Notes under the pieces: generated by a model | Told to the model about the DNA's origin: nothing | Databases searched by the model: none | Seen by the model: only the letters and a program-made list of their open reading frames with translations | Part shown: piece by piece, positions 1 to 64,000 of the stretch | Position numbering within the stretch: position 1 is the stretch's first letter | Layout: every line of letters begins with the position of its first letter | Translations under genes and position numbers: made by a program | Assembly (NCBI RefSeq): GCF_014925405.1 | Contig: NZ_AQHJ01000035.1 | Span: 792,918 to 856,917 of the forward strand | Length of the DNA stretch: 64,000 nucleotides | Reading direction: 5' to 3' | From: Pseudoalteromonas ulvae UL12 | GTDB taxonomy: Bacteria; Pseudomonadota; Gammaproteobacteria; Enterobacterales; Alteromonadaceae

Positions 1-2
1 AG

Positions 3-1091
3 TATCTCGAGCTCATTTCCAAAAAACCGATTCTTGCAATTGATACCGAATTCATGCGCCGTCGTACGCTTTATCCAGAAATTGCCCTGATCCAAGTGTT
101 TGATGGTGAACATCTGGCACTGATTGATCCGTGTTGTGAATTAGACTTAAGCCAGTTTTGGCAACTGATGACTGAACAGTCAATTCTAAAAGTGTTCCAC
201 TCTCCTTCAGAAGATGTTGAAGTGTGCATTAAACATGGCCAATGTGTACCCAGTCCGATGTTTGATACTCAGTTTGCACTATCACTACTCGGTGAGCCCA
301 ATTGTGTGGGGTTTGCGTCGATGGTCGAAAAGTTGCTTAGTTTAGAAATAGACAAAAGTGAGTCGCGTACAAACTGGCTACAACGGCCACTTACTCCTAA
401 ACAACTTGAGTATGCGGCAGGGGATGTATTTTATTTGATGCCGTGTTTTGAGCTCATTTATCAGCAAATACTCGCACGAGATTTGTTGGATGTCGTACTC
501 GGTGAAAGTGAATTGCTGGTATGTAAACGCGCGTACCAAACACCTGACCAAATCTTATATCAAGATATCAAAAATGCTTGGCAATTAGCCCCTTCAGAAT
601 TAGCTATCTTAAGGGAACTTGCCATGTGGCGCAGAGAAAAAGCACGCACGAAGAACTTGGCGCTGGGCTTTATTTTAAAAGAACATACTATGTTTGAGAT
701 AGCCAAGCGCAACCCTCAATCATTAACACAATTACGTAATGTACCCGATATTGAAGCGATGGAAGTCAATAAGTCAGGGAAAGAAATTATTGCCTGTGTC
801 AGCAGAGGGTCAGCTGTACCTGCTGCGGACTACCCAGAAAAAATAAAACGACTTATCGATTTTCCACAATATAAACGTTTTGCAAAACTGATTAAGCACA
901 AGCTTGCAAAAGTAGCTGATAGTTCAAACATTCCTTTGGATGTGATTGCGAGTAAAAAACAAATCAATCAATTTTTGTCTTGGCATTGGAAATTATCTGA
1001 AGCTGATAAACAAACAGCGTTAATGCCGGATTTAATGACTGGCTGGCGTAAACAGATTTTAGGGGATTGTTTAGCTGATTGGGACAAATAA
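3..1091 (+). CDS. rnd: Ribonuclease D (5' end outside the window)
   Basis: 3'-to-5' exoribonuclease of the DEDD family that trims tRNA and other stable RNA 3' ends. The reading frame is already open at base 3. The first in-frame ATG (54) is internal, because the codons before it encode DTEF, the exonuclease motif I with two metal-binding acids, directly before MRRRTLYPEIALIQ. The gene therefore starts upstream of the window; roughly 25-30 residues are missing judging by the ~375-residue E. coli protein. LDKSESRTNWLQRPLT and YAAGDVFYL are the later exonuclease motifs, and the C-terminal part carries HRDC-type helices ending in a QINQFLSWHWKLS segment very like E. coli. A terminator shared with minE follows at once. 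Confidence 0.95.
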   Translation, partial: YLELISKKPILAIDTEFMRRRTLYPEIALIQVFDGEHLALIDPCCELDLSQFWQLMTEQSILKVFHSPSEDVEVCIKHGQCVPSPMFDTQFALSLLGEPNCVGFASMVEKLLSLEIDKSESRTNWLQRPLTPKQLEYAAGDVFYLMPCFELIYQQILARDLLDVVLGESELLVCKRAYQTPDQILYQDIKNAWQLAPSELAILRELAMWRREKARTKNLALGFILKEHTMFEIAKRNPQSLTQLRNVPDIEAMEVNKSGKEIIACVSRGSAVPAADYPEKIKRLIDFPQYKRFAKLIKHKLAKVADSSNIPLDVIASKKQINQFLSWHWKLSEADKQTALMPDLMTGWRKQILGDCLADWDK

Positions 1092-1122
1092 AAAAGGGTT
1101 GCTTTACGCAACCCCTTTTTTA
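1091..1122. terminator. Bidirectional terminator between rnd and minE
   Basis: Perfect 7-bp stem GGGTTGC / GCAACCC with a TTTAC loop, flanked by an A run on the left and a T run on the right, so it can serve both convergent units. Confidence 0.9.
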
Positions 1123-1133
1123 TCAATAATTGG

Positions 1134-1394
1134 TTATTTACGTTCGTCAGGCAACGTGACGTTAAGCTCTAATACTGACAAATCATCTTCGTTTTGCTCA
1201 AATTGAACTTGAACTTGATCAGAGCTGATTGAGACATACTTACGGATCACATCAAGAATATCTTGCTTAAGCTGCGGCAAATAATCAGGTGTCCCTCGTT
1301 GCGAACGCTCATGTGCTACGATGATTTGTAAGCGCTCTTTTGCAACGGATGCCGTTGCTTTTTTAGGTGAGCGAAAATAATCTAATAATGCCAC
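1134..1394 (-). CDS. minE: Cell division topological specificity factor MinE
   Basis: Stimulates MinD ATPase and drives the pole-to-pole oscillation that keeps MinC away from mid-cell. I place the start at a GTG (1394-1392) giving MALLDYF, which matches the E. coli N-terminus MALLDFF. A GGAGG ribosome-binding site lies 5 nt upstream, inside the end of minD. The longer frame to 1439 would only add residues overlapping minD. The product is 86 residues, the normal size, with the anti-MinCD helix ([13 protein letters not shown]) and the dimerising beta domain ([25 protein letters not shown]). Last gene of minCDE. Confidence 0.96.
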
Positions 1395-1395
1395 G

Positions 1396-2205
1396 CTATC
1401 CTCCGAAAATCCGTTTGAAAATACCTTTTTTCTCAACACTTAGGAAGCGAAAGTCAATCACTTCACCCAGTAGACGTTCAATGGCATCTTGGTATGCTTG
1501 ACCAGCATCAGATTGACCATCGAGTATCACAGGCTGACCTGAGTTTGATGCATTGAGTACCGCTTGAGATTCTGGAATGACACCCAGCAAATCAATCGCT
1601 AAGATTTCTTGCACATCTTCGACAGAGAGCATTTCACCACGTTCAACCCGTTCTGGATTATAACGTGTTAATAATAAATGTTCTTTTATTGGCTCTCGGC
1701 CTTCTTCGGCACGTTTTGATTTACTCTGTAAAATACCTAAAATTCGGTCTGAATCGCGTACCGAAGACACTTCAGGGTTTGTGGTTACAATCGCTTCATC
1801 GGCAAAATAAAGCGCCATCATCGCGCCTGCTTCAATACCCGCTGGTGAGTCACAAACGATAAAATCGAAGGTTTCTTTTAACTCATTTAGTACTTTTTCA
1901 ACGCCATCTTTGGTTAGCGCATCTTTATCACGGGTTTGTGAAGCGGGAAGTAAAAATAATTTTTCAACACGTTTATCTTTGATTAAAGCTTGATTAAGGT
2001 TTGCTTCACCGTTAATGACATTGACAAAGTCATAAACGACACGACGCTCACAGCCCATTATTAAGTCTAGATTTCGTAAACCAATATCGAAATCGATAAT
2101 AACGGTTTTATACCCTTTTAAAGCTAGGCCAGTGCCAATTGCTGCACTTGATGTAGTTTTGCCTACACCACCTTTACCTGAAGTAACGACAATAACTTTT
2201 GCCAT
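1396..2205 (-). CDS. minD: Septum site-determining ATPase MinD
   Basis: Membrane-cycling ParA/MinD-family ATPase that recruits MinC and is displaced by MinE. The deviant Walker [10 protein letters not shown] is at residues 10-18. [10 protein letters not shown] and CDSPAGIE are the switch regions. The C-terminus ([10 protein letters not shown]) is the amphipathic membrane-targeting helix. At 269 residues it is the usual length. An AAAGGA ribosome-binding site precedes the ATG. Only 1 nt separates its stop from the minE GTG and 5 nt separate it from minC, so the three genes are one operon read leftwards. Confidence 0.98.
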
Positions 2206-2210
2206 GAGTG

Positions 2211-2912
2211 TTATCCTTTAACCAATGCGGTAATTTCTAAAGTTTCTTGTTTTAATTGCACACAGGCTGGTAAACCCCAGTGAGCACCTTGGAGTGATTC
2301 ACTTAACCAGTAATTTCCATTGACTGAAACAAGCTCTGCCTCTAATTTTTGACAGAATATTTGTGCGTCACGGTATCCTTGCGCGCCAGCTATAGCACGC
2401 CCTCTGAGCGTGCCGTAAATGTGAACATTGCCATCTGCGATGACTTCAGCTCCATGACTCACTGAGCCTTGAACGATTAAATCGCGGTTTTTTGCATACA
2501 CTTGTTGACCCGAGCGCACTGTGCCTTGAATCACTTGTGGTGGTAAGTACACTTCTTTTTCGACGATTGCATTGGATGAAGTCACCGGCGCTGCTGGTTT
2601 GTTATCTTGTGCGTAATTGAGCACTGATAACATGGCCTCTTTGGCGTGGACATTTTGTTGCTCACTGCCATTACAGACACCAACGGGGTTGAGTCTTAAA
2701 TCCAATAAAATTTGTTTAAGTGCAGTAAAATCGAGAGTTTGCTCTTGGACTGATTGCAAGTTAATGACGATGGGTGCGCCATAAAAGAATTTTGGTGCTT
2801 GTGAAATTTTTTCATCTAATTGTTTGGCAAGTAAGGCGCTATCGTTTTGATACAAATGTAATACCGATAGGGTAAATAAATTGCCTTTTAATTCGAATAT
2901 TTGTTCTGACAT
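2211..2912 (-). CDS. minC: Septum site-determining protein MinC
   Basis: FtsZ polymerisation inhibitor and first gene of minCDE. The N-terminal ~100 residues are the FtsZ-binding domain. The C-terminal part (from about residue 120) is the right-handed beta-helix that binds MinD and septal proteins, with the hallmark glycine turns VRSGQQVYAKNRDLIVQGSV, GAEVIADGNVHIYG and LRGRAIAGA. 233 residues, normal size. It is divergently oriented from ycgL across ~135 bp that must hold both promoters. Confidence 0.96.
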   Translation of the reverse strand: MSEQIFELKGNLFTLSVLHLYQNDSALLAKQLDEKISQAPKFFYGAPIVINLQSVQEQTLDFTALKQILLDLRLNPVGVCNGSEQQNVHAKEAMLSVLNYAQDNKPAAPVTSSNAIVEKEVYLPPQVIQGTVRSGQQVYAKNRDLIVQGSVSHGAEVIADGNVHIYGTLRGRAIAGAQGYRDAQIFCQKLEAELVSVNGNYWLSESLQGAHWGLPACVQLKQETLEITALVKG

Positions 2913-3047
2913 AGGGGCTCTAATGATCTGCGTACCTTTATTATTAAATCGTTATATAACGCTCGCGTCGGCCGCAAATTCTCTCACTTTTTAATTCTTC
3001 CATGGTATAGTGTCGACCACCTATAAGCAAGACGAAAAAGGCATAGA

Positions 3048-3329
3048 ATGTTAACGGCAGTCTATAAAAGTAGCAAAAAAATTGACACTTATCTGTATGT
3101 AGAAAGAAAAGATGATTTTTCGAAGGTCCCTGAGGCATTAATAGCTACATTTGGCAAACCCATCTTAGTCATGATCATCAATATTCGCGATCGAAAAGCG
3201 CTCGGTGTGGCTGATGTCGAAAAAGTGCGTGAACAATTAGCAGATAAAGGGTTTTACTTGCAAATCCCGCCGCCAACTGACAATCTGCTAGACCAACTTA
3301 GAAAAGAAAATGGAGCAAACAACCAGTGA
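3048..3329 (+). CDS. ycgL: YcgL domain protein
   Basis: Small conserved gammaproteobacterial protein of unknown molecular function (YcgL fold) that habitually lies beside minCDE. The sequence matches E. coli YcgL closely: YKSSKKIDTYLYVERKDDFS and GFYLQIPPPTDNLL. 93 residues. An extended -10-like TGGTATAGT lies about 38 nt upstream of the ATG (3002-3010). Its stop overlaps the next gene's start (GTGA), so the two are translationally coupled. Confidence 0.93.
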   Translation: MLTAVYKSSKKIDTYLYVERKDDFSKVPEALIATFGKPILVMIINIRDRKALGVADVEKVREQLADKGFYLQIPPPTDNLLDQLRKENGANNQ

Positions 3330-4354
3330 TAAAAAAAATTGCGTTCTTAGTCTTTAGTGCTGCAGGTTTATGTTTGACAAGTGCAGTTAACGCAGATGAA
3401 CAACAAGAAAAATTTAATCAATATGTTGTTGAATTAAAAGCACAAGCGTTAGAAAAAGGATATGACCAAGCTTTAATTGATCAAGCTTTCGCGACCGTTA
3501 AGTTTAAAAAGAAAGTACTGAAAGCGGATAAAAACCAGCCCGAAGTAAAAGAAACACTGGAAACTTATTTACCAAAACGTGTCCCGAAATGGAAAGTTGA
3601 CCGAGCTCGTAAATTATACGCAGAAAATAAGACAGATCTTGAAAAAATAGCCAAAGAGTTTGGAGTTCAAGCTCGCTTTATTGTCGCTTTGTGGGGGCTT
3701 GAGAGTAATTTTGGCAAAATACAGGGGTCTTTTCCTGTTATCTCATCCTTGGTGACGTTAGCTTTTGATGGCCGTCGTGAGACCATGTACAAAAATCAAC
3801 TCTGGGCTGCGTTAGATATCCTCAAGCAGGGTCATATTGATATTGAAAACTTTAAAGGTTCATGGGCTGGGGCTATGGGGCAAACCCAGTTTATGCCGAC
3901 ATCGTTCATGGCTTACGCTGTTGATTATGATAAAGACGGGAAAAAAGATATTTGGCAGAATCAGTTAGATGCATTTGCATCGATTGCGAATTATCTAAAA
4001 CAAGCAGGATGGAATGATTCACTGACCTGGGGAAGGCAAGTACAGCTACCGGAGTCTTTTGCTAACCAATACGTGCTAAAACGTGGCACACGCTCACGTA
4101 AAGAGTGGTTAACTGAATGGAAAGTGTCAGAGCGCGACTTAAGCCAATGGCAAGCCTTAGGTGTGCGACGAGTCGATGGCACTGATTTACCCAATGTGTC
4201 CGTTACCGCTGCATTGGTTATGCCTGATGATATGAATGGTCGAATGTATTTAGCGTATGATAATTATAAAGCATTAATGCATTGGAATCGTTCGTATTAT
4301 TTTGCGACTTCTGTGGGTTTTTTATCCGATCAAATCGGTTATCCAAAGATTTAA
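3326..4354 (+). CDS. Secreted lytic murein transglycosylase (MltB/SLT_2 family)
   Basis: Cleaves the MurNAc-GlcNAc bond of peptidoglycan in the periplasm. GTG start overlapping the ycgL stop. Residues 1-23 are a signal peptide with a probable cut after VNA and no lipobox cysteine, unlike E. coli MltB. The catalytic segment is ALWGLESNFGKIQGSFP with Glu126 as the likely general acid, and GAMGQTQFMPTSF is the second family signature. The N-terminal 30 residues after the signal are rich in charged helices. It may belong to the soluble MltB-like group found next to ycgL in marine gammaproteobacteria. Confidence 0.9.
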   Translation: MIKKIAFLVFSAAGLCLTSAVNADEQQEKFNQYVVELKAQALEKGYDQALIDQAFATVKFKKKVLKADKNQPEVKETLETYLPKRVPKWKVDRARKLYAENKTDLEKIAKEFGVQARFIVALWGLESNFGKIQGSFPVISSLVTLAFDGRRETMYKNQLWAALDILKQGHIDIENFKGSWAGAMGQTQFMPTSFMAYAVDYDKDGKKDIWQNQLDAFASIANYLKQAGWNDSLTWGRQVQLPESFANQYVLKRGTRSRKEWLTEWKVSERDLSQWQALGVRRVDGTDLPNVSVTAALVMPDDMNGRMYLAYDNYKALMHWNRSYYFATSVGFLSDQIGYPKI

Positions 4355-4438
4355 TTCATATCCTGACAATCATTTTTGCGCCGTATAAGGCTTTGGGCTA
4401 AAATGCCCGCCTTATCGGGGCGATTAGGTTTAAGCAGT

Positions 4439-4939
4439 ATGTTACAAGATAATTTCTGGCAACAGAAACGTTTGTCAGAAATGACACAACAAGAATGGGA
4501 AGCCATTTGCGATGGTTGTGGCAAATGCTGCCTCAATTCGTTTATCGACAGCGAGGATGAAGAGGATGAATTTGCGCCTACCGATACCTTACGTGATGGT
4601 GAAGAAATCATCTTTACCAATATTGCATGTCAATACCTTGATTCTTCGGCATGTAGCTGTACGAATTATGAAAATAGGCAACGCCTTGTCCCTAGTTGTG
4701 TCAAACTCACCAAAGATAATTTAAAAGACATATTTTTTATGCCTCAGAGTTGTAGCTATCGTCGTTTGCATGAAGGCCGAGGTTTAGCAAGTTGGCATCC
4801 GCTTAATCATAATGGTGACAAAACAGCGATGCATGATGCAGGGATCAGCGTCAAAGACAAAGTGGTGAAAGATAACGAAGTGAACCTGGATAATTTTCAG
4901 GATTACATTGCCACTTGGCCGACCTTTGATAAGGATTAA
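4439..4939 (+). CDS. ycgN: YcgN, UPF0260 cysteine-cluster protein
   Basis: Conserved cytoplasmic protein of the CxxCxxCC (UPF0260) family, thought to bind zinc or iron; function not established. The frame is open from 4376, but the ATG at 4439 gives MLQDNFWQQKRLSEMTQQEW, which lines up with the start of E. coli YcgN. Cys24, Cys27, Cys30 and Cys31 form the CDGCGKCC cluster. Further conserved cysteines lie in ACQYLDSSACSCTNYENR, PSCVKL and QSCSYR. 166 residues. Five bases separate it from the next gene, so co-transcription is likely. Confidence 0.92.
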   Translation: MLQDNFWQQKRLSEMTQQEWEAICDGCGKCCLNSFIDSEDEEDEFAPTDTLRDGEEIIFTNIACQYLDSSACSCTNYENRQRLVPSCVKLTKDNLKDIFFMPQSCSYRRLHEGRGLASWHPLNHNGDKTAMHDAGISVKDKVVKDNEVNLDNFQDYIATWPTFDKD

Positions 4940-4944
4940 CAAGC

Positions 4945-5475
4945 ATGGTCACAGATAAACATGTTTCAATCGGATTGATCAATCCAAAAAGCCCGACCAA
5001 TGTTGGCGCGGTGATGCGCGCAGCGGGTTGTTACGGTGTTAATGAAGTTTATTACACTGGCACTCGCTTTGATAGGGCGCGAAAATTTCATACCGATACA
5101 AAAAATATTACCGATGCAATTCCGTTAGTGGGAGTTGAGGATTTAAAGCTTGCTCTAACCCCAAGCTGTAAAGTGGTAGCGGTGGAATTAATAGAAGGTG
5201 CGACTTCTTTACCTCAATTTACTCATCCTGACGAAGCATTTTATATTTTTGGGCCAGAAGATGGCTCGCTAAGTAAAGACGTACTTGCTTGGTGTGATGA
5301 CGTTGTTTATATCCCTACAAAAGGGTGTATGAATTTGGCGGCAACGGTGAATGTCCTTTTGTATGATCGCCTTGCCAAGTCTGATGACATTGTTGATGGT
5401 GATGATTTAATCCGGCAAAGTCGCGATGCAAATAACAAAATTGTGCTCAGTGACATTACAAAAGTAAGCAAATAA
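4945..5475 (+). CDS. TrmH/SpoU-family RNA methyltransferase
   Basis: SPOUT-superfamily enzyme expected to 2'-O-methylate a tRNA or rRNA ribose from AdoMet. The three SPOUT motifs are visible: motif 1 NPKSPTNVGAVMRAAGCYGV (residues ~13-32), motif 2 FYIFGPEDGSLS, and motif 3 VYIPTKGCMNLAATVNVLLY, which builds the trefoil-knot AdoMet pocket. At 176 residues it is a bare catalytic domain with no added RNA-binding domain. It is not TrmL by sequence, and the substrate cannot be told from here. It follows ycgN by 5 nt. Confidence 0.88.
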   Translation: MVTDKHVSIGLINPKSPTNVGAVMRAAGCYGVNEVYYTGTRFDRARKFHTDTKNITDAIPLVGVEDLKLALTPSCKVVAVELIEGATSLPQFTHPDEAFYIFGPEDGSLSKDVLAWCDDVVYIPTKGCMNLAATVNVLLYDRLAKSDDIVDGDDLIRQSRDANNKIVLSDITKVSK

Positions 5476-5496
5476 GACCACTTAATAGTGGTCTTT
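5474..5496. terminator. Terminator after the RNA methyltransferase gene
   Basis: AAGACCACT / AGTGGTCTT stem with a TAAT loop and T run; it sits between the methylase and the convergent deoC and can serve both. Confidence 0.85.
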
Positions 5497-5524
5497 TACG
5501 TTGAGACGTTAAGACAGGCGTTAA

Positions 5525-6301
5525 TTAGTAATCGCCTGCAGGTGTCTGGGTGATTTCAGGGGCACGCTCAGTTAAAACAAGTTGTAAATTGTGCAGTAAT
5601 CCCGAAGCTCCAAATCTAAAATGTTCAGGGTTTATCCATTGCGGGCCCATAATTTCAGTTGCTAAGTTGAGATACTCGCATGCTTGTTCGAGTGTTTTAA
5701 CTCCTCCAGCGGCTTTGAAGCCAACAGATTGATTACTTTGTTTAATCACATTGAGCATGACAGAGGCAGCCAAAAGCGTTGCATTGATAGGCACTTTACC
5801 TGTACTTGTTTTGATAAAATCCGCACCAGCCTCAATGGCGAGTTCACTGGCTCGTTTAATGAGTGTCTCATCGGCTAACAGGCCAGATTCTATAATCACT
5901 TTGAGTGTACGTTGACCACACTCGTTTTTCACCGCTTGGATCAGCGTGAGCACTTTTTCCTCATCCCCATTCATCAGTGCCTGATAGGGCATAACACAAT
6001 CTATTTCATCCGCGCCATTATCAAGAGCCTGTTTGGTTTGAGCGATCACCATGTCTAACGGATCATTGCCGCTTGGAAAATTGACCACAGTCGCAATCAA
6101 TACCTGAGATAAAGCGAGTTGCGCTAAGGTGGTTTTCGCTAATGAAATAAACTGAGGGTAAACACATAACGCTGCAACGTGAAGCCCGTTGGTGTGTGCT
6201 TGGTGGCATAATTCAATAATATTTTGTTCAGTATCTGAATCATTTAAACTAGTGAGATCAATTAATTGTAATGCCTGCTTGGCATAGTCATATTGTTTCA
6301 T
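5525..6301 (-). CDS. deoC: Deoxyribose-phosphate aldolase
   Basis: Class I aldolase cleaving 2-deoxyribose 5-phosphate to glyceraldehyde 3-phosphate and acetaldehyde in nucleoside catabolism. Lys164 in FIKTSTGKV is the Schiff-base lysine. VGFKAAGGV holds the second active-site lysine and EIDCVMPY the catalytic aspartate. 258 residues, the size of E. coli DeoC (259). Unlike E. coli it stands alone: no deoA, deoB or deoD is in the window. The 195 bp between it and the kinase gene contain that operon's terminator and must hold the deoC promoter. Confidence 0.96.
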   Translation of the reverse strand: MKQYDYAKQALQLIDLTSLNDSDTEQNIIELCHQAHTNGLHVAALCVYPQFISLAKTTLAQLALSQVLIATVVNFPSGNDPLDMVIAQTKQALDNGADEIDCVMPYQALMNGDEEKVLTLIQAVKNECGQRTLKVIIESGLLADETLIKRASELAIEAGADFIKTSTGKVPINATLLAASVMLNVIKQSNQSVGFKAAGGVKTLEQACEYLNLATEIMGPQWINPEHFRFGASGLLHNLQLVLTERAPEITQTPAGDY

Positions 6302-6458
6302 TTATTACCTACTGACTAAAAGTGGGATGCGATAACGCGCGGCTCTTAAACGCGGACTTGGTTCCTTGAAGACTTAGCAATTGGCTAATTTAAATCCGTT
6401 TAAACCAATACACCCTTAGTAAACCCCAAACTGCTGTCAAACACCAGATCTGAGTATG

Positions 6459-6482
6459 AAAAAAGCCTACATTCAATAGGCT
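6459..6482 (-). terminator. Terminator of the kinase/isomerase operon
   Basis: On the minus strand AGCCTA / TAGGCT stem followed by a T run; placed just after the sugar kinase stop. Confidence 0.8.
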
Positions 6483-6496
6483 ATGACAAATAGAGG

Positions 6497-7432
6497 TTAG
6501 AGATCGTTTGTTGAAGGGAGCGCCGAAAATGAGCCATAGCGCGTCACAGTGACTGCTGCACATTTTGCACCGAACTCTGCGGCATTAATAATCTCAGTTG
6601 TATTTAACTGTGTGTGATCAATTGCCTGTTTATCTAAGTAATACAAAACACCCGCCATAAAGGAGTCACCGGCTGCGGTGGTATCACACGCAGCAACAGG
6701 GGAAACATTAATTTGAGAGATTTGATCTTGGCTATGAATGGTGATGGGTCGATCACCATCGGTAATGATCAGGTGTTTAACACCTAAGCCTAAACAACGT
6801 GTAATTGTTTGCTCATCCGAAATACTTTTATGACTATTTTTCGATAAGAAAGTTAATTCTTCTTTGGCGAGTTTAACAATGTGAGACTGCGATAGGCACT
6901 GCCAGATACGTTCAGCGGTATAGCGTTGATGAGGCCATAAATTTAATCTTAAGTTCATGTCGAAACTAATGATCAGACCATGCTGTTTGGCGAGTTCAAC
7001 TCCAGCCATGGTTGCCTGATGAATGCTTTTTTCTGTTAGGCTGTTACTACAAAAATGAAAGTAGCCATGAGAGGCAAACATCTGCTGATCGAATTGTTCG
7101 GCTTTAAACAGCAGATCGGCAGCTGGGGGGCGATAAAAACTAAATGACCGTTCGCCTTGCTCATCAAGTGATACAAATGCAAGGGCTGTTTTTGCCACTG
7201 ATGTCGCGACGCAATAATCGACATTCACTCCGAAGTCTCTGAGCTCTTGATGTAAAAAATCACCAAACATGTCATTCCCTAACATACCGCAAAATGAACT
7301 TTTTCCACCGAGTTTACTGATCCCAACAGCAACATTGGCGGGTGCACCACCTGCATACTTAGTAAATGATTCAGGTGTTTGTCCATCAGATAAAAAATCA
7401 ACCAGCACTTCACCAAAACAAATCACACTCAT
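6497..7432 (-). CDS. PfkB-family sugar kinase, probable fructokinase
   Basis: ATP-dependent hexose kinase of the ribokinase/PfkB fold. N-terminal signature YAGGAPANVAVGISKLGG (residues ~26-43), C-terminal ATP/anion-hole signature DTTAAGDSF with the catalytic aspartate, and FDMNLRLNLW in the middle. The start at 7432 (MSVICFGE) is preferred over the ATG two codons earlier because AAGGAGG lies 7 nt before it, while it would touch the earlier ATG. The start overlaps the isomerase stop by one base (TGATG). Beside a mannose isomerase and a sugar permease, the economical reading is phosphorylation of the fructose made from mannose. Confidence 0.88.
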   Translation of the reverse strand: MSVICFGEVLVDFLSDGQTPESFTKYAGGAPANVAVGISKLGGKSSFCGMLGNDMFGDFLHQELRDFGVNVDYCVATSVAKTALAFVSLDEQGERSFSFYRPPAADLLFKAEQFDQQMFASHGYFHFCSNSLTEKSIHQATMAGVELAKQHGLIISFDMNLRLNLWPHQRYTAERIWQCLSQSHIVKLAKEELTFLSKNSHKSISDEQTITRCLGLGVKHLIITDGDRPITIHSQDQISQINVSPVAACDTTAAGDSFMAGVLYYLDKQAIDHTQLNTTEIINAAEFGAKCAAVTVTRYGSFSALPSTNDL

Positions 7433-8619
7433 CAACATGCCTCCTTTAATCTCAGTGCACGGATCACTTCATAACAGGCGCCCATTGTATGATAATCTGT
7501 TTTACCAGCGGGACTTTTTTCATCGCTATATGCACGATTATCTCGGGTTAAAATCCGGTACCAACCACCATGGCAGTGATCAATCATATGCTCCCAAGCG
7601 TACTGCCAAATTTTCTCATACCATTGCCAATAAATATCTTTGCCTGTTTCAATGGCCAGTAATGCCGCAGCTGCGAATGATTCAGCTTGCACCCAAAAAT
7701 ATTTATCGTCATCGCAAATTGATTTGTCAGGGGCAAAACCATAATAAATCCCACCATGTTCATGATCCCATGCATTATCGAGAGCAGCTAAAAATAATGC
7801 TTCAGCGCGTTCGATTAACCAAGGAGCAGGACGATGACGGTTTAAAATGAGTAACAATTTAGCCCATTCAGTTAAATGCCCTGGTTGAAATCCCCACGGG
7901 CGAAATAAATGTTTCGGATTATCGATATTGTACATCCAGTCAACTTGCCAATGCTGATCATAATGCTCCCAGATTAAACCACCCGCTAAGTGAGCTTGTC
8001 GCACAGTGATGTTGTGTGCAAGTAACAATGCTCGTTCAAGATACTCAGCATTGTCTGTTGCTTCATAACAGGTTATTAGCGCCTCGCATAAATGCATATT
8101 GGCATTTTGGCCACGGTACGGACTTGTTTGACAAAAATCATCACTGATTTCATCTAAATACAAACCATGACTTGGCTGCCAGTAATGATGCTCAAGTAAG
8201 TCCCAAGTGGCAGTTAACTCATTGATAGCATCATTAACGCCCGCTTGAATGGCAACGGCATTGGCTAACAATACAAATGCTAAGCCATAACAATGGTTTG
8301 TGCCATCAGTGACACGGTTGTCTTCAAGTAGCCAAGCATAGCCGCCATTTGCTTGGCGGTGGTGCTGGTTGAGGTAACTCAAGCCATGGCTAACTCGGGA
8401 TTGATAACTATCTTGATTAAATTCGCGATAGGCCATCGCATTGTTAAACACAAAGCGAGTACTCGACACTAAATGCCGGGTGCGTGCATTGTAAACAGTG
8501 CCATCATCTTTATAAAAATGATAAAAGCCACCTTGTTGATCAAGGCTACGAGGGTCATAAAATGCCATCGTTGCTTGGATATGTTGGCGTAAAAATTTAA
8601 TGGATTGAAAGTCTGGCAT
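7432..8619 (-). CDS. AGE-family sugar epimerase/isomerase, probable mannose isomerase
   Basis: Member of the N-acylglucosamine 2-epimerase superfamily (alpha/alpha barrel), which includes mannose-to-fructose isomerases such as YihS-type enzymes. Visible are NQHHRQANGGYAWLL, GQNANMHLCEALITCYEATD, RPWGFQPGHLTEWAKLL and FFWVQ-like KYFWVQAESFAAA, with the conserved histidines of the active cleft. I prefer the start MPDFQSIKFL, which has AGGG six bases upstream; an ATG at 8637 would add six residues. Position upstream of the kinase and divergent from a sugar permease supports mannose catabolism. N-acetylmannosamine epimerisation is less likely because no sialic-acid genes are nearby. Confidence 0.85.
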   Translation of the reverse strand: MPDFQSIKFLRQHIQATMAFYDPRSLDQQGGFYHFYKDDGTVYNARTRHLVSSTRFVFNNAMAYREFNQDSYQSRVSHGLSYLNQHHRQANGGYAWLLEDNRVTDGTNHCYGLAFVLLANAVAIQAGVNDAINELTATWDLLEHHYWQPSHGLYLDEISDDFCQTSPYRGQNANMHLCEALITCYEATDNAEYLERALLLAHNITVRQAHLAGGLIWEHYDQHWQVDWMYNIDNPKHLFRPWGFQPGHLTEWAKLLLILNRHRPAPWLIERAEALFLAALDNAWDHEHGGIYYGFAPDKSICDDDKYFWVQAESFAAAALLAIETGKDIYWQWYEKIWQYAWEHMIDHCHGGWYRILTRDNRAYSDEKSPAGKTDYHTMGACYEVIRALRLKEAC

Positions 8620-8672
8620 GAGTAGCCCTATTAACATCTAATTGGGCGAACTATACCTACTTTACCTTTTAA

Positions 8673-8686
8673 TTGGAACGCTCCAA
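8673..8686. promoter_or_regulatory. Operator-like palindrome between isomerase and permease genes
   Basis: TTGGAACGCTCCAA is a 14-bp imperfect palindrome (two mismatched positions) of the LacI-family type. It is centred in the divergent promoter region of the mannose genes. A close copy, TTGGAACGGTCTAA, lies just before the GH92 gene at 10188-10201. No LacI-type regulator gene is present in the window. Confidence 0.6.
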
Positions 8687-8753
8687 TAAAATTATTGTGA
8701 TTTTAAATCCTTGCTGTGTACAATCAAGTCACTACGTTAATGGAGAGTTAAAT

Positions 8754-10022
8754 GTGAGTGAAGTGAATTTAAACCAGTCTTTCTCAACTGGCGAGACTCA
8801 AAATAATAAAAATTACCTGTTACCACTAACAGCAATGACCACTTTGTTTTTTTTATGGGGATTTATAACTGTTTTAAATGACGTGTTAATTCCTCGTTTA
8901 AAAGCCGTTTTTGATTTAAGTTATACCGAAGCGATGTTGATCCAATTTTGTTTCTTTGGTGCTTACTTTATTGTCTCGTTACCAGCAGGCATGTTGGTTC
9001 GTAAAGTTGGCTATCGTAAAGGAGTGATTATTGGTTTGACGGTCGCAGCACTTGGTTGTTGTTTGTTTTACCCCGCAGCAGCTGTGCATCAATACAGCCT
9101 GTTTTTAGCGGCTTTATTTATTCTTGCTGGTGGTATCACCATTTTACAAGTCTCTGCTAACCCTTATGTTGCAGCACTTGGCCCAGTCGAAACCGCTTCA
9201 AGTCGTTTAAATTTAGCACAAGCGTTAAATTCATTAGGGACGACGATTGGCCCGATAGTTGGGGCGGCTTTATTTTTTGGTGGCACAGGTGCGTTAATTA
9301 ACGAAGCAGCACAAGCTGATTCGGTTAAAGTGCCTTATTTGATGATTGCTGGCGCGTTACTGACGATTGCTATTGTGTTTGCTTTTTTAAAATTACCTGA
9401 GCTACATGAACATCATGGCGATGAGACTGACGTTGTCGCAGAGCGACCTTTGCGTGAAGCCAAACATTTATTAATGGGTGTCATTGGTATTTTCTGTTAC
9501 GTAGGTGCAGAAGTGTCCATCGGTAGTTTCTTAGTAAACTATTTTGCAGATCCAAGTATTGCAGGCTTAGAAGAGCACGCCGCCGCGAAGTTAATTAGCT
9601 ACTATTGGGGCGGGGCGATGATTGGTCGCTTTGTTGGTGCTTACCTGATGCAAACAGTTAAGCCATGGAAAGTATTAGTCTTTAATAGTGCGATGGTGAT
9701 TGGCTTATTACTTCTAACGGTGAACACCAGCGGCAATCTTGCTATGTATTCGGTACTTGCGATAGGCTTATTTAATTCAATTATGTTTCCAACAATTTTT
9801 ACCTTGTCAATTGAAGGCTTAGATTCACAAACGAGTAAAGGATCGGGCTGGTTATGTTTAGCAATTGTAGGTGGCGCCATTGTTCCATTAATTCAAGGGT
9901 TTGTTGCTGATGCTGCCAATATCCAGATAAGCTTTTTGATCCCAGCTGTCTGTTATGTGTTCATTTTATGGTTTGCGTTTAATGTGACTAAGTTACAACA
10001 GACATGGCAAGCAACAAAATAA
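8754..10022 (+). CDS. FucP-type MFS sugar permease, probable mannose/hexose transporter
   Basis: Twelve-TM major facilitator of the FHS (L-fucose/glucose permease) family that imports a sugar with protons or sodium. FFLWGFITVLNDVLIPRLK is the family's TM1 signature, LVRKVGYRKGVIIG the loop 2-3 motif, and LNLAQALNSLGTTIGP the TM5 stretch. The open frame runs from 8673, but that lies in the operator; the GTG at 8754 (MSEVNLNQSF) has GGAG upstream. 422 residues. Linkage to mannose isomerase, kinase and alpha-mannosidase suggests mannose as substrate; fucose or glucose cannot be excluded from sequence alone. Confidence 0.88.
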   Translation: MSEVNLNQSFSTGETQNNKNYLLPLTAMTTLFFLWGFITVLNDVLIPRLKAVFDLSYTEAMLIQFCFFGAYFIVSLPAGMLVRKVGYRKGVIIGLTVAALGCCLFYPAAAVHQYSLFLAALFILAGGITILQVSANPYVAALGPVETASSRLNLAQALNSLGTTIGPIVGAALFFGGTGALINEAAQADSVKVPYLMIAGALLTIAIVFAFLKLPELHEHHGDETDVVAERPLREAKHLLMGVIGIFCYVGAEVSIGSFLVNYFADPSIAGLEEHAAAKLISYYWGGAMIGRFVGAYLMQTVKPWKVLVFNSAMVIGLLLLTVNTSGNLAMYSVLAIGLFNSIMFPTIFTLSIEGLDSQTSKGSGWLCLAIVGGAIVPLIQGFVADAANIQISFLIPAVCYVFILWFAFNVTKLQQTWQATK

Positions 10023-10049
10023 GTCGGATTTTGTTAAATTAATTTGCAT

Positions 10050-10077
10050 AAAAAAGAGTGCCTTTGCACTCTTTTTT
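10050..10077 (+). terminator. Terminator after the sugar permease
   Basis: AAAAAAGAGTGC / GCACTCTTTTTT stem with a CTTT loop and a strong T run. Confidence 0.9.
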
Positions 10078-10143
10078 ATTTAACCCACTGAAAAAAAACA
10101 AATTACATCCAAGTTACCCCATTCCAGTTCCCTTTTTTTACTT

Positions 10144-10160
10144 TACGTATTGAATACGTA
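10144..10160. promoter_or_regulatory. 17-bp perfect inverted repeat before the GH92 gene
   Basis: TACGTATTGAATACGTA is an 8-1-8 perfect inverted repeat. It overlaps a second palindrome, GAATACGTATTC (10152-10163). It lies about 28 bp before the operator-like element at 10188. The size and symmetry suit a dimeric regulator, but I do not recognise the factor. Confidence 0.45.
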
Positions 10161-10187
10161 TTCATAAACACGTTACTATTAAATAAA

Positions 10188-10201
10188 TTGGAACGGTCTA
10201 A
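10188..10201. promoter_or_regulatory. Second copy of the mannose-locus operator-like element
   Basis: TTGGAACGGTCTAA differs at two of 14 positions from the palindrome at 8673-8686. It sits 9 bp before the GH92 start codon, which suits repression by the same regulator. Confidence 0.55.
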
Positions 10202-10210
10202 ATAATTAAA

Positions 10211-12562
10211 ATGAAAATAACACATGTTTTAATACCAGCAGCAATTGGCACGATTTTCTTTTCGTCCTCACTGATAGCTAACACAAATAATCAATGGGTT
10301 GATCCTTTCATTGGCACAGGCGGAGATGGCCATACGTTTCCGGGTGCAGTTGTACCATTTGGTATGATGCAGTTGAGTCCCGATACAGATACCGTCATGC
10401 GGGGTGTGGATCCTCAACCCGAAATTTATAAGCGCTGCGCAGGATACCATTATGATGATCATACCATTGTTGGTTTTTCACATACTCACTTTAGTGGCAC
10501 AGGGCATTCAGACTTAGGTGACTTATTGATCATGCCGATGATTGATACTGTTCAGATTGAGCCTGGTTCAGCAGATAACCCAGATGCAGGCTATCGCTCA
10601 CGATTTTCTCATGATCAAGAATGGGCGAGCCCCGGCTATTATGGCGTTGAACTACTCGATAGTGGTATTAAAGCAGAGCTTACGACCTCGGAGCGAGCGG
10701 GTATGCACCAATACACCTTCAGTAAAGGACAACAAGCTCATATTATGCTTGATTTGACCAGCGCCATTTACAACTTCAAAAATAAAGTTATTTGGAGTGA
10801 CATCCGTAAAATTAACAATCGTACTTTAGTTGCCTACCGAGCAACCAATGGCTGGGCAAACAATCGACAGATGTATTTTGCGATTGAGTTCTCTCAGCCG
10901 ATTGATAACTACCAGTTTATTAATCTTGATGATAACCGGTATCGTTGTATGGATTGTTTAGGTAAAGAAAAACACTCAACAATCGAAAACAAACAAGTTA
11001 AAGAAGCTGCGGGTAAAGCGATTAAGTTTGTCGCCAGCTTTAATAACCCGACTAAACAACCAATTAAAATCAAAGTCGGTTTATCTGCGGTCAGTAAATC
11101 AAATGCACTTGAAAACTTACAAACAGAAATTCCAGATTGGAATTTTACAGCCGTACGGGATAACGCAGCGCAAAAATGGCATCACTATTTAAGTAAATTT
11201 GAAGCGCAAGGCAGCGAAGCTCAAAAACGCCAGTTTTATACCTCGCTCTATCATGCACTGCAAGCGCCCTCAATTTATCAAGATGTTAATGGCCAATATC
11301 GTGGTGTGGATGGAGAAATCCATCAAGGCAAAGATCATACTCACTATACTTTGTTTTCATTGTGGGATACCTATCGCGCATTGCATCCATTGCTCACTTA
11401 TGTCGATCCGCAGCGAGTGGGTGATATGGTGCAATCTATGCTCGACCATTATCAGCAAAGTTATGATGACATGCTGCCGATTTGGTCATTTCATGGCCAC
11501 GAGACTTGGACCATGATTGGTTATCATGCTGTGTCGGTGATTGCAGATGCTTATTTAAAAGGGATCCGTAATTTTAATACTGAATTGGCACTGGAAGCCG
11601 TATTAGCCACCGCCAATAGCCCGATTTATGATGCAACAGCAGAATATAAACAGTTTGGTTATGTGCCAATGGATGTGTTGCCTGAGTCAGTTTCTATCAC
11701 GCTTGAATATGCATACGACGATTTTACAATTGCACGACTCTTAGAAGCGATGGGTAAACCTAATGATGCCAACGTGTACTACCAACGTGCGTTGTCATAT
11801 AAAAATGTCTTTGATAAGCAAACAGGATATATGCGAGGGCGCGATAGTAAAGGCCAATGGGATCCAGAATTTAACCCAGAAGAGGCGAAATATATGGGGC
11901 CATTTACCGAAGGAAACGCTAATCAATACACATTTTATGTACCACATGATGTACAAGGTTTGATTGATTTAATCGGTGGTGACACTAAATTCGAACAGCG
12001 CTTAGATGCATTATTTGACACGCATTTATCTGATGAAATGATTAAAGAGCATGAAGATATCGCCGGTTTAATTGGCAACTATGCACATGGCAATGAACCA
12101 AGTCATCATATAGCGTATTTGTATAACTACGCAGGAAAACCATGGCGAACTCAAGAGCGCATCCGACAAATTATGGATACCTTGTCATCTGATAAGCCAG
12201 ATGGATTAGCCGGTAATGATGATGTCGGGCAGATGTCTGCTTGGTATATTTTCTCGGCAATGGGTTTTTATCCTGTGGCACCAGGTGATTTAAGTTATGC
12301 CATTGGTGCACCGCAATTGCCAAAAATTTCACTTAAGCTGCCCAACAAACAGGTTTTTACTGTCGAAGCGAAAAACTTAAGTAATACGCACCAATACATT
12401 CAAACGGCGACACTGAACGGTAAGCCGTTAACGCAAAGTTTTATCACACATCAACAAATAATGGCCGGCGGGCAACTGACTTTTGTGATGAGTGATAAGC
12501 CAAATAAAGCATGGGGTCATGCCCCTAGCAACCGTCCACCTTCTCTGAGTACACTATTATGA
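10211..12562 (+). CDS. Secreted GH92 alpha-mannosidase
   Basis: Calcium-dependent exo-acting alpha-mannosidase of glycoside hydrolase family 92. It releases mannose from alpha-mannosides such as N-glycans or mannans. Residues 1-23 form a signal peptide without a lipobox, so the enzyme is periplasmic or secreted. The N-terminal beta-sandwich contains GGDGHTFPGAVVPFGMMQLS and GYHYDD...GFSHTHFSGTG. In the (alpha/alpha)6 domain EGNANQYTFYVPHD (from residue 567) carries the probable acid glutamate, GNEPSHH the sugar-binding loop, and GNDDVGQMSAW (from residue 668) the base aspartate and metal ligands. 783 residues, normal for the family. It overlaps the next gene by ATGA. The mannose released would feed the permease, isomerase and kinase encoded upstream. 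Confidence 0.95.
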   Translation: MKITHVLIPAAIGTIFFSSSLIANTNNQWVDPFIGTGGDGHTFPGAVVPFGMMQLSPDTDTVMRGVDPQPEIYKRCAGYHYDDHTIVGFSHTHFSGTGHSDLGDLLIMPMIDTVQIEPGSADNPDAGYRSRFSHDQEWASPGYYGVELLDSGIKAELTTSERAGMHQYTFSKGQQAHIMLDLTSAIYNFKNKVIWSDIRKINNRTLVAYRATNGWANNRQMYFAIEFSQPIDNYQFINLDDNRYRCMDCLGKEKHSTIENKQVKEAAGKAIKFVASFNNPTKQPIKIKVGLSAVSKSNALENLQTEIPDWNFTAVRDNAAQKWHHYLSKFEAQGSEAQKRQFYTSLYHALQAPSIYQDVNGQYRGVDGEIHQGKDHTHYTLFSLWDTYRALHPLLTYVDPQRVGDMVQSMLDHYQQSYDDMLPIWSFHGHETWTMIGYHAVSVIADAYLKGIRNFNTELALEAVLATANSPIYDATAEYKQFGYVPMDVLPESVSITLEYAYDDFTIARLLEAMGKPNDANVYYQRALSYKNVFDKQTGYMRGRDSKGQWDPEFNPEEAKYMGPFTEGNANQYTFYVPHDVQGLIDLIGGDTKFEQRLDALFDTHLSDEMIKEHEDIAGLIGNYAHGNEPSHHIAYLYNYAGKPWRTQERIRQIMDTLSSDKPDGLAGNDDVGQMSAWYIFSAMGFYPVAPGDLSYAIGAPQLPKISLKLPNKQVFTVEAKNLSNTHQYIQTATLNGKPLTQSFITHQQIMAGGQLTFVMSDKPNKAWGHAPSNRPPSLSTLL

Positions 12563-13329
12563 GAGTAACAATTAAGTCACTGGCGTGTTTAAAATTGACT
12601 GTTCTTGCTACAGCTTTAATGACATCAACTGCGAGTCATAGCGAGCAGATCACGCTAAAACCGCTCTCATTTCAATCTGATATTGGCTGGATAGGGTATC
12701 AGTTACCTAATGTGGAAATTAAAAATCAGACAGAAGCCAATCATCCTATCTGGCAATCATTGACTGTGCCGTTGATTAAACAGATAAGTTTTAATGTGGC
12801 CCGATTGCTCTATGATAAAGTTGAGTCAGCCCCTCAACTTCCAAGCTTAGGGATTATTCTAAGTGAGTTTGAGGGTGTCGCGTTCAAAGAGGGAGATTTT
12901 AATGGGGCTACGATTAAAATCAGTCGTGGTTATCTTGCAAAATTTGAGAAATCTCATCATCAAGCAGCACTAGTCGATGAGATAGTTGGCATTTTATATC
13001 ATGAAATAGCGCATGCTTATCAACTTGATGATCATAATTACGCCGAGATTGGCCCGGTCATTGAAGGCATTGCAGACGTCGTTAGGATGCAAGCGGGATA
13101 TATTGATGTCAGTCATCGTAAAGCAGGCGGTCATTATGATGCTGGTTATAAAACAACGGCATTTTATTTCGACTGGTTAATTAAACAACACCCGCATATT
13201 TCATTGCCAGTCATTAATGAGCAACTAAATCCACACGATAATATTAAGTGGTCTTGGCAAACATTCGCGGATTCGAATAAACTGATCTTAAACAGTAGTT
13301 GGCAGCAATATCAGCAACACATTTTATAA
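12559..13329 (+). CDS. Secreted metallopeptidase of the basic secretory protein type
   Basis: Signal peptide in residues 1-28 (LATALMTSTASHSE). The body resembles the plant/bacterial basic secretory protein family (BSP, putative peptidases): ILYHEIAHAYQLDDHNYAEIGPVIEGIADVVRMQAGYI combines a zinc-binding HEIAH with a downstream EGIAD segment that supplies the third ligand region. 256 residues. Translationally coupled to the GH92 gene by an ATGA overlap, which implies a joint role, for instance peptide cleavage of a mannosylated glycoprotein. The substrate is unknown and proteolytic activity is inferred from the motif only. Confidence 0.78.
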   Translation: MRVTIKSLACLKLTVLATALMTSTASHSEQITLKPLSFQSDIGWIGYQLPNVEIKNQTEANHPIWQSLTVPLIKQISFNVARLLYDKVESAPQLPSLGIILSEFEGVAFKEGDFNGATIKISRGYLAKFEKSHHQAALVDEIVGILYHEIAHAYQLDDHNYAEIGPVIEGIADVVRMQAGYIDVSHRKAGGHYDAGYKTTAFYFDWLIKQHPHISLPVINEQLNPHDNIKWSWQTFADSNKLILNSSWQQYQQHIL

Positions 13330-13358
13330 AAAAAACCGCCAAGCGGCGGTTTTTTTAT
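13330..13358. terminator. Bidirectional terminator between the metallopeptidase gene and speB
   Basis: Stem AAACCGCC / GGCGGTTT with an AAGC loop, flanked by A and T runs; convergent genes on both sides. Confidence 0.9.
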
Positions 13359-13394
13359 AGTATTCAACAATACATCTTTGCTTGTTGGATTGCG

Positions 13395-14324
13395 TTATTT
13401 GATATCTTTATTCTGCAAAGCCCACAAATGCATTAATTCTAATGCAATTGATGCACCTGCTAGTGCCGTTAACTCTGCATGATCATAAGCCGGTGCAACT
13501 TCAACAACATCCATGCCGACAATATTGATGTCAGTTAATAACCTAAGCACTTTCAATACTTTATCAGTTGTTAATCCACCACATACTGGCGTGCCTGTAC
13601 CTGGAGCAAACGCAGGATCTAAACAATCAATATCAAAAGTGAGATACACAGGTAAATCACCAATAGTTTGTTTGATTTGTGCAACAATTTGTTCAGGTGT
13701 TAAATCATTCGCTTGCATGGCGTTGATCACATTGAAGCCATGTTCTTGTTCAGTGTAATCAGTACGAATACCAATTTGCACTGAATGGTGCTTATCAATG
13801 ATCCCTTCATTTGGAGCATGATAGAACATGGTACCGTGATCATAACGGCTGCCGTTGCTGTAAGTATCTGTGTGCGCATCAAAATGGATCAACGCCATTT
13901 TTCCAAACTTCTTAGCATGTGCACGCAGTAAAGGTAAGGTAACAAAGTGATCCCCACCTAAACTAAGCATCGTTTTACCTTGGTCAAGCAGAGCAGTCGC
14001 CGCTTGTTCAACCAGTTCGGTAAATCCTTCACAGTCACCTGGGGCATAGATTAAGTCGCCCGCATCAATGATTTTACAATGCTCCGTGAGCGAAAACGGC
14101 CATGGAAAACGTTTACCTTCCCACGCCAAATTAACCGACGCTCTTCTGATCGCATCTGGGCCCATACGGGCACCAGAGCGACCTGATGTGGCCATATCAA
14201 ACGGTAATCCTAACACGACAATATCGGCATCAGCATTGAGTGGGTTTTGCACTAATGGCTGACGCAAAAAAGTCATAGGGTTACTGAATAACGACGTTTC
14301 TTCACGTTGAAACAGTTGGCTCAT
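13395..14324 (-). CDS. speB: Agmatinase
   Basis: Binuclear-manganese ureohydrolase converting agmatine to putrescine and urea. Metal-ligand motifs are [23 protein letters not shown] and [18 protein letters not shown]. The sequence is close to E. coli SpeB throughout ([15 protein letters not shown] [18 protein letters not shown]). 309 residues. It lies 21 nt after speA, so both steps of the arginine-to-putrescine route are in one operon. An AGGAG lies about 11 nt upstream of the ATG. Confidence 0.97.
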
Positions 14325-14345
14325 TTAATCATCCGCTCCTAAGCG

Positions 14346-16259
14346 TTAAATATCTTCTAAGTATGTGTAGCCTTTTAGGCCTAAATCTAATTCAGCTAAA
14401 ACTGATTCACGCTCATCTTCTGGCAATTTACTTTCGGCCAATTCGGCATACGCCGCGCGGAATGAATCTGGGTCTAAGTGAACATAACGCAGCATATCTT
14501 CAACAGTGTCGCCTTCGTTGATTTCGCTGATATGGGCTTGGCCGTTTTCATCCATGTTAATAACTGTGCTGTGTGTATCACCAAATAAGTTGTGCATATC
14601 ACCTAAGATTTCTTGATAAGCACCGACTAAGAAAAAGCCCAATAAATATGGGGATTCTGGCGACCATTCTGGTACAGGTAAAGTGGTTTCTATTCCTTGT
14701 CCATCAACATATTGATCAACTGTACCATCGGAATCACAAGTAATATCCAACAAAACGGCACGACGTTTTGGCACTTCAGTTAATCCTGATAACGGCAACA
14801 CAGGAAACACCTGGTCAATGCCCCATGCGTCTGGTAACGATTGGAACAACGAGAAGTTTACAAAAAACTTATCGGCTAGTTTCTCATTCAATTCATCAAT
14901 AATGGGGCGATGAAAACGGTTTTTGCTATCCATGAGTTGGCTCAGTTCATAACTGACACGTAAGCTGACTTGTTCAGCCCATGCACGTTGTTCAAGACCC
15001 AATAAGCCCATACCAAATTGGCTGTGGACTTCTGCAAGGTCGCTTAAACAATCGTGGAAAATCTCAATTAAAGCACGATCATCAATGCGATTATTTAATT
15101 GTACCCATGAGTGCCACATGTTTTTAAGTAAAATTGGCGCATCACTACTTGGTTCTGTAATGTCTTCTGCTTTATAGGACTCAGTGCCAATCACATTTGA
15201 AATCAACACCGCGTGATGAGCAGTTAACGCACGACCAGACTCTGAAATAATCATCGGCATAGGTTGTTCGTACTGCTTACAAATGTCGCCAATGGTGTAG
15301 ACGATATTGTTAGCGTACTCTGCAAGTGAATAGTTCATTGAGTTGCTTGATTGACTGCGCGTACCATCATAATCAATGGCCAAACCACCGCCGACATCCA
15401 TACAGACTAATTGCGCGCCCAAACGGCGTAATTCACAATAAAAACGGGCTGCTTCACTTACACCTGTGCGCACGTCACGGATATTGGCCATCTGTGAACC
15501 TAAGTGGAAATGCACAAGTTGCAAAGTGTCAGTCATCCCTAGCGCTTTGAGTTTATTCAAGACGCTTAATACTTGTGATGCAGACAGACCAAATTTAGAC
15601 TTTTCACCACCACTTGCTTGCCATTTGCCTTTGCCTTGTGACGCTAAACGTACACGTAGGCCAAGACGAGGTGATACATTCAATTTTTTCGCTTCAGCTA
15701 ACACCATATCAAGCTCAGAAAGCTTTTCTAATACAATGTTAACTTTATGACCGAGTTTTTCACCGATCAACGCTAAACGAATATATTCACTGTCTTTATA
15801 GCCATTACACACAATCACAGAGCTGGCTTTTTGTGCCATCGCTAAGACGGCTAATAATTCACCTTTACTGCCTGCTTCTAAGCCTAATTGCTTCACTTCT
15901 TGATTGGCTTGGCTAGCTAAAATTTCTTCAACGACTTCACGTTGTTGATTAACTTTGATTGGGTATACCAATAAGTATTTTTCAGGGTAATTATAAGCAG
16001 CAATTGCTTCATTAAAGGCAGCACATAAATTATGTACACGGTTATGGAGAATTTGTGGAAATCTTACCAATGCTGGCAGTGATAACCCTTGCTGTTGAAT
16101 TTGTTCAGCAATAGAGGCCAACGACACCGTTTGATCAGGTTGTGCTGCATTGGGTGCAACATACACTTCACCTTGATCATTAATACCGTAATAACCTTGA
16201 CTCCAATGGCGTACATTGTAGCTTGCGCGAACTTGTTCAATCGCAGTGGTTTTATTCAT
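14346..16259 (-). CDS. speA: Biosynthetic arginine decarboxylase
   Basis: PLP-dependent enzyme making agmatine from arginine. Lys102 in [18 protein letters not shown] is the PLP lysine. [17 protein letters not shown] and [15 protein letters not shown] are barrel signatures of the fold III decarboxylases, and [18 protein letters not shown] contains the active-site cysteine from the partner subunit. 637 residues, slightly shorter than the ~658 of E. coli. An AAGGA ribosome-binding site lies 6 nt before the ATG. Confidence 0.97.
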
Positions 16260-16591
16260 TTCAATCCTTAATTATATCGGCGTTAGACGCGTGATTTATT
16301 GCTATTTTAGCAGTATATTTTTGCGCATTAGAATTAAATACGCCAATCGAGTCCAACAAGTTATTTTTATCGATAAGATAATAGTATTGATTTGTGAGTC
16401 AGTGCAAATACTGATTGCTGTTATGGTGTATAAATGATTAAAAAACTAAAGATTTTTATACATCTACCGACAATTATGATAGAGAAAACGATTTATCAAT
16501 GCTTATTTCCCATATAGATTGACCTTCCTCAATACTTAGATAGGATTAAATCGGTTCAATCATAATAATAATGTTTTAAATCAGGGTGCTT
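16260..16591. other. Divergent speA / chemoreceptor intergenic region
   Basis: About 330 AT-rich bases that must hold the speA promoter (leftwards) and the chemoreceptor promoter (rightwards). I see no conserved RNA structure, no gene and no terminator in it. Confidence 0.6.
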
Positions 16592-18481
16592 ATGTTTCAA
16601 CAATTTAAATTTACTACCAAGGTCACACTCGCCGCTTCTTTGGTGTTAGTGCTGGTGCTAGGGCTTTTTACCATTAACAACTTTCTATCCATGCGCTCGC
16701 AAACAGAGGTGCAACTCGAAAAAGTACTGCAAGAAATTTCGCAATCAGTGTCCAATAATATTGCCAATTGGCTGAATTCAAAATTAGAGATTGTTGAATC
16801 CATCGCCTTAGCCTACCAACCTGGCTCAGAAACTGACGATACGATTAAACAATTGGTGCAGGCTAATCGTGCCGGTGGATTCAAAAATAGTTATGTTGGT
16901 ACCACTCAAGGGCAATTTATTTTAGATGATCCAACGCTACAATTACCTGCTGATTTTGATCCCCGCCAACGCCCTTGGTATCAGTTAGTCGCTAATCAAA
17001 GCAATACAGCGTTCACTGCGCCCTATATTGATGCAACGACGAATGCTTTGATAATCTCCGCAGTGGTGCCTGTGTATAAATCAAGTCGCTTTTCGGGTGT
17101 GGCCGGAGGGGATATTCAATTAGATAAAATCACTGAAATCGTCAATAGTGTCGACTTTTTGGGATATGGTTACGCATTTTTAGTCAATGATGAGAATAAA
17201 ATTCTTATTCACCCTCAAACACGTTTTAATGACAAGTCACTCAGTGACTTAGTGGGGCAGAGCATCCCACTGCAAACAAAGTTTGTCGAACATTCAGTGG
17301 AAGGAACCGACAAACTGATCTCTTTTGTCAAAATAAAAGGCATCAATAATGTCAATTGGTACTTAGGTGTAGTGATTGATAAAGACATTGCTTATTCATC
17401 GGTTGACTCATTTCGGTTGATGGCCACGTTGTATATGGTCATGGGTATTGTAGCGATAGTTTTAATGATGCAGTTTGTATTGCGTTACTTGATGCGTCCT
17501 ATGGCCAATGTGACCGCAGCAATTAAAGACATAGCAGAAGGCGAAGGCGATTTAACTCAGCGCATTACCGTTGAAAACAATGATGAATTTGGCGAGCTAT
17601 CGCGCTACTTTAATGCGTTTATAGATAAAATCCATGGTTCAATTACCCAAGTGCGTGATACCACGATTTCATTAGAGCATTCCGTAGAGACACTGATCCA
17701 ATCCACAGAATCGACCCTTAATATGTACAGTGAGCAAACTAAATCAACTGATAATGTCGCAACGGCGATTAACCAATTATCTTCCAGTGCGGTCGAGATT
17801 GCAGGCAGTGCGGAAAATGCATCTAAACTGGCATCAGATGCAAATCAGCAAGCGAGCCAAAGTCATGAAACCTTAGGTGAAAATATCGCGGCCATCGAAG
17901 ATTTATCGAGCAAAATGCAAAATGCACAGCAATCGATTGATGCGCTTAACAAACACACAGTTAATATTGGCCAAATTCTTGAAGTGATCAAAGGCGTCAG
18001 TGAGCAAACGAATCTACTTGCTTTAAATGCTGCAATCGAAGCTGCACGAGCTGGAGATGCAGGCCGAGGTTTTGCGGTCGTCGCAGATGAAGTGCGCCAA
18101 TTGGCGCAGCGTACTCAGCAATCAGCACAAGAGATTGAAAATACAATTGTCCAGTTGCAACAAGGTTCACAAGAAGCCGTCGCCATTATGACGCAAAGCC
18201 AAAAAGATTCACAAAGCAGTGTTATCTCTGCGCAACAAGCGGGTGTACAAGTGGAGGCGGTCGGACAATCAATTAAGCAAATTGATCAAGCTAACCATAC
18301 TGTGGCCAATGCAACGATTGAACAAAACCAAACCATTCAATCCTTAGATAAAGATATTCACTATATTAGTGAACTAAACTCGCAAGGTCAGGGCAACCTG
18401 AATAATACGTTGTCAGAATGTACTCAATTGAAGCATCAGTTTGACCAACTTGAAGCAATGGTACTGAAATTTAAAGTCTAA
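16592..18481 (+). CDS. Methyl-accepting chemotaxis protein with a periplasmic Cache sensor
   Basis: Inner-membrane chemoreceptor. TM1 is at residues ~10-32. The periplasmic region up to ~280 resembles a double-Cache domain ([43 protein letters not shown]). TM2 lies near residues 280-300, followed by a HAMP domain ([20 protein letters not shown]) and a cytoplasmic hairpin whose tip is [20 protein letters not shown]. There is no C-terminal pentapeptide for CheR/CheB tethering. The ATG at 16592 has AGGG six bases upstream and is preferred over the GTG at 16586. The ligand is unknown; Cache receptors often sense amino acids or organic acids. Adjacency to speA may be coincidence. Confidence 0.92.
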
Positions 18482-18500
18482 TAGATTGATTTTATAATAA

Positions 18501-18528
18501 ACAAAGCCCGCAAATGCGGGCTTTGTTG
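18501..18528. terminator. Terminator after the chemoreceptor
   Basis: ACAAAGCCCGC / GCGGGCTTTGT, an 11-bp perfect stem with an AAAT loop; it also faces the convergent small lipoprotein gene. Confidence 0.9.
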
Positions 18529-18548
18529 CATGTGAAGCATGAAGATAA

Positions 18549-18788
18549 TTACAAGTCACATTTTAATATTTTCATTGGTTTGTCAGCTTGCATAACGCAA
18601 CCACGGGCTTCATCTGTCGCCGCTTTACATTGCTGGGTCATTTCACTGTTACTGGGAGCTTGTGCTCCGAGTACCTTTTTAGCATGAGCAACTACTTTAT
18701 CACACTCGCTACTAGGTACTGGTGGAGCTTTGGAGCAAGCGGCTAAAATTAGACTCGATAAAACCAAGGTAAACAGGCGTATTTTCAT
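18549..18788 (-). CDS. Small lipoprotein of unknown function
   Basis: The frame is open to 18857, but MKIRLFTLVLSSLILAACSK (start 18788) is a typical lipoprotein signal with lipobox LAAC at residue 18. The mature part is about 60 residues with four further cysteines (SECDKVV, TQQCKAA, RGCVMQ, LKCDL), spaced as if two disulphides form in the periplasm. I do not recognise a family. No operon partner. Confidence 0.7.
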   Translation of the reverse strand: MKIRLFTLVLSSLILAACSKAPPVPSSECDKVVAHAKKVLGAQAPSNSEMTQQCKAATDEARGCVMQADKPMKILKCDL

Positions 18789-19196
18789 AGTGTTGCTTTC
18801 TCTTTTTTTCAATATTGTCATCAAGTGTAGCCAATATTTGAACAGGTGGGTAAACAACAGCGCAGAAACTCTTAGCGTAATAAATTTTTATGACAAACAG
18901 CCAATATGAGGTGTGTTAACGATTTAAAATGGCAAAAGTATGTCCAAACCATGAATGTTTTATAATTTTTAGTGGCAAAAGAGACACAAAATAAGTGTAA
19001 AAATTACAACCGCTTACTTCCTAATGAGCAAATTTGCTTGTCTCAATGTGCAAAATAACGTGAAATATATGTCTGTTCCATGACATCTGTAATCAAACTG
19101 TAGCTTTTACGCAACATCAGTGTAATTAAACACCTTTAATATCCGCATCAGAAATTACATTCGCAAACGTTTTTGCAAATTTATAGGGTAGATATT
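18789..19196. other. Intergenic region upstream of the TonB locus
   Basis: About 400 bases without a convincing gene. The right half holds a set of 11-bp-phased Pho-like half-sites (19087-19130, listed separately) and the ribosome-binding site AGGG before the ATG at 19197. A near-palindrome GCAAATTTGC is at 19028-19037. The left part must carry the promoter of the small lipoprotein. Confidence 0.6.
19087..19130 (+). promoter_or_regulatory. Pho-box-like direct repeats before the TonB operon
   Basis: CTGTAATCAAACTGTAGC (19087-19104) contains two CTGT-type half-sites exactly 11 bp apart. A further half-site, GTGTAATTAAA, begins at 19120, in the same 11-bp phase. PhoB boxes are direct repeats of a CTGTCAT-like 7-mer with an 11-bp period, so this is a plausible PhoB target. 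No phoB gene is in the window; the assignment rests on motif resemblance only. Confidence 0.45.
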
Positions 19197-19949
19197 ATGA
19201 AGTGCGTAAAGCCACTCCTTTTAGCCAGCGCCATTGCTTCGAGCATGTTTGTGCAGGCTGATGAATTAAATAAAGTGTTACTCTCTAGTGACAAAATCAA
19301 CCAATCAGCTTCGGCATCGCAACAAAAAATCGATGGCATTGCCGATACCATGCAGACTCGTTTACAGCAGTACAAAACCCTAAATAAAGAAATTGATGGT
19401 TTAGCAATTTATAATAATCAGCTTTCAAAACAAGTAAACAATCAATTAACCGAACTCGATAACCTAGCGAAATCAATGGACGATGTTGCGATTATTGAAC
19501 GTCAAATCACCCCTTTGATGTTACGTATGATTGCAGGTCTTGAGCAATTTGTTGCATTGGATGTTCCTTTCCTCGCTGATGAACGCAGCCAACGCGTCGC
19601 GACACTTAAAAGCATGATGGATCGTGCTGATATTGCCTCGAGCGAAAAGTTTCGCCGCGTTTTAGAAGCTTACCAAGTCGAAGTTGACTACGGGCGCACA
19701 ATCGAAGCTTACACTAGCTTATTAGAAGTCGCTGGCAAAGAGCGTGAAGTCGACTTCTTGCGTGTTGGACGCCTTGACCTGATTTATTTAACACGTGATG
19801 GCAAACAAGCCGGTATTTGGAACAAAGAAACCAAGCAGTTCCAAGATTTACCTGATTCAAATATTAGCCAAATCAATAAAGCATTACGCATTGCACGTAA
19901 GCAACTTGCCCCAGATATGTTAACCCTGCCAGTTCAAGCTGCAGAGTAA
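19197..19949 (+). CDS. Periplasmic DUF3450 protein of the TonB locus
   Basis: First gene of a six-gene TonB-energising operon. The start at 19197 (MKCVKPLLLASAIASSMFVQA) has AGGG eight bases upstream and gives a clear signal peptide; the longer frame from 19173 lacks one. After cleavage near residue 21 the protein is a long coiled coil (residues ~30-110, e.g. LQQYKTLNKEIDGLAIYNNQ), then a globular C-terminal part ending near LAPDMLTLPVQAAE. DUF3450 proteins are consistently encoded before TtpC-type proteins in Vibrio and Alteromonadales, but their molecular role is not established. A periplasmic scaffold for the TonB complex is a guess. Confidence 0.85.
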   Translation: MKCVKPLLLASAIASSMFVQADELNKVLLSSDKINQSASASQQKIDGIADTMQTRLQQYKTLNKEIDGLAIYNNQLSKQVNNQLTELDNLAKSMDDVAIIERQITPLMLRMIAGLEQFVALDVPFLADERSQRVATLKSMMDRADIASSEKFRRVLEAYQVEVDYGRTIEAYTSLLEVAGKEREVDFLRVGRLDLIYLTRDGKQAGIWNKETKQFQDLPDSNISQINKALRIARKQLAPDMLTLPVQAAE

Positions 19950-19960
19950 GGAAATAAATC

Positions 19961-21325
19961 ATGTTTATTAAAAAAATTCTGACAACCACATTGGCTACAA
20001 TTACCTTAAGCGCCTCCTCATTGGTTATGGCCGACACTACGCTTGATCTTGATAGCTTATTAAAAACCCTCGAAGCAGGCCAAGCAAAGCAATCAGCTCA
20101 AAATCAACAACGTGAAGCTGATTTCATTGCACGTCAATCTGAGCAAGCTGCACTTCTTAGCCAAACCCGCGCCCGTCGTGATGAGATGATCAGCAATTCA
20201 CAGCGTTTAGAAGGCCAATTTGAACAAAATGAAATCGAATTAGCGAATGCAACTGAATTATTGTCAAAGCGAATGGGTTCACTGAAAGAACTGTTTGGTG
20301 TGTTACAACAAGTTTCAGGGGATACAAAAAATAAATTCGCAACCTCAATTGTTTCTGCAGAACTCCCGGGCCGTGGTGAGTTTATGGATCAATTAGCACA
20401 AAAAATGGGTTCAAGCTCAAAACTTGCTTCTATCGAAGACATTGAAACTGTGTGGTACGAACTACAACGTGAAATGACTGAACAAGGCAAAGTGAAACAT
20501 TTCACGACCGATGTCATTGTCAGTGGTGGTGATAAAGTTAAGCAAGACGTGGTTCGCGTTGGGGCATTTAACCTTATCTCAAACGGTAAATACCTTGAGT
20601 ACAATGCATTTACAGATACACTTTCTGAGCTCTCACGTCAGCCGGTCGCCCGTTACTTAACAAGTGCGGCTAACCTACAAAACGCAGATTCAGGCTTTGT
20701 AGACTTTGCCCTTGACCCTACAGGTGGTTCGATTTTAGGTTTATTAGTGCAAGCGCCTGATACCAGCGAGCAAGTACACCAAGGTGGTACGGTCGGGTAT
20801 GTGATTTTAGCTGTCGGACTAATTGGTTTATTAATTTCTATCGAGCGTTTTATCGCCTTGTTTATTATTGGTGGCAAAATGCGTCGCCAGCTTAAATCAG
20901 ATGTTATCCGCGAAGACAATCCTCTTGGCCGTGTGATGAAAGTCAAAGAGCAATTCCCACATGTGGCGTACGACACACTTGAATTGAAATTGTCTGAAGC
21001 AATTTTACGTGAAATGCCAAAAATTACCCGTAACTTAACCTTTATTAAGATTATCTCAGTAGTCGCACCATTATTGGGTCTACTTGGGACAGTAACAGGC
21101 ATGATCAACACCTTCCAAGCGATTACTTTGTTTGGTACCGGTGATCCTAAGCTGATGGCGGGTGGTATTTCGCAAGCACTTGTTACCACAGTATTAGGCT
21201 TAGTGGTCGCTATCCCAACGGTATTCTTATACACCATTTTAAATACACGTTCGAAAAACTTACTGTTGATTTTGCAAGAGCAAAGCGCAGGGATCATCGC
21301 TGAGCGAAGCGAAAAAGGAGCGTAA
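19961..21325 (+). CDS. ttpC: TtpC-like MotA/TolQ/ExbB-family protein
   Basis: Homologue of TtpC, the fourth component of Vibrio TonB2 systems. Signal peptide residues 1-24. Then follows a periplasmic coiled-coil region (residues ~28-115, QNQQREADFIARQSEQAALL) and a globular periplasmic part. The C-terminal ExbB-like proton-channel domain has three TM segments (near 276-300, 360-385 and 400-425) and the hallmark LLGLLGTVTGMINTFQAITLFG. 454 residues, the size of TtpC. Thought to couple the inner-membrane ExbB/ExbD motor to TonB. Starts 11 nt after the DUF3450 gene with a TAAGGA ribosome-binding site. Confidence 0.92.
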   Translation: MFIKKILTTTLATITLSASSLVMADTTLDLDSLLKTLEAGQAKQSAQNQQREADFIARQSEQAALLSQTRARRDEMISNSQRLEGQFEQNEIELANATELLSKRMGSLKELFGVLQQVSGDTKNKFATSIVSAELPGRGEFMDQLAQKMGSSSKLASIEDIETVWYELQREMTEQGKVKHFTTDVIVSGGDKVKQDVVRVGAFNLISNGKYLEYNAFTDTLSELSRQPVARYLTSAANLQNADSGFVDFALDPTGGSILGLLVQAPDTSEQVHQGGTVGYVILAVGLIGLLISIERFIALFIIGGKMRRQLKSDVIREDNPLGRVMKVKEQFPHVAYDTLELKLSEAILREMPKITRNLTFIKIISVVAPLLGLLGTVTGMINTFQAITLFGTGDPKLMAGGISQALVTTVLGLVVAIPTVFLYTILNTRSKNLLLILQEQSAGIIAERSEKGA

Positions 21326-21327
21326 TC

Positions 21328-21855
21328 ATGGTCATATTGATTGATGCAATCAATGCGATCCGTGAGTTCCTCGACACAGGTGGCCAAGTGTTGTTGGTCA
21401 TCGGTGTCTTAATCTTCGCGATGTGGTTATTGATTCTTGAACGTTTGCTGTTTGTGTTTGGTGGGTATCGTCAATACAAAAAGCACATCAAAGCTACTTG
21501 GTTTAATCGTACTGAGCGTAATAGCTGGAATGCAGAGCAAATACGCCAAGCATTGATATCACGCACTAAGCAAAAGCTTAATCACAATTTGGCTTTTATC
21601 AATGTGATGGTCGCGGTATGTCCACTTCTTGGCTTACTCGGTACCGTAACCGGCATGATAGAAGTATTTGATGTGATGGCCATTACCGGGACTGGCAGTG
21701 CGCGTTCGATGGCATCAGGTGTGAGTAAAGCAACAATCCCAACGATGGCTGGCATGGTCGGTGCGTTATCTGGAGTGTTTGCTTCTACATACTTGCAGCG
21801 TAAAACAAAACGTGAAGCTGAATTACTCGAAGATAGCATGGTCCTTGACCACTAA
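21328..21855 (+). CDS. exbB: ExbB-type proton channel subunit (TonB2 system)
   Basis: Inner-membrane MotA/TolQ/ExbB protein forming the proton channel with ExbD. Three TM helices: residues ~18-38 (VLLVIGVLIFAMWLLILERL), ~88-112 with VCPLLGLLGTVTGMIEVFD, and ~130-150. 175 residues, the short form typical of TonB2 clusters. Starts 2 nt after ttpC. A stem-loop follows it (21880-21899). Confidence 0.93.
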   Translation: MVILIDAINAIREFLDTGGQVLLVIGVLIFAMWLLILERLLFVFGGYRQYKKHIKATWFNRTERNSWNAEQIRQALISRTKQKLNHNLAFINVMVAVCPLLGLLGTVTGMIEVFDVMAITGTGSARSMASGVSKATIPTMAGMVGALSGVFASTYLQRKTKREAELLEDSMVLDH

Positions 21856-21879
21856 GACTTTAAATTTACAGAATTTTTA

Positions 21880-21899
21880 GGCCAGTTTTACTACTGGCC
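21880..21899 (+). other. Intercistronic stem-loop between exbB and exbD
   Basis: GGCCAG / CTGGCC six-bp stem with an eight-base loop in the 60-bp gap. No T run follows, so it is more likely an mRNA processing or stability element than a terminator. Confidence 0.45.
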
Positions 21900-21915
21900 A
21901 ATCAAGGAAAAAACA

Positions 21916-22326
21916 ATGAGAGCACCACTTGCACAAATTTTTCAAGAAGAAGAAGCAGAAGAAATCAACATGACCCCGATGTTAGACGTGGTCTTTATCA
22001 TGCTTATTTTCTTCATTGTAACCGCATCATTTGTAAAAGAAGCGGGCATTGACGTGAATCGCCCAGAGGCGGCCACAGCAGTTAAAAAAGAACGCGCCAA
22101 CATTTTAGTGGCGATTTCTGATAAAGGCGAAATTTGGATCAACAAACGTCAAATCGATATTCGCGCTGTACAAGCCAATATTGAACGCTTAAAAGCTGAA
22201 AACCCACAAGGCAGTGTGGTGATCCAAGCTGACAAAAAAGCCACCACAGATACGTTAATTAAAGTGATGGATGCATCACGTGCTGCGGGTGTGTTTGATG
22301 TATCGATTGCAGCTCAAGAAGCTTAG
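21916..22326 (+). CDS. exbD: ExbD-type biopolymer transport protein (TonB2 system)
   Basis: Single-TM inner-membrane protein. Its TM aspartate in NMTPMLDVVFIMLIFFIVTA is the proton-carrying residue of the ExbB/ExbD motor. Residues ~50-136 form the periplasmic domain (VLVAISDKGEIWINKRQID, VVIQADKKATTDTLIKVMD). 136 residues. An AAGGA ribosome-binding site precedes the ATG. Confidence 0.95.
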   Translation: MRAPLAQIFQEEEAEEINMTPMLDVVFIMLIFFIVTASFVKEAGIDVNRPEAATAVKKERANILVAISDKGEIWINKRQIDIRAVQANIERLKAENPQGSVVIQADKKATTDTLIKVMDASRAAGVFDVSIAAQEA

Positions 22327-22347
22327 TCATAACTAGTGGAGAAACCG

Positions 22348-22953
22348 ATGCGTTATTTACTCGCGTTAGTCATAGCAGCAGCCATTACGTTTGCACTGTT
22401 TTTTGGTATGCAGGCCCTTATTCAAACCGGTGAAGGTGCGATGACAGAACCAGCCAAAGGCAATGTGTTGGATTTTGTCCGCCTGAAAAAAGAAGAAACA
22501 GTACAGAAAAAAGAACGTAAGCCGCAAAAACCACCTGCGCCTAAAGAGCCGCCACCTCCAATGGAATCACCGCAAATGGATAACAGCCAAGCTGCGAGTG
22601 ATTCTGCTGGGTTCGACTTTTCCGCTAATGTGGACGCTGATGTCAATTTAGGCAGTGGTTTAGCCCTTGATTCTGGTGATGGTGAATATTTACCGATTGT
22701 AAAAGTTCAACCTGTTTACCCACGCCGTGCGTTATCTCGTGGCATCGAGGGATACGTGATTGTTGAATTTGTTGTAACAAAAAGTGGCACGGTGCGTGAG
22801 CCACAAGTAGTGAAAGCTGAGCCAGAAAGTATTTTTAATCAAGCTGCAAAAGATGCGGTGATGAAGTTCAAATACAAACCTCGGGTTGTCAATGGTGAAG
22901 CCGTTGAAGTGGCCGGTGTACAAAACAGAATTACTTTTGAAATCAGCGGCTGA
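22348..22953 (+). CDS. tonB: TonB energy transducer
   Basis: Transmits the ExbBD motor force to TonB-dependent receptors. I place the start at 22348 (MRYLLALVIAAAITFALFFG), with GGAG seven bases upstream; the frame is open from a GTG at 22336. The N-terminal TM anchor is followed by a lysine/proline-rich periplasmic linker (KPQKPPAPKEPPPPMESP, residues ~57-75). The C-terminal TonB domain is PVYPRRALSRGIEGYVIVEF to KFKYKPRVVNG. About 201 residues, the short TonB2 form. The only TonB in the window, so it is the likely partner of the receptor at 28.7 kb. Confidence 0.95.
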   Translation: MRYLLALVIAAAITFALFFGMQALIQTGEGAMTEPAKGNVLDFVRLKKEETVQKKERKPQKPPAPKEPPPPMESPQMDNSQAASDSAGFDFSANVDADVNLGSGLALDSGDGEYLPIVKVQPVYPRRALSRGIEGYVIVEFVVTKSGTVREPQVVKAEPESIFNQAAKDAVMKFKYKPRVVNGEAVEVAGVQNRITFEISG

Positions 22954-23015
22954 TCAGTCGCTGTTATCAATAGGTTAAATTAATCAACAAAATACGATTG
23001 TTAGAGGATTTTAAG

Positions 23016-24329
23016 ATGAAAGCATTAAAACTAAGTGCCTTTTATTGTTCAATGGTTTTAGCGGGTGTTGGGTTACCTTCAATAGTCTCGGTTGTGCCTG
23101 GGATCAGTATCAACCACGTACACGCCGCTGAGGCAGAAAGAAAGACAGTACGCGTTCCTGCCTTACGTGAAAAAGTGTATAGCCAATTGGCACGCGCACA
23201 GAAATTAGCGGACGATGGCGATGTTGCAGCTGGTTTAGCTGCTTTAGATTCAATTAAAGAACGCGCCAGTAGTATGAATGAGTATGAAGTGGCGATGATG
23301 CATAATTTTTATGGCTTCATCTATTACAATCAAAATGACTTAGATAAAGCGATTACTTCTTTTGAAGCGGTTGTTAATCAAAATGCCATCCCAGAGTCAT
23401 TAAAATTAAATACTTTGTTCAGTTTAGCACAGCTTGCATTAGCGAATGGCCAATATGACAAAGTTGTCGCGTATTTAAATCAATGGGATGATGTGAATAC
23501 CGCACCTAAAAAAGACAGTTATTATGTACTAAAAGCGCAAGCGCTTTATCAATCAAAAGAGTATAAGTCAGCGCTTGAAAATATTAACATGGCGATTGCT
23601 TTGGCTGAAAATGATAATTTAGTGCCTAAAGAAAACTGGTTGGTTTTACAGCGTGCCCTTTATTATTCAATGAATCAACCTAAGCAAGTTGTCACTGTAT
23701 TAGAGAAAATGATTGCACTGTATGACAAACCAGCTTATTGGGTCCAATTAGGCGGAATGTATGGCGAAGTTGGAGAAGATAAAAAACAACTTTCAACTTT
23801 AGAAACAGCCTATCAGCGTGGTTTTATTACATCAAAAAGTGACGTTCGTAGTTTATCTCAAGTGTATTTGCTCAATGGCTTAGCTTACAAGTCTGCACAG
23901 TTGATGAAACAAGGAATGAAAACAGGCACTATTGAAAATGATAGTAAAAACAATGCATTTATCGCAGAAGCTCTTGTGCAAGCAAAAGAAGAGCGCGCCG
24001 CTATTAGCCACTTTATTGCCGCAGCTGAGGTAGAGCGCCATGGTAAATTTGATCAACGTTTAGCTGAAGTGTATCTCAATTTAGAATTATTTGATGAAGC
24101 CGCTGATGCAGCACGTGCGGCTTTAGATAAAGGTGGATTAGATCTTGAATCCAATGCGTATATTGCTCTTGGGATGGCGCAATATAATCTCACCAATTAC
24201 GACGCATCTATTTTAGCGTTCGAACGTGCGGAAAAATACAAAAAATCTGAAAACCTGGCCAAACAATGGATTAAATACGTCAAACGTGAAAAAACAAACG
24301 CTGAATTATTAAAAACAGCTTATTTATAG
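23016..24329 (+). CDS. Exported tetratricopeptide-repeat protein of the TonB locus
   Basis: Last gene of the TonB operon. The start at 23016 (MKALKLSAFYCSMVLAGVGL) has GAGG upstream. A signal peptide with an unusually long hydrophobic stretch ends near HVHA (residue ~38). The rest is an array of TPR-like helices, for example MMHNFYGFIYYNQNDLDKAI, ALYQSKEYKSALENINMAI and AYIALGMAQYNLTNYDASI. About 437 residues. TPR proteins of this kind close DUF3450-ttpC-exbBD-tonB operons in related marine bacteria. A periplasmic adaptor role is inferred from context. Confidence 0.85.
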   Translation: MKALKLSAFYCSMVLAGVGLPSIVSVVPGISINHVHAAEAERKTVRVPALREKVYSQLARAQKLADDGDVAAGLAALDSIKERASSMNEYEVAMMHNFYGFIYYNQNDLDKAITSFEAVVNQNAIPESLKLNTLFSLAQLALANGQYDKVVAYLNQWDDVNTAPKKDSYYVLKAQALYQSKEYKSALENINMAIALAENDNLVPKENWLVLQRALYYSMNQPKQVVTVLEKMIALYDKPAYWVQLGGMYGEVGEDKKQLSTLETAYQRGFITSKSDVRSLSQVYLLNGLAYKSAQLMKQGMKTGTIENDSKNNAFIAEALVQAKEERAAISHFIAAAEVERHGKFDQRLAEVYLNLELFDEAADAARAALDKGGLDLESNAYIALGMAQYNLTNYDASILAFERAEKYKKSENLAKQWIKYVKREKTNAELLKTAYL

Positions 24330-24406
24330 TTTGTCTTAATACTGTCATTGTTTGTAGCTAGTATAACCATAACAGCATTATAATAGTTCTAACAACAATC
24401 GTAACC

Positions 24407-24432
24407 AAAAACCACCTTCGGGTGGTTTTTTA
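24407..24432 (+). terminator. Terminator of the TonB operon
   Basis: AAAAACCACC / GGTGGTTTTT stem with a stable TTCG tetraloop. Confidence 0.92.
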
Positions 24433-24462
24433 TTGCCCTAGTTTAATTATAAAGACTTAAAA

Positions 24463-24506
24463 TTGTCATCTTACTTTTAATTAAATGTAACCCAAACGTC
24501 ACATTA
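24463..24506 (+). promoter_or_regulatory. Pho-box-like direct repeats before the lipoprotein/receptor genes
   Basis: Half-site-like 7-mers TTGTCAT (24463), ATGTAAC (24485) and ACGTCAC (24496) lie on a common 11-bp grid; the fourth grid position (24474, CTTTTAA) is degenerate. This is the same organisation as at 19087-19130 upstream of the TonB operon, suggesting one regulator for both units. Confidence 0.42.
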
Positions 24507-24570
24507 AACCCTTACCTTGTATCTCAGTTAAATTGCGCTAACAAATTAAAATTATATTATGGAGTTAAAA

Positions 24571-27500
24571 ATGAGATTATCTGACTTATTCAGAGTAAGC
24601 CTTGTTGCTACAGCCGTTTCTTTAGCGGGTTGTGGTGGTGATTTAGTCGTTAAAGAAGGTGAAACAACCATTAACGAAGGCGATACAATCACCAATGTCA
24701 TTACCAACCCAGGTACAGGCACGGGTGAGACTTCCGATCGTGATGATTCTCAAAATGCGACCACTGGCTTCCCTGTTGATGTTGATAACGCATTTGTTAA
24801 AGAGCTAGCAGATGATGTGTCTAGCGAATTTCCCTCAATTAAAGATAAGCCTGTTTATCGTCTAAAAGAAAACACTACTTTTACGGTGAATACATCATTA
24901 ACCAACGATGCACACTGGATTTTAAATGGCCGCACAGCGGTTGGTAATGACCGCGCTGATAACGCTGTCTTATATATTCAGCAAGGCACCACCATTATTG
25001 GTGAGACGGGCGATGACTTTTTAGTGGTTCGTCGTGGTTCACGCGTAGAGTCAGTGGGGACTGCTTCTCAACCTATTACTATGACCTCGATTCAAGATGT
25101 AACAGCACAAGAAACCAGTGTTGGCCAATGGGGCGGCGTGGTGTTACTAGGTAACGCACCAGCCAACTCTTGTGGCGACCAAACAGGTGAAGCGACAGCG
25201 GATGAGCTTGCAAACTGTGGTGTAGCTGCAGAAGGTGATGCAGGTCAATTTGGTGGCGACCAACCAGAAGATAACTCAGGTACACTTAAGTATTTAGTGG
25301 TTAAACATGCAGGTAAAGCACTGGGTAATGGCGATGAGCTAAACGGTATTTCATTTGCAGGTGTGGGTTCTAATACCACATTAGATTATATTCAAATTCA
25401 CGAAAATCTTGACGATGGTGTGGAGTTCTTCGGTGGTACAGCAAGTATCTCTAACTTAGTACTGACAAGCATTGGTGATGATTCACTTGATTGGTCATTT
25501 GGTTGGACAGGTTCAGCAAAAAATGTCTATATCCAACAAGCTGAAGGCGAAGGTGACAACGCAATTGAAGCGGATAACTCAGAATTTGATTCTAATGCAA
25601 CACCGCTCACTAACCCAACGATTGAAAATGTCACGATTGTTGGTGCAAATGGCACAAACGGTATTCGTCTTCGTGCGGGTACTGCGGGTATGTTAAAAAA
25701 TGTATTGGTAACAGGCCCTGCAACATATAAAAATTGTTTACGTGTAGGCTCTGACTCGGTTGCAAACGCAGAATCAGGCTTATTAAGCATCACTAATTCT
25801 GTCGTTGCATGTGAAACGCCAAGTAACAACTTTGGCTCTGAAGCAATCAATGGTGGCAATGTACAATCTTGGTTTGAAGGCCAAGCAGGCAATAGCACGC
25901 TGTCACCAGGTGATTTAATGCTTGATGACAATGGTTATTTACCATTAGCGGGTTCTCCGTTAGTCGCTGATGGCAAACAAATCGGTGCATTTAGTGAAAC
26001 GAATAACTGGATGGAAGGTTGGACTGTTGCTATTAATGGTGGCTTCCCTACTGATATCGCCAATGCATCAGCACAAGGTTTAGCGGTCGATGTTTCAAAT
26101 GAATTCCCGACTATTACAGATAAACCTGTGTATAGATTGCTTGAAAACACCACGTTTGTGACTGATGTGACACTTACTAATGATGCACATTGGATTTTAA
26201 ATGGTCGCACAGCTGTAGGTGGAGATCGTCAAAACAATACTAAGCTTTATGTTCAAGCGGGTACTACATTAATTGGTGAAACCGGTGATGACTTCTTAGT
26301 GGTTCGTCGTGGTTCTCAAATTATTGCCAATGGTAATGCCAACGCGCCAATCACCATGACATCTATTCAAGATGTGTTAGGTTCAGAAACAACAATTGGT
26401 CAGTGGGGCGGCGTAGTATTACTGGGTAATGCACCGGCTAACTCATGTGGTGACCAAACGGGTGAAGCGACGGCGGATGAACTGGCAAACTGTGGTGTCT
26501 CTGCTGAAGGTGATGCAGGTCAGTTTGGTGGCGACCAACCAGAAGATAACTCAGGTGTGCTACGTTATGTACTTGTAAAACATGCTGGTAAAGCACTGGG
26601 TAATGGTGATGAATTAAACGGTATTTCATTTGCTGGTGTGGGTTCAAAAACTAAAGTTGAATACATCCAAGTGCATCAAAATCTAGATGATGGTGTGGAG
26701 TTCTTCGGTGGTACCGTTAATGTGCGTAATATTGTACTGACTGACATTGGTGATGACTCACTGGATTGGTCATTTGGTTGGACAGGACGTGCACAAAATA
26801 TCTATATCCAACAAAGCTCTGTTGAAGGCGATAACGGTATTGAAGCCGATAACTCTGAGTTTGACTCAAATGCAACGCCGCTGACTAAACCACTTATCTC
26901 GAATGTGACGATTGTCGGCGCAGATGGTGCAAACGGTATTCGTCTACGTGCAGGTACAGCTGGTATCCTTCGCAATGTTGTTGTAACCGGTCCTGATAGC
27001 TACAAAAACTGTCTACGTGTGGGTTCTGATTCTGTTGCCAATGCTGAATCGGGTGAGTTGTCGATAGAACACTCAGTTGTTGCGTGTAACACAGATAACA
27101 ACTTTGGTTCTGAAGCGATTGCTGGTGGCAATGTACAAACTTGGTTTGAAGGCCAAACAGGCAACCAAACACTGTCTGCATTAGCACTAAATCTTGGCAC
27201 GGATGGATTTACCCCAAAATCAAGCTCTCCTTTATTAGGGAATGGTGTTGATGCATCTGACTTAGACCCATTCTTCGCTAAAACTAACTATATCGGTGCG
27301 TTTGATGGCGATAACAACTGGATGCAAGGTTGGACTGTGGCAATCAAGCCTAATTTCCCAACCAATATCACCAATGCTAAAGAGCAAGGTTTGGCAACAG
27401 ATGTATCATCAAGCTTCCCGATGATCACTGATAAGCCAGTGTATCAATTAGCTGCTGATACGGTGTTTAAGCAAGATGTCACGCTAACAAATGACGCTCA

Positions 27501-28665
27501 CTGGATTTTAAAAGGTCGTACAGCAGTCGGTGGTGACCGCACAGATAGTGCCACACTGCATGTTCAATTTGGTACTACCTTAATTGGTGAAAACGGTGAT
27601 GACTTCTTAGTGGTTCGTCGTGGTTCAAAAATCGAAGCAGTCGGTACAGCAACACAGCCTATCGTAATGACTTCAATTCAAGACGTGATTGGTGGCGAAA
27701 CAACAATCGGTCAATGGGGTGGTGTGGTTATTTTAGGTAATGCTCCTGCTAACTCATGTGGCGACCAAACAGGTGAAGCAACTGCTGATGAACTGGCTAA
27801 CTGTGGCGTGGCTGCAGAAGGTGATGCAGGCCAATTTGGTGGTAACCAACCTGAAGATAACTCAGGAACATTGAAGTACGTTGTTGTTAAACAAGCGGGT
27901 AAAGCACTGGGTAATGGCGATGAGCTAAACGGTATTTCACTGGCGGGTGTGGGTAGCAAAACAGAGCTTGATTATATTCACGTCCATGAAAACCTGGACG
28001 ATGGTGTGGAGTTCTTCGGTGGTACAGCAAGTATCAGTCACTTAGTGCTTACAAGCATCGGTGATGACTCTTTGGATTGGTCTTTCGGTTGGACAGGTAA
28101 CGCTCAATACGTGTTAATCAAACAAGATTCATCTGAAGGTGATAACGGTATCGAAGCGGATAACTCTGAGTTTGACTCAAACGCATCGCCACTTACCACA
28201 CCAACTATTGCGAACGTAACCATTCTTGGCGCGTCAGGCACAAACGGTATCCGCTTACGTGCAGGTACTGCCGGTATGCTTAAAAACGTGTTAGTAACTG
28301 GTGGCGAAGGCTACAAAAACTGTCTACGTGTTGGTTCTGATTCGGCACCTCGCGCTGAAGATGGTAGCTTAACGATTAGCCATTCAGTGGTTGCGTGTGA
28401 AACGGCTAACAACTTTGGTAGCCAAGCAATTGGCGCAGGGAATGTACAATCTTGGTTTGAAGGTCAGCAAGGCAATAGCGTGAAAATGGCATCTGAGCTT
28501 GGTTTATCGTCAAACGGCTATATGCCAGCATCGGATTCAGCCTTGTTAGGTACAGGTTTTGATGCATCAACGTTGAATACATTCTTTGATAAAGTTGATT
28601 ACATCGGTGCGATGGATTCAAACACGGATTGGACTGCAGGTTGGGTAAAAGTAGGTCTTAAGTAA
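24571..28665 (+). CDS. Giant lipoprotein with three tandem ~430-residue beta-helix-like units
   Basis: The start at 24571 (MRLSDLFRVSLVATAVSLAG then C) has GGAG upstream and makes a lipoprotein signal with lipobox LAGC near residue 24. The 1364-residue product is three consecutive copies of one unit (coding positions ~24766-26036, 26041-27350 and 27352-28662). Each unit opens with FPxIxDKPVYxL, then TNDAHWILNGRTAVG, GETGDDFLVVRRGS, QWGGVVLLGNAPANSCGDQT, DDGVEFFGGT, GDDSLDWSFGWTG, NGIRLRAGTAG and NCLRVGSDS. Repeated glycine turns and short strands suggest a right-handed parallel beta-helix. Four cysteines recur in each unit (SCGDQT, NCGV, KNCL, VACxT), as if paired. Function unknown. Its place between the TonB operon and a TonB-dependent receptor, and its lipid anchor, suggest a surface or periplasmic partner of that receptor. 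Confidence 0.85.
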   Translation: MRLSDLFRVSLVATAVSLAGCGGDLVVKEGETTINEGDTITNVITNPGTGTGETSDRDDSQNATTGFPVDVDNAFVKELADDVSSEFPSIKDKPVYRLKENTTFTVNTSLTNDAHWILNGRTAVGNDRADNAVLYIQQGTTIIGETGDDFLVVRRGSRVESVGTASQPITMTSIQDVTAQETSVGQWGGVVLLGNAPANSCGDQTGEATADELANCGVAAEGDAGQFGGDQPEDNSGTLKYLVVKHAGKALGNGDELNGISFAGVGSNTTLDYIQIHENLDDGVEFFGGTASISNLVLTSIGDDSLDWSFGWTGSAKNVYIQQAEGEGDNAIEADNSEFDSNATPLTNPTIENVTIVGANGTNGIRLRAGTAGMLKNVLVTGPATYKNCLRVGSDSVANAESGLLSITNSVVACETPSNNFGSEAINGGNVQSWFEGQAGNSTLSPGDLMLDDNGYLPLAGSPLVADGKQIGAFSETNNWMEGWTVAINGGFPTDIANASAQGLAVDVSNEFPTITDKPVYRLLENTTFVTDVTLTNDAHWILNGRTAVGGDRQNNTKLYVQAGTTLIGETGDDFLVVRRGSQIIANGNANAPITMTSIQDVLGSETTIGQWGGVVLLGNAPANSCGDQTGEATADELANCGVSAEGDAGQFGGDQPEDNSGVLRYVLVKHAGKALGNGDELNGISFAGVGSKTKVEYIQVHQNLDDGVEFFGGTVNVRNIVLTDIGDDSLDWSFGWTGRAQNIYIQQSSVEGDNGIEADNSEFDSNATPLTKPLISNVTIVGADGANGIRLRAGTAGILRNVVVTGPDSYKNCLRVGSDSVANAESGELSIEHSVVACNTDNNFGSEAIAGGNVQTWFEGQTGNQTLSALALNLGTDGFTPKSSSPLLGNGVDASDLDPFFAKTNYIGAFDGDNNWMQGWTVAIKPNFPTNITNAKEQGLATDVSSSFPMITDKPVYQLAADTVFKQDVTLTNDAHWILKGRTAVGGDRTDSATLHVQFGTTLIGENGDDFLVVRRGSKIEAVGTATQPIVMTSIQDVIGGETTIGQWGGVVILGNAPANSCGDQTGEATADELANCGVAAEGDAGQFGGNQPEDNSGTLKYVVVKQAGKALGNGDELNGISLAGVGSKTELDYIHVHENLDDGVEFFGGTASISHLVLTSIGDDSLDWSFGWTGNAQYVLIKQDSSEGDNGIEADNSEFDSNASPLTTPTIANVTILGASGTNGIRLRAGTAGMLKNVLVTGGEGYKNCLRVGSDSAPRAEDGSLTISHSVVACETANNFGSQAIGAGNVQSWFEGQQGNSVKMASELGLSSNGYMPASDSALLGTGFDASTLNTFFDKVDYIGAMDSNTDWTAGWVKVGLK

Positions 28666-28680
28666 CCCAACGTTAGATGA

Positions 28681-28703
28681 GGCCAAGGGTTCTCCTTGGC
28701 CTT
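28681..28703 (+). terminator. Stem-loop between the giant lipoprotein and receptor genes
   Basis: GGCCAAGG / CCTTGGCC eight-bp perfect stem with a GTTCT loop, followed by an interrupted T run (TTTATT). It may attenuate transcription so that the lipoprotein is made in excess over the receptor. Confidence 0.6.
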
Positions 28704-28733
28704 TATTCTCAGTTCATGTTTCGGAGTAAATTA

Positions 28734-31427
28734 ATGAATTCTTTTAAAACCCCACGCCTTGTTCGCACTAAATTAAATCATGCTATTGCGTATGCATTAC
28801 TGGGTTTATCAACAAGCGCCGTTATCGCCGAAGAAGCGACAGAGCAAGAAATAGAAGAAGTGGTTGCTGTCGGTCAGCGTTTAAAAGGCAGTGCAGGGGC
28901 CGTTCTTCAAGAGCGTCAGAACCAAGCTTTCGTAGCCGATATTATGGGTGCGGATCAAATCTCGCGCACTGGTGATGGTGATGCCGCTTCTGCTCTTCGT
29001 CGTATCACAGGTTTAACCTTGGTCGACGGTAAGTTTATCTATGTTCGTGGCTTAGGTGAGCGTTATTCAAGTACACAGCTTAACGGCATGTATGTACCAA
29101 GCCCGGATCCTACTCGCTCAGTGGTACCACTAGATTTATTTCCATCAGATATCATTGAAAGTTTGAGTGTGCAAAAGTCATTTTCACCAGACATGCCAGC
29201 TCACTTTGGTGGCGGTAATGTGAATATTCGCACCAAATCAATCCCAAGTGATTCGTTATTTAAAGTCTCTGTTGGTGCTAAATACAACACTAGTAATTCA
29301 ACAACGGGTTACTTTTATGACGGTGGCGATGATGATTGGATGGGTCGTGATGATGGCACCCGCGCTTTACCGCAAGCATTCATTAATGCCTTTGCGAATG
29401 GCGGCATTGAAGGTGATAGCAATACCACGTTAGCTGAACGCCAAGCACTGATGGGTGCGCTTGATTGGCAAGTGGGGCCAGATGAAAAAGACGTTGATCC
29501 TGGTTTTGATTTTGCAATCTCATTGGGTGATAGGTTTGAAAGCGAAATTGGCACATTTGGTGTGTTAGCGGCTGTTTCGTATGAGAACGAATGGGAAGTC
29601 AACAAAGAAAAAAGTGGGACTAACTTAGGTAGTTTAGGCTGCGAAGACAAATGTTTTGCCCAGTATTACGATGGCGTGTCAACGGAACAAAATGTACGTT
29701 GGAGTGGCTCACTTAATTTAGGGTATGAATTCAATTCAAACCATAAAGTTGAGCTTAAAAATATCGCATTACATGATATGCGTGACCGCGTTCGTAATCG
29801 TGACTTTTATGATGCCAATGAAACTGAAGAAGGTGTACGTGATCTTCGTCGTGTGGATGTGTCTTATGAAGAGCGTGAAATGTTCTCAAGCCAAATAAAA
29901 GGCACGCATAACTTTGTTGATTTCAACAGTTTGTTCGTTGATTGGTATGCAGGCACAAGCCGCGCAAACCGAAATGCTCCAGGTGCAATGGATGTCATCT
30001 TCCAACGTAATTATGAAGATGGTGTCTTTGTCTCAGAGCAATTACAAGATGTCTCAGCAACGAATGTGACCCGTGAATTTCAAGAACTTCACGATGATGT
30101 CGATACTTGGGGTTGGAATGCGGGCCTGCCGATTTATGGTGAAGGCTACGAGCTAGAACTTAAAGTGGGCGGTGATTTTTCTGAGAAAACACGTGATGCC
30201 AGTAACACCAAATTTGGTATTGCTCACCGTGCTATCAGCGATGAATTTAGTTATGGTTCACGTATAGACAGCATTTTTGCACAGCAGAACATCGATAATG
30301 CTGGGTTTTATACCAGTGCTACAGGTGCGGGTATCTTCGACGACCGCACAACGGATGGTGATAAATACTCAGCCGCACATAAGTTGAACGCGTATTACAT
30401 GATGGCTGATTACTTTTTAGATAACACTTGGCGTTTTACCGGTGGTGTTCGCTACGAAGATTTTGCTCAAGTATCGGTTCCGTTTAAAGCGCACAGCAAT
30501 TTGTTCGATGCGACAAGTGAAGAAATTCAAGAAGTTGCCATTAAAGAAGATGATTTTTATCCTTCTTTAGCTGTGACCTACATCATGGATGAAGAAATGC
30601 AATTTCGTTTAAACCTAAGCGAAACCACAATTCGTCCGGATATGCGTGATGTTAGCTCGACTTTCTTTATCGATCCATTAACAGAGTTTTTAGTACGTGG
30701 TTCGCCAACTCTTGAAAGCTCTAAGCTTAAAAATGTTGATTTCAGATTTGAATGGTACATGCCAACAGGTAATAACGTGTCTGTGGCGTTATTCTATAAA
30801 GACATTACCAATCCCATCGAAATGGTTGAATTGGCGGGTGTTGGTGGCGCAGCACCACAGTTGTTAACGGCCAATGCACAATCAGGTGAATTAACTGGTA
30901 TCGAGTTTGATTTCCTCACCGATTTTAGTTTTATCAATGATGAACTAGCCGCGGTATTTTTATCGGGTAACTTAACGTTATCTGATTCATCGGTGAATTT
31001 AGGGATTGATGATACGGACGGTCAAGACTCACTTTTTGAGCAGCAATTAAAAGCCGCACTTGAAGCTGACACTGTGTCAAACATTGTTACAAATAACGAA
31101 CGCCGTTTGGTGGGTCACTCTGAGTGGGTGGCAAACTTACAGATGGGTTATGACTCAGCCAATGGCTTACACTCAACGTCGTTAGTTTACAACGTCTCTG
31201 GTCCTCGCATTATAGTCCCAGGAACACGTGGTAACGAAGACGCGGAAGAAAAGCCGTTTCACTCACTTGATTTAGTGTATTCGTATTTTCCTGATTTTAA
31301 CTCAGCGGTTAAATTCAAGATTAAGAATATCTTAGGCCAAGATAAAGAGATTGAACAAGAAGGCTTAGTCCTTTGGCAAAAAGAAGAAGGGACAGAGTTC
31401 AGCTTAAGCTATAGCTATGAATTCTAA
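28734..31427 (+). CDS. TonB-dependent outer-membrane receptor
   Basis: The start at 28734 (MNSFKTPRLV) has CGGAG seven bases upstream; the open frame extends back to 28677. Signal peptide ends near residue 33 (AVIAEEATE). The TonB-box region is EIEEVVAVGQRLKG. The plug domain is ~50-190 (ASALRRITGLTLVDGKFIYV, VRGLGERYSSTQLNG, DLFPSDIIESLSVQKSFSPD, GGGNVNIRTKS). The rest is a 22-strand barrel ending in SYSYEF with the C-terminal aromatic needed for BAM insertion. 897 residues. The plug resembles the carbohydrate/peptide-type receptors of marine bacteria more than siderophore receptors. It follows the giant lipoprotein by 68 bp. Confidence 0.92.
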   Translation: MNSFKTPRLVRTKLNHAIAYALLGLSTSAVIAEEATEQEIEEVVAVGQRLKGSAGAVLQERQNQAFVADIMGADQISRTGDGDAASALRRITGLTLVDGKFIYVRGLGERYSSTQLNGMYVPSPDPTRSVVPLDLFPSDIIESLSVQKSFSPDMPAHFGGGNVNIRTKSIPSDSLFKVSVGAKYNTSNSTTGYFYDGGDDDWMGRDDGTRALPQAFINAFANGGIEGDSNTTLAERQALMGALDWQVGPDEKDVDPGFDFAISLGDRFESEIGTFGVLAAVSYENEWEVNKEKSGTNLGSLGCEDKCFAQYYDGVSTEQNVRWSGSLNLGYEFNSNHKVELKNIALHDMRDRVRNRDFYDANETEEGVRDLRRVDVSYEEREMFSSQIKGTHNFVDFNSLFVDWYAGTSRANRNAPGAMDVIFQRNYEDGVFVSEQLQDVSATNVTREFQELHDDVDTWGWNAGLPIYGEGYELELKVGGDFSEKTRDASNTKFGIAHRAISDEFSYGSRIDSIFAQQNIDNAGFYTSATGAGIFDDRTTDGDKYSAAHKLNAYYMMADYFLDNTWRFTGGVRYEDFAQVSVPFKAHSNLFDATSEEIQEVAIKEDDFYPSLAVTYIMDEEMQFRLNLSETTIRPDMRDVSSTFFIDPLTEFLVRGSPTLESSKLKNVDFRFEWYMPTGNNVSVALFYKDITNPIEMVELAGVGGAAPQLLTANAQSGELTGIEFDFLTDFSFINDELAAVFLSGNLTLSDSSVNLGIDDTDGQDSLFEQQLKAALEADTVSNIVTNNERRLVGHSEWVANLQMGYDSANGLHSTSLVYNVSGPRIIVPGTRGNEDAEEKPFHSLDLVYSYFPDFNSAVKFKIKNILGQDKEIEQEGLVLWQKEEGTEFSLSYSYEF

Positions 31428-31470
31428 TTCGTTTTAGCAAGGAAGCATTCAAAACTAATGCAGTTTCTTA

Positions 31471-31496
31471 GCCCTACCAATCGGTAGGGCTTTTTT
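31471..31496 (+). terminator. Terminator after the TonB-dependent receptor
   Basis: GCCCTACC / GGTAGGGC stem with an AATC loop and six T. Confidence 0.92.
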
Positions 31497-31687
31497 GTGC
31501 ATTAATATAAAAAGCTATGGCTAGATATAAATAAACTCTCTATGAAATAATTTAAAGTTAACTTAAAAGCCCTAGTTTTATAATGTGTGCAATGCTAGAT
31601 TCTTAACCTTGGTTTTACCAATTTACCTAAAAACTCACGCAATTCGGGAATTGGTTTTATTATTTCGTTTTTAGGGTATGACATATT

Positions 31688-32800
31688 ATGAAAAAATTAG
31701 GATTAGTCGGTTGGCGCGGCATGGTCGGTTCGGTATTGATGGAGCGCATGCAACAAGAAAATGATTTTGCGCAATTTGACGTAACATTTTTTACCACTTC
31801 GCAGGCGGGTCAACTCGGTCCCGATCTTGCGGGTGATGCTAAGCCACTGCTCAGCGCGACTGACGTCGCATCTTTAGCACAAATGGATATTATTATTACC
31901 TGCCAAGGCGGTGATTACACTAAAAGTGTTTATCCAGATCTACGTGGCAGCGGCTGGAATGGTTTTTGGATTGATGCTGCGTCAGCGCTTCGAATGGAAG
32001 ATGACAGCATCATTGTATTAGATCCAGTGAACAAAGATGTGATCACTCAAGGGTTAGAACAAGGGGTGAAAACCTTTGTTGGCGGTAACTGTACTGTTTC
32101 ACTGATGTTATTGGCACTTGGTGGTTTATTCGAGCAAGATTTAATTGAATGGGTCAGCCCAATGACGTACCAAGCAGCCTCTGGTGCTGGTGCGCGTAAT
32201 ATGAAAGAGTTGATCGCTCAAATGGGGGCTATTCATCAATCGGTTGCTGAGCTGGTGGACGATCCCAATTCAGCCATTTTAGAAATTGATAAAATTGTCA
32301 GTGAAACCATTGCTGGGGATGATTTACCAACGTCACAATTTGGTGCGCCTTTGGCTGGTAGCTTAATTCCTTGGATTGATGTGCCGATGCCATCAGGTCA
32401 ATCAAAAGAAGAATGGAAAGCACAAGTTGAAGCGAACAAAATATTAGGTACTTCAAAGCAGCCGATCCCTGTTGATGGCTTATGTGTGCGAATTGGTGCG
32501 ATGCGTTGTCATTCGCAAGCGATGACCATTAAATTACGTGAAGATATTTCGGTCGAAAAAATTGAGCAAATCTTAGCGCAGCATAATGAATGGGTGAAAG
32601 TCATTCATAATGACCGAGCGCAAAGCGTGCAAGATTTATCGCCTGTTAACGTCACTGGGACACTTTCAATCCCGGTTGGACGAATTCGTAAACTAGCGAT
32701 GGGTCCACAATATATCAGTGCGTTTACTGTTGGCGATCAGTTATTGTGGGGCGCAGCTGAGCCGCTTCGTCGCATGCTTAGAATTATCGAAAGCCACTAA
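31688..32800 (+). CDS. asd: Aspartate-semialdehyde dehydrogenase
   Basis: NADPH-dependent enzyme of the aspartate pathway, making the common precursor of lysine, diaminopimelate, methionine and threonine. NADP loop [17 protein letters not shown] at residues 5-21. Catalytic Cys135 in [12 protein letters not shown], the same position as in E. coli. [10 protein letters not shown] holds the substrate-binding histidine region. 370 residues, the gammaproteobacterial form. Monocistronic, bounded by terminators on both sides. Confidence 0.98.
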
Positions 32801-32819
32801 TTGACTCTTGCTATGAAAC

Positions 32820-32842
32820 AACCCAGCTTTGCTGGGTTTTTT
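32820..32842 (+). terminator. Terminator after asd
   Basis: AACCCAGC / GCTGGGTT stem with a TTT loop and a T run. Confidence 0.92.
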
Positions 32843-32927
32843 ATTGTCGTTTTAGTGCGAGACGGACAGTAACACCGAATCGGAATGGTTTAATTGCACT
32901 GGCTAATGTGGCTTATTTAGGATAACT

Positions 32928-33398
32928 ATGTATCGGATTCTGTGTGTATTTTTTTTAATGTGTGTTTCTTCTACAGCTGCGGCTAAAGAGTTGAATGACA
33001 ACCTAAAACGTTATGTTGAATCGTGGCAAATGATCGATAGTGCGCAGCGCTTAATAATTCTAGAGTCACTTGTTACTGACCCATTTTATTACGATGATCC
33101 AACCACTCAGCAAGTGACAATTAATTCTGCGAAGAGGCTCAATCAATGGATTGACGATTTTCATGCACAGATGAGGTTTGAAAATATCTGGCCTATTTCA
33201 GCTCAGTTAATCAGTCAAATAGATAGCCGCACAACCGAACGCGGTTCGGTGTTTCGCTTTAATTGGCGTATTAGTAGTCATGGCACAACTTTAATAGAGG
33301 GAACTGATTTTGGTAAAGCGAATAAAGAAGCAAAATTAATTGAGGTGAATGGTTTTTTTGGTTTACCTATCCCAATTAAGCCAGTCTCTGATCATTAA
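32928..33398 (+). CDS. Secreted NTF2/SnoaL-like protein
   Basis: Signal peptide residues 1-19 (CVSSTAAAKE). The mature part looks like an NTF2-like cone fold. YVESWQMIDSAQRLIILESLVTDPFYYDDPTTQ has the N-terminal helices with the DPxYYDDP loop common in SnoaL-like proteins. FRFNWRISSHGTTLIEGTDFGK and AKLIEVNGFFG form the curved sheet. 156 residues. Function unknown; such folds bind small ligands or act as minimal enzymes. Confidence 0.7.
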   Translation: MYRILCVFFLMCVSSTAAAKELNDNLKRYVESWQMIDSAQRLIILESLVTDPFYYDDPTTQQVTINSAKRLNQWIDDFHAQMRFENIWPISAQLISQIDSRTTERGSVFRFNWRISSHGTTLIEGTDFGKANKEAKLIEVNGFFGLPIPIKPVSDH

Positions 33399-33540
33399 CT
33401 GTGAAGCTTTTTCTCATGTCATTGTATTGAAGGTCATCTGATAGTTGATGTTAGTTTTAGTTGGAAAATAATAAATCAGTTGAATGATAACGTTAATTGC
33501 GACAGTCTTAGGCTTTGTTTTATAGAAGCTACTTTTATTT

Positions 33541-34209
33541 GTGCATACATTACTGAAAACAGATCCTTGGTTTGCAAGTTTACCTGAAGAATTTGCACAT
33601 TTTTTATTGAGTTCTGGGCAATGCACAACCTTGGGCATGAATGAATATGTCTTTCGAAATGGTGAAGCTGACAACGGCTTGTTTGTGCTGCTAGAGGGTT
33701 TGATCTGCATTTCAAATATCAATTTAGAGGGTGAAGAAGCGATATTAGCGGTACTTAATAAAGGGATTTGGTTTGGGGAAGTGTCTTTAATTGATGGGGC
33801 GCCTCGCACACATGACGCACGTTGTATCACCGAGTGCCGTCTACTGCACGTTCCATCATTGTGTTTACGCCAATTTCTTGCTGATAATCCGGTTTATTGG
33901 CAGCATATTGCGCAGCTCGTCAGTAATAAGTTACGTCTTATTTTCAGTGCTTATGAAGTGCTACAAACATTACCAGCTCATGAGCGTGTGATCCGCCAGT
34001 TGCTCATGTTAGGACGTAATTATACTGAACAAACGGTCTCGACAACACGATTACCAATTAATCAATTAATACTCTCGCAGTTAGCGGCAACATCACGGCA
34101 AACGTGCAATCAGAGTCTTAAAAAATTGGCTGCTTTGCATATTATCAAACTCAACTACCAGCATATTGAAGTACTCGACTGGCCTGCGTTAATGCGCCTT
34201 TCAACATAA
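33541..34209 (+). CDS. Crp/Fnr-family transcription regulator
   Basis: GTG start. The N-terminal cyclic-nucleotide-binding beta-barrel is ~15-125, with the phosphate-binding-cassette-like FGEVSLIDGAPRTHDARCI in place of the CRP GELGLFEEGQERSAW-type segment. Arg at the PTHDAR-like turn is partly kept, so cAMP binding is possible but not assured. A dimerisation helix is followed by a winged helix with ILSQLAATSRQTCNQSLKKL (~residues 170-190) as recognition HTH. No N-terminal cysteines, so it is not an Fnr-type oxygen sensor. 222 residues. Targets unknown; tandem inverted repeats follow at 34234-34266. Confidence 0.88.
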   Translation: MHTLLKTDPWFASLPEEFAHFLLSSGQCTTLGMNEYVFRNGEADNGLFVLLEGLICISNINLEGEEAILAVLNKGIWFGEVSLIDGAPRTHDARCITECRLLHVPSLCLRQFLADNPVYWQHIAQLVSNKLRLIFSAYEVLQTLPAHERVIRQLLMLGRNYTEQTVSTTRLPINQLILSQLAATSRQTCNQSLKKLAALHIIKLNYQHIEVLDWPALMRLST

Positions 34210-34233
34210 AATATCGGCAACTTTATTGTTAAA

Positions 34234-34266
34234 TGTCAGCTAACTGACAGTGTCTGCTTTTAGACA
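34234..34266. promoter_or_regulatory. Two adjacent inverted repeats between the Crp-like gene and DUF962 gene
   Basis: TGTCAGCTAACTGACA (6-bp arms) is followed directly by TGTCTGCTTTTAGACA (5-bp arms). The first has the dyad form of a Crp/Fnr-type operator and lies ~60 bp before the next ATG. They could equally be RNA hairpins ending the regulator transcript, though no proper T run follows. Confidence 0.4.
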
Positions 34267-34306
34267 ATGCTATTGTATTTATATCAATACTCTAAAGTAG
34301 ATAAAT

Positions 34307-34810
34307 ATGAAATCATTGCAGCAACATTTAATTAATTATGCCCGCTATCACCGCGATCCCCGAAATATCAACACGCACTTTATTGGTATCCCTCTCATCG
34401 TTCTTAGCATCATAGTGTTACTTAATTTAATCATGTTGCCACTTTTAGGCTTAACCATGAAGTTGGGCGTGGTTATCGCAGTAATTACTTGTGGATTTTA
34501 TATAAAACTCGATATTAAACTGGGTGTAATCATGACGTTATTTATGGCACTACTATGCCTGGTTGCATCGGTAATCAGTGACTTTGAGCATGCATTGTTA
34601 CTTGGTATCGCGCTATTTGTCATTGGGTGGGTGTTTCAATTTGTAGGGCATTACTTTGAAGGTAAAAAACCAGCTTTTGTCGATGATTTAATGGGATTGG
34701 TAATTGGTCCGTTATTTGTTATTGCTGAAATGCTGTTTTTACTTGGTTTGTTTAAAGAGTTAAAAAGTACCATTGAACAGCAAGCTGGAATTGTCGAAAA
34801 TCAAACCTAG
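34307..34810 (+). CDS. DUF962 (Mpo1-like) membrane protein, long form
   Basis: Integral membrane protein with four or five TM segments. Relative of yeast Mpo1, an iron-dependent dioxygenase that shortens 2-hydroxy fatty acids. YHRDPRNINTHFIGIPLIV at the N-terminus and FQFVGHYFEGKKPAFVDDLM near residues 110-130 are the two conserved histidine-bearing segments of the family. 167 residues. The bacterial substrate is not known. Convergent with a second, shorter DUF962 gene 3 bp away. Confidence 0.82.
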   Translation: MKSLQQHLINYARYHRDPRNINTHFIGIPLIVLSIIVLLNLIMLPLLGLTMKLGVVIAVITCGFYIKLDIKLGVIMTLFMALLCLVASVISDFEHALLLGIALFVIGWVFQFVGHYFEGKKPAFVDDLMGLVIGPLFVIAEMLFLLGLFKELKSTIEQQAGIVENQT

Positions 34811-34813
34811 CTG

Positions 34814-35122
34814 TTAATGATAGTGTCCACAGAGCATATCAAAAAAGAGTCTAAAATCAGCAAGTAAACTTCTAACCGGGGCTTTAAATGTCGCCGGTTT
34901 GTTTTGCTCAAACACAAAGTGACCAATCCAAGCAAACCCGTAGCCGATGCATGGTAGCAGCCATAATAGCGTATATTGAGTTGTATAAAGGCTAAAGACC
35001 GTCAGTAAAATAAGCAAAAGTGTGCCGATGAAATGCAACCAACGACATACTCGATTTTGGTGTTGCGACAAGTAGAATTGATAAAACTGCTCAAAGGTTT
35101 GCTGATTTTTGCTCATACTCAT
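34814..35122 (-). CDS. DUF962 (Mpo1-like) membrane protein, short form
   Basis: 102-residue protein with two hydrophobic segments. It bears the same two signatures as its neighbour in shorter form: FYLSQHQNRVCRWLHFIGT near the N-terminus and YGFAWIGHFVFEQNKPATF near residue 62, matching the HxxG and GHxxFExxKPA patterns. Tail-to-tail with the long DUF962 gene. Whether the two act together is unknown. Either of two ATGs (35122 or 35116) could be the start. Confidence 0.78.
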   Translation of the reverse strand: MSMSKNQQTFEQFYQFYLSQHQNRVCRWLHFIGTLLLILLTVFSLYTTQYTLLWLLPCIGYGFAWIGHFVFEQNKPATFKAPVRSLLADFRLFFDMLCGHYH

Positions 35123-35306
35123 TCACGCTTTAAACCGAAAAACTTACCATGCCTTTTATTCATTACAATGTCTAGCCTTGTTGATAGGGACACAAACGTT
35201 TTATTTTTTATTGCTGATTTTATTATTTAAAATTGGATTTAGTTGGGTTTGAGTACCAAACTTTCCTTGCATATAGACTCAATCACAACTGCGAAACGGA
35301 ATCACA

Positions 35307-35975
35307 ATGTCATTTGATGCATTTTTACAAGACTGGTTTGGTTACACGATTTATTTTATTGCTTACATCGCCGCTTTAGGCGCATTTGGCTGTAGTTCTA
35401 TTTTTTGGTTACGTGTATTAACTATTTTTTCGTCTGCGTGCTTTGTTGTTTATTATTATATTATCCCGGCTGATCCCCTTTGGCTTGATATCTTCTCTGA
35501 AGGGGCGTTGGTGGTCATTAATGCTGCGATGATTGCGCTTCTATGGTATCGGGAGAAATCAATCCGCTTTAGTGAAGAAGAAAAGGAGCTATACGCAACG
35601 ATCTTTTCTCGTTTTAGTCCATTTGAATTTTATAAATTAATCAAAGTAGGTAAATGGCAAACTTTTGAACCAGAAGATGTATTAACTAAGCAAGGTAAAA
35701 AAGTCCCGGCTTTGTATTTCATTTATAATGGTGAGGTGAATGTTGTCGTCGATGGCAAAACCATTGTACAACTTCGAGATGGCTATTTTGTTGGGGAAAT
35801 GAGCTTCACGTTGGAGCAAGCAGCCAATGCGGATGTTATCGTGTCAGTGCCCACACGAATTTTGTATTGGCCACAAGATATACTGCAAGATTTACTAAAA
35901 CGTAATCCTGCGATGAAAAATGCCGTAGAGGCGATGATCACCCAGGATTTAGCAAAAAAACTACGTCAGGGCTAA
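35307..35975 (+). CDS. Popeye-like membrane cyclic-nucleotide-binding protein
   Basis: Three closely packed N-terminal TM helices (residues ~10-30, 32-50 and 58-78) are followed by a short charged helix (IRFSEEEKELYATIFSRFSPFEFYKLIKVG). Then comes a cyclic-nucleotide-binding beta-roll (FEPEDVLTKQGKKVPALYFI, GEVNVVVDGKTI, GYFVGEMSFTLEQAANADVIV). This TM3-plus-cNMP arrangement, with the 'LYxxxFxxxxxxxFxxL' linker, is that of Popeye-domain proteins, which bind cAMP in animals and have little-studied bacterial relatives. 222 residues. The canonical CRP arginine is not obvious. No effector domain is attached. Confidence 0.75.
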   Translation: MSFDAFLQDWFGYTIYFIAYIAALGAFGCSSIFWLRVLTIFSSACFVVYYYIIPADPLWLDIFSEGALVVINAAMIALLWYREKSIRFSEEEKELYATIFSRFSPFEFYKLIKVGKWQTFEPEDVLTKQGKKVPALYFIYNGEVNVVVDGKTIVQLRDGYFVGEMSFTLEQAANADVIVSVPTRILYWPQDILQDLLKRNPAMKNAVEAMITQDLAKKLRQG

Positions 35976-35976
35976 C

Positions 35977-36228
35977 TTATTCAGTTGGTTTATCTTCTGC
36001 TTTTTTAACTCTGATCACAGAACCTGATAAATTGATGCCATTTAATTCTTTAATGGCCACTTTCGCTTCACCCACTTTAGGTAGAGTAATAAAACCAAAC
36101 CCCTTAGATTGGCCTGTTTGTGAATCAAGTACCAGCGAACACGATTGAACCGCTCCGTATTGACTAAAAAGGGCGGTTAATTCGTTTTCTGTGACAGATT
36201 TTGCAAGGTTACGTACTAAAATTTTCAT
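35977..36228 (-). CDS. RRM-domain RNA-binding protein
   Basis: 83 residues forming a single RNA-recognition motif. RNP2 is ILVRNL at the N-terminus and RNP1 is KGFGFITL at ~residues 42-49. Such small glycine-poor RRM proteins are common in marine gammaproteobacteria and cyanobacteria and are often cold-induced. Convergent with the Popeye-like gene, 1 bp apart. Confidence 0.9.
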   Translation of the reverse strand: MKILVRNLAKSVTENELTALFSQYGAVQSCSLVLDSQTGQSKGFGFITLPKVGEAKVAIKELNGINLSGSVIRVKKAEDKPTE

Positions 36229-36322
36229 TTAATTAACTTTCTAAAGTAAAAAGGAGATGCTTTCGCATAGCCCGATAGAATAACAGCTCTGTTGCACAGC
36301 CCCTAATAATTTTGATGGTTAT

Positions 36323-36799
36323 TTAGTAGGCTATATCGACCCTCACTAGGCCATTGGTAAGATAAACCAAACGCACTTTATCACCATTTTTGAACACCAT
36401 TCGATTATCATAATCTTGTAGCACCATAAACTGTTCATCTTGTTCTGTTGTAATTAACAATTCGACCAATTGATGCTGAATAATTTGTCCTGAACGGGTG
36501 TGGCTCTTTGACATATTACTGCCAATCATTGCGCCTAAAATGGTGGCAGCTACCTGTCCACTGCCATCACCAAACTGATTACCGATTGCCCCGCCAATCA
36601 AGGCTCCGCCGAATCGATGCCAGCCGTTATCTTTGTCATACCGGATCTCTTGTTCTGTTAGGTGTTTAACGCTATTAATTGAACCAAATAATACTTTTTC
36701 AACTGGCACTGCTTTGTTGCGCTCATAAGGGTGAGCGGCAAGCAGTGTTGGTATCAAACATATCAAAAATGAAAACGTGATTGTCAATGCGCGAGACAT
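36323..36799 (-). CDS. Glycine-zipper 2TM-domain envelope protein
   Basis: Signal peptide residues 1-21 (LLAAHPYE). RFGGALIGGAIGNQFGDGSG and ILGAMIGSNMSKS form the glycine zipper typical of the SlyB/17-kDa antigen type, but there is no lipobox cysteine. The C-terminal ~50 residues (MVLQDYDNRMVFKNGDKVRLVYL) form a small beta domain. 158 residues. Last gene of the leftward lpoB operon, 12 nt after lpoB. Role in envelope integrity is inferred from family. Confidence 0.8.
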   Translation of the reverse strand: MSRALTITFSFLICLIPTLLAAHPYERNKAVPVEKVLFGSINSVKHLTEQEIRYDKDNGWHRFGGALIGGAIGNQFGDGSGQVAATILGAMIGSNMSKSHTRSGQIIQHQLVELLITTEQDEQFMVLQDYDNRMVFKNGDKVRLVYLTNGLVRVDIAY

Positions 36800-36811
36800 T
36801 GTCTCCTCCTA

Positions 36812-37414
36812 TTACCAGCCAATCTTGGCTTTTTGACGAGTTTTGCGGATCTCTGTTTCATCTGCCCACTCAATGAGTCCGCTTTCTAAATCGAGTAAAC
36901 GTAAGGTGAATTTGTAATAGACATCGGCAACATCTTTGTTGGTTTTCACTATGCTTGATAGGTTCCCATACAGCATGTATTGCGCACCGGTTTGTTTACC
37001 AAACGACACGGCTTTATTTTGATCTACCATTCCAGAATCGTTTTGAAAATTGAGTTGCGCTTTGACTGCATCGACACGAGTCATGTCTACAAAGCGAAAC
37101 TTTCCTGAACGAAGCAATTTAGTCGAGATAGAGTCTGTCACAGATTCAGTATCGATGTGTTCGCTGGTTTTATTTTTAATTCGCTCAACAAATACAACAG
37201 GGCGGTTGTTTTGAGTTAAGGTGCCGACGACAGGAGAAAGCAGCATTGAATCGGTCATTTCATTCGCCATTTTTTGTAAATCAGTGGAACCAAAACTGAT
37301 GTCGGTTGTTTCGACGGCATTGGCATCACCGTAACTGACAACGGCACGGTTTGCACAACCCGATAGTGTTAGAACACTGATTGCAAGCGCGCTAATTAAG
37401 TATGTATGTTTCAT
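36812..37414 (-). CDS. lpoB: Penicillin-binding protein activator LpoB
   Basis: Outer-membrane lipoprotein that reaches through the periplasm to activate PBP1b. Signal with lipobox LSGC, cysteine at residue 20. YGDANAVETTDI is the short linker region. The globular domain (VVFVERIKNKTSEHIDTESV, LLRSGKFRFVD, YMLYGNLSSIVKTN, YYKFTLRLLDLESGLIEWAD) matches the CsgG-like fold of LpoB. 200 residues; the proline-rich linker of E. coli LpoB is missing, as in other marine relatives. Its companions YcfL and the COG3014 protein lie directly upstream. Confidence 0.92.
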   Translation of the reverse strand: MKHTYLISALAISVLTLSGCANRAVVSYGDANAVETTDISFGSTDLQKMANEMTDSMLLSPVVGTLTQNNRPVVFVERIKNKTSEHIDTESVTDSISTKLLRSGKFRFVDMTRVDAVKAQLNFQNDSGMVDQNKAVSFGKQTGAQYMLYGNLSSIVKTNKDVADVYYKFTLRLLDLESGLIEWADETEIRKTRQKAKIGW

Positions 37415-37428
37415 CTGAATTTCCTTTT

Positions 37429-37881
37429 TTAAAAGCGTTGAAGTTGTGTGGCCACTTCACGAATATAAAGTTTAAAATGTGTAGCTTGTTTGTTTTTAGC
37501 TAAACCAGTTAATTGGGTATGTTGTCCACCATGAAGATCAATAGCTTGCCAATTTTGCTTGGTTGCATCGATTTCAAATCCTGCGCTATCAAACCAACTA
37601 AACTGATATTGTAGTTTTTGCGATTTATGATAATCACTTTTCACAGAGACGTTCACTTGTAGATAATCATTATGATAGCGTGCTAAGGACTGTGTTAAAT
37701 GCAATCGATTGGCTAATGCTGAATTGTCGATTGAGATGTATTGCTTTAATTGCTCTTGATCTAATGATTTTGTGGTTGCGGGGATCAGTGATGTACCCAC
37801 TCCAGTCGTGATTGGATTATGCACACAGCCTAAGCTGATAACGCAAAAGGTCGCGAGCAATATATGCTGAGAGAGTTTCAT
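37429..37881 (-). CDS. ycfL: YcfL-type lipoprotein (DUF1425)
   Basis: Lipoprotein signal with lipobox SLGC at residue 19. The mature domain has the DUF1425 pattern NRLHLTQSLARYHNDYLQVN, LQYQFSWFDSAGFEID and TKQNWQAIDLHGGQHTQLTG. 150 residues. Function unknown; in many gammaproteobacteria, as here, ycfL precedes lpoB in one operon, which suggests a link to peptidoglycan synthesis. Confidence 0.88.
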   Translation of the reverse strand: MKLSQHILLATFCVISLGCVHNPITTGVGTSLIPATTKSLDQEQLKQYISIDNSALANRLHLTQSLARYHNDYLQVNVSVKSDYHKSQKLQYQFSWFDSAGFEIDATKQNWQAIDLHGGQHTQLTGLAKNKQATHFKLYIREVATQLQRF

Positions 37882-37890
37882 TCAAAATCC

Positions 37891-39279
37891 TTATAAATAA
37901 CTAGTTTCAACATTAAAGAGTTGATCGGCGGTATAAATAGTCACTAACGTCACCCCTTGATGTTTTGGATTAATAGCAACAGCATGGCTGTGGCCACGGT
38001 AATGAACCAACAACTCGTCTGTATTATCAGACAACGGGCTGGTAATTATTTGTGCGTTAGCAGGTAAAGTTAACCAGCTTCGTGTATCTGCACGTTCAGA
38101 GGCGATGTTGTACAGAGTTGCTAATACATTTCCTACGTCACCGCCTTCTTTAGCCAGTTTTTTTCTAACTTGTTCTTTTGCAATCAATCGAGCGGTTTGA
38201 CGGGCAATGAGAGTCGGCATTATTTGTTTTAAATTGGCTGCAGCCAATGCTTGAAAATCAACTAATGGCTGGCTATTCAGGTTTGATCCATTGAGTGAAA
38301 TACTGATAGGAACACTCGGTTGAGCTTGTGAGTAAGAAGGTAATGCCACACTGTAAAATCGCATCTCACCTTGGCTTGTGTATATGGGTAAATTAATGTT
38401 TTGTTCTTGTTTTTTTGGGATCAGTGATTGTTCGATTAGAACGATTAATTGATTGTCTGAATCATGGATGCCCTTATTGCCAAGAGTTGAATGCTCTTCG
38501 ATCCCTAACTGTGAAGACAAACGCTCGACTTGCTGTTGTAAATAAGCGTTAGTTGGATTAAGTGCGAGTGCTGATTGATAGGAAATATAAGCATTATTAG
38601 CCTCATCAGCACTTTCGAGTAAAATCGCTGAAAGTACGGCTGTATAGGGGTTATCGATCCCTTTAAGGTCATTTCCTATTATGCGGTCTAATTCAGCGTA
38701 GGTATTGGATAATGAATCTAAGGTAACGGATTGCGTGAGTTGTTGATTAACTAAATCGAGTTCCTGATCTTTGAGTGCCCGCTGCTGTACTTGATAAGCT
38801 TTTCGGGCTTCAATCACTGCAGACTCAATGTTGTTCATGTACAAGTAATTTAATGCTTGGTAATGGTGCACCATCACTTGTTCGTAATAAGGGAGCGTAT
38901 ACTCAAGAGCGGTATCATTCGTCACCAAAGCACTAATGTGCTGTGTGGTATTGCTAATTTGAATCGCTGCTTTTAACTCTTCTTGTTTCAGTATGTCGAT
39001 AACTTCAGCAAACACAGTCTCGCTGTGAGCGTAGTTTTTTGCAAAGTGCGCTGTTTTAGCGTGTTCAAGTAACGACACAAGATAATTGTTTGAACCTTTA
39101 GTATGCTGCGAAAGTGTAGTGAGTGCTTGTTGTGGTTGATTGGCATTAATTAATTGCCGTGTGGGCGTTAATTGTTGGCTATAAGTTGAAAATAAGTCAC
39201 CAAATTGCATCGATGCACAACCATTAATGGCTAAGCACAGTCCAAAACACATTATGTGCGGTAATTTTATAAGGCGCAT
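37891..39279 (-). CDS. COG3014-type lipoprotein with TPR-like repeats, lpoB operon
   Basis: First gene of the leftward operon COG3014-ycfL-lpoB-glycine zipper. Lipobox INGC with cysteine at residue 21. The N-terminal half is helical and TPR-like (LVSLLEHAKTAHFAKNYAHSETVFAEV, NLYMNN-like LNYLYMNNIESAVIEARKA). The C-terminal half has a beta-rich region (VALPSYSQAQPSVPISISL) and TRSWLTLPANAQIITSP. 462 residues. I know of no established function; it recurs beside ycfL/lpoB in Vibrio and Shewanella, so a role in regulating PBP1b is a reasonable guess. Confidence 0.82.
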   Translation of the reverse strand: MRLIKLPHIMCFGLCLAINGCASMQFGDLFSTYSQQLTPTRQLINANQPQQALTTLSQHTKGSNNYLVSLLEHAKTAHFAKNYAHSETVFAEVIDILKQEELKAAIQISNTTQHISALVTNDTALEYTLPYYEQVMVHHYQALNYLYMNNIESAVIEARKAYQVQQRALKDQELDLVNQQLTQSVTLDSLSNTYAELDRIIGNDLKGIDNPYTAVLSAILLESADEANNAYISYQSALALNPTNAYLQQQVERLSSQLGIEEHSTLGNKGIHDSDNQLIVLIEQSLIPKKQEQNINLPIYTSQGEMRFYSVALPSYSQAQPSVPISISLNGSNLNSQPLVDFQALAAANLKQIMPTLIARQTARLIAKEQVRKKLAKEGGDVGNVLATLYNIASERADTRSWLTLPANAQIITSPLSDNTDELLVHYRGHSHAVAINPKHQGVTLVTIYTADQLFNVETSYL

Positions 39280-39483
39280 ACAACTCAGGAGTCATTTAAA
39301 TATACGTTAATTCTAACTGATTAAACTGAACCGTAGGTTTATAAATGTAGGCAATTTGTAAAAAATCGTAGCGCCAACACACAGACGAATTTTTACAGAT
39401 ATTATTTTCTACGAGCCAGCTTTGTGATGAGGATTATTAATTAGTATATGCTAGAATAAGCGCCCTTAAATCTGGAGCTTTAT

Positions 39484-39966
39484 ATGATCAATAATTTAGT
39501 ACTTCGTCGTTTACGTTACGCCTTAAATCTTCGTGAAGACAGCATGCAAGCCTTATTTTTACTTGCAGGACATAAAATCAAGCCATTCTCTATTAGCTGC
39601 TTACTTAAAAAAGAAGATGAAGAAGGGTACATAGAATGTACAGATGTTGTATTGGAAAAGTTTTTAGATGGGCTCATTATTGATAAACGTGGTGTTAGAG
39701 AAGAGCAGCCCGATACCACAACAGTACCGAGTACTGAACGCGTACGACTGAATAACAACATTATTCTTAAAAAAATCCGAGTTGCACTCGAGTTACGCGA
39801 AGAGGATATGCTTGAGGTGATGAAGTTCGCAGATTTTAGAGTGACAAAAGCTGAGTTAGGTGGCTTATTCCGTAAACGTGGCAGTCGAAACTTTAAACCA
39901 TGTGGCGACCAATTTATGCGTAATTTCTTAACTGGCTTGTGTTTGAAATTTCGCCCTAAAGGGTAA
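39484..39966 (+). CDS. yehS: YehS-type protein (DUF1456)
   Basis: Two tandem copies of the DUF1456 domain: NNLVLRRLRYALNLREDSMQ (residues 3-22) with SCLLKKEDEEGYIECTDVV, and NNIILKKIRVALELREEDML (residues ~91-110) with GLFRKRGSRNFKPCGDQFM. 160 residues. Conserved across gammaproteobacteria; function unknown. A -10-like TAGAAT precedes the gene near 39450. Confidence 0.92.
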   Translation: MINNLVLRRLRYALNLREDSMQALFLLAGHKIKPFSISCLLKKEDEEGYIECTDVVLEKFLDGLIIDKRGVREEQPDTTTVPSTERVRLNNNIILKKIRVALELREEDMLEVMKFADFRVTKAELGGLFRKRGSRNFKPCGDQFMRNFLTGLCLKFRPKG

Positions 39967-39972
39967 ATGATC

Positions 39973-40002
39973 AAAAAGGAGAGCGTTGAGCTTTCCTTTT
40001 TT
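39973..40002 (+). terminator. Terminator after yehS
   Basis: AAAAAGGAGAGC / GCTTTCCTTTTT stem (one G-T pair) with a GTTGA loop and a T run. Confidence 0.85.
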
Positions 40003-40110
40003 GTTATAAACCGCTGTTTTTCTCAATTAATTGGTAACATTCTCATTATTGCTTAAAGTGAACTATATTCAATACTCATATACGGAATTGAATCTAATAG
40101 GTGGCACTTT

Positions 40111-42333
40111 ATGGCAACAAACAAACCGATTAATCCTCTGTTAAATAAATCTTCAAGAACAGCAAAGCCAATAAGTACGCCCACTCAATCAACTGCTAGT
40201 GATGATTTCGATATCATTGTCAAAGATCCTGGAAAATCAACAGGATCAGAAGATGAAGTACAACGTTATTTTACAGAAAAAGACATCAATAAAATTTTAC
40301 GTAATCTCGACCAACTCCGTAATGCCATCTATCCTGACCATCAAGTGTCTGAAGACAGTACTGAATTACCCCCAAATTTTCCTTCTGTGTGTTTAATTGG
40401 TCTTGGTCGCTGTGGCTCTAATATTGCACTAGATGTTGCATCATTGGTACACGATGCGCGAGATTACTATTTAGATCAATATCATGATGATCTATCAAAA
40501 ATAAAAGAAGCTGAAAACAAACCTCTTAAATGGATCCAACGCAGTATTCGCCTACAAGCAGCCAAAGTGTTTCGGCCCGTATTTTTAATTGAACCGTTAG
40601 TCATGCTGGGTGATTTAGATAAAGACATCGAAGGGCGGATCCGTTTTTCATCTAAAGGGAGTCAAAACGGGTTTTTAAATAGCTATAATAAGCTACGCAT
40701 TATGGATTTATCAGAGGTGCATGCCGGTGGTGCGGGTAATGCGCCTATCCTTGGCCAATATTTAGCGAAAATAATTCTTAACAAACAAACAGAAGATTTT
40801 AATAATGCAGAGTGGAAGTCAATCCATTCCTATTTAATTGACTCTTGTGGCATTAAAGCAAATCAATCACGTCTTTATTTTTATATATTTAGTGCCGGTG
40901 GTGGTACAGGCTCTGGAATGGCGTCAGAGTTTGGCTTAGCTCAGCAATATTCTTACATTAATAAAACCTTCGATACAAAAATATATAAAGAGGCAATATC
41001 TCAAAGCCAAGCTTTTGTATTTGAACCTATTTTTACCAGTGGGATTTGTATTTTACCGAATATTTCTGATCATAAAGAAATGTCTGAGGCATTACATATC
41101 AATGCGGGTCGATTATTGTGTAAATATTTAGCTGAAGAGTGGTGTTTCTCATATGATATGCACGCTGATGACAGTCAAGCTGCAGTTAAAAACCGCTTGC
41201 GTCCTTGGAATGCGATGATGTTGATTTCAAACGACATTATGCGTTATGCCGAGCAAAATGATGCCACAAGTGAAATGCAATACATTGATGTTAACTCAAT
41301 GGAAAAACATGCAAATCAGTACATTAGCCAACAAATTTTTAATATCTTAACGGCGCAATCTGTTACGACTGATTATGATCAAGATTATTTTAGACGTGCA
41401 GGTATTGATATTGGGGAAACAATCCGCCTTGATGCCAATGATTTATTTATGAGTTTAGCGGGACCTGTCGCCATCGCATATGGGGAATCTGTGGTAGAAG
41501 ACAATGTCCACGATGAGACTAAGAATAAAGGTGATGGAGGGAAAGGCTCGTTAGATATTGATGATTTATTTTTTAGGTCTATCGATTTACCACATTTCAA
41601 TAAGCAAACTCAAGCCATTGAAGGGATCAGCTTATTACCTGTAGAGGCGCAAAATTATAAAGAAGAGTTAAAGCAGTATTTGGAATCTGGTTATAAAGCA
41701 GAGAATTTAAAAGAATTACATTTCTTTAAAAACTGTTCATCTGTCGTCTCTATTGTGTCATTGCCTAAAGATTACAAATTATCGTATCTGGACTTAAATA
41801 AATTAAAAATGCACCTGAATAATTTATTCCCAAATACAACGCTGAAACGCTATGCATTAGTTATTGGAGCATCGGCTAATCTGTCTATGACCACCTTGAT
41901 TGCCAAAAGCCCCTGTTTAAGTGATGATTTTCTGACATTAATTGTGTCGTATATTAAGCGTTGCTTTGCTAAAAATGATTACCGCTTTGATGATACGTTA
42001 GACAATGCCATTATTGATTTTATTCAAGAGCCTGATTTTGATGCCTCTAAACTCGAAGCTATGTTAGAAGATTTTGAAAATCCAGCCAAAATTCTAGATA
42101 CCAATTGGTTTGCGATCAAACCTATGTATGAAAAGAAATATCGTGAATTAATCAATCAACCTAACCAATTTACGTCGATTAATGATATCCGCTTGTCGGT
42201 TGATTGCGTGAAAAATGCGATTCATTATTTACGTGAAATTTATCGTCATAGAATCAGTAAAACGCAAATTATCTCCCTCAATCCAAATAAAATTACTTTA
42301 TCACAAAAGAAAAAATCTAATCAAAGTGATTAG
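40111..42333 (+). CDS. Orphan tubulin/FtsZ-superfamily protein, 740 residues
   Basis: The strongest landmark is SAGGGTGSGM (residues 261-270), the tubulin/FtsZ T4 signature that binds GTP phosphates. Upstream, VCLIGLGRCGSNIALDVASL (93-112) fits the T1 glycine loop, and HAGGAGNAP (204-211) sits where T3 would be. Downstream, ETIRLDANDLFMSLAGPVAI (436-455) fits the T7/synergy loop: FtsZ NxDxxD becomes RxDxxD, keeping both acids that would activate the GTP of a neighbouring subunit. A second alpha/beta domain follows (RYALVIGASANLSMTTLIAK, ~580-599). The first ~85 residues are a low-complexity Ser/Thr/Pro tail. It is much longer than FtsZ and clearly not FtsZ; it resembles the poorly known 'tubulin-like' bacterial families. 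Terminators on both sides leave it monocistronic. Function unknown. Confidence 0.8.
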   Translation: MATNKPINPLLNKSSRTAKPISTPTQSTASDDFDIIVKDPGKSTGSEDEVQRYFTEKDINKILRNLDQLRNAIYPDHQVSEDSTELPPNFPSVCLIGLGRCGSNIALDVASLVHDARDYYLDQYHDDLSKIKEAENKPLKWIQRSIRLQAAKVFRPVFLIEPLVMLGDLDKDIEGRIRFSSKGSQNGFLNSYNKLRIMDLSEVHAGGAGNAPILGQYLAKIILNKQTEDFNNAEWKSIHSYLIDSCGIKANQSRLYFYIFSAGGGTGSGMASEFGLAQQYSYINKTFDTKIYKEAISQSQAFVFEPIFTSGICILPNISDHKEMSEALHINAGRLLCKYLAEEWCFSYDMHADDSQAAVKNRLRPWNAMMLISNDIMRYAEQNDATSEMQYIDVNSMEKHANQYISQQIFNILTAQSVTTDYDQDYFRRAGIDIGETIRLDANDLFMSLAGPVAIAYGESVVEDNVHDETKNKGDGGKGSLDIDDLFFRSIDLPHFNKQTQAIEGISLLPVEAQNYKEELKQYLESGYKAENLKELHFFKNCSSVVSIVSLPKDYKLSYLDLNKLKMHLNNLFPNTTLKRYALVIGASANLSMTTLIAKSPCLSDDFLTLIVSYIKRCFAKNDYRFDDTLDNAIIDFIQEPDFDASKLEAMLEDFENPAKILDTNWFAIKPMYEKKYRELINQPNQFTSINDIRLSVDCVKNAIHYLREIYRHRISKTQIISLNPNKITLSQKKKSNQSD

Positions 42334-42353
42334 AAATACGTGGATTTCGGCAT

Positions 42354-42385
42354 AAAAAAAAGCAGCTTCACGCTGCTTTTTTTAT
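42354..42385. terminator. Bidirectional terminator between the tubulin-like gene and deaD
   Basis: AAAAAAAGCAGC / GCTGCTTTTTTT stem with a TTCAC loop; convergent genes on both sides. Confidence 0.93.
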
Positions 42386-42395
42386 AACACTGAGA

Positions 42396-44237
42396 TTATG
42401 ATTCGAAGCTTGGACGGCTTCTTTGCTCTGCACCAGCTTTAAAGCTGCGGACTGGCTTTTTATCACCACGATCATTGCGACGACGTGGTTGAGAATCACG
42501 ACGAGGACGATCTGAGCGATCTTGACGAGGTGCACGTTGGCGGAACTCGGCATCAGCTGCTGCAGCTTGTTCTGCTGTCACTAAGCTTGGTGATATTTTA
42601 CGTTTACGAATAAGTACTTGCTGTAATTTATCAAAAGCCGGTTTAGGCATATTCTTTGGTAAGTCAACATGAGTATGACCATCAAATAAACGGATTTGGC
42701 CGATATCATTTGAGTCAATTTTAATCTCGTTCGCAACAGCGCCGACGATATCACCAGGACGCACACCATGTGTACGGCCTACGTCAAAACGGTACGTATC
42801 AAAATCTGCGTTATCACGACGTGGACGTGGCGCACGTTCGCGGCGCTCACCACGCTCACCTCTATTATCACGGTCACGAGAACGATCATTGCGGTTAAAT
42901 TCACGCTCAGCTGGGTCAGCTTTAGGGTGGAATGGTAACGCAATTTGGCTTTCAAACAGTAAAGCACTGGCTAATTCAAGCGGTGTCAAACTCGACTCTT
43001 CAGCCATTTTACTCACGATAGCTTGGAATTTTTCTAAATCATTTTCAGCAACTGATTTAGTTAATGCAGCTTGAGTACGTTCGATACGTGATTGACCTAA
43101 TTCTTCTGCTGTTGGCATGTTGAATGTTTCAATCTTACCGTCTGTGATACGCTCTAAGCGGTGTAAACTGCGGACTTCACGATGTGATGCAAACAAAATA
43201 GCTTCGCCTTCACGACCAGCACGACCTGTACGACCAATACGGTGAACATACGACTCTGAGTCATGTGGTAAATCGTAATTGATTACATGTGTGATACGCG
43301 GAACGTCTAGACCACGTGCAACAACATCTGTCGCAATTAAAATATTGATTCGGCCAGTTTTTAATTGGTCAACAATACGCTCACGATCTTGCTGTTGCAT
43401 ATCACCATTAAGTGCAGATGCTTTAAAGCCTTTGCTGACTAAATGTTCAGCTAATACTAATGTATCGTTACGTGTACGAACGAATACAATCATCGCATCA
43501 TAATCAACAACTTCAGCAATACGCTCTAAGCCAGTTGTTTTACCAATACGGCTTACTAACCACGATTTTTGAGTAATCTTTGGTTTATCAGATTTAACGA
43601 TTTCAATTTTAACGTGAACAGGATCAGTTAAGAATTGATTTGTAATTTTCTTGATTGGAGCAGGCATTGTTGCTGAGAAAAATGCCATTTGCGTTTGTTC
43701 TGGAATTTGTTTAAGGATCCACTCGATGTCTTCTAGGAAGCCCATGTTGAGCATTTCATCAGCTTCATCTAAAACACATGCTTTAAGGTTATCTAACTTT
43801 AAACGACCTTTTTTGATGTGATCCATCATACGGCCAGGTGTACCAACAACTATTTGCGGGCCACGGGCTAAATCACGTAATTGTGGTGTATAAGATTGGC
43901 CACCGTAAACGGTTGCAACAAATAAACCGCGGATATGCTTAGAGAAATCAGTTAGGGCTTCTGCTACCTGAATTGCAAGCTCACGTGTTGGGCACACAAC
44001 TAGCATTTGTGGTTGTTTTAAATCAGCGTCTAAACGTGATAATAAAGGCAGACCAAAAGCCGCTGTTTTACCAGTACCTGTTTGCGCTTCGCCGAGCACA
44101 TCTTTACCTGCTAATAAAGACGGAATTGCTTTTGCTTGTATAGGAGTAGGACTCGTGTAGCCCATATCTGTAATAGCTTGAAGTACTGGAGAAAGTAGGT
44201 TTAATTGGTCAAAGCGAACTTGTGTCGTATCTGTCAT
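42396..44237 (-). CDS. deaD: Cold-shock DEAD-box RNA helicase
   Basis: ATP-dependent RNA helicase for ribosome assembly and mRNA turnover at low temperature (DeaD/CsdA). In order: Q motif YTSPTPIQAKAIPSL, Walker A AQTGTGKTA, PTRELAIQVAE, VLDEADEML, SAT, and HRIGRTGRAGREG. The C-terminal RNA-binding domain DVGRTHGVRPGDIVGAVANE is the DbpA/CsdA type. A basic Arg/Asp/Gly-rich linker (~440-480) and a basic Arg/Lys tail frame that domain. 613 residues. It has a probable promoter at 44531-44558 and a ~290-nt leader, as is typical of cold-shock genes. Confidence 0.96.
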   Translation of the reverse strand: MTDTTQVRFDQLNLLSPVLQAITDMGYTSPTPIQAKAIPSLLAGKDVLGEAQTGTGKTAAFGLPLLSRLDADLKQPQMLVVCPTRELAIQVAEALTDFSKHIRGLFVATVYGGQSYTPQLRDLARGPQIVVGTPGRMMDHIKKGRLKLDNLKACVLDEADEMLNMGFLEDIEWILKQIPEQTQMAFFSATMPAPIKKITNQFLTDPVHVKIEIVKSDKPKITQKSWLVSRIGKTTGLERIAEVVDYDAMIVFVRTRNDTLVLAEHLVSKGFKASALNGDMQQQDRERIVDQLKTGRINILIATDVVARGLDVPRITHVINYDLPHDSESYVHRIGRTGRAGREGEAILFASHREVRSLHRLERITDGKIETFNMPTAEELGQSRIERTQAALTKSVAENDLEKFQAIVSKMAEESSLTPLELASALLFESQIALPFHPKADPAEREFNRNDRSRDRDNRGERGERRERAPRPRRDNADFDTYRFDVGRTHGVRPGDIVGAVANEIKIDSNDIGQIRLFDGHTHVDLPKNMPKPAFDKLQQVLIRKRKISPSLVTAEQAAAADAEFRQRAPRQDRSDRPRRDSQPRRRNDRGDKKPVRSFKAGAEQRSRPSFES

Positions 44238-44524
44238 GTATGTCTCTTATAGTATTGAAAACGTAAACGTTCTCATTATTGAACGAGGCAAAAGCCCTTA
44301 AAAGACATCCCCTTGACCTATCAACAGTCGCACTTCTCACCATGAATTAAGCAAAATGCTCATTCTATAAATGCGTAATCTCAGTCTTGATATGGCAACG
44401 TATCAATTATCTAATACGTGCATCAGGCTCTTTAAACCTCGGCTATTTTATCATTTTTTCTAAAATGATACCGACCTTGGCTTAAATAATCGTTTAAAAA
44501 ATAAACAAGCACCTGTCGGAGTAG
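44238..44524 (-). promoter_or_regulatory. Long 5' leader of deaD (inferred)
   Basis: Predicted transcript leader of about 290 nt between the promoter at 44531-44558 and the deaD ATG. It contains a hairpin ATCATTTT / AAAATGAT (44453-44472). A GCACCT / AGGTGC hairpin (about 44510-44529) lies at or just ahead of the predicted RNA 5' end. Long structured leaders are known for deaD/csdA and other cold-shock mRNAs. The transcription start is inferred, not shown. Confidence 0.5.
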
Positions 44525-44530
44525 GTGCGC

Positions 44531-44558
44531 ACTATACAGGGTTAATAATTAAAAGCAA
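44531..44558 (-). promoter_or_regulatory. Sigma-70 promoter of deaD
   Basis: On the minus strand TTGCTT (44558-44553), 16-bp spacer, TATAGT (44536-44531). Reasonable match to the consensus at both hexamers. Confidence 0.55.
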
Positions 44559-44786
44559 GTAAGATATTTTCCTAGTTGCAATTACTAGGGTCTATGTGTA
44601 ACCAATCAAAGGTTAGCTACGAAGATGAGGTTTACTATCGAATCGTGTAAGTAAACTAATCTCAACACATCGATGATTGTTTGGCTTTAAAAGCGAGCAT
44701 TCTGTATTAAATATGTAAATTATGTAGCGCCGGTGTTATTGGTTATTTAATGCAACAAATATTATAAATATAACTAAACAATGTAG

Positions 44787-44814
44787 TTGACGGTTAAATT
44801 TCAACCTCTATAAT
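44787..44814 (+). promoter_or_regulatory. Sigma-70 promoter of the DUF3718 gene
   Basis: TTGACG, 16-bp spacer, TATAAT: five of six and six of six consensus bases. Start of transcription would be near 44821, about 30 nt before the ATG. Between this and the deaD promoter (44559-44786) I see no gene. Confidence 0.75.
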
Positions 44815-44852
44815 GCGGTCGAAAATTGTTCATCTGTTCAGAAGGGTTCCAA

Positions 44853-45299
44853 ATGTTTAAGTCTCTAATTACAGTATCTGCATTATTAGCATCAACACAA
44901 GTTGTCGCTTCAAACCAACATGATTTCATTGCAATGAATGAGTCTGTTGATACTCAAATCTGTATTGTTGCAGCTAAACAAGGTTTTAATGCAGCGCGAG
45001 ATTTTGCAAGTGAGAATGGCCAGTATATTAGCCGTTACAACCCAAATTTTTATTGCAACGGTCAACGTATCAATGAGTTTTCAGCTAATTTCACCCGCGT
45101 CGCCTCGCAAGCTCAATCAGAAGTAAAGCAAGTGAGCTTATTTGCTGCAGATGAAAAACATGAATCAAATATATGTGTTGCAGCAGCAAAAGAAGGTTTA
45201 GCAGTCGTAAAATCTAAGACCGATGCAAAACAAATTAAATGCAATGGTGAGTCGATTACACGTTTTGTAAAACGTTATGCAGACAAAGTCGCTATTTAA
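44853..45299 (+). CDS. Secreted DUF3718 protein with a duplicated motif
   Basis: The start at 44853 (MFKSLITVSALLASTQVVAS) has AAGGG upstream and gives a signal peptide cut near residue 19; the longer frame from 44826 does not. The mature part contains two similar units, TQICIVAAKQGFNAARDF...FYCNGQRINEFSANF and SNICVAAAKEGLAVVKS...IKCNGESITRFVKRY. Each has two cysteines that probably form a disulphide. 148 residues, DUF3718-like. Function unknown. Confidence 0.8.
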   Translation: MFKSLITVSALLASTQVVASNQHDFIAMNESVDTQICIVAAKQGFNAARDFASENGQYISRYNPNFYCNGQRINEFSANFTRVASQAQSEVKQVSLFAADEKHESNICVAAAKEGLAVVKSKTDAKQIKCNGESITRFVKRYADKVAI

Positions 45300-45311
45300 A
45301 GCACTAGAGAT

Positions 45312-45343
45312 AAAAAAACCGACATTTCATGTCGGTTTTTTTA
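45312..45343. terminator. Bidirectional terminator after the DUF3718 gene
   Basis: AAAAACCGACAT / ATGTCGGTTTTT stem with a TTC loop; the convergent methylase gene lies on the other side. Confidence 0.92.
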
Positions 45344-45349
45344 TGCGTG

Positions 45350-46567
45350 TTATTCAGTAATACGACGTAACTTAGCCCAATAAAAACCATCAAAACCGGT
45401 ATTGGCTGGTGAAATAGTTTCAGATGCTAGTAATTCAAAGTTTTGGTTTTCAGCCAGAAATTTGTCGATTTGATCTTGATTTTCGCAAGGTAAAATAGAA
45501 CAAGTTGCATAAACAACCTCGCCACCAACTTTTAACATTTTTGTGTATCGAGTCAAAATGTCTGCTTGTAAAGCAAGTAAATCGGGTAGGGTGACTGACA
45601 TATCCCGATGCCATTTAGCATCCGGATTTCTTTTTAGCACACCTAGTCCTGAGCAAGGGACATCGAGTAACAGCCTGTCTGTACTTAGTTTTAAACGCTT
45701 GATTGTTTTGCTTGAAGTTATTAACCGAGTTTCAATATTATCTGCACTGGCTCTTTTGGCTCGCACTTTGAGTGTATCAAGCTTATGTTGCTCTATATCC
45801 ATCGCTAATAAACGCCCTTTACGTTTCATTTGAGAAGCCAATCCTAATGACTTACCACCTGCACCGGCACATGCATCAATGACTTTGTGACCGGGTTTTA
45901 CATCAAGCGCATTAAGAATTAACACAGAGCCTGGATCTTGCTGTTCAAAAAGTCCATTTTGAAAGGCAGTACTTTTGAATAAGCTAGAATTCGAGGTGAT
46001 TTCTAACACGTTGGCTAAGTTAGGCACATCAATGGCGGTGATACCTTCAGCTTGCAATTGATTCTTGAGTGTTGCTTGGTCACCTTTAAGTGTATTAACT
46101 CGAATATAGCGCTTTGGTGGGAGTGAAAGGGCGGCTCGTTCTGCAGGCCATTGTTCAGCTAATTGTTCATGACCAAGCGTATCTAACCAATCAGGGCATC
46201 CGTCTTGTAACACCACATTTGTTGTTAAACTATCAATACGACTGTTAAATTCTCTCACTTGTTGCTCGGTATGCTGTATGTGAGACGGAGTTGCTAAATC
46301 GTTTAAAATAGACCAGACAACAAACAAAGATGCTTGATTTTCAATAAGTTTATCAGAAGTAATTTCAAGTATTGTTAAATAAAGATTTAACTTGCGTATG
46401 ATACTGCCTACTACTTGGGTGATGTCAGCGTGTTCTTGACTAGTCAATTCCATATTCTGAAATTGATATGAATATGCCTTATCTAAAGCAAGTTGCTTGT
46501 TTACTACATCTTCTAAAATACGAATAGTAGAGTGGCAAACGCGAGGTGTAAGCACAAACTTTGACAT
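45350..46567 (-). CDS. RsmB/NOP2-family RNA cytosine methyltransferase
   Basis: AdoMet-dependent m5C RNA methylase. AdoMet loop VIDACAGAGGKSLGLAS (residues ~240-256). Motif IV DVPCSGLGVLKRNPDAKW carries one catalytic cysteine and motif VI YATCSILPCEN the nucleophilic cysteine. The first ~130 residues are helical (NIxLxxTLEIT-like), and a RNA-binding PUA-like/N1 segment (PPKRYIRVNTLKGDQ) precedes the catalytic domain. 405 residues. It is not the fmt-linked RsmB: no NusB-type gene order is present. It is probably a second, lineage-specific member whose target is unknown. Confidence 0.88.
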   Translation of the reverse strand: MSKFVLTPRVCHSTIRILEDVVNKQLALDKAYSYQFQNMELTSQEHADITQVVGSIIRKLNLYLTILEITSDKLIENQASLFVVWSILNDLATPSHIQHTEQQVREFNSRIDSLTTNVVLQDGCPDWLDTLGHEQLAEQWPAERAALSLPPKRYIRVNTLKGDQATLKNQLQAEGITAIDVPNLANVLEITSNSSLFKSTAFQNGLFEQQDPGSVLILNALDVKPGHKVIDACAGAGGKSLGLASQMKRKGRLLAMDIEQHKLDTLKVRAKRASADNIETRLITSSKTIKRLKLSTDRLLLDVPCSGLGVLKRNPDAKWHRDMSVTLPDLLALQADILTRYTKMLKVGGEVVYATCSILPCENQDQIDKFLAENQNFELLASETISPANTGFDGFYWAKLRRITE

Positions 46568-46724
46568 GTTGAAAACCTAAAATAAAATTGTCGAAGATCA
46601 TAGGTTTTTGACATTAGATAAGCAAGGTTAATTCACGCCATTTATTGGATTGAGAGAGTATTTATTGTCCGCACAGGATTTTATCCTAAACTAAATACCA
46701 TCTTGTTTAATTTTGCGAATATCT

Positions 46725-48014
46725 ATGAAGCCAAACTTTAACGCACCAGTGCCGATATCATCGCAAGAAAATGATCATATTATTGATTATATCAAAAGTC
46801 ATAATGCCGCTGTATTAACGATTATGTTTACGGATATTGTCGGCTTTACTGAAATTACCGAAAAAAAAGGGGATCAGTTTTCAAGTCTCATCCATCAAGA
46901 GCATGACCAGCTATTGAGCGATATTATTGAAAAACAATACAGTGGTTTAGTTATAAAATTTATAGGTGACTCAGTGATGGCCATATTTGCAGAGCCTTCT
47001 GTTGGAGTCGAAACGGCCATTGCTATACAGCAGCAAATTAAGCAACTGACTGTGGATGATAAAGCATTATCAATTCGGATTGGCTTGCATGTGGGACAGG
47101 TATCCGTCGAAAATGATGTACAACTTGATATTTTTGGTCGGCATGTCAATAGAGCATCCCGTATTGAAAATTTAGCTCAGGGTGACCAAATTTTGATGAG
47201 TTATTCGGTATTTGACAGTGCAAGCGGTTGGTTAAAATCACAATCAAATCTCGCCTGGAAAGATCATGGTTTTTATAAACTAAAAGGGATCACAGAAAAA
47301 GTGAACGTGTTTGAAGTTTATTTACCAAGTACCAATTCAGCCAGAAAACCAAAACAAGGCGCAGTATATTCAGTTAACTTTATATATGTGTATGCGATTT
47401 CTTTTTTAGTGAGTATGTCTATATTTTATTATTCTTATCAAGAATACATTGTTCCTAAATTATTTTTTATTGAACAGCAGTCTAGTGAGCTTAGAATTGT
47501 GGATACTCATCAGCATGATGAACTTGTTGTCCTGGATGGGAAGAATCAATTTAAAAACAATGGTTTATTTAAAAGTGAATATCTACTTTATTATCCAATA
47601 TCTAAGTTTGAAAGACAGTACTCAATCATTTCGGTCAATTACGGTGTTAATAATATCAACACTGATTACGATAGTTGGGTATTGCCACGGTTAAATTTCT
47701 ATAATATAAAGCAAGGTATTAATAAATATAATCAAGAATTCGAAGTGTTATATTGGCAAGATGGAATAATGAAAATTCAAAACTTTTACTTGTCCATGAC
47801 GATTGAAAAGATAAACAATTTAGTCGATTTCAATTTTGTTATTGAGAAATCTAACCATATCGATACATATAAAACAAAGATTGAGTTGTCAGAGAAAAGA
47901 ATTGAGCATTTTGAAGATGAAATTATTTGGCAAGACTCACTTTTTAATTTGACCCTAAAAGCACATCAAACAAATGGTTCACTAACAGGAGAGCTTGTTG
48001 GTCACTTCAAATAG
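46725..48014 (+). CDS. Class III adenylate cyclase with a C-terminal extracytoplasmic domain
   Basis: The cyclase domain comes first (residues ~28-200), then one TM helix (~216-237), then ~190 residues that would lie outside the inner membrane. Metal-binding Asp37 (FTDIVGFT) and Asp82 (IKFIGDSVMAIF), transition-state Asn142 and Arg146 (GRHVNRASRIENL) are all present. Lys78 and Asp135 (LDIFG) are the adenine-selecting pair, so ATP rather than GTP is the likely substrate. The usual order is sensor first and cyclase last; here it is reversed. The C-terminal domain (beta-rich, LRIVDTHQHDELVVLDGKNQ) is unrecognised and may sense envelope signals. I take ATG 46725, not TTG 46713. Confidence 0.87.
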   Translation: MKPNFNAPVPISSQENDHIIDYIKSHNAAVLTIMFTDIVGFTEITEKKGDQFSSLIHQEHDQLLSDIIEKQYSGLVIKFIGDSVMAIFAEPSVGVETAIAIQQQIKQLTVDDKALSIRIGLHVGQVSVENDVQLDIFGRHVNRASRIENLAQGDQILMSYSVFDSASGWLKSQSNLAWKDHGFYKLKGITEKVNVFEVYLPSTNSARKPKQGAVYSVNFIYVYAISFLVSMSIFYYSYQEYIVPKLFFIEQQSSELRIVDTHQHDELVVLDGKNQFKNNGLFKSEYLLYYPISKFERQYSIISVNYGVNNINTDYDSWVLPRLNFYNIKQGINKYNQEFEVLYWQDGIMKIQNFYLSMTIEKINNLVDFNFVIEKSNHIDTYKTKIELSEKRIEHFEDEIIWQDSLFNLTLKAHQTNGSLTGELVGHFK

Positions 48015-48217
48015 AATATTAACATCTTATAATTAAGATTATGTTAAATAAGCTATTATTTAAAACTAGCATGATAAAGTCCCTGCTAATTTAAATCTCG
48101 CCTGCATTTTTATGATCATCTTTGCAGTGTATTAACAGTTTTATATATAAATTTATGTCCAATACTAGACAGTATCGGACTTTAAGCGGATAATAGTAAT
48201 AAATTCAGTTGATTATT

Positions 48218-49429
48218 ATGTTCATTTCTCTCGTTGATACCTTAAAACAGTTACGATACCAAATAGCTCATTTAGATGATGAGACGTTACATTCAGAATA
48301 CCCTCAACTGAATGAATTTTTGCGATCATTAACTTCCACCGTTCCTACCGTTTTGACTGAATTAAAGTTCTTATATTTATTTTTGTATGTATATGGCCGA
48401 AAGTCAGAATCTACTTTCAATCGTTTTAGGAACGAAATCGAACGATTTCATCTATGGGCTTGGTTAATTGCTGAAAAATCTGTTTTTGATCTAAAACGTG
48501 AAGACATTGAATCTTATGTGGAATTTGTGATTGAACCAGATAATGCATGGATAAGTGATTCTGTACAATGGCGTTATAAAGATATAAATGGTCAACGGAT
48601 TGCGAATGATAAATGGCGACCATTTATGGTGAAAACTCACCGTATCAGTCAACAAACCATTTCATCTATGTTTACTGCGTTAAATGTTTTTTATAAGTTT
48701 GCGATTTTAGAAGAAAAAACGTTTGCTAATTTTGTTCCTGTAGTCAAAAAAAATTGCCCCTACTTGATTACCCAATCTCAGATTAATCAACCCGATACTT
48801 TAAGTGATATTCAGTGGGAATATGTATTTGGTATAACCAAAGATTTAGCTACTGAAAATCCAAACTTAGAACGCAACTTGTTCACATTGGCGTGCTTAAA
48901 AGGTTTATATCTTCGAATTTCTGAATTATCAGAACGACCTCAGTGGTCCCCTGTTATGTCCCATTTTTGGCAAGATAATGATGGTTTTTGGTTTTTACGT
49001 GTAATGGGTAAAGGAAATAAGTTACGTGATGTCACATTATCATCCGATTTTTTAGAGTATCTTAAACGTTATCGCCGTTATAGAGGCTTGCCAAGTTTAC
49101 CGACAGTAGATGAACCTCATGCAATTATTCATAAATTGCGAGGACAAGGTGGCATGGAAGTTCGACAAATTCGCAGGCTCGTTCAGCAAAGTTTTGATTT
49201 AGCAGAAAAATCATTAAGAAAAGATGGATTCATTGATGATGCGGATCAACTGTGTTCAGCGACAGCTCATTGGTTACGACATACTGGTGCAACCCATGAT
49301 GCACAATCGCGGCCATTAAAACATTTGTCTGAAGATTTGGGTCATGCAAAACTCGCAACCACTGACCAAATTTATATTCAAACCAACGTAAAAGAACGAG
49401 CTAAGTCAGGAATAACAAGGAAAATTTAG
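48218..49429 (+). CDS. Tyrosine site-specific recombinase
   Basis: Phage-integrase-family recombinase with a complete catalytic set: Arg233 (YLRISELSE), Lys265 (MGKGNKLRDV), His351 and Arg354 (HWLRHTGATH), His376 (LGHAKLATTDQIY) and nucleophile Tyr386. A SAM-like core-binding domain occupies residues ~40-190 (FLYLFLYVYGRKSESTFNRF). 403 residues from the ATG at 48218. Its stop overlaps the antiporter GTG by one base (TAGTG). No phage gene, transposase, tRNA or obvious att repeats flank it, and it is not XerC or XerD by length or context. The role is unknown; it may be a domesticated or resident-element recombinase. Confidence 0.88.
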   Translation: MFISLVDTLKQLRYQIAHLDDETLHSEYPQLNEFLRSLTSTVPTVLTELKFLYLFLYVYGRKSESTFNRFRNEIERFHLWAWLIAEKSVFDLKREDIESYVEFVIEPDNAWISDSVQWRYKDINGQRIANDKWRPFMVKTHRISQQTISSMFTALNVFYKFAILEEKTFANFVPVVKKNCPYLITQSQINQPDTLSDIQWEYVFGITKDLATENPNLERNLFTLACLKGLYLRISELSERPQWSPVMSHFWQDNDGFWFLRVMGKGNKLRDVTLSSDFLEYLKRYRRYRGLPSLPTVDEPHAIIHKLRGQGGMEVRQIRRLVQQSFDLAEKSLRKDGFIDDADQLCSATAHWLRHTGATHDAQSRPLKHLSEDLGHAKLATTDQIYIQTNVKERAKSGITRKI

Positions 49430-50625
49430 TGGAATATCTAAATCTAGCATTCATCGCTTTTGCCGCTTTTGTTTATTCAGTCACTTTGAGACAACTTGAG
49501 CATAATGAAATCACTGGACCCATGTTTTTTGTACTGTTAGGTTTTCTACTAACGTGGGTTGATCCTGTCATTGATATCAATTTTCTTAGTTCATCAATGC
49601 AATTAATTATAGAGTTAACGCTGGCAAGTGTTTTGTTTGTCGATGCTGCTAATGCTGATTTGAAAATATTACGACGCAATTACACCTACCCTCTTTTACT
49701 GTTAATAGTTGCACTCCCGTTGACGTTTATTTTCTCTGCATTGACGATGAATATATTTTTTACTTCACTGCCTTTTTTGTCATCCGCCTTGGTGGCAATA
49801 ATTATTACCCCGACTGATGCTGCGTTAAGTCGCTCATTTTTAAAAGCAGAGTCTGTTCCTATTACTTTACGTGAAGGAATTAATACTGAAAGTGGTTTGA
49901 ACGATGGGCTCTGTGTACCAATTTTTCTGTTTTTATTAGCCGCAGCAACACATCAGACGAATAGTAAACCATTAACACTTGCGGTTGAATTATTATCTCG
50001 AGAAATTGGAATTGCAATTTTTGTGGCTTTTATCTCGATGGCCATAGTGCTGTTAATGGTTCACTATTGTGAAAACAAACATTATTTTATCAATAAATCT
50101 AGCCCGTTTTTGTTTACTGCTATTGCGGTATTTATTTATAGTTTTACACAGGCGATTGAAGGCAGCGGATTTATAGCCGTGTTTATATCAGGTTTGATTT
50201 TTGATTGGTTTTATAAAGGTCAGGCTAAAAATAAATTTGTAAAAGATTCCGAGCAACTATCTGATTTTATGTCGGCCATCATTTGGTGTTTTTTTGGATT
50301 TACGGCATTCAATTTATTAGTTAACACGATTAGTGTTGCGATTATCTGTTATGCATTATTGTCTTTGACGTTTTTACGTATGTTGCCTGTCATTTTTTCT
50401 TTATACTTTACTCAGTTAAGTGTAAAAGAAAAAATAACTTTTGGCTGGTTTGGCCCAAGAGGAATGGCATCGATAGTCTTTGCGCTAATGTTATATCAAT
50501 CTGAAATCGCAAATAAAGAATTTTTAGTGAGCATTTGTTTCACGGTCATTTTATTAAGTGTTGTAATTCATGGTTTATCCACTCAACCTATTATCAAACT
50601 GTTCAAGCAAAAAAAAGCTGAGTGA
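49429..50625 (+). CDS. CPA1-type cation/proton antiporter
   Basis: About 12 TM segments of the NhaP/NHE family, exchanging Na+ or K+ for H+. TDAALSRSF (residues ~127-135) and the ion-binding ESGLNDG (~152-158, containing the ND pair) mark the core helices. WFGPRGMASIVF near residue 345 is the conserved arginine loop. 398 residues with no cytoplasmic regulatory tail. GTG start one base inside the recombinase stop, with no ribosome-binding site of its own evident, so translation probably depends on the recombinase. Confidence 0.9.
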   Translation: MEYLNLAFIAFAAFVYSVTLRQLEHNEITGPMFFVLLGFLLTWVDPVIDINFLSSSMQLIIELTLASVLFVDAANADLKILRRNYTYPLLLLIVALPLTFIFSALTMNIFFTSLPFLSSALVAIIITPTDAALSRSFLKAESVPITLREGINTESGLNDGLCVPIFLFLLAAATHQTNSKPLTLAVELLSREIGIAIFVAFISMAIVLLMVHYCENKHYFINKSSPFLFTAIAVFIYSFTQAIEGSGFIAVFISGLIFDWFYKGQAKNKFVKDSEQLSDFMSAIIWCFFGFTAFNLLVNTISVAIICYALLSLTFLRMLPVIFSLYFTQLSVKEKITFGWFGPRGMASIVFALMLYQSEIANKEFLVSICFTVILLSVVIHGLSTQPIIKLFKQKKAE

Positions 50626-50637
50626 GACTCAGCTTTT
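50613..50637. terminator. Bidirectional terminator between antiporter and ydiJ
   Basis: AAAAGCTGAGT / ACTCAGCTTTT stem with a GAG loop, overlapping the antiporter stop codon. Confidence 0.88.
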
Positions 50638-50640
50638 CAT

Positions 50641-53600
50641 TTATAAATAAGTCGCTAAATATTCTATTGGATGTTTTGGTTTAGTTTTCTCAAACCGTTT
50701 TACTTGGCTGCGGCAGGAAAAACCGGTAGCGACAATATCTTCAATCGGCTTATTTTCAATATGTTGTTTCCAACTCATCTCGTAGAGTGTTTTTGAATTT
50801 AATTGATTTTGTTTTTCATGACCATAGGTTCCGGCCATGCCACAACAGCCAATTTGAGGAGTGTTTAATTCGATACCAACATCGGCAAAAATATTTTTCC
50901 AAATTGTTGTTGCACCAGGTAAAGCGGTTGTTTCTGTGCAGTGACTTAATAACGTTATTTGTTTACCAATGCGTTTATTTAAATCTTGGAACTGACAGTT
51001 TTGTAAATACTCATGTGCCAGCAGGACATTAAAATCTCCACGCTGATCTTTTAAAACAGACACATATTCATCGCGGTAACACATGACTAATGAAGCATCG
51101 AGTCCGACTAACGGAATATTTAATTGGCTTACTTGATTTAAAAATTGAGCTGCAGTCGTCGCGGTGGCATTAAACTCTTCTAAAAAACCTTTCACGTGCT
51201 GGGCTTTACCATTAGGTTTGAATGGGAGCACTTGTACTTTTTTACCTAACTTTTCAAGTACTGTGATAAAAGCAGTCACTAATTCAGCTTCGTAAAAACT
51301 AGTAAAGGGATCTTGAACGATTAAGACTGTATTTGATTTTTCTTCATCACTTAACGCTTGCAAGGAAGACATATTAAATACATGTGATTGACTTAATCTA
51401 CTTTTTAAATCAGGTTGACTTAAAATCGGTGTATCTACATAGCCTATGGTTTTTTTGATTAGATTTTGTATCAATTGGTTTTTCAAAAAAGGATTAATCA
51501 GCCAATTAACACGAGACATTAATGGGGCTGTTTTTTCAATGTTCGCGACCACATAATCTTTTAATGGGCGACCATATATAGCATGATAAAAATTTAAAAA
51601 CCGTGATCGGAATGTTGGGACATCGACTTTAATTGGGCACGCTGTTGTACAAGCTTTACAGGCTAAGCATTCATCCATTGACTGTTTCACTTCGTGATTA
51701 AAGTCATAGACGTTTGCTTTTTTATCGATATTATTTTGAAATTTTTGGAACCATGAAAGTGATTGCCCGTTTACTAATTGGTGCTCTGTATTGAGTAAAT
51801 CGATGTCTTGTTCGTTTTGCAACCGCAACCATTCTCGCATAAGACTTGCTCGGCCTTTTGGCGAAAACCGCCTATCACCAGTGACTTTGTAAGATGGGCA
51901 CATCGGAGAGTTTTCATCATAATTAAAACATAATCCATTTCCATTGCAATTCATGGCGTTAGAAAAATCGGCCTTCACTTCGGTTGGAATTTGTTTATCG
52001 AGCCAAGCGCGTTTTTGATCATCGACACTCACTAACTGCTCATTTGATGATAGAGGCGTACAAATTTTACCAGGGTTAATCCGGTTTTTTGGGTCAAAGA
52101 TGGTTTTAATTTTTCTTAATTGTAGATACAGATCTTCGCCAAAAAACTCTGGGCCATATTCGCTTCTATAACCTTTCCCGTGTTCACCCCACATTAAGCC
52201 GCCGTATTTGGCGGTTAATTTTACGACCTCATCTGAAATTGTTCTTAATAGTTTTTCTTGAATAGGATCACACATATCTAAAGCCGGGCGAACATGAAGC
52301 ACCCCCGCATCGACATGGCCGAACATGCCATAACTCAAATTATGTCTGTCGAGTAAGGTTCTAAATTCAACAATAAAATCAGCGAGATTTTCTGGTGGTA
52401 CGGCGGTATCTTCAGCAAACGCAAGAGGCTTTTGTTGCCCTTTTGTATTCCCTAATAAACCAACCGACTTTTTACGCATGGCATAAATTTTTAAAATATC
52501 AGCTTTATCAGTCAAAACCTGATAGCCAATGACTCCTGCTTCTTCGTTCTGTATTAGCGCATCGAGCTTGTCACACAACAAAGTGACTTTTTCATCTATG
52601 TCAGTTTGTTGCTCTGCATTAAATTCGACCATATTTAAGCCGAGCATTTGTTTATTGGGGATATCTGTTATTAAGTCCGATACTGAGTGCCAGATTAAAT
52701 CTTCTTTAGCTAAATTAAGGACTTTACTATCTACAGTTTCTACTGACGTTGCATTTGCAGCGACTAAAAATGGTGAGTTTCGTAATGCAGAATCAAAACT
52801 GTCGTACTTGATATTAATCAGCGTTTTAAAAGGCGCAATGGGAGTTAAATTTAGTTTTGCTTCAGTCACAATCCCTAATGAACCTTCTGAGCCTGTAATG
52901 ATCCGGGATAAATCAAATGTATCTAGGTCATCACTCAAAATATGTTCAAGATCATAGCCAGTCAAAAAGCGGTTTAGGCGTGGAAACTTTGCAATAATTT
53001 CATTTCTTTTAGACAGCCCGATATCGAGAACTGTTCGGTATATTTCCCCCTCAAGATTGCTTTGCTCAGCAATTGCTTGTGCCTGTTTTGTTGGCATTGC
53101 GTATGTGTTGATTTCAGTTCCATTCATCAACGATGTTTTTAAACCTAAAACATGATCACTTGTTTTACCGTATACGAGGGAGCCTTGCCCTGAAGCATCT
53201 GTATTAATCATGCCACCAATTGTGGCTCTATTACTGGTCGACAGATCAGGAGAAAAGAAAAAACCATAGGGCTTTAGGAAATCATTAAGCTGATCTTTTA
53301 TAACACCGGTTTGCACTCGAACCCATTTTTCTTCTACATTAATTTCGAGTATTTTTCGCATGTGTCTAGACAGATCAATGACCACACCTGGGGTGAGAGA
53401 TTGTCCATTGGTGCCGGTTCCGCCGCCTCTTGGACCAAATTTAATTGAGTGGAAAGCCTCATTATTAGCTAAAGCCAATATCGTATTTATGTCAGCCGAC
53501 GTTTTTGGAAATAATACTGCTTGAGGCAATTGTTGGTAAATACTGTTGTCTGTTGCATTAACAATTCGCGTCGCATAGGAGTGATCGATATCACCAGTAA

Positions 53601-53679
53601 AAGGAGAATTTTTTAATTGAGAGATGAACTCATAAACCAATGGAGGTAAGAGGTGCTGCTGACTTATTTTTGCAATCAT
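50641..53679 (-). CDS. ydiJ: FAD/Fe-S D-2-hydroxyacid dehydrogenase (YdiJ family)
   Basis: Large peripheral flavoprotein oxidising D-2-hydroxyglutarate or related D-2-hydroxyacids. The N-terminal FAD_binding_4 domain (~45-270) has KFGPRGGGTGTNGQSLTPGV and IGGMINTDASGQGS. The FAD-oxidase C-terminal domain has FGHVDAGVLHVRP and GLMWGEHGKGYRSEYGPEFF. A ferredoxin-like domain carries the CLACKACTTACP cluster, with a further MNCNGNGLCF / SPMCPSY set. At the C-terminus is a CCG-type domain (QIGCCGMAGTYGHE). 1012 residues, the size of E. coli YdiJ. Monocistronic. Confidence 0.94.
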   Translation of the reverse strand: MIAKISQQHLLPPLVYEFISQLKNSPFTGDIDHSYATRIVNATDNSIYQQLPQAVLFPKTSADINTILALANNEAFHSIKFGPRGGGTGTNGQSLTPGVVIDLSRHMRKILEINVEEKWVRVQTGVIKDQLNDFLKPYGFFFSPDLSTSNRATIGGMINTDASGQGSLVYGKTSDHVLGLKTSLMNGTEINTYAMPTKQAQAIAEQSNLEGEIYRTVLDIGLSKRNEIIAKFPRLNRFLTGYDLEHILSDDLDTFDLSRIITGSEGSLGIVTEAKLNLTPIAPFKTLINIKYDSFDSALRNSPFLVAANATSVETVDSKVLNLAKEDLIWHSVSDLITDIPNKQMLGLNMVEFNAEQQTDIDEKVTLLCDKLDALIQNEEAGVIGYQVLTDKADILKIYAMRKKSVGLLGNTKGQQKPLAFAEDTAVPPENLADFIVEFRTLLDRHNLSYGMFGHVDAGVLHVRPALDMCDPIQEKLLRTISDEVVKLTAKYGGLMWGEHGKGYRSEYGPEFFGEDLYLQLRKIKTIFDPKNRINPGKICTPLSSNEQLVSVDDQKRAWLDKQIPTEVKADFSNAMNCNGNGLCFNYDENSPMCPSYKVTGDRRFSPKGRASLMREWLRLQNEQDIDLLNTEHQLVNGQSLSWFQKFQNNIDKKANVYDFNHEVKQSMDECLACKACTTACPIKVDVPTFRSRFLNFYHAIYGRPLKDYVVANIEKTAPLMSRVNWLINPFLKNQLIQNLIKKTIGYVDTPILSQPDLKSRLSQSHVFNMSSLQALSDEEKSNTVLIVQDPFTSFYEAELVTAFITVLEKLGKKVQVLPFKPNGKAQHVKGFLEEFNATATTAAQFLNQVSQLNIPLVGLDASLVMCYRDEYVSVLKDQRGDFNVLLAHEYLQNCQFQDLNKRIGKQITLLSHCTETTALPGATTIWKNIFADVGIELNTPQIGCCGMAGTYGHEKQNQLNSKTLYEMSWKQHIENKPIEDIVATGFSCRSQVKRFEKTKPKHPIEYLATYL

Positions 53680-53798
53680 GACGGTTTAGTTGCTGAGATT
53701 TTTTTCTATTATATCACGTTAATATTTAATGAAAATTGAGCTATTGATGTTTTGTAACAACATTTAACAATTGGAAATGACTAATTGGTTATACTCTA

Positions 53799-54059
53799 GG
53801 GGCTGTTGATCTTTCGTGATGATTTTTGCAGCGAATTGTTGGGCATTTATACAAGGAAGCGCTTTTGTGGTATAGCGAGCTACACGAAAAAGCAATAACG
53901 CAGTAAAAATACCCAACAAACGCTGCCCGAAGGGGTCGGCTAAAAGCGTATTTATCTTTGTTGAGCAGTATTTGCTTAGAATGACTAGGCTACACACTGC
54001 TCGCCGCGATAAAAACGCTTTTATCTCGCACAAAATTTAAACACGAAAGAAACAACCCC
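53799..54059. mobile_element. MITE-like repeat, 261 bp
   Basis: The element begins GGGGCTGTTGATCTTTCGTG and ends CACGAAAGAAACAACCCC, which is its imperfect terminal inverted repeat: GGGG, TGTT and CTTTCGTG all match in the inverted end. It lies in the 399-bp gap between ydiJ and the PGPGW gene, directly before that gene's ribosome-binding site (AAGGAG). It encodes no transposase. A spurious 89-codon frame runs through it on the minus strand. No target duplication is obvious. Size, termini and lack of coding suggest a non-autonomous element. Confidence 0.62.
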
Positions 54060-54078
54060 AATCAAGGAGTGAATAATT

Positions 54079-54288
54079 ATGAAAAAATATTTTTTTATTG
54101 TTGTGGCGGGATTGTGTTTTTGTCTTGGCTTGATGTTTGTGATCGTACCAGGGCCATCTTTGATTTTTTTTATTGCTGGTTTATTTTTACTTTCTTTTTA
54201 TTATCCAAAGGCGCGAGATTATTTAAGTCATTGCCAACGTTTACTTAAAGTGTCATGCCAACAATTAGATAAATTTTTTAAGCGTTAA
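54079..54288 (+). CDS. PGPGW-family small membrane protein
   Basis: 69 residues, two TM helices (residues ~5-22 and 27-45) separated by FVIVPGPSLIFFIAG, a variant of the family's VPGPGW signature in which GW is replaced by SL. A basic C-terminal tail remains cytoplasmic. AAGGAG ribosome-binding site. Function unknown. The upstream promoter region was displaced or supplied by the MITE-like element. Confidence 0.75.
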   Translation: MKKYFFIVVAGLCFCLGLMFVIVPGPSLIFFIAGLFLLSFYYPKARDYLSHCQRLLKVSCQQLDKFFKR

Positions 54289-54313
54289 AAAAGGAGCCGA
54301 AGCTCCTTTTTAT
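54289..54313. terminator. Bidirectional terminator between the PGPGW gene and ppsA
   Basis: AAAAAGGAGC / GCTCCTTTTT stem with a CGAA tetraloop. Confidence 0.92.
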
Positions 54314-54320
54314 TGTTTTC

Positions 54321-56720
54321 TTATTTAGCCAGTTGCTTAGCTAGGTACAACCAAGTTTCTAATACCGTATCTGGGTTTAACGAGACAGAATCGATGCCTT
54401 GTTCGACCAACCAAGCTGCGAAATCTTCATGATCAGATGGGCCCTGACCACAAATTCCGACATACTTGCCTTTGGCTTTTGCACTTTGAATTGCCATTGA
54501 TAATAACTTTTTAATCGCAGGATTACGTTCATCAAATAAATGAGCAATTAAACCAGAATCGCGATCTAGGCCAAGTGTTAATTGTGTTAAGTCATTCGAC
54601 CCAATTGAGAAACCATCAAAATACTCTAAGAACTCATCAGCTAGTAACGCGTTTGATGGTAGTTCACACATCATAATGACTTTTAGACCATTTTCACCGC
54701 GTTTAAGGCCATGCTCTTCAAGTAATTCAATAACACGTTTACCTTCTTCAAGTGTTCTAACAAATGGAATCATGATTTCTACATTTGTTAAATCCATTTG
54801 ATTTCTGACTCGTTTAATCGCTTCACATTCTAGAGCAAAACAATCACGGAAGTCTTCAGAGATATAACGAGCAGCGCCTCTAAAACCAATCATTGGGTTT
54901 TCTTCTTCAGGCTCGTATTGACGACCCCCAACGAGGTTTGCATATTCGTTTGACTTAAAGTCAGACATCCGAACAATCACTCGTTCCGGTGCAAATGCAC
55001 AGCCTAGTGTTGCTATGCCTTCCACTAATTTGGCGATATAGAATTCGACAGGTGATTCGTAGCCTGCAATCATGTCATTGATTTCAGATTTTACCGAATC
55101 AGATTGAGCATCATAATTAATTAATGCTTTAGGATGCACACCAATCATACGGTTAATTATGAATTCAAGGCGGGCAAGGCCCACACCAGCATGAGGTAAA
55201 CGAGCGAAATCAAATGCACGATCAGGATTACCGACATTCATCATGATTTTCATTGGTAGAGAAGGCATTTCATCTATGCGAGATGTGATCACTTCGTGTT
55301 TTAGTTCACCTTGGTAAATATACCCTGTGTCACCTTCGGCGCACGAAACAGTCACATGTTGGTTCGCTTTGATTAAATCAGTTGCGTTGCCACAGCCAAC
55401 AACGGCAGGAATACCTAATTCGCGGGCAATGATTGCAGCGTGGCAGGTACGTCCACCTCGGTTAGTAACAATGGCTGCAGCACGCTTCATGATAGGTTCC
55501 CAATCAGGATCTGTCATATCTGTGACTAAAACATCACCAACTTGAACTTGATCCATTTCAGAAATATCGTTGAGCACTCGCACAACACCTGAACCTATTT
55601 TGTGCCCTATCGCGCGTCCTTCAGCAATCACCGTTGAGGTTTCATTTAACTGATAACGCTCCATGACATTGGCATCTTCGTTAGAGCGTACGGTTTCAGG
55701 GCGAGCTTGAACAATATACAACTTGCCGTCGTTACCATCTTTTGCCCACTCAATATCCATTGGGCGACCATAATGCTTTTCGATAATAACCGCTTGTTTT
55801 GCAAGCTCCATGACTTCTTCATCAGTGATTGAAAACTGATTAGAACGAGCAGGCTCAATATCTATGATTTCGACTTGTTTTCCATGACTCAAATCTGATG
55901 AATACACCATTTCAATGGCTTTAGAGCCTAAATTACGACGTACAACTGACGGGCAATTTTTTGCAAGTGTTGGTTTGTGGACATAAAATTCATCTGGGTT
56001 AACCGCACCTTGTACCACCATTTCACCAAGACCGTAGCTTGATGTAACAAACACAACGTCTTCAAAACCAGATTCGGTATCAATACTGAACATGACCCCA
56101 GATGAGGCTTTATCTGAGCGAACCATACGCTGAATACCGGCTGATAACGCGACTCCACGATGATCGTAGCCTTGGTGTACGCGATACGAAATGGCTCGGT
56201 CATTAAATAATGACGCAAATACATGTTTAATCGCCGTCATGACGGCATCGATACCACGTACATTTAAGAATGTTTCTTGCTGACCCGCGAATGATGCATC
56301 AGGCATGTCTTCTGCTGTAGCAGATGAACGTACAGCAAAAGAGACATCTGCAGTTTCGTCACCATGCAAGGAGCTATAAGCTTGACGAATTGCACTATCT
56401 AAGTCTGCTTGAAATGGAGTATCAATAATCCATTGACGGATATCGGCGCCAACTTTCGCAAGCTTATTTACATCATCAACATCAAGGTGATCGAGTACTG
56501 CATAAATTTTTGCATTGAGACCTGACTGCTCTAAGAAGTCATTAAATGCTTCAGAAGTGGTTGCAAAACCACCAGGAACTTGTACACCTGCAGTCGCTAA
56601 ATTAGAAATCATTTCACCTAAAGATGCATTTTTACCACCTACGCGTGGAACATCATGCATGCCTAAGTCTTGATACCAGAGGATATATTCTTGTGAGAGT
56701 TTGTTACTATTTGAAATCAT
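54321..56720 (-). CDS. ppsA: Phosphoenolpyruvate synthase
   Basis: Converts pyruvate, ATP and water to PEP, AMP and phosphate for gluconeogenesis. The ATP-grasp N-terminal domain has [11 protein letters not shown] and [21 protein letters not shown]. The phosphohistidine domain has [20 protein letters not shown] (catalytic His near residue 420). The C-terminal PEP/pyruvate barrel has [19 protein letters not shown] and [17 protein letters not shown]. 799 residues and close to E. coli throughout. It is divergent from its regulator ppsR across ~280 bp. Confidence 0.98.
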
Positions 56721-57002
56721 TTAATATATTTCACTATATAGTTAGGGGGCTCAAAATAATTTACGTGCTTGTGCAACCATTTTAAACATGCCCTTGTTTT
56801 TGAACGGGGTTAATACAGAAATTATAAGTCATGAACCGACACTTACCACTTTATAATGGGTGAGTTACACCGTTTAAAAATGTCTTTCGTAAATGTCTCG
56901 TTAATTCTACACTGTGCGGCATAGCGACGTAAACACACGATGTTGCTTAATCTTGTTTGGCAACAATAAACATGCATGTTTGTTGAATTTTTAGGAGTTA
57001 AA

Positions 57003-57812
57003 ATGCGATCTGCTTTTTATATTTCAGATGGAACAGCGATTACCGCAGAGGTATTTGGGCATGCAACCTTGTCTTTATTCCCTGTTGAATTCAAACATAT
57101 TACCATCCCATTTGTTGAAACCGTCGAAAAAGCTTTAGAAATTAAAGCTCAAATTAATGCCTGCTCAAAAATTTCAGGTGAGCGTCCATTGGTATTTTAT
57201 ACGTTTGTTAACCCTGAATTGAGCGATATTCTCAATGAAGCCGATGCGATCACGTATGATTTTTTAACCACAATCAGTGATAAAGTGCAAAGTGAATTGA
57301 AGGTTGCGCCGGTACCGAGGACACATCGTACTCATAGCATCCACGAAAAAAATTATGACTTTAGGATTGATGCTGTAAATTACGCGCTGGCTAATGACGA
57401 TGGCTCTAACTTAAAAGATTATGATGAAGCTGACATTATTCTTGTTGGCGTAAGCCGATGTGGTAAAACTCCGACAAGCCTTTATTTAGCGCTTCAGTAT
57501 GGGATTAAGGCTGCCAACTATCCTTTCACTGAAGATGATATGGACGAATTGAGGTTACCTAAAGCCTTAATCCCCTATCGCAAAAAATTATTTGGTTTGA
57601 CGATTGAGCCTGAGCGTTTAGCCGCTATTAGGCATGAACGGATGGCCAACTCGCGTTATGCATCACTGCGTCAATGCCGTTTAGAGATACGTGAAGTGGA
57701 AATGCTTTATAAGAATAATAAAATTCCTTATTTAAGCTCGACGCATTATTCCGTTGAAGAGATCTCTGCAAAAATTTTAGCTGAAACGGGTTTAGAAAGG
57801 CGAAAATATTAA
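57003..57812 (+). CDS. ppsR: PEP synthase regulatory kinase/pyrophosphorylase
   Basis: DUF299 bifunctional enzyme that inactivates PpsA by ADP-dependent phosphorylation and reactivates it by phosphorolysis. The start at 57003 ([19 protein letters not shown]) has TAGGAG eight bases upstream and matches the family N-terminus; the frame is open from 56976. P-loop-like [16 protein letters not shown] near residue 150, [17 protein letters not shown] after it. 269 residues. Divergent partner of ppsA, the usual arrangement. Confidence 0.95.
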
Positions 57813-57836
57813 AAAAAGCACCTTATGGTGCTTTTT
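57813..57836. terminator. Bidirectional terminator between ppsR and the DAHP synthase gene
   Basis: AAAAAGCACC / GGTGCTTTTT stem with a TTAT loop. Confidence 0.92.
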
Positions 57837-57841
57837 CGTTG

Positions 57842-59197
57842 TTAAGATTTTTTTCGAGCGTCTTTTAATAAATCAGCAACTAAAAACCCGAGCTCTAATA
57901 CTTGATCTGCGTTTAAGCGCGGATCACATTGAGTACGATATCGTTGTGCTAGATCGTGCTCAGATAAACCATAAGCACCACCGGTACACTCAGTAACATG
58001 TTGACCCGTCATTTCTAAATGAATGCCACCAGGGTATGAGCCTTCAGACTTGTGCACCGCAAAAAATTGGCTAATTTCGCGTAATATATTGTTAAAGCTA
58101 CGAGTTTTATAGCCTGTATTGGCTTTTTCGGTATTACCGTGCATCGGATCTGAACTCCAGACTACTTTACGTCCCTCTTCTTGCACGCGTCTGACTAAAG
58201 CAGGCAGTTTTTCAGGTAGCACATCTGCGCCCATACGGGTTATTAGCGTTAAACGACCAGGAATGTTTTCAGGGTTGACTGCATCAATTAAACGAATTAA
58301 TTCATCAGGGTCCATACCCGGGCCGACTTTGACACCAATCGGGTTTTTAATCCCACGGAAAAACTCAATATGAGCATGGTCCAATTGTCGAGTACGTTCA
58401 CCAATCCAAACAAAGTGAGCTGAACAATCATACCAATCACCAGAGAGGTGATCGCGTCTTGTGAGTGCTTCTTCATAACCTAATAAAAGTGCTTCATGAG
58501 ACGTATATAAATCCGTTTCACGTAAAGATGGTGCATTAGTTGAATTAATGCCACACACTTCCATAAACTCTAATGAGTCTTGAATACGATCAGCAAGACG
58601 TTGGTATTTATCTTTAAGCGGGTTCGCTGCAACGAAACTCATATTCCAACGATTTACTTGATGTAAATCAGCTAAACCACCTTGTGCAAACGCACGTAAC
58701 AAGTTTAATGTTGCAGCACTATGGTGATAGGCCGTCATTAAACGTTGCGGATCAGGGATTCGAGCCTCTGGCGTGAATTCGAAATTATTGATGATATCGC
58801 CACGGTACGAAGGCAAACTAACGCCATCAATCGTTTCATAATCTGTTGAACGTGGCTTGGCATATTGCCCTGCCATACGCGCGATTTTAACGACAGGACA
58901 TTTCCCGCCATACGTCAAAACAACGGCCATTTGCATGATTGTTTTAAATGTATCGCGAATATTGGCAGCGTTAAAATCAGAAAATGACTCTGCGCAATCT
59001 CCACCTTGTAGTAAAAAGGCTTTTCCTTCACAAACAGCCGCTAGCTCTTTATAAAGGCTGCGTGTTTCTTCAGCAAACACTAAAGGGGGGGCGCTATTGA
59101 GTTGTTTTTCAACTTCAGCTAATTGTGCAGCATCAGGGTATTCTGGCTGCTGAACAATTGGTTTTTGTCTCCAACTATTTGGGTTCCAAGGTTCCAC
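57842..59197 (-). CDS. Class II (plant-type) DAHP synthase
   Basis: Condenses PEP with erythrose 4-phosphate, the first step of the shikimate pathway; its PEP substrate links it to ppsA next door. [19 protein letters not shown] at the N-terminus, [15 protein letters not shown] with the metal-binding cysteine, [19 protein letters not shown]-like [22 protein letters not shown] and [15 protein letters not shown] are the class II signatures. 451 residues. No N-terminal feedback extension like the mycobacterial enzyme. Confidence 0.96.
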
Positions 59198-59271
59198 GTT
59201 AATTTCCTCATTCCGATTACCTCAGCCTTGAATTTACAGGTCTGGTGACAAATTTCAAGGTATAAACGTCG

Positions 59272-60018
59272 CTAAATACCAATTATTTGTACCTTAGAGT
59301 CATTTAAAGTATTAATAGAGCCCTCAGGCAAGGAAAATACCCGCATTAAAGTATCTTTTTTAATAGTTGAAGCATCAGTTACTACAGTGTGTATAGCCCC
59401 TTTATTCATGATTATTGCACTTTGATTGCAATTTAGTGCTAAGTTAAGTTCATGATGACATATTATGATGCAGTGATCCGCAGCCTGTTGTTTTAAATAA
59501 TGATTTAACCAGTATTTATGTTTTACATCTAATCCTGTGTATGGCTCATCAAATAAAAGTAACTGAGGTGAGTGCGAGTCTATATTAAGTAAAACGCGCG
59601 CTAGATGTGCCCTTTGTTGCTCTCCGCCAGATAAATTGCAAATCTTTTTATCCAGTAATGGGAGTAAATCAAGGCCCGCTAAAATTATATGATTTGTTTT
59701 AGACTGTATATTTAAATCATTGTGCGCGATAAAAAGCATTTCTTTTACAGACAGAGAAAAATGAATGTCTTGTTGCTGAGTCAAATAACGTCTTAATTGA
59801 CTGATATTAATAGTATTGAACAAAGTGACAGGCTCTTCACTAATGCTGATTATGCCTTTTTTAGCCGGAATTAAGCCTGATATAATATCTAACAGAGTCG
59901 TTTTACCTGAACCATTAGGGCCTAATAAGTGGTAAAACCCAGTGGACAATGTCAAAGAGATTGGACCTATTTTAAAGTCACGATTTATTGTGTATTCAAC
60001 TTGTTCAATATTAAGCAT
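59272..60018 (-). CDS. ABC transporter ATP-binding protein, BtuD/FecE type
   Basis: Walker A LLGPNGSGKTTLLD, signature LSGGEQQRAHLARVL, Walker B LLLFDEPYTGLD and switch IICHHELN are all intact. The start at 60018 (MLNIEQVEYTI) overlaps the end of the permease gene by 8 bp; the open frame to 60138 would only extend into that gene. About 248 residues. With the FecCD-type permease it makes the cytoplasmic-membrane core of a B12 or siderophore importer. No periplasmic binding protein or matching receptor is next to it. Confidence 0.88.
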   Translation of the reverse strand: MLNIEQVEYTINRDFKIGPISLTLSTGFYHLLGPNGSGKTTLLDIISGLIPAKKGIISISEEPVTLFNTINISQLRRYLTQQQDIHFSLSVKEMLFIAHNDLNIQSKTNHIILAGLDLLPLLDKKICNLSGGEQQRAHLARVLLNIDSHSPQLLLFDEPYTGLDVKHKYWLNHYLKQQAADHCIIICHHELNLALNCNQSAIIMNKGAIHTVVTDASTIKKDTLMRVFSLPEGSINTLNDSKVQIIGI

Positions 60019-61000
60019 AGCCTGCTCTATTTTTGAAATTTGAGAATAATACGCCGAGGAAGATGGGTCCGCCAATACATGTGGTGATAAGAGAAATTGG
60101 CAATTGATAAATTGTAAGCGTTCTTGATAACCACTCAATTAACAGCATAATCATAGCGCCATTAACAATTAATAAAGGAACAAGTCGTTTGTTACTGTGC
60201 CCAAATATCAATCGTGTCGCGTGAGGGACGAGTAAACCGATAAAGGTAATCATGCCTCCAAGCGTCACTGCACATGCCGTTAAAATACTGGCTAATATTA
60301 AGTTATTGCGACGACATTTAAGAGTGTTGAGGCCATATAAGCGCGCATTTTTATCACCTAAATAGATAAGATCAAGATGGTGACGTTTCGAAACTATATA
60401 CGTTGTAATTAATACTACAAAAATACCGACTAAACAAAGCAGCGAATAATTTACGTGTTCAAAACTTCCTAGCATCCACATACTAAATTGTCGCAATTGT
60501 TCATTATTAGAGTAATAAATTATCCAACTGATCACTGCTGATGCCATTGTCGTGATACATATTCCACTTAAGATCAATGACGAGCCTGAATAATTCCCTA
60601 ATCTCTTCGCTATCTTAAAAACACTGAATAAAGCAAAAGCACTGCCTATGCAGCCAAATAAAAACAAAAAGAACACATCATACTTAAAGTTGTAATAAGT
60701 GAAAACCGCAGCACCGAGTATTATAAATAAAGAACATAAGCTACTCACCCCTAATAAGCTCGGTTCTGCTAAAGGGTTACTCAGTAATAATTGGTACAAA
60801 TGTCCGGCAATACTTAGTGAGATCCCTACTAAAATTGCGGTGATTATTTTTGGTAGGCGTAGTTCTAAAACTATCGTTTTTTCTAGTTCACTCATCTCAA
60901 AAATTGAGATAGTTGGAATGTGAAGACCTCCGTTAAAAGCGGCCAAATATAGAGTCAGACAAAACAAGAAGGTAAGTGAGTATATAGCCGTATTCTGCAA
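60011..61000 (-). CDS. FecCD-type ABC permease, possibly BtuC
   Basis: About ten TM helices. LRLPKIITAILVGISLSIAG and QLLLSNPLAEPSLLGVSS are the classic FecCD N-terminal signatures, and GGMITFIGLLVPHATRLIFG is the motif that contacts the ATPase. 329 residues. Vitamin B12 or ferric siderophore is the likely cargo; there is no cobalamin riboswitch or Fur-box-like sequence in the 190 bp upstream. One Ter-like 16-mer lies inside the gene (60669-60684) and another just upstream of it (61066-61081). Confidence 0.87.
   Translation of the reverse strand: MQNTAIYSLTFLFCLTLYLAAFNGGLHIPTISIFEMSELEKTIVLELRLPKIITAILVGISLSIAGHLYQLLLSNPLAEPSLLGVSSLCSLFIILGAAVFTYYNFKYDVFFLFLFGCIGSAFALFSVFKIAKRLGNYSGSSLILSGICITTMASAVISWIIYYSNNEQLRQFSMWMLGSFEHVNYSLLCLVGIFVVLITTYIVSKRHHLDLIYLGDKNARLYGLNTLKCRRNNLILASILTACAVTLGGMITFIGLLVPHATRLIFGHSNKRLVPLLIVNGAMIMLLIEWLSRTLTIYQLPISLITTCIGGPIFLGVLFSNFKNRAGYA
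60669..60684 (-). other. Ter-like site A (inside the permease gene)
   Basis: Minus strand reads AGTATGATGTGTTCTT, identical over 16 bases to sites B and C and similar to E. coli TerB (AGTATGTTGTAACTA). Bases equivalent to G6, G10 and G13 of E. coli Ter are kept. The AGTATG end faces right, so by analogy it would block forks moving leftwards. Confidence 0.68.
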
Positions 61001-61065
61001 TGCTTAATATCCATAAATAAATTTCGATGATTGTACCAAATACAATTAGATAAGATAGCCCAATT

Positions 61066-61081
61066 AAGAACACATCATACT
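61066..61081 (-). other. Ter-like site B (between btuC-like gene and tus)
   Basis: Minus strand AGTATGATGTGTTCTT, 16 of 16 identical with sites A and C. Same orientation as A. Lies in the divergent promoter region of the permease and tus genes. Confidence 0.72.
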
Positions 61082-61129
61082 TTTAATTTAATTAAGATAT
61101 ACTCAGCATCGAGAAAAAAATAAAAAAAG

Positions 61130-61157
61130 TAGACAAGTAAAATGCCTCAGGTAAGAT
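61130..61157 (+). promoter_or_regulatory. Probable promoter of tus
   Basis: TAGACA, 16-bp spacer, TAAGAT. It would start transcription near 61164, placing Ter-like site C within the first 30 transcribed bases. Confidence 0.45.
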
Positions 61158-61173
61158 ACAAATAAAATGATTT

Positions 61174-61189
61174 AGTATGATGTGTTCTT
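61174..61189 (+). other. Ter-like site C, abutting the tus start codon
   Basis: Plus strand AGTATGATGTGTTCTT, ending one base before the tus ATG (61190). Opposite in orientation to A and B, so it would block forks moving rightwards. It occupies the place of the ribosome-binding site, which suggests that Tus represses its own gene, as E. coli Tus does through TerB. Confidence 0.72.
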
Positions 61190-62059
61190 ATGGGTTACAA
61201 ATTTAACCTTCGTAGTCAATTTGATTCGATCATGTTGATGACCAATGAATTAATAGAAGAATTAAAACAATTAGAGTCACCGTATTGTAGCTTTTATCAC
61301 ATACCGCCAGTACTCACTAAAGATGAGCAAACAATCCGTAACGAAATTATTATTAAACCCTATTTCGCAGATCATGCTTTTAATCAATGCTGCCAATCTT
61401 TAACCCATGTTTATCGTGAACATGAACATAGCGGTCGTGTTTTGAATCGCTACCCAGGCATTATCGCTGTTAATACCCAGAATCCTAGCGACTTAATTAA
61501 TCGGATTAATCAGATAAACCAAGCCAAGCTTGCATTTAAAAATATGATTTTAAAGATTGGAAATAACGACTCTAGATTTGAAGCTGTTCATAATGCTATT
61601 CCTAATGTGTTAACGTTAGCGGTATATCGTCAAATCCACTTTGAACAAAATAAGCCCTTTTCTGTTCGCTTTACCTGGATGCACAAACACTCAATTAAAA
61701 CTTTTACTAAAGCTGAAGCCATTACGCTGTTAAAAAACTCTGAGAATTATGGCGTTACAAACAAAATTAATGCCGAAGCTTGGCGAGCGCTTGTTAATAA
61801 AGAGTTGCTTCGTGTGTCATCATTATCTGATAAAGAAAAACTGAGGATACGCAGGCCTACTCCGGTTAGTCCTCAAGTTAATGTCAGGTTTGATGCAAAA
61901 AATAGGTATCACGTCAGTGCTGCGTTACCATTTATTTTAATCAATCCGAGCGAAGATGTTAAATTAGGCCATTTAACGGATTATTATAAAAAGGAAACAG
62001 ATCCAAGGACAATCAAACGAGAGAGCTTAGTTGAACGATTATTCTTACAACGCTATTAA
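61190..62059 (+). CDS. tus: Replication terminus site-binding protein (Tus homologue)
   Basis: DNA-bound polar barrier to the replicative helicase. 289 residues against ~309 in E. coli Tus, and collinear with it. SRFEAVHNAIPNVLTLAVYR (residues 128-147) matches the E. coli segment RFEWVHRHLPG...LNAYR. Phe130 and His134 fall at E. coli Phe140 and His144, the residues that trap the flipped cytosine in the locked complex; the Gly149 equivalent is Asn. FSVRFTWMHKHSIKTFTKAE and KLRIRRPTPVSP match LRFGWANKHIIKN and KLKIKRPVKVQP. The ATG at 61190 aligns with the E. coli N-terminus but has no ribosome-binding site; a Ter-like site occupies that spot. It is encoded next to the replication initiator. 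Confidence 0.88.
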   Translation: MGYKFNLRSQFDSIMLMTNELIEELKQLESPYCSFYHIPPVLTKDEQTIRNEIIIKPYFADHAFNQCCQSLTHVYREHEHSGRVLNRYPGIIAVNTQNPSDLINRINQINQAKLAFKNMILKIGNNDSRFEAVHNAIPNVLTLAVYRQIHFEQNKPFSVRFTWMHKHSIKTFTKAEAITLLKNSENYGVTNKINAEAWRALVNKELLRVSSLSDKEKLRIRRPTPVSPQVNVRFDAKNRYHVSAALPFILINPSEDVKLGHLTDYYKKETDPRTIKRESLVERLFLQRY

Positions 62060-62061
62060 CG

Positions 62062-62097
62062 AAAAAAGCAGTAATTATGTTAAATTACTGCTTTTTT
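62062..62097. terminator. Bidirectional terminator between tus and the initiator gene
   Basis: AAAAAAGCAGTAATT / AATTACTGCTTTTTT, a 15-bp perfect stem with an ATGTTA loop; convergent genes on both sides. Confidence 0.93.
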
Positions 62098-62116
62098 ACA
62101 CGATACAAACAATAGC

Positions 62117-63331
62117 TTACTTAGAAACAATTTCGTCTAACTGATCACCATCAATAGTAAGCGCCTCTTCTACAATACGTTTACCGCTTTGAATTTCTAA
62201 ACGTTTATTTTGCTTGTTTAGAGTCAGTATTTCTTCACAAAACTGATCAGATGGGTGCATTTCATAAGTGTAATCAATAATAATACCTGTTTTATCATCT
62301 TTAACATTTACAATCGTGTAATCTGATATCACACCCTTGTTGATTAAATCTTTCATTGTAGTCGTCATATCACGGCGAAGTGCTTTTAACTTATTCTCTG
62401 TAATTTCATCATTCGCGTATATCGAACCATATTTTTCCATAATAGAAAGTAAACGGAAATGATGAGTCTTACCTGGTGCCGCATATCGCCATAAGTGATA
62501 AAGACGAAGCATCATCCAACGGGATAAACCGCGTTTTAATTCTTGTGCTCGATTAAAGTAATAACCTTTATAATCTAAATTATCGATCATGTTATGAACA
62601 AATGCATTTAAGCACGCCACACATTTGACATTCCCGCCTTGGCCTTTTTTACCACTAAAGTGTAACGAAGATAAAAAATTCATATTTGATTCGTAAAATG
62701 AATCATCTACATTCGTATTTTTTGTATCGGTGGCAGAGTATTTGAATGAAAGCTTAGAACCTTGCAATGCTTCAAGAGATTCTTTTATTTGTGGAAAAGG
62801 CATCGACTGACCAACACCTTTCAGTTCTTGTGCTAACTCATTCATCGAAAAAACAACAGCGTATTGGATACCCGACTTAAAATTGATTTTTACAATTTTA
62901 CCTTTTGATGCCAAACGGATTAACGCCCTTTCTACTTTTTCTTCTCGATCAGAAGGCCAAACTAAAAACTCTCGTTCTTCGCCATCTTCGCGGGAGCTTA
63001 CAACCGCAGGAGTAATTTTTATTTCACCGTCGTATTGTATGCCGTCAATTTTTTCAGAAATTCGTCTTGTTACAATTGTTCTTTTCGGTGCTTCTTCTAC
63101 AGGCAACTTCTTATGTCCAGATCGGACGAACCGACCCCATAAATCATAATGATTAAATGTATTTGAATAAGCACGTAACGCGTGGCTAGAATTTTCAATT
63201 GGAACTCTGACATCTTTATTATCAGTAAATAGCGCTAGGCTTTCATTATCATTGGCGCTTTCTACACCATGAATTTGGCCCCTTAGCGTATCTGGAAGAT
63301 TCTCAACTGAAATCTTAACCTTGCTCGACAT
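62117..63331 (-). CDS. rep: Plasmid-type replication initiator protein (probable chromid Rep)
   Basis: 404 residues with the two-winged-helix layout of plasmid RepA/RepB initiators. The N-terminal WH (~residues 120-240) contains WPSDREEKVERALIRLASKG and MNELAQELKGVGQSMPFPQI. The C-terminal WH (~260-370) contains FNRAQELKRGLSRWMMLRLY, then LSIMEKYGSIY and ALRRDMTTTMKDLINKGVIS, which fits an iteron-binding helix-turn-helix. Between 63332 and 64000 are ten 19-bp repeats, presumably its binding sites. It is not RctB (658 residues, different sequence). It is read leftwards, away from the origin and towards tus. Confidence 0.82.
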   Translation of the reverse strand: MSSKVKISVENLPDTLRGQIHGVESANDNESLALFTDNKDVRVPIENSSHALRAYSNTFNHYDLWGRFVRSGHKKLPVEEAPKRTIVTRRISEKIDGIQYDGEIKITPAVVSSREDGEEREFLVWPSDREEKVERALIRLASKGKIVKINFKSGIQYAVVFSMNELAQELKGVGQSMPFPQIKESLEALQGSKLSFKYSATDTKNTNVDDSFYESNMNFLSSLHFSGKKGQGGNVKCVACLNAFVHNMIDNLDYKGYYFNRAQELKRGLSRWMMLRLYHLWRYAAPGKTHHFRLLSIMEKYGSIYANDEITENKLKALRRDMTTTMKDLINKGVISDYTIVNVKDDKTGIIIDYTYEMHPSDQFCEEILTLNKQNKRLEIQSGKRIVEEALTIDGDQLDEIVSK

Positions 63332-63400
63332 TGTTTTTTCCGTATAGTTTTTTATGACGAGTTATAACAACACATTCTCATCAAAAAGTTAATTATTAAA

Positions 63401-63929
63401 GTTAGTATAAAAGTGATCTGTCATTAAAAAAGATCATAGATCAACTGTATACTAAGTTAATTATGCAAAGATGATTTAATAGCTACTGAGATCAATATTT
63501 AACTAAGGTCACGTTTTCAGATCACTTTTTTACTAAGTTATTGCTCTTTTTTACAAGCGAAAAGCCTTATTAGGCAGATAAACGTACCTAATTTAATTAT
63601 TTTTAGTACTTGAGTTAGTATTATGATGATCCAAATAAGTCTATTTGGGTCATTTAAGATTAGTACTGTGCATAACCGAACATCATCTTAGTACAGATCA
63701 GATCTTAGCTAAGTAAAGATCTGATCTTAATGTACATAAATGCTTCAAAAGGATTAAGATCCAATCAACTTAACTCTATTTAGTAAGTAACATATTGATC
63801 CAAAGTACTGAATAGATGAATAACGACCTGCACAACCTGTACATAAACTGTGATTAAAAAAAATAGTTAGTATAAAGTTGATCTACGAGTTATTAAGAAT
63901 CAGATCTTAACCAAGTAAAATCCTGATCC
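63401..63929. repeat. Ten 19-bp iterons
   Basis: Pattern roughly [GC]T-A-GT-A-----TGATC[TC]. Plus strand at 63401, 63614, 63709, 63783, 63866 and 63911. Minus strand at 63438-63456, 63489-63507, 63519-63537 and 63695-63713. Best copies: GTTAGTATAAAGTTGATCT (63866), GTTAGTATAAAAGTGATCT (63401) and, inverted, CTTAGTATACAGTTGATCT (63438-63456). Every copy carries GATC at the same place near its 3' end. Two copies overlap head-on at 63709-63713. Confidence 0.75.
63667..63675 (-). promoter_or_regulatory. DnaA box
   Basis: TGTGCATAA, the complement of TTATGCACA, a perfect match to the DnaA consensus TTATNCACA, in the middle of the iteron array. Confidence 0.65.
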
Positions 63930-64000
63930 AACATTTTATTATTTATTGTTATTTTTCAAAAGATTAAGTTAATATATTTAGTCCTTAACCTTTATTACCT

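Follow-up and report, generated by a model that had tools for sequence, protein, structure and literature searches.

What does a Tus-type fork-arrest protein do when its gene lies beside a replication origin? The question is raised by a 64,000-nt stretch of the Pseudoalteromonas ulvae UL12 genome (the window), in which tus stands next to repA and ori2 of the chromid. Published read depth gives one-way chromid replication in P. tunicata (PMC7858055), in line with an initial annotation of this DNA, which pointed to published reports of mostly unidirectional replication in such chromids. As far as the available text of that paper goes, Xie et al. (2021) described the one-way chromid with tus in the ori2 cluster, searched with the E. 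coli consensus without finding a ter close to where it was expected, and left the cause of one-way replication and the choice between one and two forks as an open question, 'two forks, one blocked at ter2' being one of two options. The initial annotation offered a Tus barrier at ori2 as the mechanism. As an idea this was already in print as speculation (PMC8347550 and PMC10331603, in their available text); candidate sites of the number, polarity and position that it would require were found in the sequence and are described here. From these we consider it very likely that a Tus-Ter fork trap beside the chromid origin renders replication effectively one-way and places the terminus next to ori2.

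The tus gene (61190..62059, plus strand) encodes 289 aa and is predicted to specify a Ter-binding fork-arrest protein on the basis of the ORF list, Pfam, a structure match and an alignment. The initial annotation had seen a clear Tus homologue here and proposed an HMM search of 61190-62059 against the Tus (Ter) family. The search was significant: PF05472 (Ter) covers the protein at profile positions 2-295 of 296 with 233.7 bits (cut-off 22), and the E. coli Tus structure 1ecr matches with an E value of 1.7e-20. The cut-offs of the NCBIfam equivalogs NF002810 (231.6 against 323) and TIGR02648 (95.3 against 178.3) were not reached, and the protein belongs under PF05472 only, not under these Tus equivalogs. 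Phe140 and His144 form the cytosine pocket of E. coli Tus. Phe130 and His134, assigned to the cytosine-trap positions by the initial annotation, indeed align with them and are identical in 80/80 aligned Pseudoalteromonas Tus proteins. At the positions of E. coli Ile79 and Gly149 the alignment shows Arg and Asn in the window protein; at that of Arg198, where it is gapped, the window protein has Asn and Arg is kept in 72/80. A weak promoter-like site precedes the gene (61130..61157, plus strand; 9/12 consensus bases), matches of this quality being no more frequent in the tus region than in shuffles. A repeat search found a perfect 15-bp inverted repeat with a 6-nt loop (62062..62097) between the convergent tus and repA genes. 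It is likely a two-way transcription terminator for both, and was not reported by a terminator scan of the region.

The Rep gene noticed beside tus is repA (62117..63331, minus strand, 404 aa; ORF list, identity to named RepA, predicted fold), arranged tail to tail with tus at a distance of 57 bases. The protein showed no Pfam or NCBIfam match over cut-off, is 97% identical to a protein labelled P. tunicata, and is the chromid initiator RepA of the genus. In a structure comparison of the model, which concerns fold only and does not imply function, the closest match was RctB (5tbf_A; Foldseek E 1.4e-08, 12% identity), followed by Pi/RepE; R1 RepA was absent from the Foldseek/VIA match lists, an absence that excludes nothing. 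The ori2 region (63332..64000) lies between repA and parA, on the far side of Rep where the origin had been proposed. It contains 15 GATC, against a maximum of 8 among 627 overlapping windows of the same size in the rest of the 64 kb, together with repeats of 13-39 nt and 73% A+T; genes named parA- and parB-like by reading follow beyond it. Its function is assigned by relatives, repA plus ori2 having been established by experiment as the minimal replicon in two of them (Xie et al., PMC7858055, available text). Because contig C34 (856,917 bp) ends at window base 64000, the window represents the end of what appears to be a complete chromid opened at ori2. If the contig is circular, the ori2 region would also include its bases 1-103.

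Three perfect copies of the 16-mer AGTATGATGTGTTCTT, the candidate Ter word, are found beside tus, two on the minus strand and one on the plus strand. The outer copy (60669..60684, minus) lies inside a FecCD-type transporter ORF (60011-61000) and is predicted to block leftward-moving forks. The inner copy (61066..61081, minus) is intergenic, in an arrangement shared by relatives, and would be the first stop for a leftward fork from ori2. The third (61174..61189, plus) abuts the tus start codon; its predicted roles are to halt the rightward fork at the end of its round and, probably, to repress tus. The initial annotation named no binding site, though the region it delimited began at 60669, the first base of the outer copy. 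Polarity was calibrated on E. coli, where TerA (-) is followed by dif and then by TerC and TerB (+). Given this polarity, the three candidate sites would make up a trap for forks from either side, at 2-3 kb from the origin. At ~2.1-2.7 kb from the repA start, the (-),(-),(+) order provides the opposed pair beside the origin that an R1-type trap requires. The earlier proposal placed barrier and origin within 3 kb of each other; it is these candidate sites, and not the location of tus itself, that would be the barrier. The word shares 10/17 bases with E. coli TerB, its second half being replaced, and G at position 2 of the motif, the lock base that partners C6, is present in 97-100% of sites, which were picked by similarity. 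A second Tus-like gene is present in the same genome on contig C19, and in the 3.9 kb covered at this locus no AGTATGATGTGTTCTT site was found at up to 3 mismatches.

The same word recurs at tus throughout the genus. Positions were taken from genomes through G026 in one listing, from 26 genomes, from 30 loci and from 73 named loci, sets that partly overlap and were not summed. The named loci numbered 74 before L138, which had no tus match, was dropped, and several of their contigs end near tus. In a span from 10 kb before to 1.5 kb after the tus start, or the part of it that each sequence covers, the 73 loci contain 234 occurrences at up to 2 mismatches, against 1 for a reversed control. All sites that lie upstream of tus by more than 200 bp are minus (103 minus, 0 plus). 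A motif-blind count of 10-mers in 63 of the loci ranked the same word first, with at least two copies in 48/63 and at least one in 61/63. Blocking (-) sites are present at tus in 71/73 named loci and, read by eye among the matches listed, in 31/33 few-contig or own-genome chromids. G103, with a RepA 100% identical to the P. tunicata-named protein, has (-),(-),(+) sites at tus. No plus site was found at tus at up to 3 mismatches in 17/73 loci, of which L117, L123 and L142 have less than 160 bp upstream. As a control, 104/279 non-Pseudoalteromonas genomes of the family contained a match with at most 1 mismatch; among the matches listed for them all had one mismatch and none was perfect. Tus matches also occur in these other genera.

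Sites also occur on chromosome 1, around dif1. The positions of dif1 and dif2 are pattern predictions throughout. Within 160 kb of the predicted dif1 the polarity was fixed in 58/58 cases, sites to the left being minus (28/28) and sites to the right plus (30/30). A convergent pair brackets the predicted dif1 in 27 of 32 genomes, usually with one site on each side. The 32 were drawn from 34, G102 and G103 being left out because they gave no dif1 match; chromosome 1 of G102 carries a (-)/(+) pair and that of G103 a minus site only. The count is based on one-mismatch listings, the sites of G018, G055 and G107 coming from a looser pattern that was run on 9 genomes. In G061, which has the sites at tus, none was found near dif1. 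A two-mismatch minus match right of dif1 in G000 (C27:288104) was left out of the count, and stray one-mismatch matches far from dif1 were seen on chromosome 1 of several genomes. Since the convergent pair brackets dif1 in so many genomes, the chromid-encoded Tus probably serves both replicons, chromid and chromosome 1, and the reach of the system probably extends beyond what the initial annotation had proposed.

One clade departs from this arrangement on the chromid. The 1.6-Mb chromids of G044 and G100 carry (-)/(+) convergent pairs around dif2, opposite ori2, and had no site in the sequence examined within 4 kb of tus; the Ter site in the tus promoter region is missing in the clade formed by G044, G100, L111 and L113. 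GC skew is two-sided in the G044 and G100 chromids (20 sampled stretches each), as would be expected of bidirectional replication. The chromid of the window (genome G000) is of one sign in 41/42 tiles, and two further stretches are also positive. Other chromids are mixed, with negative skew in 7/19 tiles of G045, where the trap is at tus, in 2/7 of G061 and in 2/4 of G076. The RepA of G044 and G100 is 88% identical to that of the window, and the type of initiator therefore does not separate the replication modes. As the four belong to one clade, the contrast between one-way and two-way chromids counts as one evolutionary event. In the window, a strict E. coli-like dif word gave no match; a looser word gave the dif2 candidate TATAATTAAGATTATGTTAAAT at 48028..48049 (C34:840945-840966, plus strand), which is ~15 kb away from ori2 and lies outside the proposed Ter trap by 13 kb.

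From the positions and polarities of the sites we infer that Tus binds them, that forks are arrested there, and that this arrest causes the one-way mode. RepA would open ori2 and two forks would start. The leftward fork would copy 2-3 kb, comprising repA and tus. It would meet the plus-strand Ter on the permissive side and pass it, until Tus at the inner minus-strand Ter (61066-61081) brings it to a halt; the outer one (60669-60684) would serve as a back-up. The other fork, moving rightward, would copy the remainder of the 857-kb circle, pass the two minus-strand sites from the permissive side and end at the stalled fork or at Tus on the plus-strand Ter at 61174-61189. With one fork stopped and the other travelling round the circle, replication would thus be effectively unidirectional, with its terminus beside the origin. 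The same Tus probably also serves the two-site trap around dif1. It is probable, with somewhat less confidence than for the trap itself, that the placement of the Ter word sets the mode of the whole chromid (at ori2 one-way, at dif2 two-way, with nearly the same initiator) and that the chromid-encoded Tus terminates chromosome 1 in trans.

Were ori2 intrinsically one-way, RepA would load a single rightward fork. Tus-Ter would act on this fork alone, once it had completed the circle, and so prevent over-replication, with the plus site before tus as the stop. We regard this as unlikely. Sites oriented against an outgoing leftward fork predominate, with two in 43/62 and three to six in 16/62 of the loci with at least 2.5 kb upstream, and two-sided skew is seen in chromids that lack these sites at tus but have an 88% identical RepA. 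By fold, the RepA model comes nearest to RctB, the initiator of a chromid that replicates bidirectionally. A further reading, in which the repeats are operators for tus autoregulation or sites of another regulator without a role in fork arrest, draws on the plus copy that many loci carry ~30 bp or less from the start of tus, like TerB in E. coli. It is made very improbable by copies that reach up to 8 kb upstream of tus and are always minus there, by the bracketing of dif1 with invariant polarity, and by G044 and G100, which lack sites near tus yet have the pair around dif2.

Equally hard to credit is a termination point fixed at dif2, whether by the meeting of forks or by processing linked to XerCD/FtsK, with Tus-Ter as a by-stander. 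In most chromids dif2 lies near ori2 and in bidirectional ones opposite (PMC7858055, available text; also our pattern prediction), so that dif2 and Ter mostly move together, and G061 has negative skew in its two tiles from dif2 onward. In G045 and G046, however, dif2 is 125-150 kb from tus and the Ter cluster is at tus; there the cumulative skew, noisy and with dips, shows a net rise beyond dif2 and a fall close to the Ter cluster.

Local GC skew was considered as a test for a short leftward fork and dropped. To the left of the trap, skew over all sites is negative in 58/59 loci, with or without Ter sites, and is hence dominated by gene direction. At fourfold sites the skew changes sign from the left flank, with +0.225 for minus-strand ORFs (130) and +0.088 for plus-strand ORFs (63), to tus, with -0.137 (71 ORFs), a flip that is suggestive only. 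In the two no-site loci the values are -0.168 for minus-strand ORFs left of tus (13 ORFs) and +0.032 for their own tus (2 ORFs). Plus-strand genes right of ori2 gave -0.031 (323 ORFs), where a positive value was expected.

No Pseudoalteromonas Ter sequence was found in the available text of the literature searched, which included PMC7858055, PMC10331603, PMC8707476, PMC12809603, PMC12053903, PMC8496264, PMC3025954 and PMC10272867; the 2023 review, in its available part, shows the Pseudoalteromonas Ter with a question mark (PMC10331603). Beyond Xie et al., candidate sites with their polarity have now been identified, including those on chromosome 1 and on two chromids with bidirectional skew, and the candidate Ter word allows the question of one-way replication to be tested directly, through changes at a few 16-bp sites. 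The proposed traps at the origin and at dif2 offer a natural series in which to follow how a two-way chromosome can arise from a plasmid-like replicon. The trap model further predicts that the terminus of the main chromosome is policed by a chromid-encoded protein. If this is true, the main chromosome depends on its chromid for replication termination, one possible reason why the replicons stay together.

Plasmid R1 relies on the Tus of its host. A precedent is described in its terRL/terRR trap close to the origin (Krabbe et al., 1997, cited from the available text of PMC10331603), and here, as in R1, two opposed Ter sites beside the origin are predicted to block one fork almost at once and the other after a full round. 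Unlike R1, the Pseudoalteromonas replicon is a 0.86-Mb chromid with its own Tus, another Ter sequence and a predicted RctB/RepE-like initiator fold. A single Ter that would both control tus and block one fork recalls the ancestral (Type I) traps known from Edwardsiella or Dickeya (Toft et al., in the available text of PMC10331603), which are in chromosomal termination areas, whereas the trap described here is at a chromid origin. With E. coli Tus-Ter it shares the protein family, the polarity rule around dif and a Ter shortly before tus (TerB in E. coli); it differs in the replaced second half of the word and in having tus on another replicon than the chromosome 1 trap. That trap usually has one site per side of dif1, against five plus five in E. 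coli (PMC10331603, available text).

The window forms the final 64 kb of contig C34 (856,917 bp), apparently an entire chromid whose sequence is cut open at ori2. The chromid initiator gene repA lies at 62117–63331 on the minus strand, followed by an ori2 region (63332–64000) with 15 GATC sites. ORFs for putative ParA, ParB, SNF2-type helicase and RmuC-like proteins come from the start of C34; their names were assigned by reading and from the cluster in PMC7858055. The Tus homologue that the initial annotation had placed at 61190–62059 (plus strand) proved in a profile search to be a clear member of PF05472, a family with a match in 107 of 108 Pseudoalteromonas genomes. The sole genome without one is a single contig of 3.6 Mb, probably chromosome 1 alone. 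In published Pseudoalteromonas chromids, tus adjoins ori2 (PMC6549158).

One-way replication of these chromids, mentioned in the initial annotation, is indeed in print (PMC7858055, and for TAC125 PMC13342612). A search for Ter with the E. coli consensus failed (Xie et al., PMC7858055), a 2021 paper found it ‘tempting’ to speculate that ter lies within the tus promoter (PMC8347550), and ter of Pseudoalteromonas carries a question mark in a 2023 review (PMC10331603). No Ter sequence was found in the portions available of the literature on tus/ori2 and one-way replication of these chromids.

The candidate Tus binding site AGTATGATGTGTTCTT is present in the window in three copies with zero mismatches, at 60669–60684 (minus), 61066–61081 (minus) and 61174–61189 (plus), each at most 0.6 kb from the tus start. 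It is identical to E. coli TerB at 10 of 17 bases, the common part being AGTATG-TGT. Among the 30 relatives' loci first inspected, 29 contain at least three copies (up to three mismatches) in the same geometry, and the remaining one, which includes a contig end, has two. Across 73 named loci the motif occurred 158 times at up to one mismatch and 234 times at up to two, against 0 and 1 occurrences of a reversed control, and a motif-blind 10-mer count on 63 of these loci recovered the identical word. A degenerate form at up to one mismatch is present in all 108 genomes (2 to 11 per genome; reversed control, 0 to 2). The core GTAWGATGTGTTC hardly varies. Among minus sites 97%, and among plus sites 100%, keep a G at position 2, the would-be partner of the flipped C6, although selection at up to two mismatches favours such conservation. 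The outer site (60669–60684) is located within a FecCD-type transporter coding sequence, where it is translated as KYDVFF. Its distance from tus varies widely among relatives, which suggests that its presence is kept, not its place.

TerA arrests counter-clockwise forks, and TerC and TerB arrest clockwise forks. In E. coli MG1655 the minus strand carries TerA, to the left of dif, and the plus strand carries TerC and TerB, to the right of it, with tus downstream of TerB on that strand. We infer from this that plus sites arrest rightward and minus sites leftward forks. The left-to-right order beside ori2 is (−), (−), (+), tus, repA, ori2. Moving left out of ori2, a fork would traverse the plus site and be arrested at the minus sites, and a fork coming from the left would traverse the minus sites and be arrested at the plus site. 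The same arrangement is described for plasmid R1 (PMC10331603); the replicon here measures 0.86 Mb. The sequence presents a predicted R1-like Tus-Ter trap close to the origin of a replicon as large as a chromosome. Its Ter word is new, and binding by Tus and fork arrest there are likewise predicted.

Minus-type sites occur within 2.5 kb upstream of tus in 31 of 33 chromids (few-contig or own genomes; read by eye from site listings). The exceptions, G044 (1,618,489 bp) and G100 (1,598,238 bp), gave no Ter match at up to four mismatches in the available DNA within 4 kb of tus. Their (−)/(+) pairs stand around dif2, opposite ori2: at 825064/926044 around 862568 in G044 and at 737390/849850 around 819264 in G100. 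A third perfect site in G044 (304186, minus) would be permissive for a fork from ori2. In both genomes the GC skew switches sign at ori2 and near dif2 (20 stretches sampled each); in the chromid of P. ulvae UL12 all but one of 42 tiles, and two additional stretches, have positive skew. Sites at tus are likewise missing from two drafts, Pseudoalteromonas sp. P1-9 and sp. G4, the latter showing one four-mismatch match 3.6 kb upstream. These four genomes form one group (FastTree support 1.0), hence one event. Their RepA is 88% identical to that of the window; the trap position changes while the initiator hardly does. In having large chromids with dif2 opposite ori2, G044 and G100 agree with published descriptions of P. 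spongiae and its bidirectional relatives.

Ter and dif2 are separable. In P. ulvae UL12 the predicted dif2 is 13 kb away from the trap, on its outside; G045 and G046 have their Ter cluster at tus but dif2 at ~125–150 kb from it. Cumulative skew in the latter two dips, with a net rise past dif2 till near the Ter cluster. A terminus set by Ter would give this pattern, but the signal has noise: in G045, skew is negative in 7 of the 19 tiles sampled. Skew is also mixed in G076 (2 of 4 negative) and G061 (2 of 7 negative, both at or beyond dif2).

One-way replication could reflect a single fork leaving ori2, or two forks of which one is blocked. Local GC skew does not decide between these. Two forks are favoured because sites facing the outgoing leftward fork outnumber the others (of 62 loci, 43 have two such sites, 16 have three to six, one has a single site and two have none), because near-identical RepA is accompanied by two-sided skew where the sites are missing and, more weakly, because the predicted RepA model (mean pLDDT 75.2) has RctB as its closest fold, then Pi and RepE. 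In print, a relationship of this RepA (62117–63331) to the R1 initiator has been suggested as a possibility; its predicted fold is nearest to Vibrio RctB. The origin region is GATC-rich and contains a 39-nt repeat pair, features reminiscent of the 12-mers and 39-mers of RctB.

On chromosome 1, 27 of 32 genomes carry a convergent Ter pair on either side of the predicted dif1, with spans of 23–153 kb (median 55 kb), and within 160 kb of dif1 all left sites are minus (28/28) and all right sites plus (30/30). In P. ulvae UL12, dif1 (174754) is flanked by C27:159413 (−) and C27:287417 (+), both one mismatch away from the word. No bracketing pair is present in G044, G100, G061 (no site close to dif1), or in G046 and G101, which have a site on one side only. 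For G044 and G100, whose trap is at dif2, the missing convergent pair looks as if the chromosome 1 trap had been lost when the chromid trap moved. The genome without tus still has its convergent pair. Since tus is always chromid-borne according to PMC7858055, the trap on chromosome 1 would depend on Tus in trans and probably uses the chromid-encoded protein.

In one chromid, a 182-bp tandem array, scored by TRF as 11.2 copies, lies between tus and repA (locus L247, 5548–8061; G007:C2:745548–748061). Each unit has a Ter-like core, all minus, with the lock G substituted in the copies displayed; the array possibly binds Tus without locking, or is a decayed barrier array. A second, distant Tus homologue of P. 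ulvae UL12 (PF05472, 109 bits) is encoded on the 88,987-bp contig C19 (locus L002, 1474–2403), with no genus Ter word at up to three mismatches within 3.9 kb. Second PF05472 matches were found in 11 of 106 other tus-bearing genomes, and such homologues are probably mobile or plasmid-borne. Among plasmid records, 1373 of 72,556 contain Tus homologues, chiefly from Klebsiella, Salmonella, Escherichia and Citrobacter.
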